This document shows, in pieces, positions 1 to 64,000 of a stretch of DNA of 64,000 nucleotides. Each line of letters begins with the position of its first letter. Within the stretch, counting starts at the first letter, position 1. Source of the DNA: Onchidella celtica (taxonomy: Eukaryota > Mollusca > Gastropoda > Systellommatophora > Onchidiidae). Both the position numbers and the translations under genes were made by a program. The stretch covers positions 30,670,413 through 30,734,412 of the forward strand of contig OZ007574.1 of NCBI GenBank assembly GCA_963931925.1. The letters are read 5' to 3'. A model generated the notes under the pieces. It saw only the letters and a program-made list of their open reading frames with translations, did no database searches and had not been told where the DNA came from.

Positions 1-968
1 TTCGTTGACCCACCTAAGCATGCTTTAAACTTTGGCGACTGTGGGTTGTTTATAATTTTATCTATACTACATATATTTATGGACTTGAGATTTTTCGTTG
101 CAAAAGGCTTCTGAACCACTCAACATTCAGACTTCAAATTTTATATGGTGCATCAGAATGGATGTAAGGGTGCACAGTTTTTAATAGAAGTCTCAAATCA
201 GTGTTTTTTTTTGTATTGGAAATTTATTGTTTCACCATCATTTAGATCTATTTCGAGCAGATTTCGAGTCATGGTTCGCCATTTTAAGGTTTCGTTATCA
301 CTTCCTGCGATGTGTTCACTATCAAACACACTATCCGTGCGCAAATCATGCTGTTGTACGGGATGCGCAGGGTGTCAACTCACAAAGGCAGAGCAGTAAG
401 ACTTATTTAAAAACAAACAAACAAAAATAAAATAAACAAATAGGAACAGGCCAGATGAAGCAGGTCCATAATAACCACCCAGAACTGAAACCAATATTCA
501 AACCGATTTATCCCGGGCAGGGCCGGGGACCTCAGCTAGTTATAGATAAATGTTAAGGAAACACTGCTCATTGCAGCTGTCATGAGACAAACAATTCAAC
601 AACGAGCCGCGCCTTCTTCTATATCAGGTTAGCGTTTCTTAATCTGACAGAAAATACATCTAGATCTACATTAATAATAGTAGAAATTAAAAGAAACTGA
701 TTGATAAGATCAAAACCTATATTTTCTAGCAACGTTTCACAATTTGTCGCCAGATTCCCTCTTGTGATAAAAAAAATTATCAGTTTCTGGAAAGTTTGAC
801 TTTCAGTAATGCTTAGCTCAAGGGCATTTGAACCATGTCTCTCTCCCCCCCCCCCCCAAACCGCCCTCAAAATAACATTTTTTTAAACATCATCCTGTGG
901 CTAATTTTCAAGAAAGTTGTTTTGGCCTAGTCACCAAGTGAAGGGGGCTATAAGTATTAGCCTACCTC
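1..968. other. Non-coding stretch, nothing recognised
   Basis: Only short chance reading frames are present. A run of about 14 C residues lies near 846-859. I see no repeat shared with the rest of the window before 969. Confidence 0.5.
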
Positions 969-997
969 GCCCTAATGCTAACCCTAATCCTAACTAC
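969..997. repeat. Short CCCTAA-like tract
   Basis: Imperfect CCCTAA-type units (taatgctaaccctaatccta) occur here and again, almost word for word, near 27271-27292. They resemble the TTAGGG telomere repeat used by many animals but are too short and impure to be a telomere. They read more naturally as part of a dispersed repeat. Confidence 0.5.
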
Positions 998-1125
998 CGG
1001 CGCTGCACTGTGGCGACGACGTGGCTACTCCAGTTGTAACTGGGCTGCAATGATACCAAGGCGAATTTCCCAAATGGGGTTAAAGAAACATACAAAATAC
1101 AAAAAAACAAACAAACCCAACTTTC
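985..1125 (+). mobile_element. SINE 3' tail fragment (tail type B)
   Basis: About 140 bp match the 3' portions of the SINEs at 32734-33202 (minus) and 49520-49975 (plus). The shared landmarks are ctgtggcgacgacgtg, gtaactgggctgcaatga, tttcccaaatggg and acaaaatac before an A-rich end. The tRNA-like head and the body are missing, so this is a 5'-truncated copy or an independent copy of the tail. Confidence 0.75.
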
Positions 1126-1425
1126 CATACACAACAAAAAAAAAAACGGTGCAAGCAAAACCAATGTGGCCATACCGGTGCTTAAAGTCTCTCAATAATT
1201 TTAAATCATTATTTAGACTGCCCTCTCCCCCCTAACCCCCATCCTATCTCCCCAACCTCCCACTCCCATCCTTCAAAATAATTTATTGTTACCACAACCA
1301 CGTTTTAGTAGGCTTATGCTGAGCAGGTTGTTGGTGTTATCATTCTGGTAGGGTCCTCTTCTGTTATATTATTCTGTTCTATTCCGCCTATCATCTTGTT
1401 TTTTTTCCTAACATAGTATGACCAG
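1126..1425. other. Low-complexity C/T-rich non-coding DNA
   Basis: A pyrimidine-rich stretch follows the SINE tail. No frame, RNA gene or repeat shared with other places was seen. Confidence 0.4.
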
Positions 1426-1792
1426 GGCATGGTAGTCTAGGTACGGTGCTCGCCTTTCTGCCTTTCTTGCCGAAGGTACCGGGTTCGATCCCCGGTCAGT
1501 GCAGACATGCTGGAATTTTTTTCTGAGAAAAAAAAAAAATCCTGTCCAGTCTTCTTGGATAAGGACGAAAAACTCGGAGGGCCCGTGTGCACATTCGGCA
1601 CGTTAAAGATACCTCGGCAGTTGAAAGTCAAGAAGAGAGAGGCCGAACTAGGTCGCTCCCAGGACTAAATTCTTAAAAAACTCATCCCTACCACAAAAAC
1701 ACACAGAAAGAAGAACAAGAAAAATAGAAAGAAGAAAAGTGAGGTGTAAATGCCAAGGGCAGAGAACTTCCTCCTAATATTAAGACCTAAAC
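1426..1792 (+). mobile_element. tRNA-derived SINE, tail type A
   Basis: The head is tRNA-like, with an A-box region (tggtagtctagg) near 1430 and a B box (gggttcgatcccc) at 1481-1493. These are the internal RNA polymerase III promoter elements. The body carries the family landmarks gataaggacgaaaaactc, gggcccgtgtgcac and acgttaaagatacc. The 3' end is an A-rich stretch followed by gtgaggtgtaaatgccaag and cttcctcctaa. The same head and body occur at 6868, 32734, 40972, 45522 and 49520. Mobilisation by a LINE reverse transcriptase is the rule for such elements; which LINE is unknown here. Confidence 0.9.
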
Positions 1793-2279
1793 ACAGCATA
1801 ATGTGACCGCTATCGTCTCGACGTGATTTCTCCAAACTCAGACTCATATTCAAACTAGAACGTAATATATTATGCTGCTTTGGTCTTTGAGTCACTGCAA
1901 AATCTCCATGTAAATGTGTACCCGCCAGTAGTAGTGGTAGCTGATACACCACTGAATTAAGACACATGCCAAGACAAAGCAAAGACTTGGTTGTGAGGGC
2001 ACGTACAGAGCAGACATTGCATGAATAGCTCAGTGGGTTTTCGAGTCTCATACATAAAAATAGCCAGACTATTAACATAACTTAGAGGGACAGAATGGCA
2101 AGCAAAAAGCTACATTAATTTTGTATGGAGCGGTTCGGGACAGGATAACATAAACAGAGAGAGAATGCGAAGGTGTGGAACTGCAGTGGTACGGGCAGAG
2201 ATTGAGGACAATCCGTGCTGTAAATGAACCGTGGTTGTTAGTTCTAACGGGTGCTTGTGTTCCCCGCTACTGCATTACT
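1793..2279. other. Non-coding; tRNA-like box fragment
   Basis: Nothing coding is seen. At about 2025-2056 a perfect A-box-like string (tagctcagtggg) is followed at once by a B-box-like string (ttttcgagtctc), as in a tRNA with its anticodon arm deleted. It is too short to call a tRNA. Confidence 0.35.
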
Positions 2280-2712
2280 ACTGAAAGCAGTGGCGGACCT
2301 ACATTTTTGGGACCCTGATGCTTGAGCTCAGTTGTGGGGCCCCTTTACAACCAGCAACAATAGAGCAACATGCAAAATTCACTCATTAACTGACTCACTA
2401 CTATAAGCCGCTCTGAGCGGTTCATCCGAAAAAACACTTCGTCCATAGTATAATACACAAAAATATATGGGAGAAATGTTATTTCGTTTAATATTTATTT
2501 CCAGTAATTAGACATTTTTCTATATTTCTCAAGCTCCCATGCAGCAATATTATTATACCCGATCATCATCCTTCACAGAAGGCAGGATGAAAGACACTTG
2601 CTGGAAGTGAATCAGTTAGAAAAAGTGTCTTCAGGGCTCCTCCGGGATTAGGGGCGCTGAAGCTAAGCTTCGTTAGTTTCATAGTAGATCTAGATCCGCC
2701 ACTGACTGAAAG
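2280..2712. mobile_element. hAT-type MITE with perfect 8-bp target duplication
   Basis: The element spans 2288-2704 (417 bp). Its ends are inverted repeats, CAGTGGCGGACCTA at the left and the complement of CAGTGGCGGATCTA at the right. It is flanked on both sides by actgaaag (2280-2287 and 2705-2712). An 8-bp duplication and CAG-type ends are the signature of the hAT superfamily. There is no transposase, so it is non-autonomous. A second element is inserted at 2389-2616. A related copy without that insert lies at 9698-9884. Confidence 0.88.
2389..2616. mobile_element. Small inverted-repeat transposon nested in the hAT MITE
   Basis: This 228-bp insert begins actgactcac and ends gtgaatcagt, which are inverted copies of each other with one mismatch in ten. 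It is flanked by TA on both sides, or by TTAA (left) and TTAG (right). The related hAT copy at 9698-9884 lacks it and reads straight through the site, so that copy serves as an empty site. Inside is a 13-base palindrome, ccgctctgagcgg. A relative of its left end lies at 7866-7920, also preceded by TTAA. The superfamily is undecided: TA would suggest Tc1/mariner, TTAA would suggest piggyBac. Confidence 0.75.
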
Positions 2713-3059
2713 TACCGGCCAGAAGTACTGGGAACTTGTTGAAGTAGAAAAGTAATATTCCTACAGGTAATTGTCTTCGCTGTGGTCCTGTTTGTTATCA
2801 TTATCGTCATGACTATTTTTGTTTTTGTAATAGAGCTATCATGGTAGTTATGCCACTCTTGAATGTACAATAGAAATGTGCCTGGAATTACGAAACAATA
2901 CAAAATATGATGTTAGATAAAAAAAAAAGGTGTTCAAGCAGAGAAATAATGGGCTGACTGTGTTGATGTAGATGAAGTTATCGGAGAGGAGTATTATTGA
3001 ATGAACTAAAATGGTTATTCCCTTTGCAGAGCTCGTTCACTCACTAATTCACAACCTTA
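2713..3059. other. Non-coding stretch
   Basis: No frame, RNA gene or repeat recognised. Confidence 0.4.
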
Positions 3060-3161
3060 CTCACCCACTCACTCACTCATCCACTACCTACTAACCTACT
3101 TACCTACTTACCTACGTAGGTACGTACCTACCTATCCACTTAATGAAGCAAGCAAGCAAGC

Positions 3162-3230
<69 letters not shown>
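3060..3230. repeat. Tetranucleotide microsatellites, mainly (CTAA)n
   Basis: Degenerate (CACT)n and (CTAC)n runs lead into a pure (CTAA)n array from about 3163 to 3230. Confidence 0.95.
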
Positions 3231-4240
3231 CTCGTTTCTTCACCAAATATAAAAATAACAACAATAAAAAGGATTCATTTCACACTAAACAAGTTATCAA
3301 ACGAAACAGCACTCAAAATTAATTAACCCTTTGGATTACAGCTATGATGCCATAACCACGGCACTTACACTCGTACCAACGGCAGACAGGAAAACATTCC
3401 TACACAAGGGATCTTGTGGCGAGAACACAAGAACATTCCTAAAAGCTAACAATTTACACAGAAACAGACCACTTACATTAACCTTAAAGGGACCACAGCA
3501 ATCTGTACAAAAATAATTAAAAAAAAAATAATAAAAAACTAAGATTTTAGAATAATTATGGGTATAATTGTCTTCTCGGTTTCAAACACAAAAATAGGGT
3601 GTCACAAACACGATAACCTGTTATTGTAAGTATGTACGCAGAAAATAAAAATAAAAGGAGGATGAGAACAAAAAGATAACCTGCAAGAATAATTAATCAT
3701 AATCAAATAAAGCTGTTGTCAAGGAGCATGTCGGGAGGAGCTCTCCAGCTCTGGAGTAACCAAAGGCTTTAAAATACGTACCCTTAGAAAAAACACAAAA
3801 AAACTTCGGGGACGTACGTACTTGTAATAACATAATAACATCCAACACGATAATACTCGCACGGCTAGTCTAACGTTATGCAGGCCGAACCCCAAAATCA
3901 TGAGAAATATCTTACCTTCTTGCACACCCGACCACTTCAACTGACCACAGTCCAGTACGAAAGAACTACGGCTTTGGGTGATAGTTTAGGTCTTATTTGG
4001 TTTCCAATGTAAATATCAACAAATCAGAATTGTCCACCACTCGTAACACAGGATTTCTGAACAAGTCTTATAAAAATTATTACATCTATATGAGATGTAC
4101 ATATCCCTTTAAGTGTTCAGAGAATGTGCTATCACAATTATTTGTTTCTAACTTCCCCCAACTTTGTACTTCTCAATTTCTGTACAGGTTGGACAACAAT
4201 GTTCCAAATGAATAAATAAAAAGATAAATAATTAAATATA
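3231..4240. other. Non-coding stretch
   Basis: Only short chance frames are seen. The reading frames at 3331-3516 and 3719-3940 show no domain or motif. Confidence 0.4.
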
Positions 4241-4505
4241 TCAGTGGAAAGGAAAATGGTCAAGAAATAGATTTAAAAAAAATAGATAATCAAATAACTA
4301 ATAAATAATTGTAAAATAAATAAATAAATAAATAAAATAAATAAATAAATAAATAAAATAAATAAATAAATAAAAAGTAGGTAAACACCGTTATATAAAT
4401 GAATGAGTAAATTAATATGTAAATAAATTATTTAATTATGAATGAATTCAAAAATGAATAAGTAAATAAATAAACAAATAATAAATACATAAATAAATAA
4501 ACGTA
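4241..4505. repeat. A+T-rich (AAAT)n microsatellite region
   Basis: AAAT units with variable spacing, densest at 4313-4376 and again at 4440-4500. Confidence 0.9.
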
Positions 4506-4613
4506 TGAATATATTTTATTTTGATATGAAATGTATCTCGCTGTATATAAGCGACGGCTGGCTCACTTCACGGTCAAGACTTAGTGTCCCATTAGTTGAC
4601 ACTCAATGGCAGG

Positions 4614-4781
4614 ACCAGCCGATTTTGATTGGCCAACTATTTGGATAGTGACATCACGATTTGAGTCTCATTGAGACCTCTCACACTGGCGAACTGTTGT
4701 TGTTTTCTTTTTCTCACTGAATCTCAATGTCGTAACGTCACTATCCAATTAGGTCTAGTCGTCCTATCAAAATTGGCTGGT
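4614..4781. repeat. Fold-back inverted repeat
   Basis: The left arm, 4614-4665, starts accagccgattttgattgg. The right arm, 4723-4781, is its inverted counterpart and ends caaaattggctggt. Both arms also hold ggatagtgac and its complement. The loop is about 57 bp. This arrangement fits a fold-back or MITE-type transposon. No target duplication was identified. Confidence 0.75.
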
Positions 4782-4808
4782 GCATGCCTAGGCTTGTAAG
4801 GGCTGACT

Positions 4809-5020
4809 GATACCCAAGACGAATCCATTCCTTCTCCCGCTATATAATGCCCATAAATGGCCCTCGTATAAATACGGTGAGCACTACTCTTTTTCGTTCA
4901 ATTATGAAGGGGAGTAGTGCGAATTGTTGCATTGTTGAAATGGATGAAACGCGCTCAAGTTGACGGACGGAATATGACGAATTGGTCCGTCTCGGTATCC
5001 TGTGTCTCGGCTGATACTTG
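4809..5020 (+). repeat. Dispersed repeat with TATA box, copy 1
   Basis: About 210 bp match 18803-19019 in the same orientation. Shared landmarks include cgtataaata, ctttttcgttcaattatg, gtgcgaattgtt, tatgacgaattg and cgtctcggtat. The strong TATA box at 4867-4874 makes it look like a promoter or a piece of an LTR. The element type is not identified. Confidence 0.75.
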
Positions 5021-5785
5021 ACGGTAGAAAATTATTAATTGTTAATATTATTCTAATTCCAGTTACTCATCAGTCCCACTTCCTTATCATATTACATTTG
5101 CCTATTGCAGTTATGAATTTTTATGAAATAACAAGCTAATTTCATTTAGATTGTCTTATTCTGTAGTCCTCAAAAATCACAAACCAAACATCTAGAAGTA
5201 AATCCTGGGTTTTTGATGATCGTAAATAGATAAATTAACGAAAACGAGCAGCCTTCTATCAACAATAGTTAACAGTGAATTCCACATTCCTCCTCAGCAC
5301 ACCGCAATTGGCCGCGTTTCCAAAGTTCCTTCACTACACAAGCTATTTTACTACTAAATTGTCTCTTCTCCTACTCCTTTTTCTTTTCTTTTTTCTTTTT
5401 CTCTTAAATTAATGATCCCAACTCAAGTCACTCACAAGTTACCCCTGCCCCACACCAACTTCCCCCCCCCCCCCGTTTTTGTCCACTAAATCCAGTGCCA
5501 ACGTGTGCAGTAATCTCTGCTGGAAAAAACCGCATTAATAGCAGGTCAGTCAATATCCATAATTTAATTCGCTAGCCTATCTCGACACTGAACAACCAGT
5601 ATCTTCATCCCCGGCTGGGTTGACGCACAATTAACACTTGCACTCCCCTCGCCATAAATTTGCAGACTTGACTCGAGTGACACGCTGAATCAATTACTGG
5701 GTAAGTTATTTAGTGGTGAGGTGCATCGGTGAACCCATTCTTAGTGCCTTCTCACGCTCCCTTTTAACAAGAAAATGAGTGTACA
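5021..5785. other. Non-coding stretch
   Basis: A T-rich tract lies near 5370-5405 and a C run near 5461-5475. Nothing else was recognised. Confidence 0.4.
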
Positions 5786-6033
5786 CGACCAAAGTTCTTG
5801 TTTGTTCCAACTCCACATTTTTGCACAAGTGAGAAATTCGATGTCAAACTTTTGCGGCTTTAGTATCATGATAAGGAGTTGGAATAAATCGGAACTGTGA
5901 AACAACTTGATAAGTGCCACAAAGCATTTTAAACAATTGTCAAAGTGTGCATTTGTTATAATTCTTCCGTATACTAAAAGAGCTCCAGTTTTTTTAGAAA
6001 ATGGAAATAGAACAAACTAGAACTAAGGCTGCG
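5786..6033. mobile_element. MITE with ~30-bp terminal inverted repeats, copy 1
   Basis: A 248-bp element whose left end (cttgtttgttccaactcc) is an imperfect inverted copy of its right end (ggaaatagaacaaactag, then aactaaggctgcg). A second copy lies in the opposite orientation at 47681-47937 and matches along the whole length, including gataagtgccacaa and cattttaaacaa. There is no coding capacity. Confidence 0.82.
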
Positions 6034-6758
6034 AGTACTCTCTGTGTGCAACGATGTCTTTTGGTCCATCTAATGCCAATTCACGGCTTTTCATTGTGTG
6101 TTTAACTCTTTGCTTGCTATTAGACAATGATATAACATCACATCTCTGAAAATCGATCATTATGAGGGCATTAAACATTATGTTTCTCTTCCCTGTCAAA
6201 GATGTCACCAAATAGATCCATCTGGTACATTCTGATCTGCGACCAGCTAGTGTAAAATCTGTATCAACGTTCACTTCTTTCACAATGTTTTGTAGAATGC
6301 AAAGAGAAAGGGGTTGTTTTCAACTTATTCCGCTGTAACTATTCGTCAATCAAAAACCAATTATCGCACAGGTATGTCAGTCTATCACAGCACACAGTGA
6401 TTTAAACGAAGTTTACCTGTTTATCTGATTATCTGTCTACGCATAATTTATTGTCATCTTTCTCTGTGGCGTACTGGCACTTCAACCACCCACGTTCCTT
6501 TTTTCGAGGATCAACTACGAAGTCGGACTTCTTCGGCATTTTCCGTTTATTGCTTGTGATCAGCAAACACTTCCTTCGCCCTTTCAGCTTTTTGTCTTTG
6601 CTGACAGTATAATTCTGTTTTACTACTTTCTTTTTCCCGTCTCTTTCAACTCATGTGCACTAGAAACATACCTCGTATCATGCCTCAGGCCAGTGATTTG
6701 AAAAAAAAACAACAACAGCTTAAAAGATAAAAGGAAAACAACACGGTATTTCAAAAGT
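6034..6758. other. Non-coding stretch
   Basis: No recognised feature. The 86-codon minus-strand frame at 6023-6283 overlaps the MITE end and shows no motif. Confidence 0.4.
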
Positions 6759-6824
6759 AAAAAAAAAAAAGGGGGGGGGAGGGGGGGGAGCAGATGGAAA
6801 AGAGAAAATGGGGGGGGGGGGGGA
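6759..6824 (+). repeat. Poly-A / poly-G purine tract
   Basis: Runs of A, then three G runs of 8 or more within 66 bp. The G-rich strand could form a G-quadruplex. Confidence 0.85.
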
Positions 6825-6867
6825 TTAAGCATAAAAAAAAAGATAAGTATGAGATCCAAATTAACAC

Positions 6868-7256
6868 AGGAGACACGTTGGTCCAGAGGCAAGTGCTCGC
6901 CTCTCAGGCCGAAGGTAACCTGTTCGATTCCCCCGTCGGTACAGGCATGTTGGAATTTTGAGGGAAAATTCCTGTCCCTGATCTTATGGTAGGTAGGATC
7001 GAGCATCCAGTCTTCTCTGATAAGGACGAAAAACTCCGAGGGCCCGTGTGCACGTTGCACACATTAAAGATACCAGACAGTTGAACATCGATGAGAGCAG
7101 ACCTAGCAAGGCCGCTGCCCAGGAAAAAAATAAAAAATAAAAATCCCAACCACAAAAAAACACACACAAAAAATAGTATTAAAAAAACAACAAAAAAACA
7201 CACGAAAAGTGAGACGTAAATGCCAAGAGCAGTGAATCTCCTAAAGTAAAGGCCCA
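6868..7256 (+). mobile_element. tRNA-derived SINE, tail type A
   Basis: The head reads acacgttggtccagaggcaa, with a B box (gttcgattccc) near 6921-6931. The body carries gataaggacgaaaaactc and gggcccgtgtgcacgttg. The 3' end has several A-rich tracts, then gtgagacgtaaatgccaaga and atctcctaaa, matching the tails at 1426 and 45522. Confidence 0.9.
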
Positions 7257-7333
7257 AAAAACATTCCAATATAAAAAATAGGATTTGATTTACTAGAAAT
7301 ATGACATATAATGAGAAATGAATATTATCCAAC

Positions 7334-7400
7334 ATTCTAACTTCATTATCCCACTTTCTAACTTCATTATCCCACTTTATCCCACTCTCTAACTTCACGC
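7334..7400. repeat. Short 21-bp tandem repeat
   Basis: The unit ctaacttcattatcccactt is repeated about three times with decay. Confidence 0.7.
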
Positions 7401-7411
7401 ATAAAGAAAGA

Positions 7412-7590
7412 CGGCTGTCTACTACTGTACTGTCTTCATCATCCAGGGAACCAGTGTTGACCATAAACATGGAACCCCCGCAGTCAGGAAACTGCTCACC
7501 TCTATCATCACCCAGGAAAGAAAGCATTGGGCTCCAGAGACTCCCTTCAATCAGAGCTGGATCATTGTTTGGGTAGGTGGGTGGCGACCC
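7412..7590 (-). CDS. Possible single exon of unknown protein (weak)
   Basis: On the minus strand an open frame follows a TAA near 7593 and runs to about 7412. Its product looks protein-like in composition: acidic and small residues, with FPDCGGSMFMV and TGSLDDEDSTVV. A possible 5' splice site (gtgaag) follows TTTCTTTATGC near 7405. The frame then runs on into the neighbouring SINE, so the whole 207-codon frame is not one gene. No family is recognised. It could be a true exon, a decayed one, or chance. Confidence 0.2.
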
Positions 7591-7865
7591 TTGTTAACGT
7601 TAAGAGATGGACTCACTCCGATGCCCAAAACATATATATGCACTGAGCCAGGGATCCGTTGGTTGATTAGTGAAGATAGGAAATGGCATGGGGAGATTGA
7701 AAAATATAGAAATTGTCCTTGCTACTGGCAAAGTAGAAGCACGGGGTGTTTGGATGTGACCTGCGATCGTTCTAGTGACTTCCAAACCTGCAAGCGAAGA
7801 CAAAAGGAGTCGTGGGCAAACTTGATGATAACGAGATCTGACAAGGATCGAGCCCAAAGCCGAAC
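7591..7865. other. Non-coding stretch
   Basis: Overlapping frames on both strands (7591-7869 and 7600-7905) show no motif. Nothing recognised. Confidence 0.35.
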
Positions 7866-7920
7866 TTAACTGACTCACTACCACAAGCCGCTCTGAGCGG
7901 TCCATCCGAAAAAAATACCT
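7866..7920 (+). mobile_element. Left end of an element related to the nested transposon
   Basis: After TTAA (7866-7869) the sequence matches 2390-2432: ctgactcacta, aagccgctctgagcggt, catccgaaaaaa. It includes the same 13-base palindrome. The right end was not found, so the element's length is unknown. Confidence 0.7.
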
Positions 7921-8091
7921 ACTTCAAGTAAAACATTACTCTGAGAAATAGTCCGCAACGTTTGGAACCTCTCCGCAAATGTGTCATTAAAAAAAAAGGC
8001 GGTTGCGAGTACTTTGGCTACATGGCTCGGATTGCTCCTGTCAAAGAAAGATATTGTTAACATTTACAGGTAAAAATACTATGACATAATA

Positions 8092-8265
8092 ATATTTCAG
8101 ATATGAATCTGTTACAGAATTCGATGAAACAGACAGCAGTTTTAAGTTTTCTGATCCTAATTTGAAAAGAGGACCAGGCACGTCAAAAGGAGTCACTGAC
8201 TTTAAAGATTTGCACCATGAGATAAGACCAGGGAGACTTTGTCAAAATAAGAATAGGAAACAGTA
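8092..8265 (+). CDS. Open segment of unknown origin (possible exon or transposase remnant)
   Basis: An acidic and then basic open frame of about 55 codons follows a splice-acceptor-like atatttcag (8091-8099) and ends in TAA at 8263-8265. It contains SVTEFDETDSSFKFSDPN and ends in LCQNKNRKQ. It lies 170 bp inside the transposon end at 7866, so it may be a remnant of that element's transposase. No family assignment is possible by eye. Confidence 0.2.
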
Positions 8266-8503
8266 AAAGGCATTTAAAATGATTAGTCAGTTAGACTCGG
8301 TTTTTGACAGTTGTTGTGCTCAACAGTTTCTATTTGTTGAAAATAAAGAAGAGGGTTGTTGGAGTTTTGGGGCCATGCCATTCAAATTTAGTAAATCGCA
8401 TTTAGATCTCAGCACCTGTCTAGTACTTTTACTCAACTCAGATCTTCAAAATACAAAATTTAAAAAAAAGCCAGACTTTGCTACATACAAATCATTTTTT
8501 TTT

Positions 8504-8642
8504 TGTGCCACATTTTGACTTGAGACCTTCAAAGGGCGATGTTTATTTGTTGTTTTTTTTTGGACGGATATCCTTTGTCAACACTAATTTTGATGATGAT
8601 GAAGACTTTGTTAACGAAGCAATCGCTTGGTATAGACAATAG
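8504..8642 (+). pseudogene. Possible mariner-type transposase C-terminal remnant (weak)
   Basis: The open frame contains DLRPSKGDVYLLF and then TNFDDDEDFVNEAIAWYRQ before TAG. In mariner transposases a D-L-A-P-S-D-x-x-L-F segment is followed about 10 residues later by an acidic F-x-D-D-E-x-V segment, and the order and spacing here resemble that. The match is partial and there are no supporting neighbours. Confidence 0.25.
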
Positions 8643-8660
8643 AGCACACATCTTCCTGTA

Positions 8661-9189
8661 GTAGAATAAGCCTGCAAACATAGCCAATGTAGGCCTACCA
8701 AGCTATCGTGTCATAAATTCAGAGAATTGGTTAGGAATGGAACGTACGAAAGGGCGGGGCATGATACTAGAGGAGGGTCGAGACCTGAGTCGTGGTCTTG
8801 TGCGAAAGAAGATTTCTGACACAAGCAGAGACGGGGTTAAGATGTCGCAGGTAAGACAGCATACACATTTGTTCATGTTTGAGAGCCACGGGGGCCTCTC
8901 TACGTGTGTATTAAAACAATAATGATGTGTTGTTGGTGAAAACACGGGCGCCCGAGCCAAGAGGTCCAGAGAGAGCTACAGGGCTGATCGGGTGAACTTC
9001 GGGCTCAACAGAACGGGACCTAGAGGAAACAAACATACAGGGGGAGAGAACTCGGGTCTGTAGCAGGCTGGATAAACATGGCGGAGAACGAGTTCCCGTC
9101 TTGACTCGACAGTTATCCCCCGTATCTGACACGGAGCTGAACCAGGTCCAGAGGAAGACGTTGGAGATAAGGATTTTGTGGGGAGATAC
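8661..9189. other. Non-coding stretch
   Basis: No recognised feature. Short frames on both strands overlap one another and show no motif. Confidence 0.4.
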
Positions 9190-9396
9190 GGGCAGCGTCC
9201 CGGGAAGGACTAGAATTTTTCTACGTGATGGCACGAACTCTGTGTAGGTGTGTGTGTATGTGTAAGTTTGTGTGCGTGCATGACAGTGCATGCGGTTGTT
9301 TGCGTGCGTGTGTTTAGCGAGGACGCGATAGGAATGAAATTGAACGCTCTATGAGACGTCGAGATAAGTAAAGGAAGATGGGACTTAGGTGGAAAT

Positions 9397-9507
9397 CGGA
9401 GTGTATTTCCACGTAATGGTATGACCAGGAAAGCGGAGTGTATTTCCACGTATTGGTATGACCAGGAGAGCGGAGTGTATTTCCACGTAATGGCGTGACC
9501 AGTATAG
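9397..9507. repeat. 37-bp tandem repeat, three copies
   Basis: Copies at 9397-9433, 9434-9470 and 9471-9507, each beginning cggagtgtatttccacgta. They differ at only a few positions. Confidence 0.95.
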
Positions 9508-9697
9508 TGTACATCTGCTCATCTGCTTATTTGCATGTGTGTGTGTGATTATGTGTGTGTTTGTTTGTGTGTGTTTGTTTCAAAAGGAAGAGTGAAGCAA
9601 GGAATAGAACTGAACGCCAAATGAGACACCTGGATAAGTAAAACAAGATTGAACATTGTTTGAAATGGGAAAGTGTTTCTAAATTCTACTTAATGGC

Positions 9698-9884
9698 CGG
9701 TGTCGGATCTACTAGAGCTGTCAAATTAATAAAGCTTAAGCTTCATGGCCCCTAATCCCGGAAAGGCCCTGAAGAAACTCTTTTTAATGAGTGAATTTTG
9801 GATGTTGTCCTATAGTTGATGGTTGCAAAAGGGCCCCATGGCAGTCCAAGTTTCAGGGTCCCAAAAAATGTCGGCCCACCACCG
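9698..9884. mobile_element. hAT-type MITE, short copy
   Basis: Inverted relative of the element at 2288-2704. Its ends are cggtgtcggatcta and the complement of cggtggtgggccgac. Internal matches include gggaccctg, ggggccc, attcactcattaa, tcttcagggc and cgggattaggggc, read on the minus strand. It lacks the 228-bp nested insert. No clear 8-bp duplication remains. Confidence 0.8.
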
Positions 9885-10140
9885 GGTATAAAGGGGAAGA
9901 ATCAGGAATAGAATTAAACGCCAAATGAGACACCAAGATAGGTGGAACCTTGTTTGAAAAAGGGAAGTGTTTCTAAATTCTACATACTGGCATGAACAAA
10001 GTACATCTGCATGTGTGTATGTGTTTATATGTGCGCGTGTCTGTGTGTACTTGTGTGAATTGTGTATGATGTTTGTTTTGTGTACGTGTCTAAACAGAAA
10101 GAGAACAGAACTGGATCTGTTAAGAAGACAACAGGATAAG

Positions 10141-10504
10141 GAAAAGAAGACAGGACTTTGCTGGGAAAAAGGATGTACTGCAGGTGGGAAGGAAACCGTG
10201 GGTGTGGAGCAGAGGCCTGCGGGGGGGAGGGACAGGCGTGAAATTCCGTGGTGATGATACAGCCTCGGGTAACGATAACGCCATGTTATCATTCTGATCA
10301 TACTGATAAAAACAGTGAGATAATCTTTGCCGTTCTTATCATGAAATTAAAAAAAATGAAAACAACAACCCTGTTTTAATGCTTTTGAGGCCATCGTTTC
10401 GGTATCTGTAAGCTTAATGCAGTGAGCAGCATATCCTTCCCTGCCTATGCACCCATCCCCTGCCCTCCCAACCCCTCCCCCCCCCCCGCCCCACTAAAAT
10501 AGCT
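10141..10504. other. Non-coding stretch
   Basis: A poly-C tract lies near 10474-10490. Nothing else recognised. Confidence 0.4.
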
Positions 10505-10514
10505 GTGGTGGACA

Positions 10515-10590
10515 ATGCCCCGCAAAGGACTCGAACCCCAGTCCTCGGACATCGTGATTAAGTACTCTAATCACTGAGCCACTGCACCAG
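10515..10590 (-). other. tRNA-like sequence (SINE head or tRNA pseudogene)
   Basis: On the minus strand an A box (tggctcagtgattagag, 10565-10581) and a B box (ggttcgagtcc, about 10527-10538) sit at roughly tRNA spacing. The T-stem pairs poorly and the acceptor stem does not pair, so it is not a working tRNA gene. It differs from the head of the main SINE family in this window. Confidence 0.5.
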
Positions 10591-11465
10591 GCAGACAATT
10601 ATTTTTCTCCCTAATATAATGTAACTCGTCCATATCCACCTTAGTTCGAGATTAAGACCATCTGTTTATTCAAATGTTCTGTGATGTCTTCAGCTCCCCC
10701 ACTATGTCCCCCCCCCCCCTTTTTTCTTCTATTTTTTGTTTGTTGTCATATTGTCCATGTACATGTATCCACATATTCAATTTTCCCCTGTCCATCAAAT
10801 GTTTTTATGTCTATAGAACTTTCCATATTTCAAAATCACTCACCCAATAAGTCCGTAATGTTGTTTTCGAATTTATCACTCTGTGCAGCTGTTAAACTGG
10901 TTCAAACAGTGCATGGTAAGTTATTAACTGAACTGGTGAAGCTGTAGATTGACCGGAAAAACCGGATTATTATCAAATACTCTTTTATTTACTATTTAAC
11001 TCTTAATTTTGATGAGTAAGAGAGATGACTGATTATTAATAACTGACTCAATTTGAGTCTCAGTATTTATTTTTCATTCACAATTTAAAGCTTACACTTG
11101 ATGGCAAAGCAGGGCATATACGTTTATTAATTTCATCCGTATTTCAAATATTCAATTCTCCTGTGGAAAAGGTTAGGTGGTCACAGAGGTTAAAATGAAA
11201 AGCTGGCGGGAAATGCTTCACAATGACTCACATACGACAACAGAAGAATTAATTAATTAATTAATACATTAGAAAAGTTTGGTTTATTCATTTGTTTTCA
11301 ACAAAGCAATCTGTGAGAGTTCATAAAAAGAATGTTTCCGATGAAACAGTCAACTAATTAAAGCAAAAATGCCTCTTAGAAAAATGTCAACACTTTTTCA
11401 TAAACCTCCACCATTTTAAAGGCCTTACGTGTTTTGGGACCTGGGGTGTGTGTGTGTGTGTGGAG
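10591..11465. other. Non-coding stretch
   Basis: The frame at 10681-10947 is T-rich and shows no motif. A short (TG)n run precedes 11461. Confidence 0.4.
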
Positions 11466-11777
11466 CATTATGAGTTTTTAAAGAGGTATAAAAATTTCAC
11501 CTGAAGCCAGAATTCGTAGGATCCACTCACAAATCTGGACGGATAAAAATGCTTAGGATCAAAGAATACATGGCAGGTGGGTTTAAAAAAAAGCGCCCAA
11601 AAATAGAGAGTACGATTTTTAAGGGTGGCCAGTAGGTGAAGTGCAGGGGAATGTTTTGTCTTTCTGGCCATTTTCTCTTTCTCTGGTTGTTCATATGGAT
11701 CCGTCCAGATTTGTGAGTGGACTTGGCGAATTCGGGATTCAGGTGAAATTTTTATACCTCTTTAAAAAGTCATAATG
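11466..11777. mobile_element. MITE with ~78-bp terminal inverted repeats
   Basis: The left end at 11466-11544 begins cattatgagttttt and includes gaggtataaaaatttcacct and cactcacaaatctggacgga. The right end at 11699-11777 is its near-perfect inverted copy, ending aaaagtcataatg. The unique centre is about 150 bp. No transposase or obvious target duplication is present. Confidence 0.88.
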
Positions 11778-11984
11778 AATACATTTCTAAGACGATTTCC
11801 AGCAAAATACTTTGAATGCAGAAAAATGGCTTCATATAATAAGCAGATCTCAATTTCCATAGAAAAAATTGTGAAGGAGTTTTCTGAAGAATGTGGTCTT
11901 TCACCTTAAGCCCGATTTCGCCAAAGCTACTCACATCAATTTGTCCCTTTTCTTTGGAGGCATGGTAGGTAAAAAAGGTTCCAT

Positions 11985-12165
11985 ACGCCATACGACACGA
12001 CCATCCGGTCAAGGTCACCCTTTTCCTCACTCCAAACCTATCGCTGACCCTGATCCCTAACCCTAACTCTAATCGTATAGCCAACCCTACCCCGTTTCCT
12101 TTCAAACGAAAACAAGAAGAAAATCTGTGAAGATACTGCACGAGTTCAAAATAGTCGGAGTGTTA
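11985..12165 (+). repeat. CCCTAA-bearing dispersed repeat, copy 1
   Basis: Imperfect CCCTAA units at 12048-12075 are followed by caaccctaccccg, cctttcaaacgaaaacaa and tgcacgagttc. The same order of landmarks occurs at 46385-46640 (plus) and 44575-44735 (minus). This is an interspersed repeat family rather than a telomere. Confidence 0.65.
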
Positions 12166-12502
12166 GGAACTCTTTTCTGGGATTTTTGCAATAGACGCAG
12201 GTCAAAATATGGAATTATCAAGGGTTGCGGGGGCTGGCTTTGAAGCTGTTACTTAGTTTTAGCATATACGTGTATTCATGTAAATGAATGTGAATGTAGA
12301 TATGTAAATGAAAGTAAATAATTTTATTGGTTAGACATTGCTGATGTAATTGTTTTTACAGTGGTTAACATTAATTACCACAAAACACTTTAAATTTATT
12401 TGAAATTTTTATCTGCCTATCTTTTCTGTTAGATCTGAAATATAATCGCTTGACTTAAGAGTTGACTGTTGGATATTAGAAACCGTAAAGTAGGGAGAAA
12501 TT

Positions 12503-12534
12503 TGAGAGAGAGAGAGAGAGAGGAAAGAGAGAGT

Positions 12535-12626
<92 letters not shown>

Positions 12627-12628
12627 AA
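12503..12628 (+). repeat. (GA)n microsatellite
   Basis: Nearly pure GA repeat of about 125 bp. The long Ser-Leu and Arg-Glu frames across it are artefacts of the repeat. Confidence 0.97.
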
Positions 12629-12638
12629 GTTTTGGGTT

Positions 12639-12750
12639 TCACAGAGCGTCGGCACGGTGACGGCCACTTTGCGCCTATCACAGTCTACTTGGCAACTTTA
12701 TTTATTTATGTTCCGTATCCAGAGCTTCTAAATTTCACTCGTGGAAATTT
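12639..12750 (+). repeat. Dispersed repeat shared with 52712-52815
   Basis: Shared blocks are gagcgtcggcac, acggccac, ttgcgcc, aactttattta and cagagcttctaaatttcac. The element type is unknown. Confidence 0.7.
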
Positions 12751-13914
12751 ATAGTTTCGTATGAATTTTATCACAATGGTAAAAATTCTCTAAAGTTGTT
12801 TTGTACGGCTCTGAAAAGAGTTTTGTAAATGAGTATAGACGAGAGAGGGATGGCTGGACACATTAGCAGATGGACAGACAGACAGAAAGAGAGCCATTTC
12901 TATGCTTCGCACAGGTGTGTAGGCCTATTTATTTACATATTAACGAGTCATCAAATCGGCCAAAAAACGTGATAGAAAACAATTGTTCGTTCATGTTGTG
13001 ATATTTGAAAAGTAACCACGAGAGTAATAATAATAATTATATCCATCTCCCAACAAGAAAGGTAATCTCAAGGGAAAGAACGAAAACAAGTGTCACTTAA
13101 AATACTATAGTTTCCAGAATTTAAACACCCATAAATAGGTACCCTCTGATGGTTATGGTGGAGATTAAAAACACACAAACTACTTATTCTGAAGTTTAGT
13201 TCTCACACCTCACAGTAAACACACGCGTATTTCAATTTACGAGGTCAAACCTAAACTTTGATGTCGTGAGCTATTGCAATCAGCAAATTTTCCTCATCGT
13301 TTATAATAGAAATCTGACCCATTATATCTGATAAAAATAAACATTTTTTGCAACTATTCGGGCTCGCTGAATAACTTTTTCCCCATGTTTTATCTATGTG
13401 GGTGACAAAACTTCGGAGAAATGGAACACCGGTAGAAAGCCATAACCTCGAAAATTACATTTATCAACTATTCGAACAGCAGGGAAATAATAATAAAATA
13501 TCTAAACTAGATAATTAATGGAATGTATTGGAGACAGAATTACCTATAATGGGAAAAATACGCTGCAGCGATCAGGATGGCGGCGTTCCATTAATTAAGC
13601 TTTCTATTTTTCAAACGTTCCGACTTTTAACCAATTTGAGGTGAGCTTTCGCTTCTGTCATTACTTACATCAATAAATCCACCGCATTGGAGACCGCTCG
13701 AAAGGAAGCTCGCTGCTTAATGTAATTCAGCGTCTACTCCGATACCCACAGTATATTCCACATTCCTCTGAGATAAACAAACTTAGCTGTGTTTACATTT
13801 CACATCATTTCATTGTGGATGCTCCCAGTTTTATTTTCGTTCGGCCTAACTAGTGGAGTCGCCTCTGTCTAACCTTGAGGGTTTGTTGTTGTTGTTGCGA
13901 AGATCGCATCATTG
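12751..13914. other. Non-coding stretch
   Basis: No recognised feature. Confidence 0.4.
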
Positions 13915-14590
13915 GGAGTGGCCCGCGGGTTGGACCCTAGGGAAGGTCATATCAGCGAAGTCCGTGGTCGGACACTGAACGGTCGTATTGGCAGAGCATA
14001 GGGTCAAACACTGAAGACGGTCACGCCAGAAAAGCACGAAGTTGGACTCCAGAGATCTCACACTAAAGATATCTTTGTTGGGCACTGAAGACATCAGTGG
14101 AATCCTGGGGAAAATGCTTTGCCATCCTGCTACCGAATGAGAATTCTTGTTTCAGGCCAATGGTTTTTCACTACAAGTGGTAACTTGACAAATTTGGTAT
14201 TTAGAGCTTGAATTGTCCAAGAAATCCTAACACAGAAAAAACTAGTGTATATCTGACTTTAGCGGAACTGGCAGCAAAAAGTTAGCAAATTTAACTGGCT
14301 GGTGGCAAAATTAGGGAACGGACAATCGCAGGTTCCATCGATGAAGACGGCTGTCTCATTATTCTGGGGTCGGACCCTGACGACATTAGCTTTAATACAA
14401 TCCAGAGTTCGAAATTGAGGACGTTCCCTTCGAGACGTTTTATGTCGGGTCGAAGACCTGGTGCATCAGTGCAGTAGAAAGTCGAACCATGAAGACGGTC
14501 ACAGAAGTCTAGGATTAGCCGTTGAAGACGGTCGCATGATTGGTGCACATGGTCGGAAACAGAATAAATAGACGGACCCTCAGAAAACAT
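13915..14590. repeat. Degenerate ~35-40-bp tandem repeat in two blocks
   Basis: The core gaagacggtc recurs (14011, 14341 as gaagacggct, 14489, 14522), usually preceded by ggtcggac- or cactg-like sequence. It covers about 13915-14110 and 14335-14590. The copies are old and diverged. The 136-codon minus-strand frame across the second block is probably a by-product. Confidence 0.5.
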
Positions 14591-15019
14591 TAATATGCAG
14601 GTACAGGTAGACATGGTCATGAAGCCTGTGATGTAAGTGGCTGACAAGTCATAAAGTTGCAATGAAAGCCATTGACCCGCAGTAGGATAACAGACACTCA
14701 AAAACTGACAAAAGTGTCAGATATGGATCCCTGAAATGCAGAAGTTCTATGTCTTAGCCAGAAGCGACAATTGTTTTTTTTTATTATTGTTTTCTGGTTG
14801 ATTACACTGGCTAATTTTATGCATATGAAAATTATTATCTGCCTAGGAAGCGATATGAAATTAAACTAATGTCGGGTAATGCTACTGAAAATTTCCATTT
14901 CCATGCATGATTGATTTTCGCATTTAATTTATTAGCATGGTTAATTCAAAAGCAGACTATATAAAACTTGTCTGAAATGAAAAACATTGTAAATGTCCGG
15001 TCATTTTATATTTCCTTCA

Positions 15020-15051
<32 letters not shown>

Positions 15052-15186
15052 TTTTGCACTTGATGCATTACGGTTATTTTCATAACTGAATATTTAAACC
15101 AGTCTCACCGAAAATTCCATCGGGAAATTATCATCTTCCTTTTCTGAGGCAGTTTATCAATGATGTCGACAAAACTACTCTTAAAT
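14591..15186. other. Non-coding with (ATT)n microsatellite
   Basis: The (ATT)n run lies at about 15023-15052. Nothing else recognised. Confidence 0.5.
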
Positions 15187-15402
15187 CAGTGCACATTACG
15201 AGCCTTGGAGCGCTAAGTCAGTTCTGTTTGGCATCGGTTTTGAGCCAGGCATGAATACCGATACTCCTTTGAATCAAATCACGTGACAAACTTGTTTCAC
15301 ACTCACTAATGCGCGGGGTCCCGTACAAATCCATAGTTCACAAAACCGAGGCAAAACCAGACTTGAATGCGCGCTATTGCCCCTATGAGAGTGACAAGAG
15401 TG
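15187..15402. mobile_element. Possible MITE with imperfect inverted ends
   Basis: The left end (aagtcagttctgtttggcat, then cggttttgag) and the inverted right end (aagtctggttttgcctcgg) are about 70% alike. The ends resemble those of the repeat at 47436-47612. The alignment is by eye and weak. Confidence 0.4.
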
Positions 15403-15540
15403 GTACACTGTCAAACCATTCTTTAACTAAACTTCACAAAACGCTTAATTCAGTTTATTGATCAGAAGAAAACAAAAATGGATGGTGGGATGAAAATTGA
15501 CCGCACGTTACATAACAGACAGTACGATTTATATAAAGTA

Positions 15541-15905
15541 GACATCCTTCAGTCTCGGAAGACTATGGAGTTGCGCTATGAGTGTTTTTTCTGGTACAGC
15601 GTCTGGTGTGGGTGGCCAGTCCGATGCGGGAATGGCAGTTTCTGTGGCAGAGGGCACAGAATGATGAAGTCTGAGGCTGATCTGACTGCCTGTAATGCAG
15701 CTTTTCTTCCTTTCCTCTTTGCCTCGTGCTGCTGAGCAAGTGTCTCTTTGAAGATGGCGAGACCTTTCTGCACAGTCTGTCTCCAGGCTGACCGTTCGAG
15801 GGCTGTTGCTTCGCGGTTGTTCTGGTCGATGTTCAAAGCTTTTAGGTCCCTCTTAAGATCTTGCATATGTCTTTGAATCGCAGCTGTGGTCTACCTGTGG
15901 GACGA
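15541..15905 (-). pseudogene. LINE ORF2 C-terminal fragment with zinc finger
   Basis: On the minus strand a broken frame matches the C-terminus of the LINE at 38552-40024. It shows a G-R-P-x-L-R-F-K-D segment (frame-shifted near 15875), then a DLKRDLKALNIDQNN segment and a basic stretch. After a second frame change comes a finger of type C-x2-C-x12-H-x3-C. It ends in a 3' untranslated part near 15541. At least two frameshifts show that it is dead. Truncation at both ends leaves only the last ~110 codons. Confidence 0.75.
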
Positions 15906-16661
15906 TTTATGTATAACATCCCCGAAAAATGTTAAACTGAAAGTATCTTGGTAAACTGTCCACTAAAAAGCTAGATATAAATTGCATCGACATCGCCGTC
16001 AACAGTTTTGTCAAACATGGGGACTGAAACTATATAAACCTGCATTACATGAATTGATAGGGTGTTTCAGTTTCATTACAAAAATTGAGATGGAGACCGT
16101 CATGTAACGCTCCTCCGCCATTTTGAGTAAAATTATTCCCCCTAAAATCGGAGATGCCCAGGTTCTGTGAAGTCAACTGAAACCCACCATTCAAATACAA
16201 TATACTTATTATTTTGGTCAGAATACTTTTCTCGCATACCAGAGGATAAATTCTTTACAAAAACACGATATTTTTTTTATGCATTATCATCTTGTTGACC
16301 TTCTGTCTCGAGACACAATGGATTATGCGTCCATGCATTATAATTGATCATGATCATTACAGATAGGCTGTGTGTGTATATGATTATCCACTGTCTGGAG
16401 GTGATAGAAATACATTATAAAAACGTTGAAAGGTCACTGTCGATATCGCAGTAAACCATTTTGGGATAAAGAAACAAAAAAGGAAGAGCACTTTTCATGA
16501 CATCAAGTGAAACAAACTTGAGTATCGTTTATGCATATGATCTGAAATGCAATGTCATGTCCACTTGGATCTGGTTAGTGGCGGAAAAAAATTGCGTTGA
16601 ACTTTTGTTTTTATATTGCATGTTTGCTATATTCTCTCTGTCCGCGTGTCTTTAATTCAGG
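15906..16661. other. Non-coding stretch
   Basis: No recognised feature. Confidence 0.4.
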
Positions 16662-16980
16662 CAGTGGCGTGCAGAAATGGGGGCAGAGGGGGCGACGTCT
16701 CCGGGGGCGTGATTTTTTTCCTTACGAGCTTTAGCAAATTCAGGAGCGTGGCCGGTGCAGCAACACACCACACAAAACAGGTCATCGGCTAAGGGATTTC
16801 TCGTCCTATCAAACACTGCCATGGGTGCTGCAATCTCTTGGACTGTGCCTGATATGACTCTGAACGACATTGAAAATCCCTGGGATGTGTTGGAGCTGTC
16901 CCGTGTTTGGGGTTCTGTTGCTGCCCCGCTCCTGAATTTGCTAAAGCTCGTAGGGAAAAAAAATCACGCACCCCGGGCAT
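16662..16980. mobile_element. hAT-like terminus with internal 50-bp inverted repeat
   Basis: The left end cagtggcgtgcagaaatggg and the following G-rich stretch resemble hAT-type ends. About 50 bp in, gcgtgattttttt and gagctttagcaaattcagga (about 16703-16748) recur as an inverted copy at about 16926-16975. The matching right terminus was not found, so the limits are uncertain. Confidence 0.55.
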
Positions 16981-17242
16981 TCACTTCAAGGGGCATCCAA
17001 TCAAAGAGTGAGAATAGAATTCAGTTTTTTGAAATTTGAAATCATCGTTGTTAACTCCGCTGTACAAGCTGCTCTACAATCCCATAAGCTGGCGTGAATG
17101 TGGTTCCTTTTAGTAAGTGAGACCAGTGCAGAGAACCTGTTAGGTGTAAACACTGTGCGTCAAAATAAGGAATGGGAAGTTTATTTCATCTGTTTTTACA
17201 TGTTTAAAATGTTTTCCTTTCTTACATTTAGCAATACAATTA

Positions 17243-17650
17243 TAACAATAATAATAATAATAATAGTACATAAACCAGGCTCTAAGTGCTTTACAACATT
17301 TATATCATATAAATCACACACACATCACACAGGCATAGTTAACAATGTCTAGACGGACATTCAGAGTGTAAAAAGATGACTCTTCAGCTGATGTTTGAAA
17401 GTCATGAAATTTTCATTATATCTCAAAGACAGAGGCAGACAATTCCAAGTATGAGGCCTTTGAAAGGAAAAAAAGATTATTCACTCATGGTCTTAAGTGA
17501 CATCTTAGGAATTTTAATTTTTTTAGTGTCAGCAGATGATCTAAGATGTCCTGATGGTAAAATAATAACACACCCTGTACTTGCGCCTTAGGACATACCA
17601 TAAATGACTCGGTCCCGTACATTCCCAAATCTCTACACGCCAATGAATCA
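17243..17650 (-). mobile_element. LINE 3' end (CR1/L2-like), copy 1
   Basis: The minus strand ends in an (ATT)n-type tail at 17243-17265, preceded by ttgtaaagcacttagagcct. Further 5' it matches 51853-52290 closely. In that copy the minus strand encodes a decayed RT C-terminus with the W-N-S-L-P motif found near the end of many CR1/L2/Jockey-type ORF2 proteins. Several stops are present. Confidence 0.7.
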
Positions 17651-17733
17651 AGACCAAAACTATCTGTCCTTGGGACCAACAGACTTTTGTGACAACTTTC
17701 ATGACAGTCTCTTTGGCTCCGTGGTAAAAAAGA

Positions 17734-17778
17734 GGGGAAGGGGTTTGGGGAGGGGGGGGGGAGGGGGGGGGTGGGGCT
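17734..17778 (+). repeat. G-rich tract
   Basis: Several G runs, two of them eight or more, within 45 bp; potential quadruplex. Confidence 0.85.
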
Positions 17779-18572
17779 TTTAGTAAAACCCGACGTTCAT
17801 TTGAAAACATTTTTTTCTGATAACAAAGCCTAGATAATAATTGTGTTGATATCTTGTAAAATAATAAATCGCAATGTAATGTTGTCCTCTAATTAGGATC
17901 TATACTCTGATATAATCACCATACCAAAACCAACATAAATATGTGGACATGCACAATTATTAGAAATCGAGCAAACTTGGAATTCAATCAAGATAAATAG
18001 GTGAACTAAATTGCAGTTCACGGTATGTTAATTCCAGAATCTGTTTTCCAATGTGAAAAAATTAACAGCAACCCAAAAGTAAATTCTAGTCATTATTATC
18101 AGAACTCCCACTCAATGACTTCACTCATGAATGAAGCAACAAATTAAGAATTCACTAGTTTGATTAGGTTTATCTAAGTTTTTGTTCTACAAATTGTTTG
18201 ATTCATGATTACTGGAAAGCATGAGCACAGTAAGAAAACACATTAAACAAAGTCATCAATACATTTGCGTCTGATGGAAAATGACAAAATATTATATATG
18301 TAGATAAATCTATGGAATCGCAGCAAAGCTTGAAGTAAAGTCAAAATGTGGCGAAAAGAAAAGCTTGGATGTTACAGAACCTCGGGTTAATTAATACAAA
18401 AAGGATACACTAAAAACGCTAAGAAAAAAGGAAATATTCTTCTGTTCGTCTTTAATATCTTTCAAAGAGCTTTAAAGATAAAACATCCTGACCAGAATTT
18501 ATTTTGGAATTATTTAAAATCAAATCGCACTTGCCTCTTTTCTTTGCGTTTTAGTATAACGTTTCTGTATTA
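17779..18572. other. Non-coding stretch
   Basis: A+T-rich; nothing recognised. Confidence 0.4.
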
Positions 18573-19328
18573 CAGGGATGGTCGAACTGCGGCTCGCGAG
18601 CTACATGCGGCTCTTTGACATTCAATAGGCGGCCCTTGGAAATACGTTGGCTGAGCTCTTTTTTGTTTTTCATCACAGTTAATGTAAAAGTAAATAAGAA
18701 CAAATTTCAAGCTTTATAATAAATTATTCATTGGGTATGAACTGAGACCCCACTGGTTTCAGGATCTATCGCATGTTCATGGTTCCTAAAAGCCGAGGCA
18801 CAGAGTACCGAGTCGAACCATTTCTTCTCTAACTATATGTCCACAAATTGGGCGCGTATAAATAGGCTGAGTACTACCCTTTTTCGTTCAATTATGCAGG
18901 GATGTGGTGCGAATTGTTTGCATTATTGACACTGATGATACATGCGCATGTCGATGGACGGAATAAAATATGACGAATTGATTCGTCTCGGTATTCTGTA
19001 TCTCGTGTAAAAATACTTGAGGATTTAAATCCTAATTTTAATGCTTGGTCTGAGTGAGGCGTTGTTCTTTAGAGCTAAGGGAAGGAATAGTGGAAGGTAG
19101 AGAGATTAAGATATTCACGTCAGCAAGACTTACCTCATACACCTAAGTACATGTATTGTTGCATAATAATATAAGTATTTCTTAATATGTATACACAATT
19201 TTTGTAACAAAATATGTACGTAACAATAAAAACGTGTGTGTAAATTCTGTTCATGGCTTGTGGCTCTTGAACATTTGAAGTTTATCATATTATGTGGTTC
19301 TTCCATTAAGCAAGTTTGGCCACCCCTG
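18573..19328. mobile_element. hAT-type element, non-autonomous
   Basis: The ends are cagggatggtcgaact and the complement of caggggtggccaaactt. Just inside the left end, gcggctcgcgagctacatgc and ggctctttga are sequence typical of a common animal hAT group. The 8-bp flanks (ctgtatta and atatatca) agree at 5 of 8 positions. It has no transposase. It carries a copy of the TATA-bearing repeat at 18803-19019. Confidence 0.75.
18803..19019 (+). repeat. Dispersed repeat with TATA box, copy 2
   Basis: Matches 4809-5020, with its TATA box (tataaata) at 18857-18864. It lies inside the hAT element, so it either inserted there or belongs to the element and was separated from it at 4.8 kb. Confidence 0.75.
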
Positions 19329-19548
19329 ATATATCATTTCTTTCGCCAGGCTATTTGCACCACAGTCAACCCTTTCTGTTTGCCACAGTCTGTCTTTCTC
19401 CACTGCCAAGGACAAGATGTGATCAAAAATACATAAAATTGAATGTATATTATAATAAATAATCATTGAGCTGCAGTAACAATGTTATGGGTGTGATACA
19501 TTGCCTTAATGATGCCGAAGTTAAAATGTGACAAAAGGAAAAAAAAGA

Positions 19549-19583
19549 GAGAGAGAGAGAGAAAGGGCGAGAAAGAGAAAAAG

Positions 19584-19660
<77 letters not shown>

Positions 19661-19715
19661 GCGAGAAAGAGAAAAAGACAGAGAGAGAGAGAGAGAAAGG
19701 GCGAGAAAGAGAAAA

Positions 19716-19750
<35 letters not shown>

Positions 19751-19765
19751 GCGAGAAAGAGAAAA

Positions 19766-19800
<35 letters not shown>

Positions 19801-19815
19801 GCGAGAAAGAGAAAA

Positions 19816-19854
<39 letters not shown>

Positions 19855-19869
19855 GCGAGAAAGAGAAAA

Positions 19870-19917
<48 letters not shown>

Positions 19918-19931
19918 CGAGAAAGAGAAAA

Positions 19932-19975
<44 letters not shown>

Positions 19976-19989
19976 CGAGAAAGAGAAAA

Positions 19990-20033
<44 letters not shown>
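19549..20033 (+). repeat. Compound (GA)n array with eight embedded cores
   Basis: Eight copies of gggcgagaaagagaaaaaga (starting near 19565, 19659, 19699, 19749, 19799, 19853, 19915 and 19973) are separated by GA runs of different length. Spacings run from 40 to 94 bp. The ~200-codon frames on both strands come from the repeat. Confidence 0.95.
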
Positions 20034-20039
<6 letters not shown>

Positions 20040-22189
20040 AGCAAAGCCCCAGCAAAAGAAAAACTACAAACTATACACCACAATCTAAAAGAAACGAAAA
20101 CTAAAAGAACTTAACACGGTTAGGGACATTCGCCTGATTTAATTAACTGAAATAAGCCAAAAATTGTTTGAAAACAAACAAAAAATGATAAAAGTCAAAA
20201 CAACGAAGAGAAACATTTGTAAAACATTAATTTACTTATCAGTTTACTTATTTATATTTTTTCATTTATTAATTTACTTATTCATCCATGTATTTTCAAA
20301 TTTCAACACAACAAAAGTCAATGATTGTCATGCACACAGCAGACACAGACCAAAATTTATGTCAATCTGAGCCTTAAACAGAAAAAGGAAAAGAAATTCT
20401 CCCGAGTTTCTCAAATTTCTGTCCGTGTCTACGAGTGGTGAAAAAAAACAACCATGGTGCCTATTAACCCATGCTTTTTTAAGCAATGAGTCCTCTTAGA
20501 CTGACAAGATTCTATCTCCACTTTTTGGTTGAACAGAGTTATACACTAGACACCACTTCTACGGGCCTTCTCCAACGTGTGCCAAAGCATCAAGCAGGTT
20601 CGGTGTGTAATTTGTAAGTATTACTAAAAAGAAAACAAATTCTTTGCTCTAAAAGCTATAATCACATGAAACTTCAATCCTCGATTTCTCAAAAGTTGAC
20701 GGAAGGGAGTTAGAACCTTGTCTTTCTAAAGGGACGAATCCTTAAGACAGTAAACGATCTCCAATTATGTATTCTCTCAACCCCCAACCCCTCTTTTGTG
20801 CTTATTATAAATCATGTCTTTATTTGTATTCAACCCCTGACGTGCTGTAGCCTCTAAATCATTAAGGATAAAGGCAAACACGAAATATAGGGCACCAAGG
20901 TAAAACTATCGCAACTCGACTTTTTTCTTTTCTTCAAAAATTGAGATGTTTGGAATGCCAGTAGCCCTTAGTCCACAGGTTGTGTTAGAAGCTGGGGGTT
21001 AAATTCTGAAAGCATAGGGTTAAAAAAAAAAATCAGAATGATTAATCCTGATAAAGAAAGTTGATAAGCTTTTACTTCTCCTGAAAAATTGGTAAAAAAA
21101 CGGAGTTACGCTAGTTTAACACCTAGCCCTTGAAATTATGTAAGCAAATTAAAAAACAAAAAAAAAACTAAAAATTCTAAAGCCATTATTTTACATGCCT
21201 GAATGAATAAACAGCCGCTTAAGGAAATCTAAGATAAAAGAACCCAATTAATGAACAGGAAGTGATTAAAGTTCTCTAGAAATTAATGACATAAGAAATT
21301 TCAGTTGGCCTTTTAATGTTATATAACGAAAATGACCCGTCAATTAAAAAGGGTACCGTGCATGGCTGAAGAGAATATCAGAGGCGTAGACCGTGTTATT
21401 ATGATAAGGAGTTGAGAGGAATGATTTACAAAGTTAGGAAGATGTAGTAGGGGAAACGGAACAAACCAGCCGTCATCGCTAATTGACAGGTTTTACTCAT
21501 CTTAGGGGCGTGGCCTGGTATCGCACGAGCGGAGAATGCGCGGACAGTAGCAGCTGAAACAGCAGTAACCAAGGAAGCTTTGCCCTTGGCAACCGCTCTG
21601 ACATCCCACCATCTCAACATTTGTTTACGTAAGTCGCAATCGCGTCTGTTGCTTAGTAACAGGAGCCGGCTACTCTGAGCTGTGAGCCCCCCAGCTAACC
21701 AGGAGAGCTGAGGGCATCACGTGCAAGCTACCCAGTTTGACGAGATCCACATTTTCTAAATTCGCGGTTTAGCTTACCCTACCCCAGTGCGTTTCGCCGC
21801 TGAAACAAGAAAGAAAGAGAGTTAAGAAAAAAAAAAAAGCGCTCGAAAGTAAATTAAATAATGAAAACCACACATATGATAACCATCTGGTGTTTCTCTA
21901 AGTGTGAAAAATAAAATACTATAAAACCGCAAGAAAAAAAACACAACAAAAACAGAACAAATCTCATAATAAAAAAATCTTACAAGCAGGAGAAAGAAAG
22001 TGAGAAACTACCAGAAAAAAAAAAAAAAACTGGAGTACAAACATTCAAAAATACAAATGTCATAATTGAACAGACGCTAAAAAAAAATGAAGGTAGATTA
22101 ACTAGATTACAAAAAGAAAAGTGACATGAATATTGACTAAACAGAGATCTACAAAAAATGGCTAGGGGGAGACAGAGAAAGAAAGAGAG
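20034..22189. other. Non-coding stretch
   Basis: About 2.1 kb of A+T-rich DNA with no shared repeat or convincing frame. The 64-codon minus-strand frame at 21426-21620 shows no motif. Confidence 0.4.
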
Positions 22190-22203
22190 AAAATAGACGG
22201 TTC

Positions 22204-23307
22204 CGTTAGATTTTGTATCGATTACAGGAAGCTTAACGCTCTAACCATTTACGATGCTGAACCTATCCCGAATCAGGAAGATCTATTTGCGCGATTGGCC
22301 GAGTCGTCCGTGTTTTCGAAAATAGATTTGGCTAAAGGCTACTGGCAAATCCCAATGGAAGAGGCCAGTAAACAGTACACAGCGTTTCAGACCCCTATGG
22401 GTCTCATGCAATGGAGATTCATGCCATTCGGTCTCGTAACGGCACCAGCGACATTTGCGAGGATGATGAACATCCTATTGCAGCAGACACCATGCGTCCT
22501 AAGCTACTTTGACGACATTTGCGCTTTCCATACGGATTGGAAAGGCCACTTAGAAGCACTTCGTCAAGTGCTTAGTAAACTTCGAGATGCCGGGCTTACA
22601 GCTAAGCCTAGCAAAGTCTTCCTGGGTTATACGCAGATTAACTTTCTGGGACATACTATCGCCAAAGGCGTCCAAACACCGGACGACAGTAAGATTAGTA
22701 AGATTTTAAAACTCCAGGCTCCTCATACTAAGAAGCAGGTTCGTAGCCTGTTAGGCTTCTTAAGCTATATCGGAAATTCGTTCCTAATTTTTCGGCCCTT
22801 ACGGCCCCGTTATCCGATCTTACAAGAAAAGACAGACCCAACAAAATTACCTGGAATACGCAGTGCGCCACCGCGCTCGCGACAGTGCAGCAACTGTTCT
22901 CCAGTTCGCCGCTGCTTATCCTACCGAATATTAGGCGCACCTTCACCGTCCGAACTGACGCGTCGGACCAAGGAATTGGAGCTGTTTTGCTTCAGGAAAG
23001 AGATGGCTTATTGCGCCCTTGTATGTACGCTAGCCGGAAATTACTTCCGAGAGAGCAGAGATACGCTATTATAGAGCGAGAATGCCTGGCGATTGTATAC
23101 GCCGTAGACGCGTTTTCCCGCTACCTACTTATGACAGAATTCGTCATCGAGACAGACCATAAACCGTTGTTATTTTTAAAATCGAACCGAGCCAAGAACG
23201 CTCGTTTGACCAGATGGAGTCTGGCCCTTCAGGAATACCGCTTCATTATAAAGGCCATTCCTGGTGGAGATAATGTCCATGCCGACCTATTATCACGGTT
23301 ACCTTAA
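22204..23307 (+). pseudogene. Ty3/gypsy reverse transcriptase-RNase H, frameshifted
   Basis: The RT copies element RNA into DNA. Visible RT motifs are F-C-I-D-Y-R-K-L-N near 22210, KIDLAKGYWQIP, MPFGL and the catalytic YFDD at about 22505-22516. Near 22768 a base appears to be missing, within agctatatcgg. Past this point the old frame loses all homology, and the good frame continues through the connection domain into RNase H (22885-23307). RNase H keeps its acidic positions in RTDAS, ERECLA, ETDHKPL and NVHADLLS and stops after SRLP. The N-terminus of RT, and everything before it, is gone. This copy cannot make a working protein. Confidence 0.9.
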
Positions 23308-23926
23308 TCTTGTTGTATTTTAGTCTGTCATATGTATTGGCGTTGGATACTGATTAGCACCTCATTCAGAGACCGAGGGATGGTATCACATATTGTTCAC
23401 CCATTGTGAACAGTTTTCACCTACCCCTGTGCTTTCCTTTGTTCCAACAGCTATTTTACTGACGTCGACCCGTATTTTGGCCACACCAGACGTTGTTGCC
23501 CAGGGTCGAGGACGAGAAGTCATGGCAGACCAGGAGTCCAGATCCACTAATGCCATCGATGCTACTATAGTTATCTTTTCTTGAGTATTATTCATTGTAT
23601 GTATGCATTCCTGATGACATTCGCACAGGATCAGTGTTGTACTCTAAAATTTTAGAGTTATGATTGTTAATGTCTACGTATTTAGAGGTAAGATTTAATC
23701 CTCAGAGAGATATATACTTTTGGACGGAACCTTAAGATTTTCATGAAGTTTTGTCCATCAGGGATACCCGTCCTGTAGGTTTTTTTTTAACTTTAGTACT
23801 AGTCTTAGTTATTACCTAGTATTCTTAGTTAAGTTAACCTTTCGAGCAATTTCTCGACTCATGCCTTCCCCTTACGATAATTATTTATATCGTTAAAATT
23901 GTAAATTTTAACTGGGGTGGGGGATG
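23308..23926 (+). other. Element 3' untranslated region and polypurine tract
   Basis: No coding sequence is seen. A purine tract (ggggtggggga, 23914-23924) abuts the LTR start; such tracts prime plus-strand synthesis in LTR elements. Confidence 0.7.
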
Positions 23927-25153
23927 TGTCATGATTCAGATGTTATTAAAACTCACGCAGAGAGTGAGTTGTTTTTTTACCAGGGCCATGAGAAATTGGC
24001 TGGTGGTCTTGAACGGTCCTCGCCAAATTATAGTTGGTGAGTAAATAAATGTAAAGTTAAACGGTTAGATTCACGCTTGTGGGTTTTAATGTTCGTGATT
24101 AATAAGTAATGGAGTAGGGGTGAAACAAGGTGGGCATAGTTGACATTGTTAAGTATGACTAGACACGTTTTTGCACGTTAACTGGCTGGTAGAATAGTGC
24201 AGACGTATTACTACAATTAAAATGGTGGGAGGTTTCGACCTATGAGATAGCTGAACTAATTGGGCCAGCGGACTAGCACGCTGGGTAGTTAGATAGTATA
24301 AGACATCGTGTAACGTTCAGATTTGGTGAATACAGGCGAGCAGAAGCATCGTGTCGTGAAGTATCTCCGGTTGACCAGTACCTGAACTGTGTGCTTTGAA
24401 GACAAGAAGTCCTTGCTAACGGACTGACTGAGCTCTAGAAAGAAAGGTCTGAGTGGGCTGACCTTTGAAAGCCCACGCTGCGCTATTTTGATGTTCGCGC
24501 CTACCAGTAGGCGTGAGCAATGGTAATATATTTTATTTGTTCAAGCATAATAGAGATCGGAGATAGAGAGAGAACTACAGCCTCATAGGAAGACTAAGGA
24601 AACCCCAGCTGGCACTCGACCACGAGTGTCCTGTATCATAGATCTATTGCCATAGTATGATTGGAATAATATAGCACATTGTTGATGAATTGAATAGTGA
24701 TTGTGCATAAAATATAGTCTTTTGGCAACTGCTTAAATTACCTACAAGCCGAAGAGTGCTTCTGTAGGCTTTGAACGTACTGGGCTCTCCTAACATTTAA
24801 GCCCATATGATTTATGGAGAGTTTGCCTGGCGACTGGCCAGTGGCGACTCAACTGTCACTTTAAATTGATATCTAGTTTCGTATAATATACCTATTTGCT
24901 ATTGATTGCAGTACCTCCATAGTTACATGAATATCATTGGTTAAGTTATTAATTAGAGTTTTTTTTGGTTTGGATATATACCCCTACTGTCTTTTGTTTT
25001 GTTATTAATATTTATGTAAACTATGGCCTGACCGGCCTGACATATATACGCTCTAGTTATTTAATACTTTTCTTGTGTGGTTGTGTCCGAGTGTGAGTTA
25101 GCTGCCTCTCGTGCAGTCGTAACATCCCCAAGACCCTAACTCTGCTCGTGACA
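23927..25153 (+). repeat. 3' LTR of the gypsy element (1227 bp)
   Basis: It begins TGTCATGA and ends TCGTGACA, an inverted pair with 7 of 8 matches and the standard TG...CA ends. It is preceded by the polypurine tract. A TATA-like box (tataag) lies at 24297-24302. The other LTR is absent because of the 5' truncation. Confidence 0.82.
24297..24302 (+). promoter_or_regulatory. Candidate LTR TATA box
   Basis: tagtataagaca within the LTR, about 370 bp from its start; transcription would be expected to begin some 25-30 bp downstream. Confidence 0.45.
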
Positions 25154-25176
25154 GGGAGAGCTAGAGAAAGCCACAG

Positions 25177-25184
<8 letters not shown>

Positions 25185-25233
<49 letters not shown>
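25185..25233 (+). repeat. (GA)n microsatellite
   Basis: Pure GA run immediately downstream of the LTR, preceded by a short (CA)n. Confidence 0.95.
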
Positions 25234-25237
<4 letters not shown>

Positions 25238-25554
25238 TTTTATTTCCGGAGTTATCATTCTCCAAACCTTCATTACAACACTATTGAGGTTGTTACACTC
25301 CCCCCCCCCCCCGTTCACCCCACCCAAACCCTTTATTTTTGCGTGATCTTAGCTCGTTTTTGGGATCCGTGCCCTTTTTATCTAGGAATGACCATTTCAC
25401 AGGATAGACTTTGAGATGACAAACTACAGGTGGAATTTTGCAGAGAACCCCTGCATCTACTGTTTCTTTAATAGCATAAAGACCGCAGATTATACCTCAG
25501 AAGTTCCATTTAACCCTATGAGCCCCGGGTGGTAAGAGGATACAACTTTTGTAA
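25234..25554. other. Non-coding stretch
   Basis: A poly-C tract lies near 25300-25313; nothing else recognised. Confidence 0.4.
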
Positions 25555-26033
25555 AATGTTTGCAGTGCCGGATTTACCAATGGCTTAGGCATGCTGAAGC
25601 TTAGGGCCTCGAAATCTAGGGGGTCGTCACCTCAGGCCAGTCTGCATAATATTTTGTGACACTCATGGCCATTTCTTACATAATTATGCATGTATTATGA
25701 AGTTACAGTGCACTGTAGTTTCTGAACAAATCTTTGTAATTTCTTCGGCTATGTCCTTTCCAGAAGGAATTGCGAAGTGCGAAATTTTAAACACTTATCA
25801 TCATTATTGACTTTACTCAAATTATTTAAAACACTTGCATCTTCCTCCAGTCGTGAAGATAGGGATTGGGAGGGGCCTCACAGCTAGATTTAGCCTAAGG
25901 CCTCTCTTCATCCAAGTCTGGCCCTGAAAACACTTCCATCTGCATCTAGGCCTGAAGGTGGGGGATTGGGATGAGCCTCACAGCTAGAATACCCTAGGGC
26001 CTTTCTTCACTTAAATCCGGCCCTGAATGTCTG
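25555..26033. mobile_element. hAT-type MITE with 8-bp target duplication
   Basis: The element is 25563-26025 (463 bp). Its ends are cagtgccggattta and the complement of cagggccggattta. The flanks are aatgtttg (25555-25562) and aatgtctg (26026-26033), 7 of 8 alike. The right part holds two tandem copies of its own 3' end (about 25830-25925 and 25926-26025), each with gcctcacagctaga and ending in a ggccctga segment. No transposase. Confidence 0.88.
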
Positions 26034-26187
26034 AAATACATTTTAAACACGTAGTGGCGTGACGCCGTATAAAATACTGAAGGTACACCCAACAAGGTAG
26101 ATCTAAATGGCGCACTTTAAATATCATTTTTCTTTCGGGGCTACTGTAAACTTCAGCTGTGGATTTGGATGCCTATAACTAGGTTGA

Positions 26188-26320
26188 GTCTAAGTTGATA
26201 AAGGCTCACTAAAGTCTGTTTTGACTCAGTGGGTGAGACCTTTCTTTCCGCGCCCAGCCGACTCAACACGGCAATTTGGACGCACCCGAACTAGTGAGAC
26301 AAAGATGTGGTTCAGTGTAC
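26188..26320 (+). repeat. Dispersed repeat related to 47436-47545
   Basis: Shared blocks are agtctgttttga, ctcagtg or ttcagtg, and aactagtgagac or aactagtgagat. Probably one end of a MITE; the other end is not seen here. Confidence 0.5.
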
Positions 26321-29300
26321 TCCAAGCCTAGGATTTGAATTCGAGATATCCGAGGCTCAGGCCCTTTGTCTCCCCAATATCATAATGCTTGCACTGTTAT
26401 AATGGACAAAAAGATGTTGCCGCATTTGCCGAATACCCAGTGGACTACACCTCTTCATAAGCCTGATTGACTGCTCAACAACTGCACAATATTATAAAGT
26501 CGGGTTTTCCCGCAGAATCTGTATTTCTCTCCATCTCTCATTTATTCTAGTGACACATGATAATGTTTTCTCAAAACTATTCAATTTTCAGCTCTCTTTT
26601 TCCGAGTGATTACAGCTGGTGGAAAGACCACCAAAGCTCAGAGATTAAGGTGTCTACGTTGGTGGGCAGAATTTACTTTCGTTTTCTGAGGGAAGGCCTG
26701 CGTTTCATTGAGTAGAAAATTTGACGGGGAGGCTAAAACATCAGATTAGAAGACATCTCCATGTCATGGTTTAAATTACATTCATCATTTCTTCAATCTG
26801 CGATAAGGCAAAGGACCTTAGAGAAACCGAAAACTGAATAGGCAGTGTGCTGTGAAAAAAGGAAATTAAAAAAAAAAATCACGAGACCTTAGGGACTGCA
26901 CCACGGCCATCCTAACATCATCCTGGGCCTCTGGGCAAAGCAATAAGGTTTTCTTCCCCGTTTCAAAAGCCAATGTAAATTTGCATGCATGGGGCCTCCT
27001 AAATCCTTGGCATAATTATACCCGGGCAACTGCCTAGTGTGCCCATGCGTTCAGAAGGCTCTCGAACGATCGTCTTTAATGGCAGTAACAACAACATTGT
27101 AACAATGCTAGAACTAACTGTTGCAAAAAAAGGAGGAACAGCGAAAGTCGTTAGCTAGAGGCTGTTTGTGCCATGCAGCCAACAATACTCACAATAGGCT
27201 TATTGTGATCAAGGAACATTACTGTAGTTGTTTCGCCAACGGAAAATTTATTTTGGCTAGCGAATCCAACGTAATGCTAACCCTAATCCTACCCCAAGTC
27301 TTGCATCAATGCCGCCCCCCCCCCCAAAAAAAACAAAATGAAATATTCTGAGCACTCAGAAACCAATTTCCTAGATCTTCATTGCCCGAAACAGTCACCT
27401 CGAAACCATGTAAAGGATGCTACTTTATGAAAGTAAAGACGTGGCATGCTACTATCTGAAGTGTACGCCCAAGGGTTTATGTCCTGGGTTGCAGGAAAAG
27501 ATTTTCTGTTCATTGAAGTCACAATAAGATATGGGGGAAAATACACACCTATTTATCAGCCTGTATACCCAAACTAGAAATGCAGAAAACTTCAACACCT
27601 TACTTCAATTTTTGATAGCCGAAAGAAATGCACACCGGATGATTAACAATTCAAATAATATCCAACTGATAGTAAATTCGTATTACTGGCTGAAAGCTCA
27701 GGTTTTGGCTAAGAGTCAGTCTATCTAACACTATTGTGTTTCTGTAAGACTGACAGTCCGTGACATGTTCCCTGACCATCTCATAATAATATAATACTCT
27801 CACAGCCAAAACTTTGCTTCACAGCAAACATTACTGACATAAATATAGTGTGCACATTTTTGGAGGAGAAGAGTTGGAGAACATGATAAGAAGGCCAATT
27901 TCCTCAGTGTGATGTTTCCTAAATTAAAACCTAACTGAAGATCAAGGGAGGGGCAGGAGGAATAACGGGGGAAGAAAAGAAGAACGTAATTAGTTTTACT
28001 GAAAAAAAAAGTTGTTCTAAAACGTTTTGTCTACCTTTTACTGGAAGGAATCCTACATGAAAATTAGCTTACTGTCGTTAAGGGCAAACATGCCAGACAT
28101 TTTAAAAAACTATGCTTAACTTTCTTTATTGGTTTCTTGGAAATACGTGAGAACTTGTACATTCTCACTGAAAACACTGTTAAAATCAGAACAATTCTCT
28201 AAGCCGTCTTAATGTATCACATAGTGATTTTGCACTAAATGCACGTAGTAGAGACTCTCGGGGCAGCACAATGGTCAGACCATCGATGAAAGTACTAAAC
28301 CACTCAGCAAGTATCGGTCCATCAATCGATCAATCAATCAATCAATCAAACACTCATCAATCACCGACGACAGATAATTCAAGTATAAGATACACAAAAT
28401 ACCAAATCCCGTCCATCGGGTGCAGAAAAGTACGTCGAGCAAATAAGACAAGTTTGATCTGGGCGTGCTTAAGCTGGACATCGAGGTGAGCGCCTTTGAT
28501 GTTTGCTTGTAAGGCCAAATATTATCATGGTGAGTCTTGGCGTGTTAAGGACCACACACGTACATTGTCCCGGCGCTCACACTTAGCACCCTAAGGCCTA
28601 CAAAAGCGTTTGTTTACCCGCTACACCGCCAGATCACGAATCAAATGACAGTTCTGTGTTTCACAGAAAAACCGATATTTTCCCTTCCCGTGCGCGCACC
28701 GTTTTCGCTCACTCGCTAAATTTAAAGGAAAATAAGGACGTTATTGATGTTATCGAACTCGTCCCTTGAAAATAATCCATCTTGCGTCGATAGTTCGTGT
28801 TTACAAAGTTTACAGAAACAGCCGGGTGCGAAGGGTGTGGCGTGCAAGTTCTATTTTTACCCACATCTGCGCTGAGAGTGGGAGAAGAAGATACTACATT
28901 CTGAGGGGGCGGCGTTCAAAGATGGTTCCATTTGCTGCGAAGCGGCGCAGTTTTCACACGAAAGTGAGAGTGACGTCACAATTGTCCATAGTGTTTTCTC
29001 AGCGAAATATTCATAATTTGAATTTGAATTTTATTTGGACGTCTGAGTTTGCAAAGGTTACTGAGTACGATGTTTTTCCTTGTGTGTATTCCTTTTATCT
29101 CGCACTGTCTCATTTTCTTCATAATATTCAGTAAATTTCCATCGCAGTCTGGCTGTATTTTCATACTTCAAGGTATGATGGTGACCAACAGGTGCATTAC
29201 AGGAGATACGCAGGTATACTGTATTCATTATTAATTATTGTTTGCTATCGAATTTCACGTCATCCTTTTAACACACAATAGACACTCATACAGACATAAA

Positions 29301-30357
29301 ATAAATAGATGGTATTAATTAAAACAACAACAACAACAACAACAAAGGTCATTTCTTTAACGACAATCTGAACAAAAATAACAAAAACAAAAAACTTAAA
29401 AAAAAATAAACTTGAAAAAAAAAAAACGAAATGAAAAGCATTTGTGTCTCATTTTCACTGAAATTAATTTTCTAGTTCTCAAATTTTACATTCTTACGAA
29501 CCAGCACACTTAAATTGACAGTGTCTGAAATTCATTTGTATTTTCTGAAAGAGAATATTTGATATTTATGTAACTCTTTCCTTTATGATGGACAATTTCT
29601 GGATCGCTAAAAAAAAATAAAAATAAATTCTCACATAGTTCTGTATTAACCCGTGCCGTCCCAGCAACCTCCAAAACCCGCTTTGGATGTACAGGGAAAG
29701 CCGAATGGCGTAATAACAATTCAACAAATTGTGAGAACATCAAAGAATTGGTCAAACTGTAGAAAATGCTAAACATAACAGTGCAAACCTGCTTTGAATT
29801 CCAATGACTGGATGCGCAGTTGAATACATACAACACATTCCTGACATTCAAACTTGATGTTATTTCAACTTTGCACAGCTATCTTCATCAACATAACAAT
29901 CACATGACAGAACTTGTTCAGCAAGAGCAACTGAGTACATTGTCAGCAGTTTGAATTCTATGAATTATTTCTATGTGGATTTTGTTTCTCTTTTGTTCAA
30001 GCATTTTCTTTCTAATATCATCTTTTCTAATTGATCTAGTAGTTGAACTTCTTTGTTATGTATTTCACATTCACAACAAGCATTTTAATAGGGTGTATAC
30101 ATGTTTATATTTCCCAGATTTTCTTTTTTTGTTCTTTCAATTTCAAAGTCTTTTTTAACGATTTACACTTGAAAGGAAATTATCATTTAATGGAATTAAT
30201 TTAATGAATAATGGCATGAAAGAGAAATCCTAATTTCTGCATTTTTTTTTCTTTTTGTCTGAAAATTGTTGCAATTAAAAGAAACATTTTCATCGCTTGT
30301 CTTGAATACACGATTATTCATTCTTCTTGTTTTTGTTTTCTATCTGTCTCGCTTTAG
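26321..30357. other. Non-coding stretch
   Basis: It holds a second CCCTAA-like tract (27271-27296), a short (CAAT)n (28320-28350), a perfect TGACGTCA palindrome (about 28971-28978) that would bind CREB/ATF factors if functional, and a (CAA)n run (29325-29346). Frames such as 28766-29134 (122 codons) show no motif. Confidence 0.4.
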
Positions 30358-30831
30358 ACTGGAATTAAATAATGATCAGCTGCCGTCCAAGTACCAAAAA
30401 CAAAAGAGGATAAAATTTGTGAAGGGTAAAATATTAGGACACTCCGTTCTTCCAACTGCAGGTCGACGCTGTAATTAACACGCTAAAAATATCAAAACGG
30501 TAGTAGTCAGTTTAGTTTCGCAGTTTTACAGAAACAACTACATATTATCATTTTTCAAAATTTTAGATGTCAATAAACCATTTCTCCGTGTGTCTAGTTT
30601 CCCTTTTGATGGCCCTCACACATTACGGTAAGCATTGTGATTTATTGTTGGATGTCAAAACAACAGTGATCATTTTAGTTTCTCATTAATTTAACAACTG
30701 CATAATAATGTTGTTTTTCAAAATTTCAGACGGGATAAAATTCAATTATTTTTTCTGAATCAACCTTGGAACAAATATCTGTCCATCCTTGAGGCTATTG
30801 TTATTGTACTGATGTCCGTCGGGACATTAGA
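30358..30831 (+). CDS. Possible three-exon gene fragment, unknown product
   Basis: Three short open segments join in one frame across two introns with canonical ends: 30358-30425, 30567-30627 and 30730-30831. A pyrimidine-rich acceptor (ctatctgtctcgctttag) precedes the first. The introns, 141 and 102 bp, begin gtaaaa and gtaagc and end tttttcaaaattttag and tttttcaaaatttcag. The joined frame has no stop for about 76 codons: a lysine-rich start, a middle with SSFPFDGPHTL, and a hydrophobic LSILEAIVIVLMSVG stretch that could span a membrane. A gtaaaa donor follows at 30832; without splicing there the frame stops at once. An alternative is a tiny secreted peptide starting at the ATG of the middle exon. 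The family is not recognised, and chance is not excluded. Confidence 0.35.
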
Positions 30832-31768
30832 GTAAAACTGTGTTATATTTTGATAGCACAAAGGTAAGCTCGACTATTTAAACAAATGAAACTTACAAGC
30901 CCATATAAAGTGGAATGGTGTGTCGGTAAATTAAAAAAAAAAAATCCATAAGTAAATTGAAAAAGTGAGAGGAGAGAACCAAAGAAAGGAAACAAAAAGA
31001 ATAAAATGAAAAGAAAACCAATTAATTAAAAAAAATAACCATTACATAAATAGGTAAATAGTAATAAATACTCGATTAGAAATTAAAAAAAAAAAAAAAA
31101 GGAATGAAGTAAAATCGGATTTTAGTACCAAGGAAAGAGAAGTTTATAGATATTTGGTAGGTGGATAATATTATTACATTTTCTTTTACATTGCAAGTTT
31201 TTAATCACAATTAAGCCATTATAAAATTCACAAAGAACAGACAAAAAAAAAAAATGGATAAAATAGATAGATAAATATTTAAATAAATAAATGTATAAAT
31301 AAATAAATAAATAGATAAATTAAAAAAGTGCTCATCAGGCGCTGTCAAAGTCTTACGTCTTTTTCTTATTGTTTCTCTTCGTAGAAGGGACCAAGCGAAT
31401 ATTTCATACAGTACTTTTAGGATGAATCATTTTATTTGTAAAAAAAAAACAACAAGAAAACGAAACAAAAACAACAATTACATTAACAAAACAATACATT
31501 TCATAGAAGCAGACAGCCATCGCCTTTCTTGACGTTCTTTCCGAGCAAACAATACGAGAAACTCCCTGAAAAAGCACTAAAATTTGAGATTTGTCTATTC
31601 TTTCCCAGCAAAGTTCACAAATTTCAATGTCCATGAAAACACTGCTGGTCCTTCAGAATCAAATCAGAATAACAATATCAAATTTAAACAATTACTATCT
31701 TTCTTTGATGAACAGCACTTTGTCTCATGACAGTTGAAATGATGCTAGGTGTACTTTGTAGTTTTTAA
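30832..31768. other. Non-coding, A-rich
   Basis: A-rich and T-rich runs only; no further exon could be picked out with confidence. Confidence 0.4.
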
Positions 31769-31778
31769 AATAAATAGA

Positions 31779-31830
<52 letters not shown>

Positions 31831-31852
31831 GAATGAATAAATAAATAAATAA
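31769..31852. repeat. (AAAT)n microsatellite
   Basis: Nearly pure AAAT units. Confidence 0.95.
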
Positions 31853-31971
31853 ACAGTAGATAGATGAATTAATCACCTAAAAATCAGTTGTCTCATGAAA
31901 ATAAGAGTTTTTTTAAATATTTTTTTTATTTCAAATGTTGTATGACTGTCAAAATAACCACATTAACTCGG

Positions 31972-31972
<1 letters not shown>

Positions 31973-32035
<63 letters not shown>

Positions 32036-32048
32036 CTGTCTCTCTCTC
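31973..32048 (+). repeat. (CT)n microsatellite
   Basis: CT repeat with two interruptions near 32031-32040. Confidence 0.95.
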
Positions 32049-32733
32049 GTCAATAATCACTTTCAAGGCAGCTAATTGTCTTCCTCAAAACAAAACGGCT
32101 TGTACTTAAATAAGATATCTATTGAGACGCATGAGAGACAAACTCTTTCATATTTTTTTTATCTTTATAAACTTATAAACATTCATAGTAAATGGTTTTT
32201 AATGCATGAAAAGTCATCCAAAGTCTTCTTTTGACTTATTGTAACGTTGCTCTATTGTTTATTTCTAGCAGTGGGTTTTACAATATACGTTTTTGTATGT
32301 GTGCCATTTCAACTTCGTAATTTGAAAGCAGTTACACTTATCATTATCCCATCACAGAAAATCTGCAAATTAAAATGTGTAAAAGAACAAATACGTCCCA
32401 AAACTAACAAGAGCATGAATACCCAGCTTCAGGAATATGGCTCATCGGTTCAGGTCTTCAAAAATATAATCATATTATTGTGTTTTAAAGTCAGCCTAAA
32501 GAATAGCTTCCAAAAATGCCAGAAAGCTGCAAAATTTTGTTTCATTCATTCAGTTTTTCATATCTTTTTGTTCCAAGACTGGAAATGCTAATTTTATGAA
32601 TGAAATTTGCACCGAAGTAAACTAAATCTGAGGCGTTGTCTTGGTCAGCTTCCAAATTTCTTTCTGTCTGGAAATGTAGAGTATTTTGAGGACTGCTGAA
32701 AGCCAGTTAAGGCCAGAAGCTCACTGGGTCAAG
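32049..32733. other. Non-coding stretch
   Basis: The 114-codon frame at 32247-32591 shows no motif; nothing else recognised. Confidence 0.4.
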
Positions 32734-33202
32734 CCTTTTTTTTTCTTTTTTTTTTTTGTATTTGTATTTTGTACACTTCTTTAATCCCATTTGGGAAATT
32801 TTGCCTTTGTGTCATTGCAGCCCAGTTACAACTGGAGGCAGGCACGTCGTCACCACAGTATAGCGCTTGTCGGCGGGTTGTTTTTTGTTTTTGTTTGGGG
32901 GGGGGGGGGGAGTGGTAGAGATGAATTTTATTTAATTTTGCCCGGTCAGCTGCCTCCTCGTTTCGATTTCCAACTGCCAAGGTGTGTTTAACGTGCGCAA
33001 AGTGCTCTCGGGCCCTCTGAGTTTTTTGGTCCTTATCCGAGAAGACTAGGTGCGTGATCCTACCTCCCATAGGATCAGGGCCAGAAAAACATGAGAAAAC
33101 TCCCAAAAAATTCCAACATGCCTGCACCGAGCGGGATTTGAACCCGCTACCTTCGGCATGGCATGAGAGGCGAGCACCTTGCCTCTAGACCACCGTGCCG
33201 CT
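32734..33202 (-). mobile_element. tRNA-derived SINE, tail type B
   Basis: On the minus strand the head reads ggcacggtggtctagaggca and has its B box at 33133-33145. The body is shared with the A-type copies. The 3' part differs: after a C-rich tract it carries gtgacgacgtg, gttgtaactgggctgcaatg, tttcccaaatggg and acaaaatac, ending in an A-rich tail (the T run at 32734-32760 on the plus strand). Confidence 0.9.
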
Positions 33203-34643
33203 TCGGTTGTAACTCACACTTGAATTTAGTTCAAATCAATTAGTGAGACAGAATTGTTTCAATCTTGCCAGTCTGCGACTCCCGTTCAACTCCTCATACC
33301 GCCCTTTCTCCTTTTTTCCCCTTTGATGTCCTAAACATGTGATGATTAAAATCAGGTTAGATGAGACCCAAACAGAAGATTTAATTGTACCCTGCTATAT
33401 CATTTAAGTGGGACTTCGGAAAATGCTGCATTTTTTAACACGATAAACCAAACTACAATGGACAGATGACTAATGCTATTTTTAGCTAGTCATGAAGATA
33501 CCAGTACAGAACTTTGCTCAGTGTTAATTAAAGTTAAAGTACCTTTCATCTTTCTTCGTCTCCGACGTCATTTGCTTGCTCACCCACACTCACAACCACA
33601 CACTAAAACAGGCGTTGCCACAACTCAGCCTGAAATCAATGGCCACTGTTTGCCAATCTACAGTTATGGATGAAGGCCTAGCGTGGTCTTGATTTATTTC
33701 CTTACATCAAATAAAGACAGCATCGATTTTCTGACGTCTTTCTATCTTGTCAAATTTCTATAATTAGCGACAGGAAGGCAAACAGATTAATAAGCTGGTT
33801 AAAAAGAAAAAAAAAATGTTCTCAATGATAAATTGAAAAAAATATAAGTTCGTAACCTTATTTATATCTTGACGTCAATAACTTAGGAAATTACTTGAAT
33901 AAAATATGTTTCAACAACAACAACAAAAAAAAGCCAAAACAACAACAACAATAAAGACTACAACAACAGCAAAGCACATGAACTGACAACTAACAGACAG
34001 TCATGTTTTTCCAATTAAATACTCTTCATTGTCCTATTCCAACCTAACCCATTCAACACTAAAAGACTTTCTGTGTGTGGTTTACACAAACACTGCAATC
34101 TAATTTTGAAAGGCTGGGACATTAAATTTTTTTAAAATAAAATTTGGCTAGCTTTCCCAGACAGTGAAGGTTTATTTTCATATCAGTTGAATATTAAACT
34201 AATTTAAAAACGAATGAAAAACAATGAGCGAAACTATTGGTTGAACCAATGACTCTTGCTTTGTATACAAATAATGGAAAAAATAAAAATTAGGCTTTAT
34301 TCTTTTCAAGGGACATTTTCCCGTTTCTGAGTTTCCAATCCCTGACCAGGAAAATATATTATGTCATATGGTCCTATGGGAAGGACATTGTCTATGTTCT
34401 AACGGTGAATCGGACCAAATTTCAAAGACACAGTCAGCACAGCCACTTTCTCTCCCGTTCTTCTGTAAAGTCTATAGCAACACACTGAGTCAAATCACTT
34501 TTGCCTCGGTTTCTATGGTCCAATGGAGTCACAAGGGATCTCCAGCACTACTGAGACTGTAACAAGTCTGCCTTGCTAGTTGATTCAGACTTGTCTCAGT
34601 GCCATATTGGCCAAGCAGACCAGTGGTCAAGGTTTGTCGAAAC
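33203..34643. other. Non-coding stretch
   Basis: Short frames only (33473-33673, 34368-34562), without motifs. Confidence 0.4.
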
Positions 34644-34809
<166 letters not shown>

Positions 34810-35449
34810 GACTATCTATCTGTTTGCCGTCCTGCCTACTAATCGACCTGTCCATCTACATTACTATCCCTGTCCATGTCCTTACAACGATTTTTTTCTG
34901 TCTCATAATTATAACGTCATTCTTGATTACTGCACGGGTTTGAGTGGTTTATTATGAAATTGTTAACGTTTGTTTATAACTTTGAAAATCCTCTGTTCTT
35001 TACCTTCAGTAGCATAAAGTGTAATACAATTCCAAAGCAGAGAAAAGTCTGGTCATAGATAATTCTAATTACAGGACAAACGCTATATTTAAGACTCACA
35101 CACAAATGCAAAAGATAGCCTGGATGCTGCTGCTCTCCATATCTGATTGTAGGGCCAAATACCAGTGAGTTAATAGGAGCTTTCCCTTGCTATTGCCTTG
35201 AGAACCAAGAACCAAGAATTTTCCGTACGAAATCTTTAGCCAGTGATGGCGGGGACAGGGGAAAGTGTTGCAGTCTTTGAAGCAGTTTGCAGTGGCAAAC
35301 ATTGAATGTTTTCTTTATACCTCTTCTCTAACTGTTTGGCGGCATGAAGAGGGTTGTACTGAGGTCGAGCAAACATAATTTAACATAGGAGCGGAAATTA
35401 TGAGGACTAATTTCACATTATAATTGCACACGCATACTCACATGAAGCT
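34810..35449. other. Non-coding stretch
   Basis: Nothing recognised. Confidence 0.4.
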
Positions 35450-35492
35450 ATACACACATACACACACACACACATACACACACACGTACACA
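35450..35492. repeat. (CA)n microsatellite
   Basis: CA repeat with T interruptions. Confidence 0.9.
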
Positions 35493-35754
35493 AACGCAGA
35501 CACTAATTTTCACAACTTGTGGTGTTAAGTTCTCATGGAACAAATAATCTGGTCTAAGCTCTCTCTTAAATTTGGTTATATTATGATCAACAGCGACTAC
35601 AACTATAAAAACAATGGCGCCCAGGACGAAGACGACGACAACAGCATCAACGATAATAACCAATACAACAACAACAACAGACTAAAATAACAAAACCGAC
35701 GGTGACGAACGACAGCAACAAATGAGAACAAGAGTAGCAACATCAGCAGCAAAA

Positions 35755-36079
35755 AGAACAAGAAAAAGAACAAGAACAAGAACAAGAAAAAGAACAAGAA
35801 CAAGAACAAGAACAAGAACAAGAAAAAGAACAAGAACAAGAACAAGAACAAGAAAAAGAACAAGAAAAAGAACAAGAACAAGAACAAGAACAAGAACAAG
35901 AAAAAGAACAAGAACAAGAACAAGAAAAAGAACAAGAACAAGAAAAAGAACAAGAACAAGAACAAGAACAAGAAAAAGAACAAGAACAAGAAAAAGAACA
36001 AGAACAAGAACAAGAACAAGAAAAGGAACAAGAACAAGAACAAGAACAAGAACAAGAACAAGAACAAGAACAAGAACAA
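35755..36079 (+). repeat. Hexanucleotide (AAGAAC)n array
   Basis: About 54 hexamers, with AAGAAA variants placed at irregular intervals. Because the unit is a multiple of three, all frames stay open and give long artefactual proteins on both strands (Arg-Thr-Arg-Lys, Phe-Leu and Val-Leu types). Confidence 0.96.
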
Positions 36080-37483
36080 TAGCAAACAACTACAAAAAGA
36101 ACAAGAACAATAAATATCATGGGGCCTCAAGTGAAAGTCAGACAGTAAGTCGGGAAATAAACCTACGGATACTTCTTAAATGTTATAAACGGGACTTATC
36201 ATCCCGAACTGTAGCAAATTATGATTCGAGTTAAGCTAGGTGGTAGAAAGAGATATACGGTACAGTTTTTGTTATGTATGAAGGAACTTGAAGGCAACAA
36301 CTATGCAATTAGAGCTACTATTACTCAATAGAACAGTAGTTATCTTTTTGACATATGGACAGACAACACAGATTTCAACATCCAGTTAAACCTTTAAGGG
36401 TCTTACCTCCGCACGTTTCATGATGTCATACAATTCATCAAAACGTAGATCCATAGAGTGATTGCAGACACATCCTGGGGCACCTCTTTAAGAAAGTAAC
36501 AAGAACTCGAAAATAACATGTAACAGTTCAGCACTACTTGATCTATATTCCGGGAATGGCACCGAAGGCGTTGACCTACATTCTGACGTGCTATAATCAT
36601 AGACGATCGCGAAACAGTTTCGCTACTTCACAACTCCTTCCTACGGACAGAAACATGCACAACAAGAAAATTTCTGGTTAGAAATGATCGTCTCTATCTG
36701 AGTGAAATGTCCACGCTTAAATCAGAGCCTTCAATCTGTTTTTACTGGAGACGGTAGGCCGGCTTGAGCCCAGCTCCGACGCCATGTTTTTACACTAAAC
36801 ACAGCCAGGGTTAACGCAATAAGGCACCACTTTTTCTTCTCTTTTCCTTTACATTTATGCTGCCAAAAGAGTATGGGCCCCTTTATATATAAAGAAATTC
36901 GTCATTTATGCAAAGTTTACTTGATGCAGTGGTTGAGACGTAGAAAAAAAGGGATACCTCGTAAATAATGGAGCTAGGAAGATAAACATTGTGTGTTTTG
37001 GCTTGGGAACGGTAGGATGATCGCTGGAAAGGTTTTCTGAAGAGTGATGATAGCGTTAGACAGCTAGGCCTGGCTAGGCGATGTGTGGTGTGAAATGGTG
37101 CGTGTTAAGGTTACATGTTAAACTAACCTCCCAACTGATCCGAGCGGACTTCACAACACACTGCCGTACAAATATTGATGTATCCCAAGAGAATACCGTG
37201 AACGAAAATATTATCTCTTGTTCACTCCGAGCTGGGGTTCTTGTTAGTGGTGGCCGGCAAATCAGAAGCCGATATAATGTTCTCAAAGCATCGGCTTGTT
37301 CGGGAGAGAGGTTTAATCCAGGGGTTCCTATACAGGCAAAAATTCATGTATTATTTCCACTCTGGCGTAGCGTTTGTTCATGAACAGATTAGAGAACAAT
37401 TATGTATATAATATTATATATATATATATACACACAAGAATACGCGATGATACACATATCCGTCACCAATGTGACCCTCATTA
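36080..37483. other. Non-coding stretch
   Basis: A (TA)n run lies near 37410-37430. Nothing else recognised. Confidence 0.4.
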
Positions 37484-37665
37484 ATAATAGTAATAACAAT
37501 AATAGACAGCATTTATCTCAATAACAACCAGGCTCTAAGCACTTTACAACATCTATATCATATAATCACATACACAAAACACATTCATACTCAGGACAAG
37601 TCATAAAATTTTCAGTCTCTCTCAAAGACAAAGGCAGAGAATTCCAAATCTGACGCCAAATCTCA
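37484..37665 (-). mobile_element. LINE 3' end (CR1/L2-like), copy 2
   Basis: On the minus strand it matches the copies at 17243 and 51853: a decayed RT C-terminus with aatttggaattctctgccttt-like sequence, then ttgtaaagtgcttagagcct, and an ATT-rich tail near 37484-37505. It is 5'-truncated at about 37665. Confidence 0.7.
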
Positions 37666-37706
37666 TTCTCAAGCAATACCGCGGATAACTTGGCTGCTTC
37701 CTGAAC

Positions 37707-37832
37707 AACAAGAACAGCAACAGCAAAAGCACCAGCACCACCAGCACCAACACCAGCACCCTCACCACCACCATCACCGCCATCACCACCACCACCACCG
37801 TCACCACCACCACCACCACCAACAACAACAAA
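37707..37832 (+). repeat. CAN trinucleotide-rich region
   Basis: CAA, CAG and CAC triplets dominate. Low complexity. Confidence 0.85.
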
Positions 37833-38551
37833 TGGACAAGGCCAAGGCTACAATTTACGCAAGATGCCTCAGAAATACAATAGCGTAGGCAGTGACCTAC
37901 AGAACTTATCACAAGCAACAACAACAACAAATACGACAAATATATGGGCCAGCCGTTACTATTTACACATCAGACACAAGCAAAACAATAGCGGTGACTG
38001 TAACAACAACAAATAAATCAAAAACAACAATACCAGCAATGTCACTGATACATCGCTTTTGTTTCCTTTATCAACAACAACGGAATCTAAAACAATAAAT
38101 CTTTTGAAAACCAAATGATGACACAACCCTGTCCTCATTGGATATTTAATTTTATTCTCAATTAATTCGTTCCCCGTTGAAACCCCTAATCTCGCCGATC
38201 TACAATTTCGTCTTCCTGTTGTATTGTCTCCTCAACAAAAAAAAAAGTAGCTTTTCAGGGTAAAGAAAACATGGCATTACATAACCATTGTCAGCGAATC
38301 TAAACCGGCGCCAGTTGAAGGAAACTGGCGTGTCTTGGCCTTGTCTCACAACATTTAAAACATTCATTAATTCGTTTATAACGACATGCCTGTAGAATCA
38401 AAATTGACAGCGATTAAGCTGTTTGTATTAAATCTAACAATCTGGCTTTTACTTTCTCAGGGGAGAGTCTATTATGTATGCAAAACAAGTATTTAACAAA
38501 ATAATAGAAAATAACATAGGACAGTTTGTTTTCACGTGGACCTGTGATTAG
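37833..38551. other. Non-coding stretch
   Basis: Nothing recognised before the LINE junction. Confidence 0.4.
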
Positions 38552-40170
38552 GCAAGAATGCTTCTGAATCGCCTTCTTGATCACCTCTCGTCAAATGACT
38601 TGCTTCCCGAGAGCCAATGTGGCTTTCGTAAAGAGAGGGGAACGGCGGATATGATTTTTGCTGCCAGACAGATTCAGGAAAAATGCATGGAACAAAATAA
38701 AGCGCTGTATATCACATTTGTTGACCTCACAAAAGCATTTGACACAGTGTGTCGTGAAGGCCTCTGGAAAATCTTGGCGAAGTTTGGGTGTCCACCCGAA
38801 TTCATCACAATAGTGCGCCAGTTTCATGATGGCATGCAAGCTGCAGTCAAAAGCAACGGCAGTGTTTCAGAGCCCTTTGCTGTCACAAATGGGGTAAAAC
38901 AGGGTTGTGTCTTAGCCTCAACTCTGTTCAGCATCATGTTCTCTGCAATGCTACAAGAAGCCTTTAGCTCTCCTCCTCAAGGGGTAAGCATCAAGTACCG
39001 AACTGATGGCAGTCTATTCAACCTCAGGAGACTTCAGGCAAAAACCAAAACCAAAAGTACTCAAGTCTGTGACCTACTATTTGCTGATGATTGTGCACTT
39101 CTGGCACACGATGAGGATAGCATGCAAAACTGTGTTGATAAGTTCTCTAGTGCCTGTGACAACTTTGGCCTCACAATAAGCACAAAGAAGACGGAAGTGC
39201 TCCATCAGCCTACTCCAGACGACAAGTATCCTGTGACCCCAAATATCAAAGTCCATGACAGTCTTCTGAAGGTGTCGGAGAACTTCACCTATCTTGGCAG
39301 TACACTGTCTTCCGCGGCTCGTGTTGATACTGAAATTCTCTCAAGAATCAGCAAAGCCAGCTCTGCATTTGGCAGGCTTCGAAAGAGAGTATGGGATGTC
39401 GCCGGCATTCGCATAGACACTAAGCTGAAAGTGTACAATGCTGTGGTCCTTCCCACCCTACTCTATGGGGCTGAAACCTGGACAGTGTACCAATCGCATG
39501 CCAGAAAGCTAAATCACTTTCATCTGGCCTGCCTTAGAAAGATCCTAAGGATCAAATGGCAGGATAAAATTCCAGACAGTGAGGTCCTCAATCGTGCCAA
39601 GGAATTGAGCATCTTCTGCCACCTGAAAAAAATTCAGCTACGTTGGGCAGGACATGTTGTCAGAATGCCCGACTCCAGACTCCCTAAGCAAATCTTCTTC
39701 TCTGAGCTCTCCAATGGAACGAGGAATGTTGGGGCCCCAAAGAGACGTTACAAAGACACTCTCAAGCAATCACTGAAGGCCTTTGCCATTGATGTGAGTG
39801 AGTGGGAAAAGCTCTCGCTTGATCGTGCAAATTGGAGGGCGGCCCTTACCAGAGGCAGCAAAGCATGGGAAGCTGACAGAGTCCAACAGGCTATCAAAAA
39901 AAGAGAACGGCGCAAGAAAAGGCCCAGTGGTACTGAACCAACGGAGCACTCTTGTCATTTATGCGGAAGGGTCTGCAGGGCAAAAATAGGACTTATCAGT
40001 CACATGAGAAGCCATAAGTCATGAAAGAACAGTCTTTCCATTCTGTCCTCTGTGTCCTTTACTTCTCTTTATTGTCCATGTGTTGAAATTCTCAACAATT
40101 TCTGTTCTTTATTCCTCTGGTGTTGTTAAGGTCATCATCATACCTGATGGACGAACTATTATTATTACAC
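38552..40170 (+). mobile_element. 5'-truncated LINE (non-LTR retrotransposon)
   Basis: Homology begins abruptly at about 38552, inside the RT domain and 9 bp after an in-frame TAG. That is the usual 5' truncation of LINE insertions. The ORF ends at 40024. The short 3' UTR ends near catcatcatacctgatggac and a tattattatta tail at about 40155-40168. The endonuclease and N-terminal RT parts are missing. Confidence 0.88.
38558..40024 (+). CDS. LINE reverse transcriptase C-terminal part with zinc finger
   Basis: 488 codons without a stop. In residue numbers from the first ATG: R-K-x-R-G-T-x-D region 24-31, motif A FVDLTKAFD 54-62 (Asp56), motif B NGVKQGC 111-117, motif C FADD 175-178 with both catalytic aspartates, and FTYLGSTLS at 243-251. 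There follow a thumb and C-terminal region including LLYGAETWT and LRWAGHVVRMPDSRLPK, and a basic tail. The finger C466-x2-C469-x12-H482-x3-H486 probably binds nucleic acid. RT and endonuclease together make such elements move by target-primed reverse transcription, but the endonuclease is missing here. The clade is probably RTE-like; I am not certain. The preserved frame suggests a fairly recent insertion. Confidence 0.88.
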   Translation: MLLNRLLDHLSSNDLLPESQCGFRKERGTADMIFAARQIQEKCMEQNKALYITFVDLTKAFDTVCREGLWKILAKFGCPPEFITIVRQFHDGMQAAVKSNGSVSEPFAVTNGVKQGCVLASTLFSIMFSAMLQEAFSSPPQGVSIKYRTDGSLFNLRRLQAKTKTKSTQVCDLLFADDCALLAHDEDSMQNCVDKFSSACDNFGLTISTKKTEVLHQPTPDDKYPVTPNIKVHDSLLKVSENFTYLGSTLSSAARVDTEILSRISKASSAFGRLRKRVWDVAGIRIDTKLKVYNAVVLPTLLYGAETWTVYQSHARKLNHFHLACLRKILRIKWQDKIPDSEVLNRAKELSIFCHLKKIQLRWAGHVVRMPDSRLPKQIFFSELSNGTRNVGAPKRRYKDTLKQSLKAFAIDVSEWEKLSLDRANWRAALTRGSKAWEADRVQQAIKKRERRKKRPSGTEPTEHSCHLCGRVCRAKIGLISHMRSHKS

Positions 40171-40296
40171 TTAGCAATCTAGTATTATTAAATTTGACAC
40201 GGTCGAGTTGTCTGTCTAAATGTTCATACATGATGCCACAAGAGCTTGATTTACACTTCAGACAACAGGCACGATAAGATAGATGGATGGATCATT
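40171..40296. other. LINE-to-minisatellite spacer
   Basis: Short unique sequence between the LINE tail and the array. Confidence 0.4.
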
Positions 40297-40971
40297 GATC
40301 TCAGTGATAATGTTCTAGGTTTTTGTACTAGGAGGCTCCCTGATCTCAGTGATAATGTTCTAGGTTTTTGTACTAGGAGGCTCCCTGATCTCAGTGATAA
40401 TGTTCTAGGTTTTTGTACTAGGAGGCTCCCTGATCTCAGTGATAATGTTCTAGGTTTTTGTACTAGGAGGCTCCCTGATCTCAGTGATAATGTTCTAGGT
40501 TTTTGTACTAGGAGGCTCCCTGATCTCAGTGATAATGTTCTAGGTTTTTGTATTAGGAGGCTCCCTGATCTCAGTGATAATGTTCTAGGTTTTTGTACTA
40601 GGAGGCTCCCTGATCTCAGTGATAATGTTCTAGGTTTTTGTACTAGGAGGCTCCCTGATCTCAGTGATAATGTTCTAGGTTTTTGTACTAGGAGGCTCCC
40701 TGATCTCAGTGATAATGTTCTAGGTTTTTGTACTAGGAGGCTCCCTGATCTCAGTGATAATGTTCTAGGTTTTTGTACTAGGAGGCTCCCTGATCTCAGT
40801 GATAATGTTCTAGGTTTTTGTACTAGGAGGCTCCCTGATCTCATTGATAATGTTCTAGGTTTTTGTACTAGGAGGCTCCCTGATCTCAGTGATAATGTTC
40901 TAGGTTTTTGTACTAGGAGGCTCCCTGATCTCAGTGATAATGTTCTAGGTTTTTGTACTAGGAGGCTCCCT
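40297..40971. repeat. 45-bp minisatellite, 15 copies
   Basis: Fifteen head-to-tail copies of a 45-bp unit that begins gatctcagtgataatgttct on the plus strand. They are nearly identical; one copy has tattagg for tactagg (about 40551) and one has tcattga for tcagtga (about 40842). On the minus strand the unit begins with the last ~27 bp of the adjacent SINE's 3' end and continues into that SINE's target-site duplication. As 45 is divisible by three, both strands stay open (263 and 197 codons); these are not genes. Confidence 0.97.
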
Positions 40972-41301
40972 GATCTTGGAACTTACACCTCACTTTTCTT
41001 GGTTTTTCTTTCCTTGTTAAGTTTTTGTGTGTTTTAGTGGTAACTTTAAAAAAACAAAAAAACTGTTAGGCTTGCTCTTCTCGATTTCTATCTGCCAAAG
41101 TATCTTCAACTTGCGCAACATGCACACGGGTCCTAGGTTTTCGCCCCGTATCCGAGAAGACTAGGTGCTCGATCCCACCTACTATAGGACCAGGGTCAGG
41201 AGTTTTCCACCCAGATTCCAGCATGCCTGCACCGACCGGGATCGAACCGGGTACTTTCGGCAGGAGAGGAGAGCACCTTGCCTCCAGACGAACCTGTCCC
41301 C
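40972..41301 (-). mobile_element. tRNA-derived SINE, tail type A, flanked by its target duplication
   Basis: The head on the minus strand is ggggacaggttcgtctggag, with its B box at 41238-41250. The 3' end carries gtgaggtgtaagttccaaga, then the type-A tail equivalent (tcagggagcctcctag). The 5' flank on the minus strand, agaatgttatcattgagatc, and the sequence after the 3' end, agaacattatcactgagatc, form an ~20-bp target-site duplication with three differences. Confidence 0.9.
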
Positions 41302-42939
41302 CTGATCTCAATGATAACATTCTGTCTCCCACTTATATGTGAACCCCTAATCACGTGGAAGACGTAAAGCAATTATCAAGTCACCAGGAGAGCGAAAATA
41401 TTGATCCGTGTGGATTTTCAACATTAATGAATGAAGTTATTCTAATGCATATTCATCCCCAGTTTCCATCTGACTATTGCTAAATATGCTTTTATTTGCA
41501 TGTTTTGTCATTTTCTGAACATTTTCTCAAATATTTGCTAGTCTATGACAGTAAAAGATTACCAAAAAAAAATAAAAAAATAATGATAATAGTAAAGACA
41601 ATAATAATAATAATATTAATAGTAATAATAATAATAAAAATAATAATAATAACCACATACCCCTCTCTCCCCAGCAATAATTGGTTTTTTAAAGCCAGCT
41701 CTTGCAAAATAATTATAACGAGATCTTGTAACTAAACAATTCTATTTATACTTATCAAGTCAAAATCCCTAATCTCTCTTTCTCTCTCTTTACTCAGTCT
41801 TTTCTCTAAGCCGTCAAATTCATGTTTTCCTATGAAAAAGAGCGCTTCCAAAGTAGGGGTCAACTACCGTAAACCATCCCATAATTTTATTCCCTCCTAC
41901 CGCCCCCCCCCCCTCCCCCATTATTTTTGTCTGTGACATTGTCATTGACACACTCTATAACTTCATTCTTTGCTATGAAAACAATGGCAGAATAGATTCT
42001 GGCAGTACCCTGTGAGTTTAATTATGGTAAATGGAGCATGTTACACATAATTTGATACGATAATATACAACTACTTGACGCACTCATTGATCTCTTCTGA
42101 AATTTGAAAGATTAACATTGAAAAGCATGTGATGTTTTAACATGAAAACCACAGGCTGCATATCCTTTTCTTTGTCTACAGTTTGAAAACTGAGAAGCAG
42201 CATAAGTATAGTTTTTAAAATAAAAATTCGTGGTTTATTATTTTTTTCCTTCTGCGTTAGCAACTATTGTTCTATCATACTCCGATTTTTTCCCCGAATA
42301 GTAGTTCTTTTCCTGACATTAAAAAAAAATAAATTATAATCATACAATCATGGAGTCTCGAAAAATGCACACACAAATGAACCGCTTTACGTTGTTTGCC
42401 ACTCTGCTGAACTAATGTCTGGCCCAGGACGGCTATAATTTTTTTAATACATGTGATAACTCAAATACTTACACATCTGTCCTCTTTAATTTGAATTATA
42501 AATCTTGGACATATATTATCTTAATTGACCGGTATCAATAACTATATAAAGTGTGTATGTATTAGGGAGACACTTTATGTACAAAGGTCCTTTTTTTTTT
42601 TACGTTTGCTTTGAATGCATGAAAATGCAGACGGTGCCTAATTTTCTCCAAAGGATGTCATAATTTCATTTCTTATTCTGACCACTTGTATCCCTCCATT
42701 GTAGATGACACCAGCAAGGGCTTTCTTGTCTCTGCTATATTAGTGTCAACCTTTTAAATGAGATCACTGCTTCCTTTATCTGGTGCAGGAAAATACCGCA
42801 TCATTGTTGAGTATTATAATGCAAGGAGACATCAAGAGACAGACGTCTGCTTTCATTAGAACAAGGCAAAAAACTTGCATGCAGTCGTTCTACAAGATAA
42901 AGATTTTGAACACATTAAATTAAAAAAAGTTTTGAAAAA
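41302..42939. other. Non-coding stretch
   Basis: An (AAT)n microsatellite lies at about 41597-41652 and a C run at 41901-41915. Nothing else recognised. Confidence 0.45.
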
Positions 42940-43410
42940 AAATTTTGCTTAATCCTTAAGATTTAATACTTTTTTTGAAATCTTGAAAACAATAGTTAGT
43001 GATGTTCTGATTGTACGTTTCGTTTTGCTTGACCTTTAAGATTTAATACTGTTCTTTAATATTTGGTACGTTTAGTTTGACCATTAAGGTCTGACATTTT
43101 TTTTTAAGCAATTGAAAACTTTGGTTACAGAAATTTTGATGACACATTTTGTTTAACTTTTAAAACTTAATACTCTTTTAAACTATTGAAAACATTAGTT
43201 AGAGAATTTCTGGAAGTATGATCTGCTAGATGTTTAAAAGTTTATTCTCTTTTAAGACTATGAAAATGCTTGATCTTTAAGATTTAATATTCTTTTAAGA
43301 ATTTGAAAACGTTAGTTACGGAATTCCTGATGGTCTGTTTTGCTGGACCCTTAAGATTTTCGTATTCTTTTAAAATTCTGAAGAGCTTAGAGAAGTTCTG
43401 GTGCTCTTAG
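42940..43410. repeat. Degenerate tandem repeat, ~76-bp unit
   Basis: The motif cttgacctttaagatttaat and variants recur near 42950, 43029, 43077, 43152, 43225, 43268 and 43344. It is followed by actcttttaa- and tgaaaacattagtta-like blocks. Spacings of 73-79 bp alternate with 43-48 bp, as if some units lost their second half. The copies are old and diverged. Confidence 0.75.
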
Positions 43411-44574
43411 TCTTTGTCAGTCAGTGAAAATGATGATGAAATGCAGAGATCAGATAAAGGAAAAATAGTCAAACTCGAATCGATGCCCAGATAGAAAGCG
43501 AGGGAACGGTGAATCCAGTAATTAAGCTGACCTAAATAGAAATTTAGAGGAATTAGCCCCCCTGTCTAGGACATTTTTGTCCGGGACCCCCATTAGAACC
43601 GCTGGCTGGCCGGAGATGGCCGGGGGTCCGGGAGTTGGGAACTTGTTTAGAGACAAAACAGGCGCACCGTTAACGCAATAATCAAGAGTGATCTGGGCAG
43701 ACAGCAGGGGAGGCGAATGGAGAGGGAAGAGGTGGGAGGAGGAAGACTAGAGAAAATAACTCGCCCATCCAGGGGCTGTCCCTTGTTGACAGCTGCAGTT
43801 TAGTGCTAGATCGATGCTGTTCAGTGAGTATCGCTAGAGTCGCACAGTTTTTCTTGCATCGATGCTAATGAGAAAATCAATAACAAAAAACCTAAAATAA
43901 AATAGTGCCCGAATTATGAGTTAAGTAAATAAATACATTGCTTAGATAAAAAAAAAAAAAAAGGAGGATAGATAATATAATATTGCAGTTACTAGATCCT
44001 ATATCCAGCGTTGCCCGGGAGCCTCCGCAGCCCTTCCTCCCTCTCCCTTCCTCTTCCTCTCTCTCTCCTCCTTCCCCTCCCACTCACTATCCCTGGGAGA
44101 AGTTTTTCTTAGAGGCAAAATTTGGGAGAGGTTCCACATGAGTTAAATGGTAGGGATACTACAAGGACGTAACTTTAAGAGCGTCTGTGAGCTTGAGCCC
44201 CACTGGCAGAATTAGTCCTCCAGGTGGATGTTTTTACAGTAAATGCAGGGCTCAGCGATTAACACACAGAACATAAATAATATGTGCCTCACTAAAGTTG
44301 GGTAACTCATATGGTACTGCTCCTGCAAATTTTACTCCTGCCACTAATAGCTATATTTTTGAATTACGTTTTTTTTTCTTCTCCAATATATTAATGTTTT
44401 AATTTTACTATAATTACATGTTTGGCATGTTTTTCTTGGTACTTTGCAAAGAACTTTGTTATTCTGTTATTATTTTGCCCGACAATTGTCAATGGCACCC
44501 TAATTGACTATCATAATAATTATTGTAAAATTGTTGAGATGATCGACAAGGAATACATAGCATTCACAAAGAGT
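43411..44574. other. Non-coding stretch
   Basis: A pyrimidine-rich tract lies at 44027-44085. The frame at 44422-44676 has a hydrophobic start but runs into the repeat at 44575. Confidence 0.4.
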
Positions 44575-44735
44575 TCAGTCCGTCACGACCACTTTGAACT
44601 CTTACAACTCTTTTGCTGTTGTTCAATTTTCTGGTTGAAAGGGTTAGGGGGTAGGGTTGGTGTAAGATTAGGTTGAGGGTTAGGGGGTACGGTAAGATCG
44701 CGGTTAGGATTAGGGACACCCTGATTTAGAAATAA
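44575..44735 (-). repeat. CCCTAA-bearing dispersed repeat, copy 3
   Basis: On the minus strand CCCTAA-like units are followed by caaccctaccccctaaccct, ttcaacc and aagagttc, in the same order as at 11985 and 46385. Confidence 0.65.
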
Positions 44736-45121
44736 CAACACTATAAATATTGTTACTGTCATCTTAAAAACAGTGACTAGCATAAAACCCATAGCGCATT
44801 GGGTAAAATAATTGTCTTGTGGACTATGAAGTTAAACGAGACCTCGCGCTAATAGACTGAAACAAATCTGTCTTTGCTAGGTATTTCAAAGGAAATTCAA
44901 GTCTGAATTACAACCGACGTAATGCATGATTTTTTGACGCAGTGTGCCAGCTGCTAGCCTAAAAGTTGTCAGAAGAGAAATCCAACTGACATTAAAATTT
45001 TGTTAGATTATTTCAGATCACCATATGGCTCACCATCTAATTCGGTGACAAAGACAAAAAAACTGCGTTAATTCAGCCTCGACTTGTCAAAACCAGTGTG
45101 CGAATATAGAAAACATTAGGA
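44736..45121. other. Non-coding stretch
   Basis: Nothing recognised. Confidence 0.4.
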
Positions 45122-45957
45122 CAGCGGTCCTCAACGTGGGCGATCCTCCTCCTCTCCCCCCCCCCCCTCAAGCAGGCGATTTTGCTTTCCAAGGGGGGGG
45201 GGGGGAGGGGACGAAGAAAAAGGTGACAAGGGGGAGAAAACGATGAGCGGAGGTGACTATATTTTTTTTCTGGTGGGGGAGATGAATGAAGACTAATTAC
45301 AGTAACATCTATTAAAAGAAAGTCGACTTTCTTCTTCCCGAAACAAAATAAACTAGCATTCTTGTGCCCAGATACATCAGTGATTGGCACAAACGTGACC
45401 AGCGGAAGAACCGATGTGTCGGTGATTGGCACACAAAGAGTTAACTATATAATCTGTTCTACTTGGGTTGGAATTTTTGGAGGCGGTGCAGCGATGACAG
45501 AAAATTTCGAATCTGTGTGTCTAAGTCTTTATTTTAGGAGGTTCGCTGTTTTTGGCATTTACATCTCACTTTTTTGTTTTTATTTTTCTAGTCCTTGTTT
45601 CTCTGTGTTGTTGTGGTCGGGATTAGTTTTTTTTATAGAATTTTTGCCCCGGCAGTGACCTTGTTCGGCCTGCTCTTCTCGACTTTCAACTGCCAAAGTA
45701 TCTTTAACGTGCGCAACGTGCACAGTGGCCCTCCAAGTTTTCGACTTTATGCGAGAAGACTAGGTGCTCGATCCCACCTATCATAGGATTAAGGACAGGA
45801 ATTTTGTCCCATCCAAAAAAAATTCCAATATGCCTGCACCGACCTGGGATGGAACCCGGTACCTTCGGCAGGAGAGGCGAGCATCTTGCCTCTAGACCAA
45901 CGTGTCCCTATTTGAAGTCTAAAGGGGCGATTGCTTGTAAACAGTTGAGAACCACTT
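45122..45957. mobile_element. hAT-type element carrying a SINE
   Basis: The left end is cagcggtcctcaacg. The right end, gttgagaaccactt, is its imperfect inverted copy. CAG-GGT-TCTCAAC-type ends are typical of one hAT group. It is mostly low-complexity inside (C run 45149-45162, G run 45186-45203) and carries the SINE at 45522-45909. The 8-bp flanks do not match, so the exact ends are uncertain. Confidence 0.65.
45522..45909 (-). mobile_element. tRNA-derived SINE, tail type A
   Basis: On the minus strand the head is gggacacgttggtctagagg, with its B box at about 45846-45857. The shared body is present, and the 3' end is gtgagatgtaaatgccaaaa, then aacctcctaaaataaagac. The possible target duplication is imperfect: atttcgaatct at the left, atttgaagtct at the right. 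Confidence 0.9.
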
Positions 45958-46384
45958 CACTCAACCATTGTCAAATTATAATAATAAAGTTACGAAACAG
46001 ACAACGTGCCGTGAATGAACTCTGCGTACTATTGTAAATACCGCATTGACGCGGCCACAACTACATTTTCGTGCAGAGAAAATAAAACTCTCCACTGTAC
46101 TGCAGCTTGGATAAATCGTAATTATTATCCAAGTTGTCACAGTAATTAATGACTTGTCATCGAAACACAAGCATAGCCATAACGAACAACAGCAGGAATC
46201 TGGGCACTTGTTTTCAAAAGTATTCGGAGCTCCGCTGACATTGTTTTCATTAATCATTATAATTATCAAATCAGGCTTCGAAACACACCAGGTAAAGGCC
46301 GCGCCTCAGGCAAAAGTCACAAAATTATTGTGTGTGGTCAGTTGTCACTATAGCTATAAAGATAAAATGACAGGGGAGGGGGTT
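45958..46384. other. Non-coding stretch
   Basis: Nothing recognised. Confidence 0.4.
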
Positions 46385-46533
46385 TTTGGGGTTGAACCCA
46401 TTAAAGAATCCCGTATCCCCGACCACACATCCAAGATCACTCTGTCCCTAACCCTAAATCTATCCCTAATCGTGACCTTATCCCCAACCCTTAACATAAT
46501 CTGATACAAACCCTACCACTTACCCTTTCAACG

Positions 46534-46591
<58 letters not shown>

Positions 46592-46640
46592 CCACAACAA
46601 CAAAGAATCGTGCAAGAGTTCTGAGTGATCGAGACGGACA
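46385..46640 (+). repeat. CCCTAA-bearing dispersed repeat, copy 2, with (CAA)n
   Basis: ccctaaccctaaatct is followed by aaaccctaccact, ccctttcaacgacaacaa, a (CAA)n run at 46533-46602, and gtgcaagagttc. The (CAA)n expansion sits where copy 1 has only cgaaaacaagaagaaaat, so the microsatellite probably grew inside this copy. Confidence 0.65.
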
Positions 46641-47435
46641 GAGCTGTTTCCAATGCTGTTTTCTTTGTCGACCATCGCAACAATTTCACACTATGACAGT
46701 AAGATTAATAGTTACAGCTTTTATTAGTCTTATTATAATTAATACGTGTGTAGCACTAAAAACACAAAAGAACCATTGTCTCCGTAATCGATGTACATAG
46801 AAGGCTCACAAGATTCGCAGGAACTGTACCGGCGTTGTGCAGCTTCAACTACAACGAACTAACTCATTAGATACGGCCTTTGACTGACATTAGGCCTAAT
46901 AGGCCAGAGACCGCCTCCAAAGCGGGACTGAATGTGAGCATATTTGCGGTTTACATAATCTGGATAGTGCAAAAAACCCAACTGAGAAATAGCAACAAAA
47001 AGGCGTCACAGAGGAAGTACTACTGTCTACTTCTGTAATACTACCTCTGTGCAGTAGGAAAGTCTCATCCAGCCACAGATAGAACATAGAGAACTGAGCA
47101 GGCTGTGTATCATTCTGGTCATTACAGACCCGATCACGATCTCCTTACCATTTTATACAGGGTCCTATTAGACAGGATCATCGCTCACTCTCTCTTTATG
47201 GTGGTCAATAACTTGCTCTTTGCTCTTCTACTAGGATAATCAAGGACGTTACGTAACTTCTCCAGCTCACTCGAGCACTGGTCGCCGTTATCCGGCATGC
47301 AGGTTCTTCCCACAGGTTCTTCCCTGATTCTTCCTCCACCCCACCCCTTTTTTTCTTTTTGTATTGGAGGATTGTCAAGGTGCCCTTCCGCGCCAGAGTC
47401 CCTGAAATAAAATTAATATAAGGCTGGTGTTACGC
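46641..47435. other. Non-coding stretch
   Basis: Nothing recognised. Confidence 0.4.
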
Positions 47436-47612
47436 TGAATATCAAGTCTGTTTTGATTCAGTGCACAAATAATCTCTTTCAGCCAGCTTTCCCAAAGACA
47501 GTTCTGACGAGCCCAAACTAGTGAGATAGACTTGAGACGAGGTCTTGTTTTATTACAAAGTCTACATCTCATATTTAATAAAGCCGAGACAAAACGGACT
47601 CGACTTTATCTG
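47436..47612. mobile_element. Possible MITE with AAGTCTGTTTTG-type ends
   Basis: The left end caagtctgttttgattcag and the inverted right end agtcgagtccgttttgtctc resemble each other. The left half is shared with 26188-26320. Confidence 0.5.
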
Positions 47613-47680
47613 CCACCAATCTGGGATTAAAATTCTTTACTTCATGTTGTCCAAGACTGTTTCATTGCAGCATGACTTAG

Positions 47681-47937
47681 ATGCCACATTAGTTCTTGTT
47701 TGTGCTACTTCCATTTTCTGAGAAACTGGAGATCTTTTAGGATGTAGAAGTGGTATGACAAATTTTAATGTACACTTTGACACTTGTTTAAAATGAGTTG
47801 TGGCACTTATCTAGCTATTTCAGTTTCGATTTAGTCTTAACTGCTTAATCAATAATTCCATAGCCACAAACGTTTAAGGTCGAATTTCTCAGTTGTGCAA
47901 AAATTGGAGTTGGAACAAACATGGACTAAGGCCGCAT
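47681..47937. mobile_element. MITE with ~30-bp terminal inverted repeats, copy 2
   Basis: A 257-bp inverted relative of 5786-6033. Its ends are atgccacattagttcttgtt and the complement of atgcggccttagtccatgtt. Confidence 0.82.
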
Positions 47938-48246
47938 AGTGTAGATCTACTCGTAAATACTTCGCTTGGCACGAGCAACTCTAGTTTGTTTTGGGCACAC
48001 GATAAATACTCCAAACTTCCCTGTTTCATCAGCCCTGCTAAAAATCATCAGTAATAATGAACAGAGAAAATGAGATAGAGGTATACGTATGCCATGAAAT
48101 GAATTATCCTCCTCTCTTTCTCCCAATGCGTTTAACCACCCCTCTACTCTACTCTCCTCTCCTCTCCTCTCAGAAAGCAGTCTCACTTGAGGAGTCACCC
48201 AAAGAATCATTCCGAAAGCTGCGGCGCATGCGCTGTACGCACGCGC

Positions 48247-48678
48247 TCACAATGACATCCGGTAGAGTGACCGTGCCTGCATTTCCTCCAAAGTGAGAAA
48301 ATGAACGCCATGAAAATAGTGGCCGGCTCTCCAGATTGTTTTGAGAAGATTCTCGTGTCCATTTCTGGTCAGCCCCGTGTTTGAAAATTGTATGAATCCC
48401 AGCCACCGCTCCAGTGATCGCTGGCTTGGGGAATCGAATAATAGCAGCGTAGATCTAATTAATTTGGTGGTCAACCGCACGCCTTGTTCAAACAAATATG
48501 GCCGGTCAGCCATCTTTGTGAAATATTGAAAAACTGCCATGTTTTCTTTGTGTGAGAGTGTCGTGAGATCTGCGGGAACGTGAGAGAGTAGCTCCGTGTG
48601 GTCAGTCAGGAATATGAAGGTGGTGGCAGTGGAGAGCATGGAAATGAGGATAGTGCAGATTAGAGTGACAGGATCCAT
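48247..48678 (-). CDS. Hypothetical 143-residue open frame (weak)
   Basis: An uninterrupted frame from ATG (48678-48676) to TGA. The first ~25 residues are hydrophobic (DPVTLICTILISMLSTATTF) and could form a signal anchor. The rest is mixed, with a basic C-terminal part. It lies just 5' of a long purine tract on its own strand. No motif is recognised. A frame of this length can occur by chance in 64 kb. Confidence 0.2.
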   Translation of the reverse strand: MDPVTLICTILISMLSTATTFIFLTDHTELLSHVPADLTTLSHKENMAVFQYFTKMADRPYLFEQGVRLTTKLIRSTLLLFDSPSQRSLERWLGFIQFSNTGLTRNGHENLLKTIWRAGHYFHGVHFLTLEEMQARSLYRMSL

Positions 48679-48709
48679 ATCACTGTGTTGGAGGCATCTC
48701 TGTATAGTC

Positions 48710-49085
48710 TTTTTTTTTTTTTTTTCTCTGTCTCTCTGTCTGTATATCTCCCTCCTCTATCTTTTCTCTCCCTCTCTCTCTATTCCTCTTTCTCTATCCC
48801 TCTTCCCCCTATTTCTTTGTTCTCTCTCTCTCCCTCTCTCCTTCTCTTTCTTTCTCTCGCTATTTCTCTCTCTTTCCTCTCTTTCTCTTCCTCTCTTTCG
48901 CTCCATCTCTATCTCCTTCTGTCTCGCCTCCCCCTCTCTTTCTCCCTTTCTCTGTGTGACTCTTTCTCTCTCTCTTTCTTTCTCTATTTCTGGTATCTCT
49001 CTCTCTTTCTGTCTGTCTTTCCTTTTCCTGTTCCCTCTCCCATTTTTTTCCGTCCCTCTTTCTCTCTCTTTCCCCCTCTCTGATC
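48710..49085 (+). repeat. Long polypyrimidine tract
   Basis: About 375 bp of C/T-rich sequence built from degenerate CT, CTTT and CCCT units. Confidence 0.9.
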
Positions 49086-49519
49086 TTTCCCGAGCATTAT
49101 CTAAACTATAGCCTTCGATTTGTTGTTAAATTAGGACAAACACAGATCTTTGGACTGTGAAAATGTAAATTTACTTAGATCACTGATCACAGTTCCAGAC
49201 AGGAGTGTAGTTAGAGTTATTGTTGAATTGTGAGATTGTGTGAAAGTTTTCTATTAGTGAAAATGTATTATGAACAGGCATAAAATTGCTATAGTTGGGC
49301 TGTCGAAAATGTTGTAGCGTAAAATTCCACTGTTACTCCATTGTGTAAAGCGAAGGAATTTGTGAAATATCGATTTTAAAAAAATGGCTCAAGACTTGAC
49401 GACTAAAAATGGTAATGATTTCAGTTTATCAGTCCTTCCTTGCAATTCGCTGACACGAATGTCCAGACACTCTTGTGTTTCATTAATAATTGGGAAACAA
49501 AATGGAAAATAATGTGCGC
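49086..49519. other. Non-coding stretch
   Basis: Nothing recognised. Confidence 0.4.
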
Positions 49520-49975
49520 GAGACCAAGAGGGCTTGGTGATTTTCATGCCGAAGGTACTGGGTTAGAATTCCGGTCGGTGCAGGCAGGTTGGAATTTTAT
49601 TTGTTTGTTTTTTTTTTTCTTCTCATCTTTTCCCAGCCCTGATCCTGAGGTAGGTAGGACTGAGCACCTAGACTTCTCGGATAAGGACGAAAAACTCGGA
49701 GAACCCGTGAGCACTTTGCGCAGGTTACAGATACCTTGGCAGTTGGAAATCGAAAAGAGCAGGCCGAACAGGCCACTGCCCCGGCAAAATTAAATAAAAA
49801 TGTATCCTACAACTCCCTCCCCCCCCCCCCCCTCATCCCGTCCTCCCCCACCCCCTCCCCGCCCCGAGAAAAACCGCCGTCTGACGACATGTCCGCTCCG
49901 TTTGTAACTGGGCTGCAATGACACTAGGCAAATTCCCATTAATGGGAATAAAGAAGTATACAAAATACAAAAATA
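49520..49975 (+). mobile_element. tRNA-derived SINE, tail type B
   Basis: The head is decayed, but its B-box region (gggttagaattcc, 49560-49572) is visible. The body carries tcggataaggacgaaaaact and acagataccttggcagttgg. A C-rich tract is followed by the type-B tail, gtaactgggctgcaatgaca and aagaagtatacaaaatac. Confidence 0.88.
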
Positions 49976-50746
49976 TAAATATCATTAAGCGGTTTTACAG
50001 GTAAAGGAATAATCATGTGTAAGGGATAAAGGCTTGTTTCTAACGTCAGTGAAAAAAATAAGTGAAATTTATATCTGTACTGAAATTATTATTATTATTA
50101 TATTTTTTTAGACTACTATTTAATTACAATTAAATTAATACACCTATAGCGGACAAAACAATAGGCACAATAATGAAGAAACAAATAAATAATTTGTTAC
50201 TAATTAATAAATTGTTGAAAAAATAAAACGAATAAGTTAATGAATGAATAAACAAATAAATAAATAGATAAAGAAATGAATAAATAATTGAATGAATATG
50301 CAAATAAATAAACAAAGTGAATGAACAAATAAATAAAAATGAATGAAGAAATAGATAAATGAATACATAAACAATTAATGAATAAACAAATAAATAAATG
50401 AATAAATAAATAAATAAATAAATAAATAAAACTACGATCTTAGACTTTAGCAAATGCACACTTATAATATAAGTTACCCATGGTTTTAAGCACAGTGAGA
50501 AATATGAAAATAATTCATTCTCTCTTACTGTTCTGTTAGATTTTTTTTTTAATTTGCCACTACAAGTGTCATAAGTGACATAGCCTCTGGGTAAACTGTA
50601 ACTCTTTTTTTATTATTCATCCCAATAAAATTTCATGAAACTGTTATCTAGATTTCCGTGCTTCTAGTTTAGAAATTTCATGCTTGAATTATTAAGCACA
50701 GATAAGTATGGGAAGAAAGGTAATTATGCTAAACATTCAGGTGGGT

Positions 50747-50748
<2 letters not shown>
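49976..50748. repeat. A+T-rich region with (AAAT)n
   Basis: Degenerate AAAT and GAAT units at about 50180-50430. No gene seen. Confidence 0.8.
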
Positions 50749-50816
<68 letters not shown>

Positions 50817-50821
50817 CAGAG

Positions 50822-50853
<32 letters not shown>
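50749..50853 (+). repeat. (GA)n microsatellite
   Basis: GA repeat with GACA and GGCA interruptions. Frames across it are artefacts. Confidence 0.96.
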
Positions 50854-50856
<3 letters not shown>

Positions 50857-51852
50857 AGAGAGACAGGCAGACACACAGACACACAGACAGGCGGACAAAA
50901 CGAGATGGAAAGAAATACAGAGAGGACTTCGAGGAAGAGTGAGATGGAAGAGGTGAAAGAGAGATATAAAAGAATGAAAGAAAGAAGAGGAGAGGAGGAA
51001 ATCAGGGCGATTGTTGTTACTGTCTGCAGCCACTATACGATGGGACGTCTCCTGCTTTGTTTATCTTTGATTAAGTCAGCGACGCCATTATCAAACTACG
51101 TCACAGGGTAAACACCCAGCCCGGGAATCAGTGTCAGAGGTTAAAGGTAGAAGGTAATGGGCACTGAAAGTCAAAACATAACCAGGAAAACATTCGGGGA
51201 CATGAGAAATGGTTGGGGCCAATGACACGGGGCCAAATGTTGGACAGAAAAGTGTTCCGCCCCAAAACTATGTTAAAGTGCTGATAACGACACGAACTTG
51301 TAAACTGTTCCGTCTGAGCTTCATATTGTAAGTGACCCAGTTTCGCATTGCAGTTATATCAGCCAGTGGTGATTTCAATGGGAAAATGAAGTTCTGGTAT
51401 AATTATTATGGTACCTTTGCATCTCCTCAACGTGCATACAAAATGCCCTTAGTAAAGGCCAAACTCTCTAGGCCCCGTGAATCACCAGTAATACACAGAA
51501 ATTTATCTTTGGGCTGCAGTTCCCACAAAAACTCGGGGCGAGAGAAGTTAATTTAAGTAATTTCTACAATATACACTAAATCAAGCAAATGACCATGAAA
51601 AACCATTGATTATGCCCCTAAGAACAAATTCTCATACAATCAGAATTTTCAACCCGTGGGTGAGGCCAAGAATTATAGGTGATTTTCTGAAGTTTCAAGT
51701 CAGGAAATGGGCTAGAAAACAGCACTTCTTCTTTCGGTCAAGGGTGGTTTTGGTCCACATTGAGGTTTGACTGATTGATTTATGGTACCTCGGTATCTCT
51801 TCTGTATGTGTACAAAGTAGGCTTCCTGAATCAAATACCTAAATGAGTTAAA
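50854..51852. other. Non-coding stretch
   Basis: The 74-codon frame at 51332-51556 shows no motif. Confidence 0.4.
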
Positions 51853-52290
51853 TAATAATAATAATAATACACATCATTTATGTAGCGCTTCATCCCGTTA
51901 ACAACCAGGCTCTAAGCGCTTTACAACATTTATATCATGTAAATCACATGCACACAATACATTGGCATACTCAGGAAAAACTAAAAATGGACATTCAGAG
52001 TGTAAAAAGAGGACTCTTCAGTTGTGATGTTTAAAAGTCATAAAATTTTCAGTCTCTCTCAAAGACAAAGGCAGAGAATTCCAAATCTGAGGCCTTTGAA
52101 AAGAACAAGATTTTTCACCCATGGTCTTAAGGGAGATCTTATAAATTTTAAACTTTTTAGGTCAGCAGATGATCTAAAATGCCGTGATGGTACATAGGGA
52201 GTCAAAAGATCAATTAAATAAGTTAGTGCGTTTTTGTACATACATTTGTGACACAGGGTAGCCACCATATACACTATTGGTTTTTCTACT
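51853..52290 (-). mobile_element. LINE 3' end (CR1/L2-like), copy 3
   Basis: The longest of the three copies. On the minus strand, past several frame changes, it keeps an R-S-S-A-D segment, an I-W-N-S-L-P-L-S-L-R segment and a T-F-K-H-H segment. This order is seen at the C-terminus of CR1/L2/Jockey-type ORF2 proteins. The 3' end reads ttgtaaagcgcttagagcct, gaagcgctacataaatg, then (TAT)n at 51853-51870. Confidence 0.75.
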
Positions 52291-52711
52291 ATTTAACTGA
52301 ACCCAACCTCATAACAGATCCCACTAGATAGGTCACATAATTAGTTTCCTTTGGCCTGCCACTCTCAAGTACACGGAGATATAATTTACTTACCATTACA
52401 ATTCAAGCAAAACTATTTAATTCTTACAGTTAAAGTCTCATTGCAAATACAGAGGATTGACAAAGGAATAAAACACACAACAACATTTGGGTAAATGAAT
52501 GTTTCCCGACTTTAGCGGGTATTTGCCAAGAGAAACATCCATAGGGCCCCCGGCCCCCTTCCTACACATTCACACCCTCAATCACACCCTATCCGTGTAG
52601 CTGTAAAACATAACTACTGTGGATCAAATCAACAACAACAAAAAAAAAAGTAAGCGCTTAATGGTTAATTGCTGACCAATTATAAGCGTACCAGCTCGAG
52701 TCTGAATTTGG
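52291..52711. other. Non-coding stretch
   Basis: Nothing recognised. Confidence 0.4.
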
Positions 52712-52815
52712 CTTTTATGGAGCGTCGGCACAACAACGGCCACCTTGCGCCACTCACGGTCTATTTCGGAACTTTATTTATGTTTCGTATTCAGAGCTTC
52801 TAAATTTCACAGACA
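52712..52815 (+). repeat. Dispersed repeat shared with 12639-12750
   Basis: Same order of blocks as at 12639. Here no GA microsatellite precedes it. Confidence 0.7.
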
Positions 52816-53185
52816 GAATTAAATAGAAATAGCTCAGTTTTATATTTTGCACGACGAATATTTTGGAAAGAAAAAAAAAAAAGGTTTAAAGTGTCTTTGA
52901 ACCGAATCTTTTTGGTACAATTGTTTTAATTAGGATATAACACAATTGAATCATTTCATACGATAATATCGTCATGTGTTGGTTCCCATACTATAACACG
53001 GCCCCGTGAACACAGCAAAATACCGATGGGCATCAATGTGAATCCGTGTATATTTTATAAATTTTTGTACACTATCAAAGGGGTACGATTTTGATTCTGC
53101 TGTATCATGGGCAACGCAACATAATAATTAGAAGATTCTCAAAACTTGAGTTATCTCCACTAAAAATGGAAGCTAGCTTCTCATT

Positions 53186-53250
53186 GTGAAGTGCCTTAAG
53201 ACCCCGTAAGTGGTATCGCGCCATATAGATTCATTTATTCCTATTATTAT
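53186..53250 (+). mobile_element. LINE-type 3' terminus fragment
   Basis: gaagtgccttaagacccc, then cgcgccatatagattcattt and an ATT-rich end. This resembles the GCGCTATATAAAT...(ATT)n 3' termini of CR1/L2-type LINEs and their SINEs. Confidence 0.45.
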
Positions 53251-53324
53251 CTTCAGTTTTATCAGCATCAACGTTTGGTACTCATTTTCATAACTCATAT
53301 ACTTCTCCCCCTCTTTGCCTCTCC

Positions 53325-53337
53325 ATCTCTCCCTCCT

Positions 53338-53387
<50 letters not shown>

Positions 53388-53402
53388 TTCACACACACAC
53401 AC
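53325..53402. repeat. (CT)n and (CA)n microsatellites
   Basis: A CT run is followed by a short CA run. Confidence 0.92.
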
Positions 53403-56400
53403 GTACAGACGTATACACACTAATTAAGTAATCACATATCAAGCACTTTGTACTTTGTTTATTTTTCTTCTTTCCAAGAGCTGAATGGAATTGAAGTATT
53501 CCCGTATTCCATGTTACTCTTTCTTCGTGTTTTTTTTTTTTTGTTCGCTCCTCGTCAAGCCTCATGCTGTATCACTCTTCTATCGCTGACAAATCGAAGG
53601 TAACATGTGAAATCCAAGGGCCTACTTAACTAATCTCAGAATTCAGTTGATGGGCAAGGAAAACAATGCAAGAAAATAAATTGAAAAGCTGAATGCTTTT
53701 GTGAATGCCATTAGACGGGGGAATATACGAGCTGGCAGGACAATAAAGCTACATTAACGAGGGCGTGAAACACAGGGAACTCGTCATCCCGCACCCCGAG
53801 TGTTTATCTCCCCCGAGAGCGTGAGCTCCTCTAGAGGGCGTAGATGTTGTTAAGATGAAGTCAACGCATGTTGTCTTTGCTGATTACCACATCACCATAA
53901 TTGTGGCTATTGGAACTGAGCCCTGTAATCTAAGACTAAGACCAATTTGTTGAGACGAGTAATCGACACTTGGCGTATGTCGAGAGGGGGGCATCGGAGG
54001 CAGGTGAGGCCTGGGGTAAAGCACGCCATGGCTGTTGTTGGGAGCCAGGTAAACTGACAGTGTCTGACACGCCAGGACCGGTCAAATGTCAGTCCGGTGT
54101 CAGTGTCACACGCCATGATGATTGACAGCTGTTGGAGTGCCCGGGATGGATCTTAATCGTATCTGGTGGAAAAAGGGCTTGGAACAAGAGAATTGTCAAA
54201 GTTGATCGAATCACTTGTTACGATTGTTTTCATTGTCAAGTGATTTCTGATCGCCCTATAGAGCCACCGAGATGGAGATTATGTCTGTAATTAGGAAGGA
54301 CCAAAGGTAAAACAGGTGAAATGAACATATGAAACCAATTTACTCGATTCATGTGTTTGGATATCGTCACTGCTCTACGCCAATTGCCTAAATCATTTTG
54401 ACACTTTTGAGATATTAAAAATTATTTCTTTTCCTGTCATTTGTGACTTATGCCATTATGATACTACTGGATTCTTACATTGCTGACAGCCCTCATGACC
54501 AGGAATGCAATAAACCGTCACCTGCCTTTTGGCATAGGTCTGAAATACGCCATTATCATAGACCAGTGACGACATAAAAGACCTCAGCAATGATGGGTTT
54601 TCCTCGTAATTTCTTTATAGTCTGGAATTTTCTCCTGGAATATCATGAATTCTCTAAGAACCTCCCTGCCCAGCTTATGGCACCTGCCTAGGCGATGATC
54701 AGAAAATCTTAGTTCGTCTCTGAATAAAGTTTCGTTATGCTCCACATAAGGAAAATTTGAAAGTGTTTTAGATGTGTTGTGTTGCTCATAACCACTTGGA
54801 ACGAAAAATAAAATGACATTCGTAAGTGTGTACATTCCCTGTAAATTACTGTTTGTTTGTTTTTTTCTTAAATTTTATTTTATTATAATCAGCACCCCCA
54901 TATTTCCTGCTCCTATGAAATTCCATTATACTTTTTTTTTTTTTTTTAAACCTTTATATATTATTATAAAAACCACCCTTGTCGTTCTGTAAACAAATCA
55001 AATATTCAGTTCCTCGCACCATTTACTGCAATTTTCCTATAAAAATTAAAAGACAATTTTCATAATAATTTGAAATAACTACACCGGTTATTTCTGATTG
55101 AAATCTATGTTAGAACTTGCATGCAAAAAACAACAACACAGAAGCAACAACAACCAACAAACAGACTTTCCCTTCCAGGTTGCGTAACGAACGACAAGGT
55201 ACAACAATTGGTCCCGTGGCTTACTCATTTGTACGTGTGTTTTAACATACAAACATGCATATTGAGGCGCATGGCAGTTAAATTTCCATTACAGAACTCA
55301 CAGGAACCGAAAAACATGGGCAAAATATGCGGATAGTGTGAAATAGCAACGGAATACTCGAGTTTATCATTGGAGATAGTTGGAATGGGACTGTGTCAGT
55401 GACCAAGAGTAGACTAAAAGGAGGAATTATAGGGAAGTATATAGAGACCAATTACTGCTCCCAGTCCAACATGACGTATTTTAGTATGTGGATGAAATTC
55501 ATTCATCACAACATTGGAAAATAATTTTTCAAAAGAATTTCTTGACTGAAATTCAATCTGGGTCGCAGATGAAATTCACCAGAAGGATAAGAAATTAATA
55601 ACCTTAAAAAAACAACAACAACAAAAAACAATCTATTTTCAGGAAACTATTATATGCCTGCCGACATCAGGACTGAGCTTATCCAGGACATATAATTTTT
55701 AAAAAATGTGCTAGGCTACTTAACAATATTGAGAATTTATTTAGCAAACTCTATGAAGCAACATTCAAATTATTTTATTTGATTACGTTAATATATCGAA
55801 ACCATAATGTGTTCAGTCCAATTTTGTTCATTGCTCCTAAATGCCTAGAGATATCAGAATCTAAGATACCTGGGGCTTGACTTTACTACACAGCCCAATG
55901 AAACCATTGACGTTACCGTGTTGAAGTTAAAGAAATTAAAAAAAAAAAATTTCATTAAAATTACAAATTTCAACCTTATTCTTATCAATTTGTCTCCTCT
56001 GGACATACATTCTGGCTGCCAACCCTCAACATGATGCAATGAATTTCTTTAGCAATCTCTATAACGCGGCATTTGACATACATGGTATTTTAATGAACAT
56101 ACATGTATTATGTTTTAAAAAGATCGTACATAACTTGAACAATCGGGCATCGTCAAACATCATTTAAATGTCTGTTTCTTTTCACACGGTCTCTTAGAAA
56201 CAACGTAAGCAAACTATAATAATCATAGTTTAATGTGTCCATCAAATATAGAATAAAAAAAAAATTTAAAAAATGACTACTAAAATAACGTTTGTGAAGC
56301 CAAGTTTGGTATTTCCGATGTGTCAAGTTCAGAAGGTACCATGTCTCATTATCCAATATGGTTCAAATTTTCTGGGTTTTCAATTAACATTTGGCAACCT

Positions 56401-57230
56401 TTAACCCGAAACCAAAGACTTCTGGAATCGCTAAAAATACTTGAGATCACCATCTAAAGTTACGTGTCTCGCTACAAATGGTTTTTCCAAACCGAGGAAA
56501 CTGGCGTGGGGCGAGGTTTGCACTTTGTTTAAATAAACAAGAAAAGAGAGGGAAAATCAACACAAATTGAAAGAATTGGCAGATAGTTGTGTGTAACACA
56601 AGACCAGTTTGCTAACGAGGATCCCACTTATATCCATACAGAATGGATGCCAGAGGTGAAATCGTGATCCGCTGGCGTATTGCTAACTAGTCGGGCGTTC
56701 AGTGCAGTTCTGCCTTGTCATGTAAGAATCACCAAACTCCAATTTAAACCCAAACATGTACACGATGGTTTACTCATTAGCACAGGCGACCTGGTGCGCG
56801 AGCAAGGAATTCCCTACCTCTAGGTTTTGTTGCAGGGAACACAAGTCGGGGGGATGATCGCTTTTGCACGTGTTTTCATTTAGGTGACAGTTAAAATTAA
56901 GTTTTGAAATACTCGTGCAGAATTTCGCGATCACAAGAGGCGATGGACATTTGCGGGGAATTATGAGGGTTAATGATTGGTAATTGAACAAAGATTGAGT
57001 TACCGCTGTTCAGTATGACACAGAATTGCTTTTCAGTGCAGCGAAGTGATCTAAAAAAAAAATGAGAATAGCAGAGTTGAGATTAACTGAAGTATAAACA
57101 ATAAAGGAACATGACACATTAAGTGGAACGGATTTACCGTTCATTTTCTGGTGAGAGAGAGAGAGAGAACGGGAGAATGGAAGAAAAGAATAGGCGGACA
57201 AATGTATGAGGAAAATCAGTAGAGAAAGTG
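53403..57230. other. Long non-coding stretch
   Basis: About 3.8 kb with no shared repeat and no convincing frame. Minus-strand frames at 53907-54116, 54584-54835 and 56770-56991 were inspected and show no motif. Poly-T runs lie near 53530 and 54932. Confidence 0.4.
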
Positions 57231-57425
57231 AGTGTGTGTGTGTGTGTGTGTGTAAGTGTGTGAAATAAAAAGGGGTAGACGGACAGACAGACAGACAGAA
57301 AGGCAGACGGTCAGACCGACAGACAGAAAGATAAACAGACCGGTGGCTAGCTATTTAGCTAGCTAGCTAGCCAGTTAAATAGATAGATAGATAGGTAGAT
57401 AGTTAAACAGATAGATAGAGAGTAA
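57231..57425. repeat. Cluster of short microsatellites
   Basis: (GT)n 57233-57252, (CAGA)n about 57283-57335, (CTAG)n about 57347-57372 and (GATA)n about 57379-57425. Confidence 0.85.
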
Positions 57426-58693
57426 AATAGATAGAGAGAAAAGGAGAAGAAAAGCGATAGAATGTGAGAATAACAAGTGTTACATAAATACGAAAAAATA
57501 CAAAATGAAAATACACTGGATGACCAAAAAATCAATCAATAAATTAGTAAATAAATCAATGAATGAATAAATAACAGCAAATCGAGGTACAAACCGAAGG
57601 ACAGATCATGCCAGAGATGGGAAGGGCTGACAGGCCAAAAAGAATTTGAGAAACTGGCCTGCAATGTTGAAAACTTTGGCGTGAGATGATGGGTCGGAGG
57701 TTCAGGAATGTTCTCTCTGAAACTGATCTACCTCGCACGTGCACGCACTTGGATTCCTGCTTGTCACCCCCTCTAAGCCAATTCCGGACTCCGCATTTCA
57801 TTCTTATATTGCCGACGTTCGGAAAATAAGAAAAGAAAAAAACGAAAAAGGAAAGGCGAACTGAGTTTTTTTTTTTTTTTTTCGTCAAGCAATTTTCCTA
57901 TTAATGTGGAACAGAGGCGTCGCCACTGAAATAGACCTGAAGGGTGTTGTGATGTTTCCACTTTCTCTCACTAACTTTCTTCTGACACCAGCCGTGATGG
58001 GCACGGCACAAACACACTAAATAATCGACTATCTCTCTTCTATAAGTTATAACAAACGATATCTGTATTGCTTACATATATACAATAATTATTAATTCAT
58101 TCAATAATAATAGGAACATAGGTCATACAATTTCATGTGAATTTCGATGGAATGAAGTTGATGCAAATCAGTACATGCTAATTAAATGGCTTCGTAATAT
58201 TCAATCTCTAGCACATTTTATAAAACACATGGGAACATTCAGCATAAGGAAACCTCTCCCTTAGGGGTGTATGGCGCTATCTGGGCACTGGTTCTTCCTC
58301 TCTACCCTGGCTTGACTGCGCAGTTAGATCAACAGGTATCGGCAGGTACCAATAGGTCGGGAAGCCAAGAAGCCACGATGTCGTTAATCAAAGTACAAGA
58401 AGTTGAGAAGCCAAGAAGGTGTTGTTCTTCCTCCTCTGTAGAAAAACAATCGCAAAGTCCTAATCTACTGCTGGAAGGCATGACTTCCATACTTACTCCA
58501 TGACGGATATTCATCATTAACACTTTTAACCGCTGACACTGTTATAAGTCAGGCTGCAGCTCCCATACTCCATAGGCTCCCATATAGGCAATAGAATAAA
58601 CGATCAATACAGTTTTAATGATATTTACACGTTCCCCACGAAGAATAACGCTCTCTCTAACGGACCCCATCCTATAAGGTTTCGTAACATATA
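57426..58693. other. Non-coding stretch
   Basis: Nothing recognised up to the proposed end of the LTR. Confidence 0.4.
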
Positions 58694-59329
58694 TGTAACG
58701 GCGTTTCCGTGACTCTCTCAGAGGCAGTAGTTATACCAAAGTAAATCCACTAGATTTATGTTCTACAATCATGAACATTAAGTAAAATACACATACATCG
58801 TACAATTAACTTACCACTCAGCAACAGCTCAAATGCCGACAAGATACCAAAGATACCACGCTCTGACAAAGGATGTTTGCGGGTTCCCTGACCTTCCCCA
58901 CTCACAAGACTAGTACAAAGTTACAGTTGCAGTTGTGGTCTCCTCTTCGGCACGAAGCTGGTGAGTGCTCTCAGCGGTCTGAAGTTGGAAGGAGCGTTCG
59001 GGGATTTATACCCAGTCAGGTAGCGTCCCAAGACGCCCACCGAGTGTGCATTAGTTATCCTGATAGCCACCCCCGTCGGCTCCACGTCAAATACTATTGA
59101 AACAGCTCTACCCCCCAAGCAATTCCCAGGTGATCTGATCGACAAGTACGGCGGTCAAGTAAACACTACCCTTTTCGGGTGTCAAAGCGCTTCAGTTGCA
59201 TCCCATACTTTCCCCCTCTGGCCTACAATGACTCTGTCTCCCCGCCGTTAACTATCTTCCCACGCTAGTTATAGGCACAATATTATTATAACTACTAGTT
59301 ATACCTTGCCAATCTATCACCCGGTTACA
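58694..59329 (-). repeat. 3' LTR (about 636 bp)
   Basis: On the minus strand it begins TGTAACCGGG directly after the polypurine tract and ends CCGTTACA. TGTAAC and GTTACA are perfect inverted ends. A TATA box lies about 320 bp in. The right-hand limit rests on the terminal repeat alone, because the second LTR is outside the window. Confidence 0.65.
59005..59010 (-). promoter_or_regulatory. LTR TATA box
   Basis: gggtataaatcccc on the minus strand, well placed inside the LTR for a start about 25-30 bp downstream. Confidence 0.6.
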
Positions 59330-59330
59330 A

Positions 59331-59345
59331 TCGCCCCCACTTAAG
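59331..59345 (-). other. Polypurine tract
   Basis: aagtgggggcga on the minus strand abuts the LTR. It is the expected primer site for plus-strand synthesis. Confidence 0.65.
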
Positions 59346-59380
59346 TCGATTTTCCCTGGCAAAATCGGCTAATAAAATTA

Positions 59381-59563
59381 TTAATCTACTGGTAATCTAG
59401 ATAGAGTGTCGGCCCATAGAGCGTCTCGCCCCCTGATGTTGCTGACTCGAAAGTTATATGGTTGCAGCGCCAGGTTCCGTCTAGTTACCCTCGCGTTCTT
59501 CTGGTCTTTAGTTCGCATCCAAGTTAGAGGTCGGTGGTCCGTCTCTAACACGAAGTTTCTCCC
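59381..59563 (-). pseudogene. RNase H C-terminal tail beyond a premature stop
   Basis: After the TAA at 59566-59564 the same frame continues for about 60 codons with clear RNase H features: ETDHRPLTW, a basic N-A-R-V-T-R-R segment, and a D-x-L-S-R-L end before two TAA codons at 59383. The stop therefore looks like a single substitution inside RNase H, not the natural end. Confidence 0.85.
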
Positions 59564-61033
59564 TTACAGATACGCCTGCAACTTACTAACGGCGAAAACT
59601 ATGGCCAGGCATTCCTTTTCAATTGTTGAGTAGTTCTTCTCCGCGGGTTTCAACTTTCTGCTAACATATACAACTGGATACTTCGTACCCTCGTCTTCTT
59701 GAAGTAGGCAGCCACTCACTCCAAGGTTAGATGCGTCTGTCTGGAGAATCAGTTCCTTGTTCCAGTCTGGCATCCGTAGTATCGGCTCGGAACTCAAACA
59801 AATTTTTAGGGCATTGAACGCGTTCTCCTGCGCGTGTCCCCACGCGAACTTTGTGCCCTGGGACTTCTTTGTGAGGTCTGACAACGGCGCCGAGATTGCA
59901 CTGTAATTTGGTACAAACTTCCGATAGTACCCCGTTAGCCCCAGGAAACTCCTCACTTGTGTCTTGGTCGTCGGTCGGTCACAGTCGACAATGGCTCGCA
60001 CCTTACTCTCCTGCGGTCTTACAGTCCCCTGTCCCAGCTTATGGCCTAAGTACTCGACTTCTGTCATCCCTATTAGCGTCTTGGTAGGTCTAGCTTTTAA
60101 ATTTGCCCGTCTCAGTCGCTCGAAGACATTCCGACAACGTTCCAAGTGGTCAGGCCAATTTGCACTGTGTATAAGACAGTCGTCTACCAATGCATCTACC
60201 CCTTCGCCAGCATCTTTTAATACTTTCCTCATGAGCCTGTTAAATGTGGCGGGGGATCCCTTCAACCCGAACGGCATGACCCTGTACTGGTATAGCCCAA
60301 ACGGTGTGGCGAACGCCGTCAGGTGTTTATCTTCCTCGGCCATCGGAACTTGATAAAAGCCCTTTGTCAAGTCCAGCTTGGTGAAATATTTTGCCTCCGC
60401 TAGATTGGAAATAATGGCTTCTACCTCAGGCATCGGTTCGGCGTCATCGGCAGTCACAACATTTAGCCGCCTGTAGTCGTTGCAGAAACGATGTTGACCA
60501 TCGGGCTTCTTAACTAATACAATTGGACTATTGTACGGGGACTCGGACGGTTCGATGACTCTGGCCGCAAGCATCTTGCCTACCTCAGCATTGACAGCTT
60601 CTCTAGTTGAGTACGGTAGTTGGTAGGGTCTTACCTTCACAGGTTTTTGATCTAGCAATGGGATTTTGTGCTTGATCAGGTCAGTGAGCCCCGGTACATC
60701 GGTAAATATATCTTTGTATTCTTCCATGAGCTCTTGCATCTGTTCTCTCTGATCCTGATCTAGCGTGTCCCCTAACTGTACATCCCTGTAGGTTTCGGTC
60801 TGTTCTAGCTTAGGCATGACTGTCTCCAGAGGCATCGAAGTCGCTTCCTCTCCTTCATCGGTCTCGTCAATTATAGCTGCAGCTATTGCCTCTGTGTTTT
60901 CCTGTTCGTCTTCCCTCTCAATATACTTCTTCAGCATATTCGCGTGATACAGTCGTCTCTTCCCCTTGACGTTCACCATGTAGTTCACTGACCCTCTCTG
61001 CTCTTCTACTTTGTAAGGCCCTTTCCAAGTCAT
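59564..61033 (-). CDS. Integrase tail-RT-RNase H frame of the Gmr1-like element
   Basis: 489 codons. It opens with the GPY/F module of the integrase C-terminus (WKGPY, residues 3-7), which belongs to the preceding frame's protein. RT follows: VLVKKPDGQHRFCNDYRRLN 173-191, motif A KLDLTKG 219-225 (Asp221), MPFGL 253-257, catalytic VDD 283-285, then LGL-x-GYYRKFVPNYS 364-378. RNase H starts near QTDAS (Asp433) and IEKECLA (471-477) and is cut by TAA after QAYL. Its ATG overlaps the stop of the upstream frame as ATGA, in the -1 frame. The frame stays open and keeps family residues upstream of that ATG, so the ATG is probably not a natural start. Confidence 0.9.
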   Translation of the reverse strand: MTWKGPYKVEEQRGSVNYMVNVKGKRRLYHANMLKKYIEREDEQENTEAIAAAIIDETDEGEEATSMPLETVMPKLEQTETYRDVQLGDTLDQDQREQMQELMEEYKDIFTDVPGLTDLIKHKIPLLDQKPVKVRPYQLPYSTREAVNAEVGKMLAARVIEPSESPYNSPIVLVKKPDGQHRFCNDYRRLNVVTADDAEPMPEVEAIISNLAEAKYFTKLDLTKGFYQVPMAEEDKHLTAFATPFGLYQYRVMPFGLKGSPATFNRLMRKVLKDAGEGVDALVDDCLIHSANWPDHLERCRNVFERLRRANLKARPTKTLIGMTEVEYLGHKLGQGTVRPQESKVRAIVDCDRPTTKTQVRSFLGLTGYYRKFVPNYSAISAPLSDLTKKSQGTKFAWGHAQENAFNALKICLSSEPILRMPDWNKELILQTDASNLGVSGCLLQEDEGTKYPVVYVSRKLKPAEKNYSTIEKECLAIVFAVSKLQAYL

Positions 61034-63846
61034 CTGTAGTTTCGATCCGTCACTTGGGAGAGTATGAGGACGGAATCGCCCACTTGGAATTTCCTCTGTT
61101 TGGCCCCCCTATCGTAGTATTTCTTCTGCCTGTGTTTTTCGACGCTGCTGTTCTCGGCTACGACTTTCATGGCATCCTCCAATCGTTCCCTCATATCTAC
61201 CACGTATTCGTACGATGACCTCGTTTCTGACTCCGCTTCCCCAGTCCACAGATTCTTCAGTATTGCAAGTGGTCCTCTCACAGGGTGACCGAACACTAGT
61301 TCAAACGGCGAAAAACCTGTACTGGCCTGTGGGGTTTCGCGATACGCGAACAGCAGTGGACACAACATTCTGTCCCAGTCCTTGGGTCTGTCATGAGCTA
61401 CTCGGCGAAGCATATTCTTCAGCACTCCGTTAAATCTTTCACACAGACCATTGGCCATCGCGTGGTAAGGCGAGCAGAATATCTGTTTCGTTTTGAGAAG
61501 TGCACTGACCTCTCTCATCAGCTCACCGGTAAACTGTGATCCCCTATCTGAAACTATTTCCTTTGGTATGCCTAACCGAGAAAATATTTCCATTAACGCT
61601 TCACTGACCTGCTCAGCTGATATCCCCCTTAAGGCTACGGCATCCGGGAAACGCGTGGCATAATCTACTAGCGTCAAAATATAACGCGATCTCCCATGTT
61701 CCGTACGCGGAAGTGGACCAACCAAATCTATGGCGACGCGCGAAAAGGGCGTGTCGATCAGGGGTGTCGGCACTAGGGGTACCTTTGTCACCCTACCTTT
61801 ATTGGATGTCCTTTGACACGCGTCACACGATCGACAGAAACGACCTACGTCCGCACCTATCCCAGGCCAAAAGAACGACTGCATTATTCTGTCCTGTGTG
61901 CGCGAAATTCCTAAGTGTCCCCCGAACACTCCTTCGTGAGCTATCTTCGTCAGCTCACTTCGGTACTGCTTAGGTACCAACAACTGCTCCACATCAGCAC
62001 GTCCAGCCCCGGCCTTCTTTACCCGATAGTAAATTCCCTTACTCTCCTTTATGTGAGTACCTACCTCAGCCGATTGCTCCAACGTGGCTCTCTCCCTTAA
62101 AACTCTCAAAGTTTCGTCCTCTCTCTGGGCCCGGGCTATCTCACCTGGTGTGAGTTCCCCTATCTTGGCCCCTACCCTTACCTCCTCCGTTGAGTTGCCC
62201 TTGGCCTCCTCATTATCTGTGGTCTGACTCACTTTCGCACTCGCATTCTCACACTCATGCTCTTCCTTGTCAATCTCCACCTTGCGAGATCGCGTGAGTA
62301 CCACACTTATCTTCTCAAGAGACGCCCCCTTTATGTTTCCTATAATCAAATCGGCCACTGGGTCTTCCACTACTAGCGCTTTGAGAAGCCCAGTATAAAA
62401 TGGGGTTTCTACCCACATTTCCGCGACAGGAGCAGACCTTCTCGTCCCGTCCATCAGGACATAACTCCTGTTCTTCCCAGTTAAGCTGTTAGGAGGCAGT
62501 TTGTCCCTTTTTATAATCGCACACGTGCATCCCGTGTCACGAAGGATAGTAATCTCTTTATCCCCTATCCTCCCCTTCTCCAAAAATGGAGCGGATAAAT
62601 CATTCTCCGGAACATCGTCTTCGGGCTCATGTTCTGTCGAACCTTCTAACTCAATACTCTTACCTTCCGTCTCCCAAGAAATGAAGGTCTGTGGCCCAAC
62701 ACTCTGCTCAGCCCCTGGTTGAGTATTCGCCCTGCCCGATGACTCCCACTGACTGTCATCGGCTTCCTCATCGCTGGTTAGTACGACTGCGGTCGTCTCT
62801 TTCTGTCTCTTCCTACAGAATCTCGCAATATGGAGAAGTGACCCACACACAAAACAACCACGCCCACTCTCACGCTGGGACTTACCTCGGTTGTCCTCGA
62901 CAGTGGCAGCAGCACCCTTCTTCGTCCTGCCCTGGTCACACTGCCTACTCAGGTGATTGGGAGAGCCACAGTTGAAGCATACCGGTTTACTCACTCCTAA
63001 ACCCTTACTTCTGCTCTCCTCAACCCTCTTACCTGACTTCTGCTGTTGCTCCAGCCCTCGCTTCGACTGATGAGCCTCACTATACAAGTCCGCCATCTCA
63101 ACTAACTCATGCACGGACTTGGGGTCCCTCTCTTTCAAATATATGGAAAGATTACAGTCGACAATCTTCAACATCTGCTCCCTGACTAACAGATCCGTAA
63201 TCCCTTCCATAGTTCTCTCTGCCTCTGAGAGGTCTACCCACCTCTCAAAATATCTCTGCAATCTCACGGACAGCTGCGTATAAGTTTCGTCCTTATCTAG
63301 ACGACTCTCCCTAAACTTACGCCTATAACCCTCTGCCGTGAGGTGATACTTCTTGAACAACACCTTCTTTACCTTCTCGTAATCCCTACTGTCTTCATCG
63401 CTGAGACCGGAATAAACATCTAACGCCCTGCCAGTTAACAATGCCCCTAACATGTCTGCCCAGGTGTCTTCTTCCCAATCATTTGCCTGCGCGAGCCTTT
63501 CAAATCTTTTCAAATACGAGTCGAGATCCTCGCGCGAGTCATCAAAAATGGCAATTTTAGGTACCTTCGGGGCAGCAGATTTTCCATTCCCTTTACCATT
63601 GTGACACCCGTTTTTGGCTAGTTCCCGTTCGCATTCCATTCTCTCCCTTTCAAATTGTCTTTCCTTCTCCTTTTCTTCTCGTTCGCGCTCCTTTTCTTCT
63701 CGTTCGATAGCCCTTTGTTCTCGGTTTTGGGCTTTCTCTTCGTCCCACCTAATTTTGAATTCCTCATCACTAATGCCTTCTTGTCTGGCAAGCTTCAGTG
63801 CGCCCAGATAGTCCATCAGCAATTGACCTGTAAACAAAGCTAACAA
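61030..63846 (-). CDS. Gag-protease-integrase polyprotein of the Gmr1-like element
   Basis: 938 codons counted from a TTG; the first ATG is codon 11 (63816-63814), a likelier start. Residues 38-76 are a highly charged Glu/Arg coiled-coil-like stretch. A capsid-like region spans about 97-265. Two CCHC zinc knuckles (C290, C293, H298, C303 and C331, C334, H339, C344) bind RNA. Protease follows with active-site DTG at 437-439 and an LIIG segment at 500-503. Integrase comes next: zinc-binding H637, H644, C674, C677, then catalytic D707, D767 and E803 with 35 residues between the last two, and part of the C-terminal domain. All catalytic residues are present. The frame ends in TGA inside the integrase C-terminal domain. 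Integrase joins the DNA copy to the genome; protease would cut the polyprotein. Confidence 0.92.
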   Translation of the reverse strand: MLALFTGQLLMDYLGALKLARQEGISDEEFKIRWDEEKAQNREQRAIEREEKEREREEKEKERQFERERMECERELAKNGCHNGKGNGKSAAPKVPKIAIFDDSREDLDSYLKRFERLAQANDWEEDTWADMLGALLTGRALDVYSGLSDEDSRDYEKVKKVLFKKYHLTAEGYRRKFRESRLDKDETYTQLSVRLQRYFERWVDLSEAERTMEGITDLLVREQMLKIVDCNLSIYLKERDPKSVHELVEMADLYSEAHQSKRGLEQQQKSGKRVEESRSKGLGVSKPVCFNCGSPNHLSRQCDQGRTKKGAAATVEDNRGKSQRESGRGCFVCGSLLHIARFCRKRQKETTAVVLTSDEEADDSQWESSGRANTQPGAEQSVGPQTFISWETEGKSIELEGSTEHEPEDDVPENDLSAPFLEKGRIGDKEITILRDTGCTCAIIKRDKLPPNSLTGKNRSYVLMDGTRRSAPVAEMWVETPFYTGLLKALVVEDPVADLIIGNIKGASLEKISVVLTRSRKVEIDKEEHECENASAKVSQTTDNEEAKGNSTEEVRVGAKIGELTPGEIARAQREDETLRVLRERATLEQSAEVGTHIKESKGIYYRVKKAGAGRADVEQLLVPKQYRSELTKIAHEGVFGGHLGISRTQDRIMQSFFWPGIGADVGRFCRSCDACQRTSNKGRVTKVPLVPTPLIDTPFSRVAIDLVGPLPRTEHGRSRYILTLVDYATRFPDAVALRGISAEQVSEALMEIFSRLGIPKEIVSDRGSQFTGELMREVSALLKTKQIFCSPYHAMANGLCERFNGVLKNMLRRVAHDRPKDWDRMLCPLLFAYRETPQASTGFSPFELVFGHPVRGPLAILKNLWTGEAESETRSSYEYVVDMRERLEDAMKVVAENSSVEKHRQKKYYDRGAKQRKFQVGDSVLILSQVTDRNYR

Positions 63847-64000
63847 TAAAGCGTGGATCGTAACTGTGAAGTTAACAACAATATTCCTGCAATAGCAAAC
63901 AACAATTTTCTCTGTGACAAAAGATAAAATTGAACAGTCAATGCACAGGTAAAATCAGAGCATGTCGCAGGCACTAAATGTCAATCTCTCTCACTCGCCT
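63847..64000 (-). other. Untranslated leader of the retrotransposon
   Basis: On the minus strand this lies between the missing 5' LTR and the first frame. No copy of the LTR end (GTTACA) and no primer-binding site can be identified here. A tttgtttacag acceptor-like string just before codon 11 might mark a splice site. Confidence 0.4.

Follow-up and report, generated by a model that had tools for sequence, protein, structure and literature searches.

How a minisatellite comes into being is the question raised by an array found in the window (the whole stretch of 64,000 nucleotides analysed here, C8:30670413-30734412, from one assembly). A 45-bp tandem repeat of 15 units plus 6 bp occupies positions 40296-40976 on the minus strand, 681 bp at a single locus (TRF: period 45, 15.1 copies, 99% matches), and adjoins an old, full-length SINE, putatively tRNA-type, at its 3' end on the same strand, sharing the last 36 bp of that element. 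TRF and the sequence thereby confirm that a 15-copy, 45-bp array lies next to a SINE, as the original prediction had stated. The units are highly uniform: 13 of the 15 are identical, and units 3 and 10 (numbered from the SINE) each carry one changed base, so that 2 of 675 positions differ. Raw material, direct-repeat pair and product all stand at this one site, and since all the parts are legible there, a model for the birth of a minisatellite can be written out as a prediction for every base.

The answer depends in the first place on where the SINE ends. The element belongs to a genuine repeat family, with 5583 first-look candidates when the window copy served as query and 8561 with another copy, 40 of them being scored each time. 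From the best listed, 39 other copies were fetched, with likeness to the window SINE as the sole criterion; L043, one of their number, is itself located in the window. They share a head near GGGGACACGTTGG and, in most printed rows, a tail near CCAAGAGCAGCGAACCTCCTAAAATAAAGACCTAAAACA, beyond which they diverge, while a minority show a weak tail match or none. Once the duplicate loci L040 and L043 had been removed, the consensus and the target-site tests used 30 of 41 oriented copies; the eleven left out were longer than 450 bp or matched the tail weakly. The resulting consensus, from 29 copies, measures 383 nt and its head starts with GGGGACA; the window copy differs from it by 17.7%.

When the 33-base TCAGGGAGCCTCCTAGTACAAAAACCTAGAACA of the window copy was aligned to the consensus end, it scored 17, whereas the highest of 2000 shuffles reached 12; the final base of the consensus was here set manually to A (the consensus gave C), a choice worth at most 2 points. 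This was the check proposed with the original prediction, and the tails of other SINEs of this type (type A) do resemble the unit. Comparison with the other copies places the 3' end of the window SINE at AACA, plus-strand coordinate 40941; the SINE therefore spans 40941-41301 (361 bp) and takes in 36 bp of the first unit. The interval 40972-41301 given for it earlier was too short, whereas the treatment of the tail as SINE in the accompanying text was right.

The element shows the traits of a SINE, being short, present in many copies, with a common head and tail and with target duplications. The consensus words TGGTCTAGAGG and GGTTCGATTCC would fit A and B boxes. The Rfam tRNA model matched one of the five loci given to it, below threshold (21 vs 29 bits, E 0.82), and ARAGORN found no tRNA in the window.

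The target-site duplication is equally legible. Its 5' copy, TTATCATTGAGATCA on the minus strand, lies at 41303-41317, separated from the SINE head by an extra G at 41302 that is read from the sequence (the consensus head being GGGGACA). The SINE-proximal 3' copy, TTATCACTGAGATCA, follows directly after the tail at 40926-40940, also on the minus strand. Set against each other, TGATCTCAATGATAA from the first position and TGATCTCAGTGATAA from the second, which also recurs in the array, agree at 14 of 15 bases. The pair scored 14 from an 18-bp stretch with one mismatch, the match reaching that far because the array continues with GGG. A score above 7 was reached by 6 of the 30 true pairs (window copy included) and by none of 360 mismatched 5'/3' flank pairs; a score of zero was obtained in 12 of 30, which we read as reflecting the age of those copies. 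The duplication had been put at about 20 bp, and it is in fact 15 bp: the AGAA counted into it belongs to the SINE tail at one copy and to flank at the other, and the estimate was inflated because the AGAACA ahead of the 3' copy, which is SINE tail, resembles the AGAATG ahead of the 5' copy.

Taken together, the tail identity with other copies and the target pair bear out the view that SINE tail and target duplication together make up the unit. In one phase it consists of 36 bp of tail and 9 bp of target DNA, in the other of 30 bp of tail and the whole 15-bp duplication; the "last ~27 bp" of the SINE assigned to it originally thus becomes 30 bp if the word AGATCA is assigned to the target copy, or 36 bp if it is assigned to the tail. 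This word accounts for the length of the unit. The proximal AGATCA (40971-40976, minus strand) lies within the SINE tail and the distal one (40296-40301, minus strand) ends the last target copy, with the flank ATGATCC next to it. In a precursor with a single unit the two words stand 45 bp apart, and duplicating the AGATCA-to-AGATCA interval 14 times from that precursor yields a sequence that departs from the observed 1075-bp stretch at 2 positions. The array measures 15 x 45 + 6 bp, and the 6-bp remainder is what a slippage model predicts. The chance of six or more matching edge bases is about 0.002 under an assumed base composition.

In this regard, the earlier idea is correct in outline, its claim that a short direct repeat sets the unit length being supported, and wrong in the pair that it named. 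That pair was two copies of GATCAGGG, one at the 5' target and one in the tail of the SINE. The word occurs 16 times in 40200-41400, once at the junction of 5' target and SINE (41300-41307), the other 15 occurrences being in the tail and the array. The two named occurrences lie 332 bp apart, and an exchange between them would therefore delete or duplicate 332 bp, the body of the SINE, and yield no 45-bp unit. The AGATCA pair takes their place.

From the SINE end, the target copies, the makeup of the unit, the direct repeats, the order of the parts and the uniformity of the units, all of which are shown, we infer a duplication event, its time and a process of expansion. An old SINE would have inserted on the minus strand, making the 15-bp target duplication. 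Slippage or unequal exchange between the AGATCA of the tail and that of the 3' target copy would later have duplicated the 45-bp interval, and ordinary slippage, exchange or conversion, with homogenisation, would have carried two units to 15. We regard this sequence of events as the best explanation and consider it highly probable.

The tail itself speaks to the timing. Against the consensus, the window tail shows 9 differences in its last 39 positions, and these are present in all 15 units except at one site in unit 10, which has the consensus base (A). Differences common to units that are otherwise near-identical point to a present array that is, on this reading of the bases, much younger than the insertion, or that has been homogenised. 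Unit 10 may owe this base to a back-change, or may have kept it from an earlier state, which would hint at some older diversity. Against the slippage model, the tail AGATCA is absent from the SINE consensus: the window tail word AGATCAGGG differs from the family's AGAGCAGCG at two bases, one of which falls in the 6-bp direct repeat (AGATCA vs AGAGCA). The microhomology would thus either have been in place, or have arisen, in the window copy before the duplication, or have spread into the first unit later.

A different origin for the first duplication is retrotransposition itself, in which reverse transcriptase would have moved from a partly copied tail to the target strand and then returned to the RNA end, so contributing a unit of tail and target. 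This would suit a unit made of tail and target copy that ends exactly at the target copy. It would also suit a SINE copy not picked for arrays (L025), which at 769-819 has two diverged 26-bp copies of tail and flank word ATGTACA; the same word stands 8 bp before the head, with no target pair scored, and this copy is perhaps an array halted at the dimer stage. Nearly all tail differences are, however, shared by the window units, which hardly differ from one another, so that the array would be younger than the insertion unless it was homogenised or the differences came from the source copy. Furthermore, in a sibling array (L106) the word AAGGCAAA stands ahead of the SINE head and again in the unit a few bases past the tail, as a possible target copy, with about 17 bp more of flank behind it in the unit, pointing there to slippage at the DNA level after insertion. 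We therefore judge a duplication during insertion improbable. Membership of the array in a dispersed satellite family is very unlikely: support for it was looked for and none was found, and a 90-bp query for the unit met one candidate locus in 1.14 Gb (43 contigs), in a search that skips very common words. Least credible of all is an array that came first and received the SINE within it, with GATCAGGG as a short target duplication: that word does stand at both SINE boundaries if the element is ended at CCAA, but other copies run beyond CCAA with the sequence that makes up most of the unit, and an array whose unit contains SINE tail cannot predate the SINE; the model was dropped once those copies showed the tail extending to AACA.

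Insertion of the SINE followed by slippage at AGATCA, the reading that we prefer, can be compared with what happened at other copies of the family. A genome pattern search for a first tail motif occurring twice, 8-38 bases apart, gave 66 matches at 4 other loci, and a second tail motif occurring twice gave 45 matches at 5 further loci, with 0 matches for the reversed-pattern control in both cases; a third tail motif, GCAGCGAACCTCCT, gave 0 matches in the same kind of search. Tail-derived arrays therefore recur at copies of the window's SINE family. Nine sibling arrays were fetched whole and a tenth (L114/L115) at its two edges, a list that is a lower bound; with that of the window, eleven tail-built arrays were examined, some of them 5-7 kb long.

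Their units differ widely. According to TRF, the periods and copy numbers are 49 bp x 8.0 (L105), 51 and also 48 bp x 113 over 5.7 kb (L106), 56 and also 52 bp x 133 over 7.3 kb (L107), 21 bp x 6.1 (L108), 60 bp x 4.2 (L109), 73 and also 72 bp x 45 (L110), 18 bp x 38 (L111), 18 bp x 7.6 (L112) and 23 bp x 11.4 (L113); match positions give 58 bp over about 4.8 kb for L114/L115. SINE sequence beyond the unit, in the same orientation, adjoins nine of the ten, with just part of the tail region at L107; at L111, tail-like sequence alone was seen next to the array. By reading, five units clearly include non-SINE DNA (L106, L107, L109, L110, L114), those of L105 and L108 include some 3-4 bp of it, and those of L111, L112 and L113 lie wholly in the tail.

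The edges of the sibling arrays bear on the slippage model in both directions. In its favour, siblings built on the same plan have edge repeats: TAAAAT at L106, the 9-bp GTGTAAATG at L109 and at least AGAAAAGT at L110. Edge repeats of 10 bp and 9 bp also bound L112 and L113, and L114 has an imperfect one. Against it, none was seen at L105 or L107, and L108 has one of 2 bp only. Those of L105, L106, L107, L108 and L110 were read by eye, an exact extension of the unit at the edge not being meaningful where the last units vary.

Other observations were made among these copies. At L108 the target pair GAAGTTCRCCAG stands immediately outside the array. At L105 about 395 bp (464-857) interrupt the SINE between consensus positions 272 and 277. 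In a copy not picked for arrays (L035, 786-1044), a 21-bp repeat at the SINE 3' end, with at least 12 copies at 100%, holds a 12-bp target duplication and extends past the end of the fetched sequence. A further array, of 64 bp, lies at C4:38.92M, besides 264 unlisted matches.

Whether the tail is special within the SINE was approached with two body patterns. A mid-SINE motif, searched twice at the spacing of the first tail motif, gave 11 matches at one locus, a 30-bp array from the SINE middle (G000:C13:22685823-22686168) that is the only body-derived array from these patterns. With a head motif, at the spacing used for the second tail motif, no array was met, just 5 single pairs; at these places (G000: C1, C3, C5, C8 and C10) a second SINE head word stands shortly after the first, as though SINEs were landing in the heads of other SINEs. 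Genome-wide, 4969 occurrences of the middle motif and 2859 of the first tail motif were counted; among the matches listed for the latter, 31 are dispersed and about 69 fall within one array. In the first 38.6 Mb of C1 there are 31 dispersed tail and 78 middle motifs, a ratio that scales to about 1975 dispersed tail motifs in the whole genome. On this basis arrays number 4/1975 for the tail vs 1/4958 for the middle (p 0.025; p 0.06 with 2793 tail matches as denominator), for motifs that were picked after some loci had been seen.

A second count took repeats of period 13 or more, low-entropy repeats excluded, in 38 of the 39 copies (duplicate L040 left out), none of which had been picked for arrays. 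Four were at the tail or 3' junction (one of them, L053, weak), none in the body, four in the 5' flank and one in the 3' flank. Two-sided Fisher tests gave 0.12 for tail vs body and 1.0 for tail vs 5' flank, and an excess of arrays at the junction over ordinary flank is unsupported in these 38 copies. An excess in the tail over the SINE body is suggested, not proven. We offer only as a tentative proposal, somewhat against the odds, that the 3' end of this family acts as a recurrent nursery of private minisatellites, where the same slip-prone tail, meeting a different target at each insertion, would give each array its own unit.

That minisatellites can originate by slippage between short direct repeats is established in the portions of the literature consulted (PMC6947457, PMC3389668), and the window array is a clean new example of that known process; as single-locus biology it is ordinary. 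As in minisatellites of the Haber-Louis type, outlined in the same two sources, a short direct repeat bounds the unit and expansion follows. The characteristic 5-10 bp repeat is present here as the 6-bp AGATCA at both edges, with the difference that the pair links a SINE tail with its own target duplication. Among human repeats derived from transposable elements, 300 of 7276 have flanking direct repeats of 5-20 bp, according to the available part of PMC3389668, which cites Jurka and Gentles for Alu. The human Alu-derived minisatellites (Jurka and Gentles 2006; Ahmed and Liang 2012) are likewise tandem repeats from a SINE, but are presented in the excerpted text of PMC3389668 as hot spots in AluS and as partial-Alu duplications beside full Alus, with no units of tail and target duplication described there.

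In a mollusc, PcH-sat of the limpet Patella caerulea, derived from a Nin-SINE, resembles the window array in that its unit joins a SINE part toward the 3' end with other DNA; it differs, in the same partial account (PMC11121367), as a 179-bp, mainly pericentromeric satellite making up about 10% of the Patella caerulea genome, compared with one 681-bp locus. A review of repeats derived from transposable elements, as far as its consulted text goes, suggests that target duplications joined after cut-and-paste transposition may expand by slippage (PMC9659126). In titles and abstract openings, mostly of non-subscription literature, no minisatellite unit of SINE tail plus target duplication was found, and no priority is claimed. 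Because sibling SINEs carry arrays with differing units, the family provides a natural replicate series for the direct-repeat length needed and for the speed at which units expand.

Some features around the array complete the picture of the locus. No sign of a coding or other function of the array was seen. A long plus-strand ORF runs across it (40246-41037) because 45 is divisible by 3; three Pfam rows were returned for it, none with an individually passing stretch, and were taken as chance. The 3' part of a LINE lies at 38558-40167, with a 488-aa reverse-transcriptase ORF (Pfam RVT_1, E 6.6e-31); the 39 other listed matches to its last part are 99-100% identical, and the family was therefore recently active. 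That this LINE ends at the array edge was considered and rejected, the genome search placing its end near 40167, about 130 bp off: the 39 other listed matches of 39700-40296 all stop at query positions 468-481, that is 40167-40180, which leaves 40168-40295 as flank between the array and the young LINE 3' end. Long simple repeats also occur in the window, namely (AG)n at 19546-20033, (ATCT)n at 34645-34821 and (AAGAAC)n at 35754-36110.
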